Shown here: in pieces, positions 1-9,812 of the stretch | Layout: each line of letters opens with the position of its first letter | How positions within the stretch are numbered: the stretch's first letter is position 1 | NCBI GenBank assembly: GCA_949294425.1 | Contig: CASFHJ010000120.1 | Coordinates: 1-9,812, forward strand | Length of the DNA stretch: 9,812 bases | Direction: 5' to 3' | Source of the DNA: an uncultured Campylobacter sp. | Lineage (GTDB): Bacteria > Campylobacterota > Campylobacteria > Campylobacterales > Campylobacteraceae | Position numbers and translations under genes: made by a program | Notes under the pieces: model-generated | The model's database searches: none | What the model was told of the DNA's origin: nothing | What the model saw: only the letters and a program-made list of their open reading frames with translations

Positions 1-931
1 AGATGTGAAAAGATCTTGCGATAAGCTTGGCATAGAGCTTATAAAGGGAGAGTATGACTATGAGGAGTGGTTTTCTCAAGCAAAGCATTATGCAAATGAG
101 CCAGAAAAAGGGCTTCGCTGTGATGTTTGCTTTGATGTTAGAATGCAAAAAAGTGTGCAAGTAGCTAAAAAACTAAAGAAAAAATTCTTTACCTCAACTC
201 TTTTAATGAGTCCCAAAAAAGACCTAGAGCAACTCACAAGAGCTATAAAAAAGGAGTGCGAGGACAGCAATATAAATTTTTTAACTCCTGATTTTAGAAA
301 GGCAGGAGGCACACAAAAGCAGTTTGAACTCTCAAAAAAAGAAAAACTCTATCACCAAAACTACTGCGGTTGCTTTTTTGCTTTAAATAAACAAAATTTA
401 CACAAGATAGTTACAAATGAATTTTCATGTCCCATAAGTAAGCAAATTTTACCCGGTAGCGTAGAGGAAAGGATAGAGCTTTACGAGGAGGTAGCAAGGC
501 TTGAAAAGGAAAAAAAAGATTATGATATTTTTAAGGAAAAATTCCTAAACTACCGCCTTTTATCAGCCTCTATAAGCGTGGATAACAAGCCTTTAAAATC
601 ACATATACTCTTTTACTCTCATTTTAAAAATAAAAGCTCTAGATTTAGCATACAAGATGAGTGCGAGAAAATTTTTATCTCAAAAGATGAGATACTTTTG
701 CTTTCTTTTAAAGCCTTTAACGAGCTTTGTGAAAATAAATTTAAAAGCTTTGATAAATTTTTACAAAAACCACTTAGCATAAAAGAAGAAATTCAAATAA
801 GAGCCAAGCTTTTTGAACCTTATAATCTAAGCCCTATTATCATCTTAGAAGAGCTTTTAAAGGCTAAGATAGAGATAAGGGCAAAGAGTGAAATTTATTT
901 TGACACTAGAGATAGGCTTGTAAAATTTTAA
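1..931 (+). CDS. queH: Epoxyqueuosine reductase QueH, 5' end outside the window
   Basis: QueH carries out the last step of queuosine synthesis in tRNA, reducing epoxyqueuosine to queuosine with iron-sulfur chemistry; it is a non-homologous alternative to QueG. The frame is open from base 2 (GAT GTG AAA...), so the GTG at 5 is an internal valine codon and the N-terminus, with the family's first cysteine pair, lies upstream. Counting that valine as residue 1, visible marks are GLRCDVCFDVRM (C39, C42), FRKAGGTQKQFELS (97-110) and YCGCFF (C121, C123), the cysteine pairs and glycine-rich loop of DUF208/QueH. About 180 residues follow the CGC motif, more than in short QueH proteins; I believe campylobacterial QueH carries such a tail, but I do not recognise a domain in it. 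It ends facing the autotransporter gene. queE and a probable queD sit at the other end of the window. Confidence 0.88.
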   Translation, partial: DVKRSCDKLGIELIKGEYDYEEWFSQAKHYANEPEKGLRCDVCFDVRMQKSVQVAKKLKKKFFTSTLLMSPKKDLEQLTRAIKKECEDSNINFLTPDFRKAGGTQKQFELSKKEKLYHQNYCGCFFALNKQNLHKIVTNEFSCPISKQILPGSVEERIELYEEVARLEKEKKDYDIFKEKFLNYRLLSASISVDNKPLKSHILFYSHFKNKSSRFSIQDECEKIFISKDEILLLSFKAFNELCENKFKSFDKFLQKPLSIKEEIQIRAKLFEPYNLSPIIILEELLKAKIEIRAKSEIYFDTRDRLVKF

Positions 932-966
932 CTTTCTCCTAAGCATTAGCTTAAAAGAAGTTAAAA
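926..966. terminator. Hairpin between convergent genes, possible bidirectional terminator
   Basis: Outer arms TTTTAACTT (926-934) and AAGTTAAAA (958-966) are perfect complements. Inside them TAAGC (940-944) and GCTTA (949-953) form a second stem around ATTA. Both facing stop codons (TAA at 929-931 plus; TAA at 963-961 minus) lie inside the outer arms, and the symmetry suits ends of transcripts from both sides. The stem is AT-rich, so its strength is uncertain. Confidence 0.5.
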
Positions 967-3045
967 CTCCCATCTAATGCCAACTTGAGCACTTATGAAA
1001 TTATCAGCGCTATCATAAACTCTCTTACTTATCAAAGACTTAGCAGCTAAGGATAAATTTAAGGCAAGTCCGTCATTGTTTAAGTCAAGCTTACTTCCTG
1101 CTAGTATTTGAGCGTAGGTTCTGTTTTGATTAACCCTGCTAGTATCTATGCTAGTAAAATTACTTGTCCCGTCCAAAGCCACATTGTAAAAAGATGAGTC
1201 GCTTAAGACAAATTGCTCTATCTTAGGTCCTATGAAAAAGAAAGAATTTTCATTAAAATACTGCTTTAAGGCTATACCCACATCAAATGATACGGCATCA
1301 GCAGCGTAAGAGGCATGTTTTAAAGAAAAATCAGAATTCGTGCTATAAGCTGGTGTGTAGCTATTGTAGTAATTAAGTCCTATAAAATGTTTTATAGAAG
1401 TAGCCCCGCTATCTCCTAGCTCCATTACCTTACCCACCAAGGCAGATAAGGAGTAATAATTCCTAGTAAAAGATGAGCTCACATCATAAGAACCTAAGAA
1501 ATAATTTTGCTTAGTAGGATTAAAGGAAAAATTTGCCTTTAAATCTAGCTCCACGTTGTTAGAGAAATTTTTATTATAATAAAATCCCGCCTGATAAGTT
1601 TTGCCCTCCTCGCTGATAATATCATCTCTTAAATTCACATCAGCATAGCTAAGATACACTCCAAGTAAGCTATAATCATCTATTCTTCTATCAAAACCAA
1701 GACTTGCACCTAGCACAGAGGCTGAGTCGTGATTTAGTAAGTTTTGACCTCCAAAGAAATTCGCCCACAAGCCGTTATTTGTGTTATTGATAAATGCAGC
1801 ATAGGTTCTACCAGCCTCATCAAAAGCCATGGTTCCCATTTTTTTCTCATCACTTGCGTAAGGGTTTTTAAGATAAACCATTCTTGCATTTATGATTGCT
1901 TCATTTGATAAATTTATGATTTGATTTTGAGATGAGATTGCGGAGTTTGAATTTGCTATGCTATTAGCTGATCTTAGCACATCACTTGCCACACTTGCCT
2001 TGTGAGAGGGTGAATTTAGCATTTCAAAGGCTACGTAATTTTTCAAAGACGATGAAGCTACATTCTTATCTATTAACTTTGTAGCTAAATCAAGCGTTTG
2101 CTCATCTTTTATAAATAAATTATTATAAGCTCTTAAAGCCGCGTCTTTTTCATTTTGGTTTGAAGCCGAGGTATAAGCACTAAGAGCTTGCATTTGCTCA
2201 TCTAGATCAAAGATAGCTTCTTGCATTTGCGAACGTAAATCAACATCAAGAGCCTCATTTCTAGCCTCTTGTAACTGCGTTCTTAAAGTGCCTAGGTAGG
2301 TGTTTTTTGCATTTAAAACATAGTCCATATCTCTTGCATTTGCATTTAAAGAGCCACTCATCACCCCATAAGATAAGCCATTTGTCCCATTTACTCTTTC
2401 AGCCCAGACATCATAGTTTACGAAATTAGCTAGGTTCTGCTCTCTGGCTTCAAAGCTTCCTAAATTTATGCTTGAATCACTTAAAATTTCACTAAAAGCT
2501 CTTTTTAAAAAAGCCGTTGCATAGTTTGAATTATCAGAGTTTGAGTTTATACCGCCCTGTGCTTGAAGCACCACAAAGCGATCAAATTCTAAGGCTTTAT
2601 ACTGAGTAGCGCTTATGGCAAAGATAGAGCCAGTGCCACTTACCTCTCCTGTAACTACGAAATTTGAGTGAGTATTACTTCCATCACTTTCTATGTGAAT
2701 CACTGAAGAATCATTAAAGCTAAGGTTTCCATTTACAAGCAAGGAAGCACCTTGGCTTATTAGAATTTGTGAATTTTTATCAAGCAAATTTAAATCAGCC
2801 AAATTAGGCACACCAGAGCCTGAATTTGTGCCTGTTAAGCTTACATTTGAGTTTACTATGCTTTGTCCATTTAAGGCTCTAAATGAGACATTAGTAGCGT
2901 TTAAAGTGGAGGCTGAAATTTCAAAATTATCTATGTAGACTAGATTATCTGTGGTAGTATTGTTTATAGTTACCGCACTATTTGTGCTACTTACATCTAA
3001 AGAGAAAAAGAGCCTTGAGGCGAGGAAGCATTTGGAATGTCTGTG
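961..3045 (-). pseudogene. Autotransporter, 3' part (passenger remainder, helical stretch, beta-barrel), frame-broken
   Basis: This is the larger part of a type V (autotransporter) outer-membrane protein. The frame is open from 3045 down to TAA at 963-961; the first start-like codon is a GTG at 2811, but readable passenger sequence continues upstream, so it is not an independent gene. Numbered from that GTG: beta-helix-like repeats with N, S, G and V (1-90), a Q/E/A-rich probably helical stretch (about 160-312), then a barrel of about 270 residues starting near NGLWANFFGG (346-355) and ending in QVGIRWEF, with the terminal aromatic expected of a BAM-inserted barrel. The 5' part with the signal peptide lies in the other frame (2997-3308); adding one T to the T5 run at 3009-3005 joins both into about 782 residues. 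The CapA adhesin is a Campylobacter relative in architecture, but homology to CapA specifically is not shown. Phase-variable or lost function are both possible. Confidence 0.8.
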
Positions 3046-3308
3046 TTAAAATAAAAGGGCTTACCTTGAGTAAGGCGGGTAGAAAAATTATTGCCTATAT
3101 CGATACTTAAGGTATCACCATTAGCTAAACCCGTCATACCACCACTTGTTAGATAAGAATTTGAACTAACCCTATTTGTATCTCTATCGTAGCTAAAATA
3201 AGCACCAAGAGTATTAACATTACTTATAGTAACATCTTGTGCAAAGCCAAGAGTGCTTAGCAAAGCCAAAGAACAAAGGGGCTTTTTAAAAGAAGATCTT
3301 AAACTCAC
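2997..3308 (-). pseudogene. Autotransporter, 5' part (signal peptide and start of passenger)
   Basis: This is the N-terminal 103 codons of the autotransporter continued by the 961-3045 reading frame. Translation begins MSLRSSFKKPLCSLALLSTLG, a basic n-region and hydrophobic core with a likely signal-peptidase site after GFA (before QDVTI), then passenger sequence with N/S/T-rich short strands. The start is a GTG at 3308, six or so bases after AAGGA (minus strand). An overlapping ATG at 3310 gives ATG TGA and cannot be used. The frame ends at TAG (2999-2997) just after QGSFSL. A -1 shift in the T5 run at 3009-3005 would read GSFFSLDVSSTN and continue into the rest of the protein, which is strong evidence that the two parts were one gene. 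As it stands it would secrete only a peptide of about 80 residues to the periplasm. Confidence 0.75.
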
Positions 3309-3337
3309 ATTTTTCCTTTCAGGTTTAAAATAGCAAA

Positions 3338-3362
3338 GGCGAGTTTATACAAAAAAAAAAAA
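3338..3362 (-). promoter_or_regulatory. Candidate autotransporter promoter with T12 tract upstream of its -10
   Basis: Read on the minus strand, a run of 12 T (3362-3351) is followed by G and TATAAA (3349-3344), about 35 bases before the GTG start. This matches the T-rich + -10 layout of Campylobacter sigma-70 promoters. I see no good -35 box at 16-18 bases. A run of 12 is long enough to be slippage-prone, so its length could tune expression. Confidence 0.45.
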
Positions 3363-3558
3363 GACAAAATGCCTCTCAAAAGCCTATATATAAAGACTTA
3401 AGGCAGATAATAGCTCAAAAATTTGGTAAATAAATGGCAAATAAGATTAAAAAATTCTTAAATTTTTTAATATTTTTAGAATTTAAAAGGACTTAAGCTT
3501 ACAAAAAGTAACAAATTTTATCTCAGTTAACTTTTGTAAATTTTTGAAATAAAAATAC

Positions 3559-3589
3559 TTGACTTCTTTTTTTTTTTTTTTATTATAAT
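3559..3589 (+). promoter_or_regulatory. Putative phase-variable sigma-70 promoter, T15 tract in the spacer
   Basis: TTGACT (3559-3564, five of six bases of the -35 consensus) and TATAAT (3584-3589, perfect -10) are separated by 19 bases, 15 of which are an uninterrupted T run (3567-3581). Slippage in such a run would change the spacer; 19 is above the usual optimum of 17, so losing two T should strengthen the promoter and gaining T weaken it. TATTAT at 3581-3586 is an alternative -10 with a 16-base spacer. Transcription would start near 3596, about 32 bases before the first barrel gene. Campylobacter promoters often do without a -35 box, so the spacer-length effect is an inference. Confidence 0.65.
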
Positions 3590-3627
3590 CAGCTTTTTTG
3601 TTTTAACTTATCATCGAAAGGCTTTTT

Positions 3628-4344
3628 ATGTTAAAAAGAAAGAATTTAGTTTCACTCTTAGCTGTTTTGGCTCTTTCATCTTCTTGCTTTGCTGATGAAA
3701 ATGAGGGCTTTTTCTTAGGTGCAGAACTTGGGGTTGCTTATGGCTCTTTTAAGGATAAAAACTCAGTCTTAGTAACTAATGCCGAACCTGCTATTAACAC
3801 TATAAACTACAAATCAGAAAGCATTAATGCTGGTGCCTTTGACGGGGCTATAAAAGTTGGATATAGATTTAACCCAAGTCATAGAGCCTATATAAGCTTA
3901 GGTGTTGGACAAAGACCTAGCGTCGAAAATCACGTGAGTATAGCTGATAGTATAGGCGGCGGTTTAAATGAAACCTTTAAGCTTAATAATACCAGCACAG
4001 ACCTCTTGCTAGGCTATGATTTTAGCCCTAGTATTTCAGATGGAATTAAAGGCTTACTTGGAGTGTATGCTGGATATTCAAGCCTATCAATAGATGGAAA
4101 AATGGATAATCAATACACAGGTGGAGATAGAGATATAGTCTCTTATAAAGAAAGATTTTCAGGCTTTGCTTATGGTGTGAAGGCTGGTTTTATCTTTGAT
4201 ATAAATGAAAACAATGAAATAGATCTTAGCTTAAGATACACTCAAAGGGATTATTCTGAAAAAGGTATTCCTTTAGATCCAGATAAGATAAAACCTACAA
4301 GTAGCGAAACTGGTCTATACATAGGCTATGCTTATAAATTTTAA
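3628..4344 (+). CDS. Outer-membrane beta-barrel protein, paralog 1 of 3
   Basis: A 238-residue precursor. The signal peptide (MLKRKN basic start, LLAVLAL core) is probably cut after CFA at residue 22. The mature part starts DENEGFFLGAELG and alternates short strands with variable polar loops, ending LYIGYAYKF with the C-terminal phenylalanine signal for BAM insertion. Blocks shared with the two following genes: IKVGYRF...HRAYISLG (75-92), LLLGYDFSPSIS...KGLLGVYAGYS (126-151), FAYGVKAGFIFDINENNEIDLS (180-201) and RYTQRDY. The layout recalls small Helicobacter-type outer-membrane proteins; ligand and role are unknown. The ribosome site GAAAGG lies 8 bases before ATG. It is the first gene behind the T15 promoter and is followed by a hairpin, so expression of the downstream copies may depend on read-through or their own promoter. 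The cysteine at position 20 is not in a lipobox. Confidence 0.8.
   Translation: MLKRKNLVSLLAVLALSSSCFADENEGFFLGAELGVAYGSFKDKNSVLVTNAEPAINTINYKSESINAGAFDGAIKVGYRFNPSHRAYISLGVGQRPSVENHVSIADSIGGGLNETFKLNNTSTDLLLGYDFSPSISDGIKGLLGVYAGYSSLSIDGKMDNQYTGGDRDIVSYKERFSGFAYGVKAGFIFDINENNEIDLSLRYTQRDYSEKGIPLDPDKIKPTSSETGLYIGYAYKF
4166..4247 (+). repeat. 82-bp block nearly identical to 4961-5042
   Basis: Eighty of 82 bases match the copy in the second barrel gene; the differences are G/A at 4182 and C/A at 4212. It encodes AYGVKAGFIFDINENNEIDL and the following SLRYTQR. Flanking sequence in the two genes is far more diverged, and the third gene matches this block only loosely. Confidence 0.85.
4322..4344 (+). 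repeat. 23-bp 3'-end sequence repeated exactly in all three barrel genes
   Basis: The last 23 bases, from TAGGCTATGC to the stop codon, are identical at 4322-4344, 5111-5133 and 5822-5844. They encode GYAYKF, the C-terminal barrel signal. Third positions are also conserved, which protein-level selection alone does not require. Confidence 0.85.
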
Positions 4345-4348
4345 GTTA

Positions 4349-4368
4349 GGGGCTAAAAATTTAGCCCT
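4349..4368 (+). terminator. Hairpin after barrel gene 1, probable intrinsic (partial) terminator
   Basis: GGGCTAA (4350-4356) pairs with TTAGCCC (4361-4367) around AAAT, with a flanking G·T pair, five bases after the stop codon, followed by TATTTAAAATCTTTT. The T tail is interrupted, so termination may be incomplete, letting some transcripts reach the next gene. Confidence 0.6.
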
Positions 4369-4393
4369 ATTTAAAATCTTTTAAGAAAAATCA

Positions 4394-4401
4394 TATAAAA
4401 T
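4394..4401 (+). promoter_or_regulatory. Possible -10 box for barrel genes 2 and 3
   Basis: TATAAAAT stands 31 bases before the ATG at 4432 and after the hairpin at 4349-4368. It is a fair -10 box, but no -35 or long T tract precedes it and such strings are common at this base composition. Confidence 0.3.
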
Positions 4402-4431
4402 TGCCAAATAAAATTCTAAAGGCTTTTATTT

Positions 4432-5133
4432 ATGTTTAAGAATTTATTTTTAAGCTTTTTATTTCTATCCTTTATCCTTAAGGCAAGTCTTTTTGCAAAT
4501 GAGGGCTTTTTTCTTGGTTTTGAGGGTGCCTTATCCTCAAGCATGCTAAAAGATAGAAATAAAAAACTCCCAATTCCAGATATATATGATGGAGCTGCTG
4601 AAGTAAGCTATAAGAGCTCAAATGTCTACGGCTTAGGTAAGGATTTGGCTATAAAAGTTGGCTATATCCTTGCTAAGTATCATAGATTTTACACTAGCTT
4701 ATCTTATGGAAGTAGAATCGACAAAGAAATACTCACAGGTTATACTTTTTTCCCCTCTGCTTATATAGGAAATAGTTACAAAATAAACGCAAAAAGCCTT
4801 GATCTTTTTCTAGGCTATGACTTTGCTCCTAGCATTTCAAAGGAGTTTAAAACCTTGCTAGGACTTTATCTTGGATATTCTAATCTTAACTTAAAAATAG
4901 ATGACAAAGCTTACGCCTATCCAGCCTTTACTCAGGGTGTTAATAAAAACTTTTTAGGTCTTGCTTATGGTGTGAAAGCTGGTTTTATCTTTGATATAAA
5001 TGAAAAAAATGAAATAGATCTTAGCTTAAGATACACTCAAAGAACTTATTCTAAAAAAGATATACAAGATATGTCTATAAAACCAAGCACTAGCGATGTA
5101 GCTCTTTATTTAGGCTATGCTTATAAATTTTAA
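4432..5133 (+). CDS. Outer-membrane beta-barrel protein, paralog 2 of 3
   Basis: A 233-residue precursor. The signal peptide MFKNLFLSFLFLSFILKASLFA is very hydrophobic, with likely cleavage after A22 before NEGFFLGFEG. The same strand blocks recur as in paralog 1: LAIKVGYILAKYHRFYTSLSYGSR, LDLFLGYDFAPSIS with LLGLYLGYS, GLAYGVKAGFIFDINEK and the terminal LYLGYAYKF. Segments between the blocks, such as residues 40-62 and 158-170, cannot be aligned by eye with the neighbours, as expected of exposed loops. The ribosome site AAAGG (4418-4422) is nine bases before ATG. Paralog 3 begins 24 bases after its stop, so these two are surely co-transcribed. The 82-bp segment shared with paralog 1 (4961-5042 here) is the clearest sign of exchange between them. 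Role unknown. Confidence 0.8.
   Translation: MFKNLFLSFLFLSFILKASLFANEGFFLGFEGALSSSMLKDRNKKLPIPDIYDGAAEVSYKSSNVYGLGKDLAIKVGYILAKYHRFYTSLSYGSRIDKEILTGYTFFPSAYIGNSYKINAKSLDLFLGYDFAPSISKEFKTLLGLYLGYSNLNLKIDDKAYAYPAFTQGVNKNFLGLAYGVKAGFIFDINEKNEIDLSLRYTQRTYSKKDIQDMSIKPSTSDVALYLGYAYKF
4961..5042 (+). repeat. Second copy of the 82-bp block
   Basis: Partner of 4166-4247, with 80 of 82 bases identical at an offset of 795 bases. Directly repeated and in the same frame of the homologous gene, so recombination between copies would fuse genes 1 and 2 in frame. Confidence 0.85.
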
Positions 5134-5157
5134 ATATTTTATTTTTAAGGACTCGTT

Positions 5158-5844
5158 ATGAAAAGGCTTTTGCTTTCATTTATCTTTCTTATGTCTTTAT
5201 GTTTTGCTGATGAGAATTCAGGCTTTTTTATAGGAGTTGAAACAGGTTTTTCAAAGGGCGTTTTTGTAGATAAGGATAATCTAACTATCTCTAAGCTTGA
5301 TGAAAATGGAGATTATGTCTTTGATAAAATAAAAGATATATCAAATGACTCAGCCTTTAAATTTGGCTATAGATTTTCTAAAATGCATAGAATTTACACA
5401 AGCATAGGCTATGGAAAGAGATTTAATGTAAACTCTAGGGTTATAACGCCCACAAACACAGGAACAAGGGATTATACATATAAAAGTAAAACCTTTAGCC
5501 TTGACTTTGCCCTTGGCTATGATTTTACTCCAAGCCTTACACAAAGCATTAAAGGCTTACTTGGTTTTTACGGGGGATATTCAAGTTTTAATATGCAAAA
5601 TCAAGATCTTGTAATAAGGCAAAATTCCATAGATTCATACATATATAAAAGTATTGCTTCTGGCTTTCTTTATGGTTTAAAAGCAGGTTTTATACTAGAT
5701 CTAAGCATAAATAATGAAATAGAACTTAGTGCAAGATACACGCAAAGAAGATACAAACAAGCCCTGCTTAATCCTGACGAACTAGCATTTAAGCCAACAA
5801 CTAAGGATCTAGGCATTTATCTAGGCTATGCTTATAAATTTTAA
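5158..5844 (+). CDS. Outer-membrane beta-barrel protein, paralog 3 of 3
   Basis: A 228-residue precursor. The signal peptide MKRLLLSFIFLMSLCFA is probably cut after A17, giving a mature start DENSGFFIGVETG close to that of paralog 1. Shared blocks: FKFGYRFSKMHRIYTSIGYGKR, LDFALGYDFTPSLT with KGLLGFYGGYSSF, FLYGLKAGFILDLSINNEIELSARYTQRRY and the terminal IYLGYAYKF. It is the most diverged of the three in the penultimate block, differing from the other two both in protein and in codons. AAGGA (5147-5151) stands six bases before ATG, and only 24 bases separate it from paralog 2, so it belongs to the same transcript. Function is unknown; a surface-exposed barrel facing host, phage or antibody selection is an inference from the variable loops. 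Confidence 0.8.
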   Translation: MKRLLLSFIFLMSLCFADENSGFFIGVETGFSKGVFVDKDNLTISKLDENGDYVFDKIKDISNDSAFKFGYRFSKMHRIYTSIGYGKRFNVNSRVITPTNTGTRDYTYKSKTFSLDFALGYDFTPSLTQSIKGLLGFYGGYSSFNMQNQDLVIRQNSIDSYIYKSIASGFLYGLKAGFILDLSINNEIELSARYTQRRYKQALLNPDELAFKPTTKDLGIYLGYAYKF

Positions 5845-5885
5845 AACATATTTAAAAAATACTTCAAAAAATTTAAACTAAGCCC

Positions 5886-5905
5886 TAAAAAAGATAACTT
5901 TTTTA
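5886..5905 (+). terminator. Weak AT hairpin after barrel gene 3
   Basis: TAAAAAAG (5886-5893) and CTTTTTTA (5898-5905) are perfect complements around ATAA, 41 bases after the stop. The T-rich right arm could act as the tail of a short terminator, but the stem has one G-C pair only. Confidence 0.3.
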
Positions 5906-5909
5906 AGAG

Positions 5910-5921
5910 TTTTGCTAAAAT
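5910..5921 (+). promoter_or_regulatory. Candidate aspA promoter
   Basis: TTTTGC (5910-5915) directly before TAAAAT (5916-5921) matches the Campylobacter T-rich, TGn-extended -10 form. A start near 5928 leaves a leader of about 38 bases, containing the inverted repeat GCAC-TATG-GTGC (5931-5942) and the ribosome site AAAGGA (5955-5960). Confidence 0.5.
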
Positions 5922-5965
5922 ATCCACATGGCACTATGGTGCTAAATTATCATTAAAGGAATCTC

Positions 5966-7366
5966 ATGTCCACAAGAAAAGAACACGATTTTATCGGTGA
6001 GTTAGAAATTTCTAACGATGTTTATTACGGGGTGCAAACCTTTAGAGCTGTAGAAAATTTTGATATATCCCATGATAGATTAAAAAATTTCCCTCGCTTT
6101 GTAAGAGCCTTAGCCAGAGTGAAAAAAGCCGCTGCAATGGCAAATCACGAGCTTAACTTACTTGATACAGAAAAAAAAGAAGCCATAACAAAGGCTTGTG
6201 ATAAGATCTTAGAGGGCGGGTATTATGACCAATTTGTAGTTGATATGATACAAGGTGGAGCAGGAACTAGCACAAATATGAATGCAAATGAGGTTATAGC
6301 AAACATAGGGCTTGAACTTTTGGGGCATAAAAAGGGCGAATACCAATACCTGCACCCAAATGATCATGTAAATTTGTCTCAAAGCACAAATGATGCCTAC
6401 CCTACGGCTATAAAGCTAGCCTTGTATGATTATCTAAGTGATTTAGCTAAGGCTATGGAGCATCTTAAAAAATCCTATGAAAGAAAGGCTGATGAGTTTA
6501 AAAATGTATTAAAAATGGGTAGAACCCAACTTCAAGACGCCGTGCCTATGACCTTGGGACGTGAATTTAAGACCTTTGCAGTTATGATAGCTGAGGATAT
6601 ACAAAGGGTTTTAGAAGCAAGAGCGCTTATACTTGAGATAAATTTAGGCGGAACTGCCATAGGAACTGGTATAAATTCCCACCCAGATTACCCAAAGGTG
6701 GTTGAAAAAAAGATAAGAGAGGTTAGCGGACATGATTTTGTAGTGGCTGAGGATTTAATAGAAGCCACACAAGATACAGGCGGCTTTGTGCAAATAAGCG
6801 GGGTTTTAAAAAGAGTTGCAGTTAAGCTTTCTAAGGTGTGTAATGACTTAAGATTATTAAGCTCTGGTCCAAGATGTGGTTTAAATGAGATAAATTTACC
6901 AAAAATGCAACCCGGAAGCTCTATAATGCCGGGCAAGGTAAACCCTGTAATACCTGAGGTAGTAAATCAAGTCTGCTTTCAAGTAATTGGCTCTGATGTT
7001 ACTATAAGCATGGCTTGTGAGGGCGGACAACTACAACTAAATGTTTTTGAACCTGTGGCTGCTTATAATCTTTTTAATTCCATCATCATGCTTGAAAAGG
7101 CTATGTATACCTTGGCTGATAAGTGCATAGATGGAATTAGTGCAAATGAAAAGATTTGTGCTGACTTTGTTTATAATTCTGTTGGTATAGTAACTGCCTT
7201 AAATCCTTACATAGGCTATGAGAACTCAGCCTCTATCGCAAAGGAAGCCATGCAAACAGGAAAACCTGTGGCTGAACTTGCATTAGAGCGTGGACTTTTA
7301 AGTAAGGAGCAAATAGATGAAATTTTAAAGCCTGAAAATATGCTAAATCCTCATGCCAAAAAATAA
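5966..7366 (+). CDS. aspA: Aspartate ammonia-lyase (aspartase)
   Basis: AspA is a cytoplasmic homotetramer that splits L-aspartate into fumarate and ammonia. In Campylobacter this supports amino-acid catabolism and supplies fumarate to the TCA cycle and to fumarate respiration. The 466-residue length fits the family. Clear marks are GGAGTSTNMNANEVIAN (about 92-108), NLSQSTNDAYPT (about 135-147), GRTQLQDAVPMTLG (about 187-200) and the fumarase/aspartase signature GSSIMPGKVNPV (317-328), with the catalytic serine at 318 on the mobile loop. Aspartase rather than fumarase is supported by the N-terminal RKEHDFIGELEISNDVYYGVQT, typical of AspA. The ATG follows AAAGGA by five bases. In C. jejuni I recall the aspartate/fumarate transporter gene dcuA directly downstream; here the next gene is tonB in the opposite direction. 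Confidence 0.96.
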   Translation: MSTRKEHDFIGELEISNDVYYGVQTFRAVENFDISHDRLKNFPRFVRALARVKKAAAMANHELNLLDTEKKEAITKACDKILEGGYYDQFVVDMIQGGAGTSTNMNANEVIANIGLELLGHKKGEYQYLHPNDHVNLSQSTNDAYPTAIKLALYDYLSDLAKAMEHLKKSYERKADEFKNVLKMGRTQLQDAVPMTLGREFKTFAVMIAEDIQRVLEARALILEINLGGTAIGTGINSHPDYPKVVEKKIREVSGHDFVVAEDLIEATQDTGGFVQISGVLKRVAVKLSKVCNDLRLLSSGPRCGLNEINLPKMQPGSSIMPGKVNPVIPEVVNQVCFQVIGSDVTISMACEGGQLQLNVFEPVAAYNLFNSIIMLEKAMYTLADKCIDGISANEKICADFVYNSVGIVTALNPYIGYENSASIAKEAMQTGKPVAELALERGLLSKEQIDEILKPENMLNPHAKK

Positions 7367-7372
7367 ATAAAA

Positions 7373-7398
7373 TGCTGGGACTTTTAAAAAGCCCAGCA
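7373..7398 (-). terminator. Terminator between aspA and tonB
   Basis: TGCTGGG (7373-7379) and CCCAGCA (7392-7398) form a perfect GC-rich stem, with CTTTT/AAAAG able to extend it inward. On the minus strand the stem is followed by TTTTATTTATTTTTT, a good tail for the exbB-exbD-tonB transcript. On the plus strand no T run follows, so it is a weaker stop for aspA. Confidence 0.75.
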
Positions 7399-7418
7399 AC
7401 TCGCTATTTAGGCTAATC

Positions 7419-8048
7419 TTAGCTTATGTTATATCTTAATTTATGAGTTACCTTTACATTTCTTTCATAAGTAGGAAAGTCTTTTGAGGCTCTTTTAATG
7501 GCTCTTATGGCAGTATCATCTAAAATTTTATGTCCAGAGCTTTGAACAACCCTTACAAAACCTAGCCTTGAGCCATCAAGCCAAGTAAATTCAACCAAAA
7601 CATTTCCGCTTAGTCTCATTTGTCTAGCCTGTCTTGGATAAGTATCTATGGTAGCTTTATCAACGGCTTTTTTTACGGCTCTTAAAAACTCATTATTATC
7701 CTTGCCTATCATTAGGGTTTGGATTTGAGGGGCTGAATTTGCAACTAATGCTTCTTTTATATCCTTTAGTTTTTCAGGCTTTTTTCTTTCTTTTTTTACT
7801 TGTTTTTTCTGTGTTTTTTCTATCTTTTTAGACTTTTTTACTATTTTTTCTTCTTTTTGCGGGGCAGACTTAGCAGGTGGAGTTAAGGAGTGATTATCCT
7901 TTACAACAAAATGCGCCACAAGCAAATTCATTTTATTATCAGCCTTTGCGTCCTTTTCAAAAGAATCATTAAAAAAAGGAAATAACAAAAGTGGCGTAAA
8001 TATAAGACAAGTTAAAATAAAGGCTTGTTTTTTGTGTGAAATTTTCAT
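7419..8048 (-). CDS. tonB: Energy transducer TonB
   Basis: TonB spans the periplasm and passes proton-motive energy from ExbB-ExbD to outer-membrane receptors for iron complexes and similar ligands. The 209 residues show a single N-terminal membrane anchor (about 8-26, FILTCLIFTPLLLFPFF), a long Lys/Glu-rich linker (about 55-100, many KK and few prolines, unlike the Pro-rich E. coli linker), and the C-terminal domain (about 130-205) with TYPRQARQMRLSGNVLVEFTWLDG, SSGHKILDDTAIRAI and FPTY, the usual TonB_C pattern. The ATG overlaps the exbD stop as ATGA, implying translational coupling. Last gene of the operon, ending before the GC-rich hairpin at 7373-7398. Confidence 0.92.
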   Translation of the reverse strand: MKISHKKQAFILTCLIFTPLLLFPFFNDSFEKDAKADNKMNLLVAHFVVKDNHSLTPPAKSAPQKEEKIVKKSKKIEKTQKKQVKKERKKPEKLKDIKEALVANSAPQIQTLMIGKDNNEFLRAVKKAVDKATIDTYPRQARQMRLSGNVLVEFTWLDGSRLGFVRVVQSSGHKILDDTAIRAIKRASKDFPTYERNVKVTHKLRYNIS

Positions 8049-8437
8049 CTGCTTTTCTCCGTTATGATTTGAAAATTTTGATGTTCTTTATTTTTAAGCA
8101 AGCTTATAACTTGCATAAAGCTATCAAATTTAGAATTTTTATCTGTTTTTAACTCCACTAAGGTATCCTTAGAAAGCTCATTTATACGCTCTTGCAAAGA
8201 GTTAAAATCTATTTCTTTGTCATTTGCATAAAAGATATTTTCAGCGCTTATGCTTATAACTAATTTTTCTTTATTATCATTTGAAATTGCAGCAGAATTT
8301 TGTGCCTTTGGTAGCTCTATTTTTATTTGTCCATGCGCTATAAAAGTAGATATGCTTAAAACTATAGCTAGTAAAACTAGCATAACATCTATAAATGGCA
8401 CTACATTTAAACCACTTTCCTTAGGAAGTCTTATCAT
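8045..8437 (-). CDS. exbD: Biopolymer transport protein ExbD
   Basis: ExbD works with ExbB as the proton-driven motor for TonB. The chosen start is the ATG at 8437, which overlaps the exbB stop in ATGA and follows GGGAAAG; it gives 130 residues beginning [24 protein letters not shown] at 8449 would add four residues (MGKQ) but has no clear ribosome site and less typical sequence. The single membrane segment (about 12-34) carries the essential aspartate D17 in FIDVMLVLL, equivalent to D25 of E. coli ExbD. The rest is a small periplasmic domain with [18 protein letters not shown]. Placement between exbB and tonB with four-base overlaps on both sides supports a fixed-stoichiometry complex. Confidence 0.92.
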
Positions 8438-8850
8438 TTGCTTTCCCACTTTGAGCTAAGTATGGATACTTTTCTAAGCAAGGCATTATAAGCCATTAAA
8501 GCAGGTATAGCTACCAAAAGCCCCAAAGCAGTAGCTTTTAAAGCTAAAGATAAGCCAACAACTATGGATTTTACGTCTATGTTTCCGCTTAAGCCCATAT
8601 CATAAAAAACTATCATTATACCAAGAACCGTGCCTAAAAGTCCTATATAAGGAGCATTTGAGTAGATTATATATATGGTGGTTAAATTTTCGCTAAGAGC
8701 ATTGTCATAGTCATCTTTATTTTGATAATCTTTAACATTAACCTTTCTAAAAAATAAGATTCTTTCTATGATACACCAAAGAGCTATAAAAGCCATCAAA
8801 GCCAAGACAGCTATGATTATATAGTCTATATAGGATTTTAAAAATTCCAT
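8434..8850 (-). CDS. exbB: Biopolymer transport protein ExbB (short form)
   Basis: ExbB is the pentameric inner-membrane scaffold of the TonB motor. The 138 residues match the short epsilonproteobacterial form, lacking the N-terminal extension of the E. coli protein (about 240 residues). Three membrane segments are visible: about 9-31 ([20 protein letters not shown]), about 66-83 ([18 protein letters not shown], with the conserved GLLGTVLG) and about 93-120 ([20 protein letters not shown], with the conserved A-T-A-L-G helix). The ATG lies just after AGGAAGG. First gene of the exbB-exbD-tonB operon; the leader holds a candidate Fur box, which would fit iron-repressed expression. Confidence 0.93.
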
Positions 8851-8869
8851 GCCCTTCCTATCTAAAAAT

Positions 8870-8888
8870 TATATTGATAAACATTCTT
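8870..8888. promoter_or_regulatory. Candidate Fur box upstream of exbB
   Basis: By hand alignment, 14 of 19 bases match the classical Fur consensus, including the core TTGATAA and CATT. It lies 20-38 bases upstream of the exbB ATG and just downstream of a TATAAT for that gene, covering the expected start of transcription. Random AT-rich DNA gives partial matches, so this is suggestive only. Confidence 0.45.
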
Positions 8889-8891
8889 AAA

Positions 8892-8897
8892 ATTATA
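8892..8897 (-). promoter_or_regulatory. Candidate -10 box for exbB-exbD-tonB
   Basis: The minus strand reads TATAAT at 8897-8892, about 42 bases before the exbB ATG; the start point would fall inside the Fur-like site. A second TATAAT (8873-8868) lies too close to the ribosome site to leave a useful leader. Confidence 0.45.
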
Positions 8898-8950
8898 CAA
8901 GCAGAAATATAAATTTAACTTTAAAAAATGATTTTTATTCACAAAATGTA

Positions 8951-8966
8951 TTTTTTTGACTATAAT
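8951..8966 (+). promoter_or_regulatory. queE promoter, T-tract extended -10
   Basis: TTTTTTTGACTATAAT has a perfect -10 (TATAAT, 8961-8966) after a T7 run, the characteristic Campylobacter form. Transcription would start near 8973, immediately before the ribosome site AAAGGA (8974-8979). This rules out the in-frame ATG at 8928 as the start of queE. Confidence 0.6.
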
Positions 8967-8984
8967 CACAAAGAAAGGACTTTT

Positions 8985-9734
8985 ATGCAGATAGTTGAGT
9001 ATTTTTTATCCTTGCAAGGTGAGGGCAAATTTGCTGGGAGATTAGCTATTTTCATACGTTTTGCTGGTTGTAATTTTAACTGCTTTGGTTTTGATGTTAA
9101 AAAGGAAAAAAATGGCAAAATTCTAAGAGGCTGTGATACCATAAGAGCCGTTTTTACAAAAGAATTTAAAAATGATTATAAAAATTTAAGTAAAGATGAA
9201 CTTCTAACTCAGGTAAAAAGACTTAAAAAAGATTTCTCTCCCATAGTGGTAATAACCGGTGGAGAGCCAACCCTGCACCACAAAGATAAGGACTTTTTAG
9301 GGCTTTTAGATGAGCTAAGAGCTTTAAATTTAGAACTTCATTTTGAAAGCAATGCCAGTATATTTATAGACTTTAATAAATACCCTATATATAAAGACTG
9401 CGTCTTTGCTCTTAGCGTTAAGCTTAGCAATAGTGGGCTTTTAAAAGAGGAGAGAATAAAAAAAGAGGCTATAAAAAACATAGTTTTAAACTCAAAAACT
9501 AGCTTTTATAAATTTGTGCTTGATGAAAAGATTATAAAAAATGATATGGCTAAAAAGGAAATAGCTGAAATAATAAATATAGCTAGTGCAGAGGTTTTTT
9601 GTATGCCAATGGGTAGTAATGAAAAAGAACTTAAAAAAAATGCCAAGGAGGTGGCTAAATTTTGCATAGAAAATGGATATAATTACAGCGATAGGTTACA
9701 CATAAGATTATGGGGAAGTAAAGAAGGCGTATGA
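8985..9734 (+). CDS. queE: 7-carboxy-7-deazaguanine synthase QueE (radical SAM)
   Basis: QueE is a radical-SAM enzyme that contracts 6-carboxy-tetrahydropterin to 7-carboxy-7-deazaguanine, the step after QueD in the queuosine/preQ0 pathway. The start chosen is the ATG at 8985, five bases after AAAGGA, giving 249 residues beginning [19 protein letters not shown], the usual QueE opening. Key parts: QGEG (11-14), RFAGCNFNC (25-33), GCDT (49-52), the SAM-binding [12 protein letters not shown] (near 90) and a basic C-terminal part ending [13 protein letters not shown]. The cluster cysteines appear to be C29, C33 and C50, that is CX3C-X16-C, with about 14 extra residues before the last cysteine compared with CX3CX2C. 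The last codons overlap a probable queD start in ATGA. An upstream in-frame ATG at 8928 precedes the promoter and was not used. Confidence 0.9.
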
Positions 9735-9812
9735 TAATTAGAAAAATATTTAGCTTTGAAAATTCACACATAGTGAGATTTTGAACTTCAAAATTGTGTA
9801 AAACTAGCATTC
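9731..9812 (+). pseudogene. queD: Probable queD (6-carboxy-tetrahydropterin synthase), 5' end, in-frame TGA at codon 18
   Basis: QueD turns 7,8-dihydroneopterin triphosphate into 6-carboxy-5,6,7,8-tetrahydropterin, the substrate of QueE. The ATG overlaps the queE stop (ATGA). Translation gives [17 protein letters not shown], then TGA (9782-9784), then in the same frame TSKLCKTSI to the window edge. From memory, campylobacterial QueD begins with FEN-H-VRFC-SK-CKTSIHGH, so the TGA replaces a cysteine codon, one base change from TGT or TGC; the later C23 (TGT, 9797-9799) would be the catalytic cysteine. The gene is cut by the window end, so further damage cannot be judged. A nonsense mutation or base-call error is most likely. 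Identification rests on a short stretch plus the queE context. Confidence 0.6.

Follow-up and report, generated by a model that had tools for sequence, protein, structure and literature searches.

A 15-T tract between the boxes of a predicted sigma-70 promoter as a likely transcriptional dial for an outer-membrane barrel gene in an uncultured Campylobacter sp.

Does a run of 15 T's between the -35 and -10 boxes of a predicted promoter set the expression of the outer-membrane beta-barrel gene behind it, and does its length vary? The run lies in a 9,812-nucleotide stretch of DNA (hereafter the window) from an uncultured Campylobacter sp., represented by a MAG (G000; 1.25 Mb, 281 contigs, 77% complete). 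An initial annotation of the window had proposed a phase-variable promoter. Here, we report a comparison of this locus with the genus, using G000 and 48 further genomes (one per species), and conclude that the T15 tract is likely a slippage-driven transcriptional dial for barrel gene 1. Slippage at replication would add or remove T's; every T gained or lost would move the two boxes one base pair farther apart or closer together, and the altered spacing (19 bp at present) would alter the amount of barrel protein. The features of the promoter and its first gene are as follows.

3559..3564, plus strand: -35-like hexamer TTGACT; CTTGACTT is also present in the promoter of the orthologue in G003, the closest relative
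3567..3581, plus strand: T15 homopolymer, most of the -35/-10 spacer, beyond the ordinary run-length distribution
3584..3589, plus strand: -10 hexamer TATAAT, without a TG extension and preceded by TAT
3628..4344, plus strand: barrel gene 1, encoding a 238-aa outer-membrane beta-barrel protein and the first to follow the tract promoter (Pfam OMP_b-brl, E 1.9e-13)

On re-reading of the sequence, the arrangement given in the initial annotation was exact: TTGACT, TC, T15, AT and TATAAT follow one another with 19 bases between the two hexamers, and the ATG of barrel gene 1 (3628) lies 38 nt past the -10. The hexamers by themselves are unremarkable as to chance (33 sites in a sigma-70 scan of the window, 33.8 expected from shuffles). 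The scan gave this site as TTGACT-16-TATTAT because its spacers were restricted to 16 to 18. An intrinsic terminator was also tried as a candidate here and rejected, there being no stable GC-rich hairpin before T15 (71 nt, -2.9 kcal/mol, z 0.64).

The length of the tract is far outside chance, and T15 is not the tail of the ordinary T-run distribution. No other A/T run in the window exceeds 8, apart from a minus-strand T12 of the divergent promoter, about 200 nt off. A 320-kb sample of G003 held 436 A/T runs of 7, 82 of 8 and 7 of 9; lengths 10 to 13 were absent, and beyond them came a single run of 14 and a pair of 15. Genome-wide, G003 carries 29 tracts of T12 or longer, every one 13 to 16 long, and 2 of exactly T10. 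Across the 49 genomes, there were 377 tracts of T12 or longer versus 90 of exactly T10. The 16 genomes with at least 8 long tracts (8 to 56 each) accounted for 337, versus 35 of exactly T10; the other 33 genomes had 40 versus 55, and 13 genomes had no tract of T12 or longer. Per genome, the number of such tracts correlated with that of tracts of G9 or longer (Spearman 0.63). The 29 tracts of G003 have G before them in 26 cases and after them in 25.

Long T-tracts also keep a register with the -10. The pattern T12-N1-8-TATAAT was found in 22 of the 49 genus genomes, versus one genome (2 matches) for the reversed pattern; in an order-wide sample of 199 genomes, it occurred in 8 (3 of 7 in the genus, 5 of 192 outside it), and the reversed pattern in none. 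Among 88 collected tracts of T10 or longer, most of them picked by this same pattern, 73 had TATAAT, with a gap of GA in 31, G in 16 and GT in 7; 4 overlapped the tract. The base after the tract was G in 76 of the 88. Excerpts of published work on C. jejuni describe sigma-70 promoters with a -16 box, TTTTTTTG, a T-run directly upstream of TATAAT (PMC3824568), and a TGxTATAAT motif (PMC3656092); the G after the tract fits both, and the long tracts, T15 included, may be overgrown versions of that box. At T15 itself, the canonical Campylobacter sigma-70 -10 is present (3584-3589) and a T-run occupies the -16 position, but AT rather than G stands before TATAAT, so that neither TTTTTTTG nor a TGN extension is found there. 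Within the stretch that was scored, TATAAT was perfect at only 3 of the 29 G003 tracts, and at 6 of 29 no hexamer reached 4 of 6 matches with its A and T in place (raw scores, with no chance baseline). Should weaker -10 boxes be included, the pattern counts would therefore be minima. The initial annotation expected a poly-T transcriptional switch to be less usual in Campylobacter, but 22 of 49 species have T12 or longer followed by TATAAT within 8 nt; T-tracts at predicted promoters are common in the genus, and switching at them is putative.

Orientation was assessed in sets that were not selected by the -10. A predicted sense gene started within 170 nt of all 12 of the window genome's own tracts of T12 or longer and of 21 of the 29 G003 tracts, leaving 8 of the 29 without a sense start at that distance. 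With the same open reading frame rule on both strands (60 aa, open ends allowed), sense-only outnumbered divergent-only 20 to 3 (p 5e-4); at 120 aa without open ends, the ratio was 15 to 6 (p 0.08), and four other settings fell in between. The strand bias is supportive of promoter orientation and not decisive, because the result hinges on the open reading frame threshold.

Most C. jejuni promoters are described, in the excerpt available, as lacking a clear -35 box (PMC3656092), so the reading of TTGACT as a -35 needed testing. TTGACT-N13-23-TATAAT gave 596 matches in the 49 genomes versus 164 for the reversed control, matches that are not independent because related species have sites in common. 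Among the matches listed (G001-G011), there were 117 distinct sequences, with a peak at spacer 17 (36 sequences) and 22 at spacer 19; 17 of these 22 listed sequences belonged to one operator-like family, TTGACTTAGA-CTCTCATC. That family, TTGACTTAGA..CTCTCATC..TATAAT at spacer 19, is a repeated promoter family among the matches listed (G003 C1:21249-21279 and others), seen in G003, G005-G008 and G010, and looks like an operator inside the spacer. TTGAC lay within 30 nt upstream in 10 of 86 tracts (500 shuffles, mean 3.3, maximum 8) and in the next 30 nt farther out in 3 of 86. TTGACTT-NN-T9 occurred 4 times in the 49 genomes, and its reverse never. These counts, the matching promoter in G003 and the spacer peak at 17 among the matches listed support TTGACT as a -35, as the initial annotation had it.

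Within the 73 collected tract promoters with TATAAT, 39 had a TG-N extension and 7 had TTGAC at spacer 16 to 21. TG-N was absent in 6 of those 7, versus 28 of the 66 others (p 0.045), so two promoter designs seem to exist, and the promoter in the window would seem to belong to the -35-bearing one. Being without TG-N, it should depend on its -35. Because 17 was the commonest genus spacer among the matches listed, the strong state would be expected at T13 (spacer 17), with T15, as found now, weaker.

The orthologue of barrel gene 1 in G003 (53% amino acid identity) has the promoter CTTGACTTTTG-T14-ATAAT, that is, TTGACTT..T14..TATAAT with a spacer of 17. Flanks of the two promoters align at about 63%, a raw figure with no baseline for unrelated AT-rich flanks. 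A table of barrel promoters (29 of 30 loci, one truncated locus excluded) contained T15 in the window, T14 in G003 and no T-run above 7 in the other 27. Four orthologous tract pairs were found between G000 and G003 (T15/T14, T14/T15, T12/T13 and T13/T15; flanks 47 to 67% identical), and every one differs by 1 or 2 T; the pairs were drawn from proteins downstream of tracts (12 from G000 plus those of G003 with a predicted gene), so that tractless orthologues could not appear. A counter-example is the T12 of the divergent gene: in three G003 promoters that resemble it, the matching run is only about T8.

Closer copies were compared in ten tract groups with flanks at least 85% identical on one or both sides. 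Length was unequal in four: G029 T13 and G030 T14 (flanks 99.7% identical over 1.1 kb), three G010 copies of T13, T16 and T16 (93% identical), G012 T18 and T14 (117 nt identical) and G017 T20 and T16 (35 nt identical up to the contig end). The other six were equal (two G000 pairs, three G032 copies, three G033 copies, G045/G048 and G012/G045). Assembly miscalls in homopolymers can produce length differences. The proposal of a phase-variable promoter is carried part of the way, to a putative one, by the distinct length class, the T14 of the orthologue and the unequal near-identical copies elsewhere in the genus; for the tract in the window, the comparison is with a single distant orthologue, T14 (one MAG), and T15 itself would be expected to slip in living populations.

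Downstream of barrel gene 1, the plus strand carries a hairpin and two paralogues.

4340..4375, plus strand: hairpin where barrel gene 1 ends, followed by a weak T tail (-13.8 kcal/mol, z -2.38)
4432..5133, plus strand: barrel gene 2, a 233-aa paralogue 46% identical to barrel 1 (OMP_b-brl below the curated cut-off)
5158..5844, plus strand: barrel gene 3, a 228-aa paralogue 44% identical to barrel 1 (its own scan gave no OMP family match)

The hairpin is a possible attenuator or terminator, although a terminator scan of the window did not include it in its list. Lying between barrel genes 1 and 2, it makes co-transcription of the cluster uncertain. Control of the whole barrel cluster, as first proposed, is narrowed accordingly: the promoter precedes gene 1, and its reach beyond that gene is uncertain. 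Between genes 1 and 2 (4340-4435, plus strand), a TATAAA could be a separate -10 for gene 2. A protein search returned 7 further homologues of barrel 1, a genome contig scan two distant relatives only and a search of a plasmid collection no barrel relative. Compared with the G003 barrel 1, proteins P0002-P0007 have a near-identical backbone, with differences confined to a few short stretches; these are probably surface loops, as expected of an exposed antigen.

The same intergenic region holds the second long T-tract, facing a divergent gene.

3351..3362, minus strand: T12 tract of the divergent gene
3344..3349, minus strand: -10-like TATAAA after T12-G
2997..3308, minus strand: first part of the divergent gene, whose frame ends here; looks exported and autotransporter-like
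961..3046, minus strand: second frame of the divergent gene, open from 3046; the frames overlap at 2997-3046

The divergent gene (961-3308, minus strand) had no Pfam or NCBIfam match, and its split may mean a decaying gene, a variable gene or an assembly error. Upstream of it, ATTTGCCATTTATTTACCA (3424-3442, minus strand) is common to three similar G003 promoters. Across the 49 genomes, 4 copies of the element are exact and 3 carry one mismatch (reversed control, 0); it is possibly a regulator site.

Elsewhere in the genus, tracts precede genes of several kinds. From 79 downstream protein pieces, 71 were scanned for families (repeats and very short pieces excluded), and matches, counted without a background gene set, comprised dCache_1 (6), MCP-like sensor domain (5), methyltransferases (3), barrels, sodium symporters and B-box proteins (2 each) and singles that included a glycosyltransferase, TraT, CTP synthase, PheS and GrpE. 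Some tracts thus stand before housekeeping genes (pheS, pyrG and grpE); the label autotransporter-like is a reading of the sequences and not a family match. Two G003 loci (L209, C1:267244; L211, C1:297237) are copies of one T15 element whose near flanks are identical, and no gene start is predicted within 300 nt of either; at L209, a glycosyltransferase gene begins about 370 nt downstream of T15. Rfam at its gathering score returned nothing in these two loci nor in the window. On balance, though by a narrow measure, we favor a poly-T phasome beside the poly-G one in part of Campylobacter, in which -16 T-boxes would have grown into slipping tracts, mostly T13 to T16, that dial transcription, with barrels, autotransporter-like proteins, chemoreceptors, glycan enzymes and some housekeeping genes as its putative targets.

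Other readings of the tract have to be set against a dial. T15 could be a static promoter element, a rigid or bent -16 T-tract for RNA polymerase whose length changes are tolerated noise. Replacement of the -16 box of C. jejuni cj0183 abolished activity, according to the excerpt of PMC3824568; four orthologous promoters retain a tract although their flanks have diverged, and 6 of 10 similar-flank groups are equal in length, all of which would suit such an element. We nonetheless hold it unlikely: a static T-rich box would need no 13 to 16 uninterrupted T's, and ordinary runs end at 9 in the sample; 33 of 49 genomes manage with fewer than 8 tracts and 13 with none; and tract number tracks the number of G9 or longer tracts, as for contingency loci. 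Considerably less probable is a mutational attractor, in which T-runs past about ten bases would grow to 13 to 16 by biased slippage and have no function. The fixed register to the -10 via G or GA in 47 of 73 TATAAT tracts, the presence of T12-N1-8-TATAAT in 22 genomes versus 1 reversed, the retention of tracts in orthologues after flank divergence and the sense bias under a lenient equal threshold (20 to 3) all argue against it, even though the G003 lengths are tightly 13 to 16, some tracts lie before housekeeping genes or away from a predicted start, and the strand bias is modest at strict thresholds (15 to 6).

That the tract is the U-tail of an intrinsic terminator, or another RNA signal, is highly improbable; the T-run does sit on the transcribed strand, but the nearest upstream plus-strand gene ends at 931 and the neighbor is divergent. 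A point against the slippage-driven dial itself comes from C. jejuni, whose promoters, mostly without a clear -35, suggest that spacing may matter less. Also weighing against it are the six similar-flank groups of equal length, the tracts that stand before housekeeping genes or away from a sense start, the runs of about T8 in three G003 promoters and the 27 barrel promoters with no T-run above 7.

For a dial of this kind, the nearest known systems are in Helicobacter pylori, where a tract lies between -35 and -10 in 9 of 25 loci, including hopZ (14A) and HPnc4160 (14T), according to an excerpt of PMC4081817. The precedents named in the initial annotation divide accordingly: hopZ, with its 14A between the boxes, is apt, and sabA, with its tract upstream of the -35, is not. 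The HPnc4160 type, an uninterrupted mononucleotide tract of at least 9 between -35 and -10, is matched in the window by T15 and its place in the predicted promoter TTGACT-19-TATAAT. HPnc4160 (NikS) has a tract of similar length range (T14) in the same class of bacteria, and its expression goes from high at T14 to low at T16, with an intermediate level at T18 (excerpt of PMC8035401). It is a small RNA with measured length variation and multiphasic expression (PMC8035401), whereas the window has a predicted beta-barrel gene. The T13-14 tract of sabA tunes an outer-membrane gene by slippage, as is proposed for the window, but that tract is upstream of and adjoins the -35 (PMC4081817), and T15 lies downstream of TTGACT, inside the spacer.

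Campylobacter itself offers two parallels. Like the C. jejuni -16 box TTTTTTTG, the tract is a T-run directly upstream of TATAAT (PMC3824568, in part), but it is T15 and not T7, is followed by AT and not G, and has a TTGACT -35. Like the poly-G loci, including the capC promoters, it is a homopolymer, and some of those are in putative promoters (excerpt of PMC7168839); theirs, however, are mostly inside reading frames (excerpt of PMC6321876), whereas the class described here is poly-T at promoters. A PhasomeIt survey, in the same excerpt, counted 139 poly-A/T tracts of at least 10 in 77 Campylobacter genomes, half of them outside reading frames, with eight poly-T tracts in C. hominis, and called lengths above 10 infrequent (PMC6321876). 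The main text of a 2021 review gave no match for poly-T or poly-A (PMC8355987), and among the titles and abstract openings listed from the open-licence literature, none describes T12-T16 tracts as a class of Campylobacter promoter. The tract-in-spacer loci of H. pylori are known; a T12-T16 promoter class in Campylobacter would, as far as these sources go, be new and largely uncatalogued.

Phase variation in Campylobacter has been described almost wholly as poly-G switching. If the reading given here is true, promoters of graded transcription would extend the variable genes to those unable to afford a frameshift.
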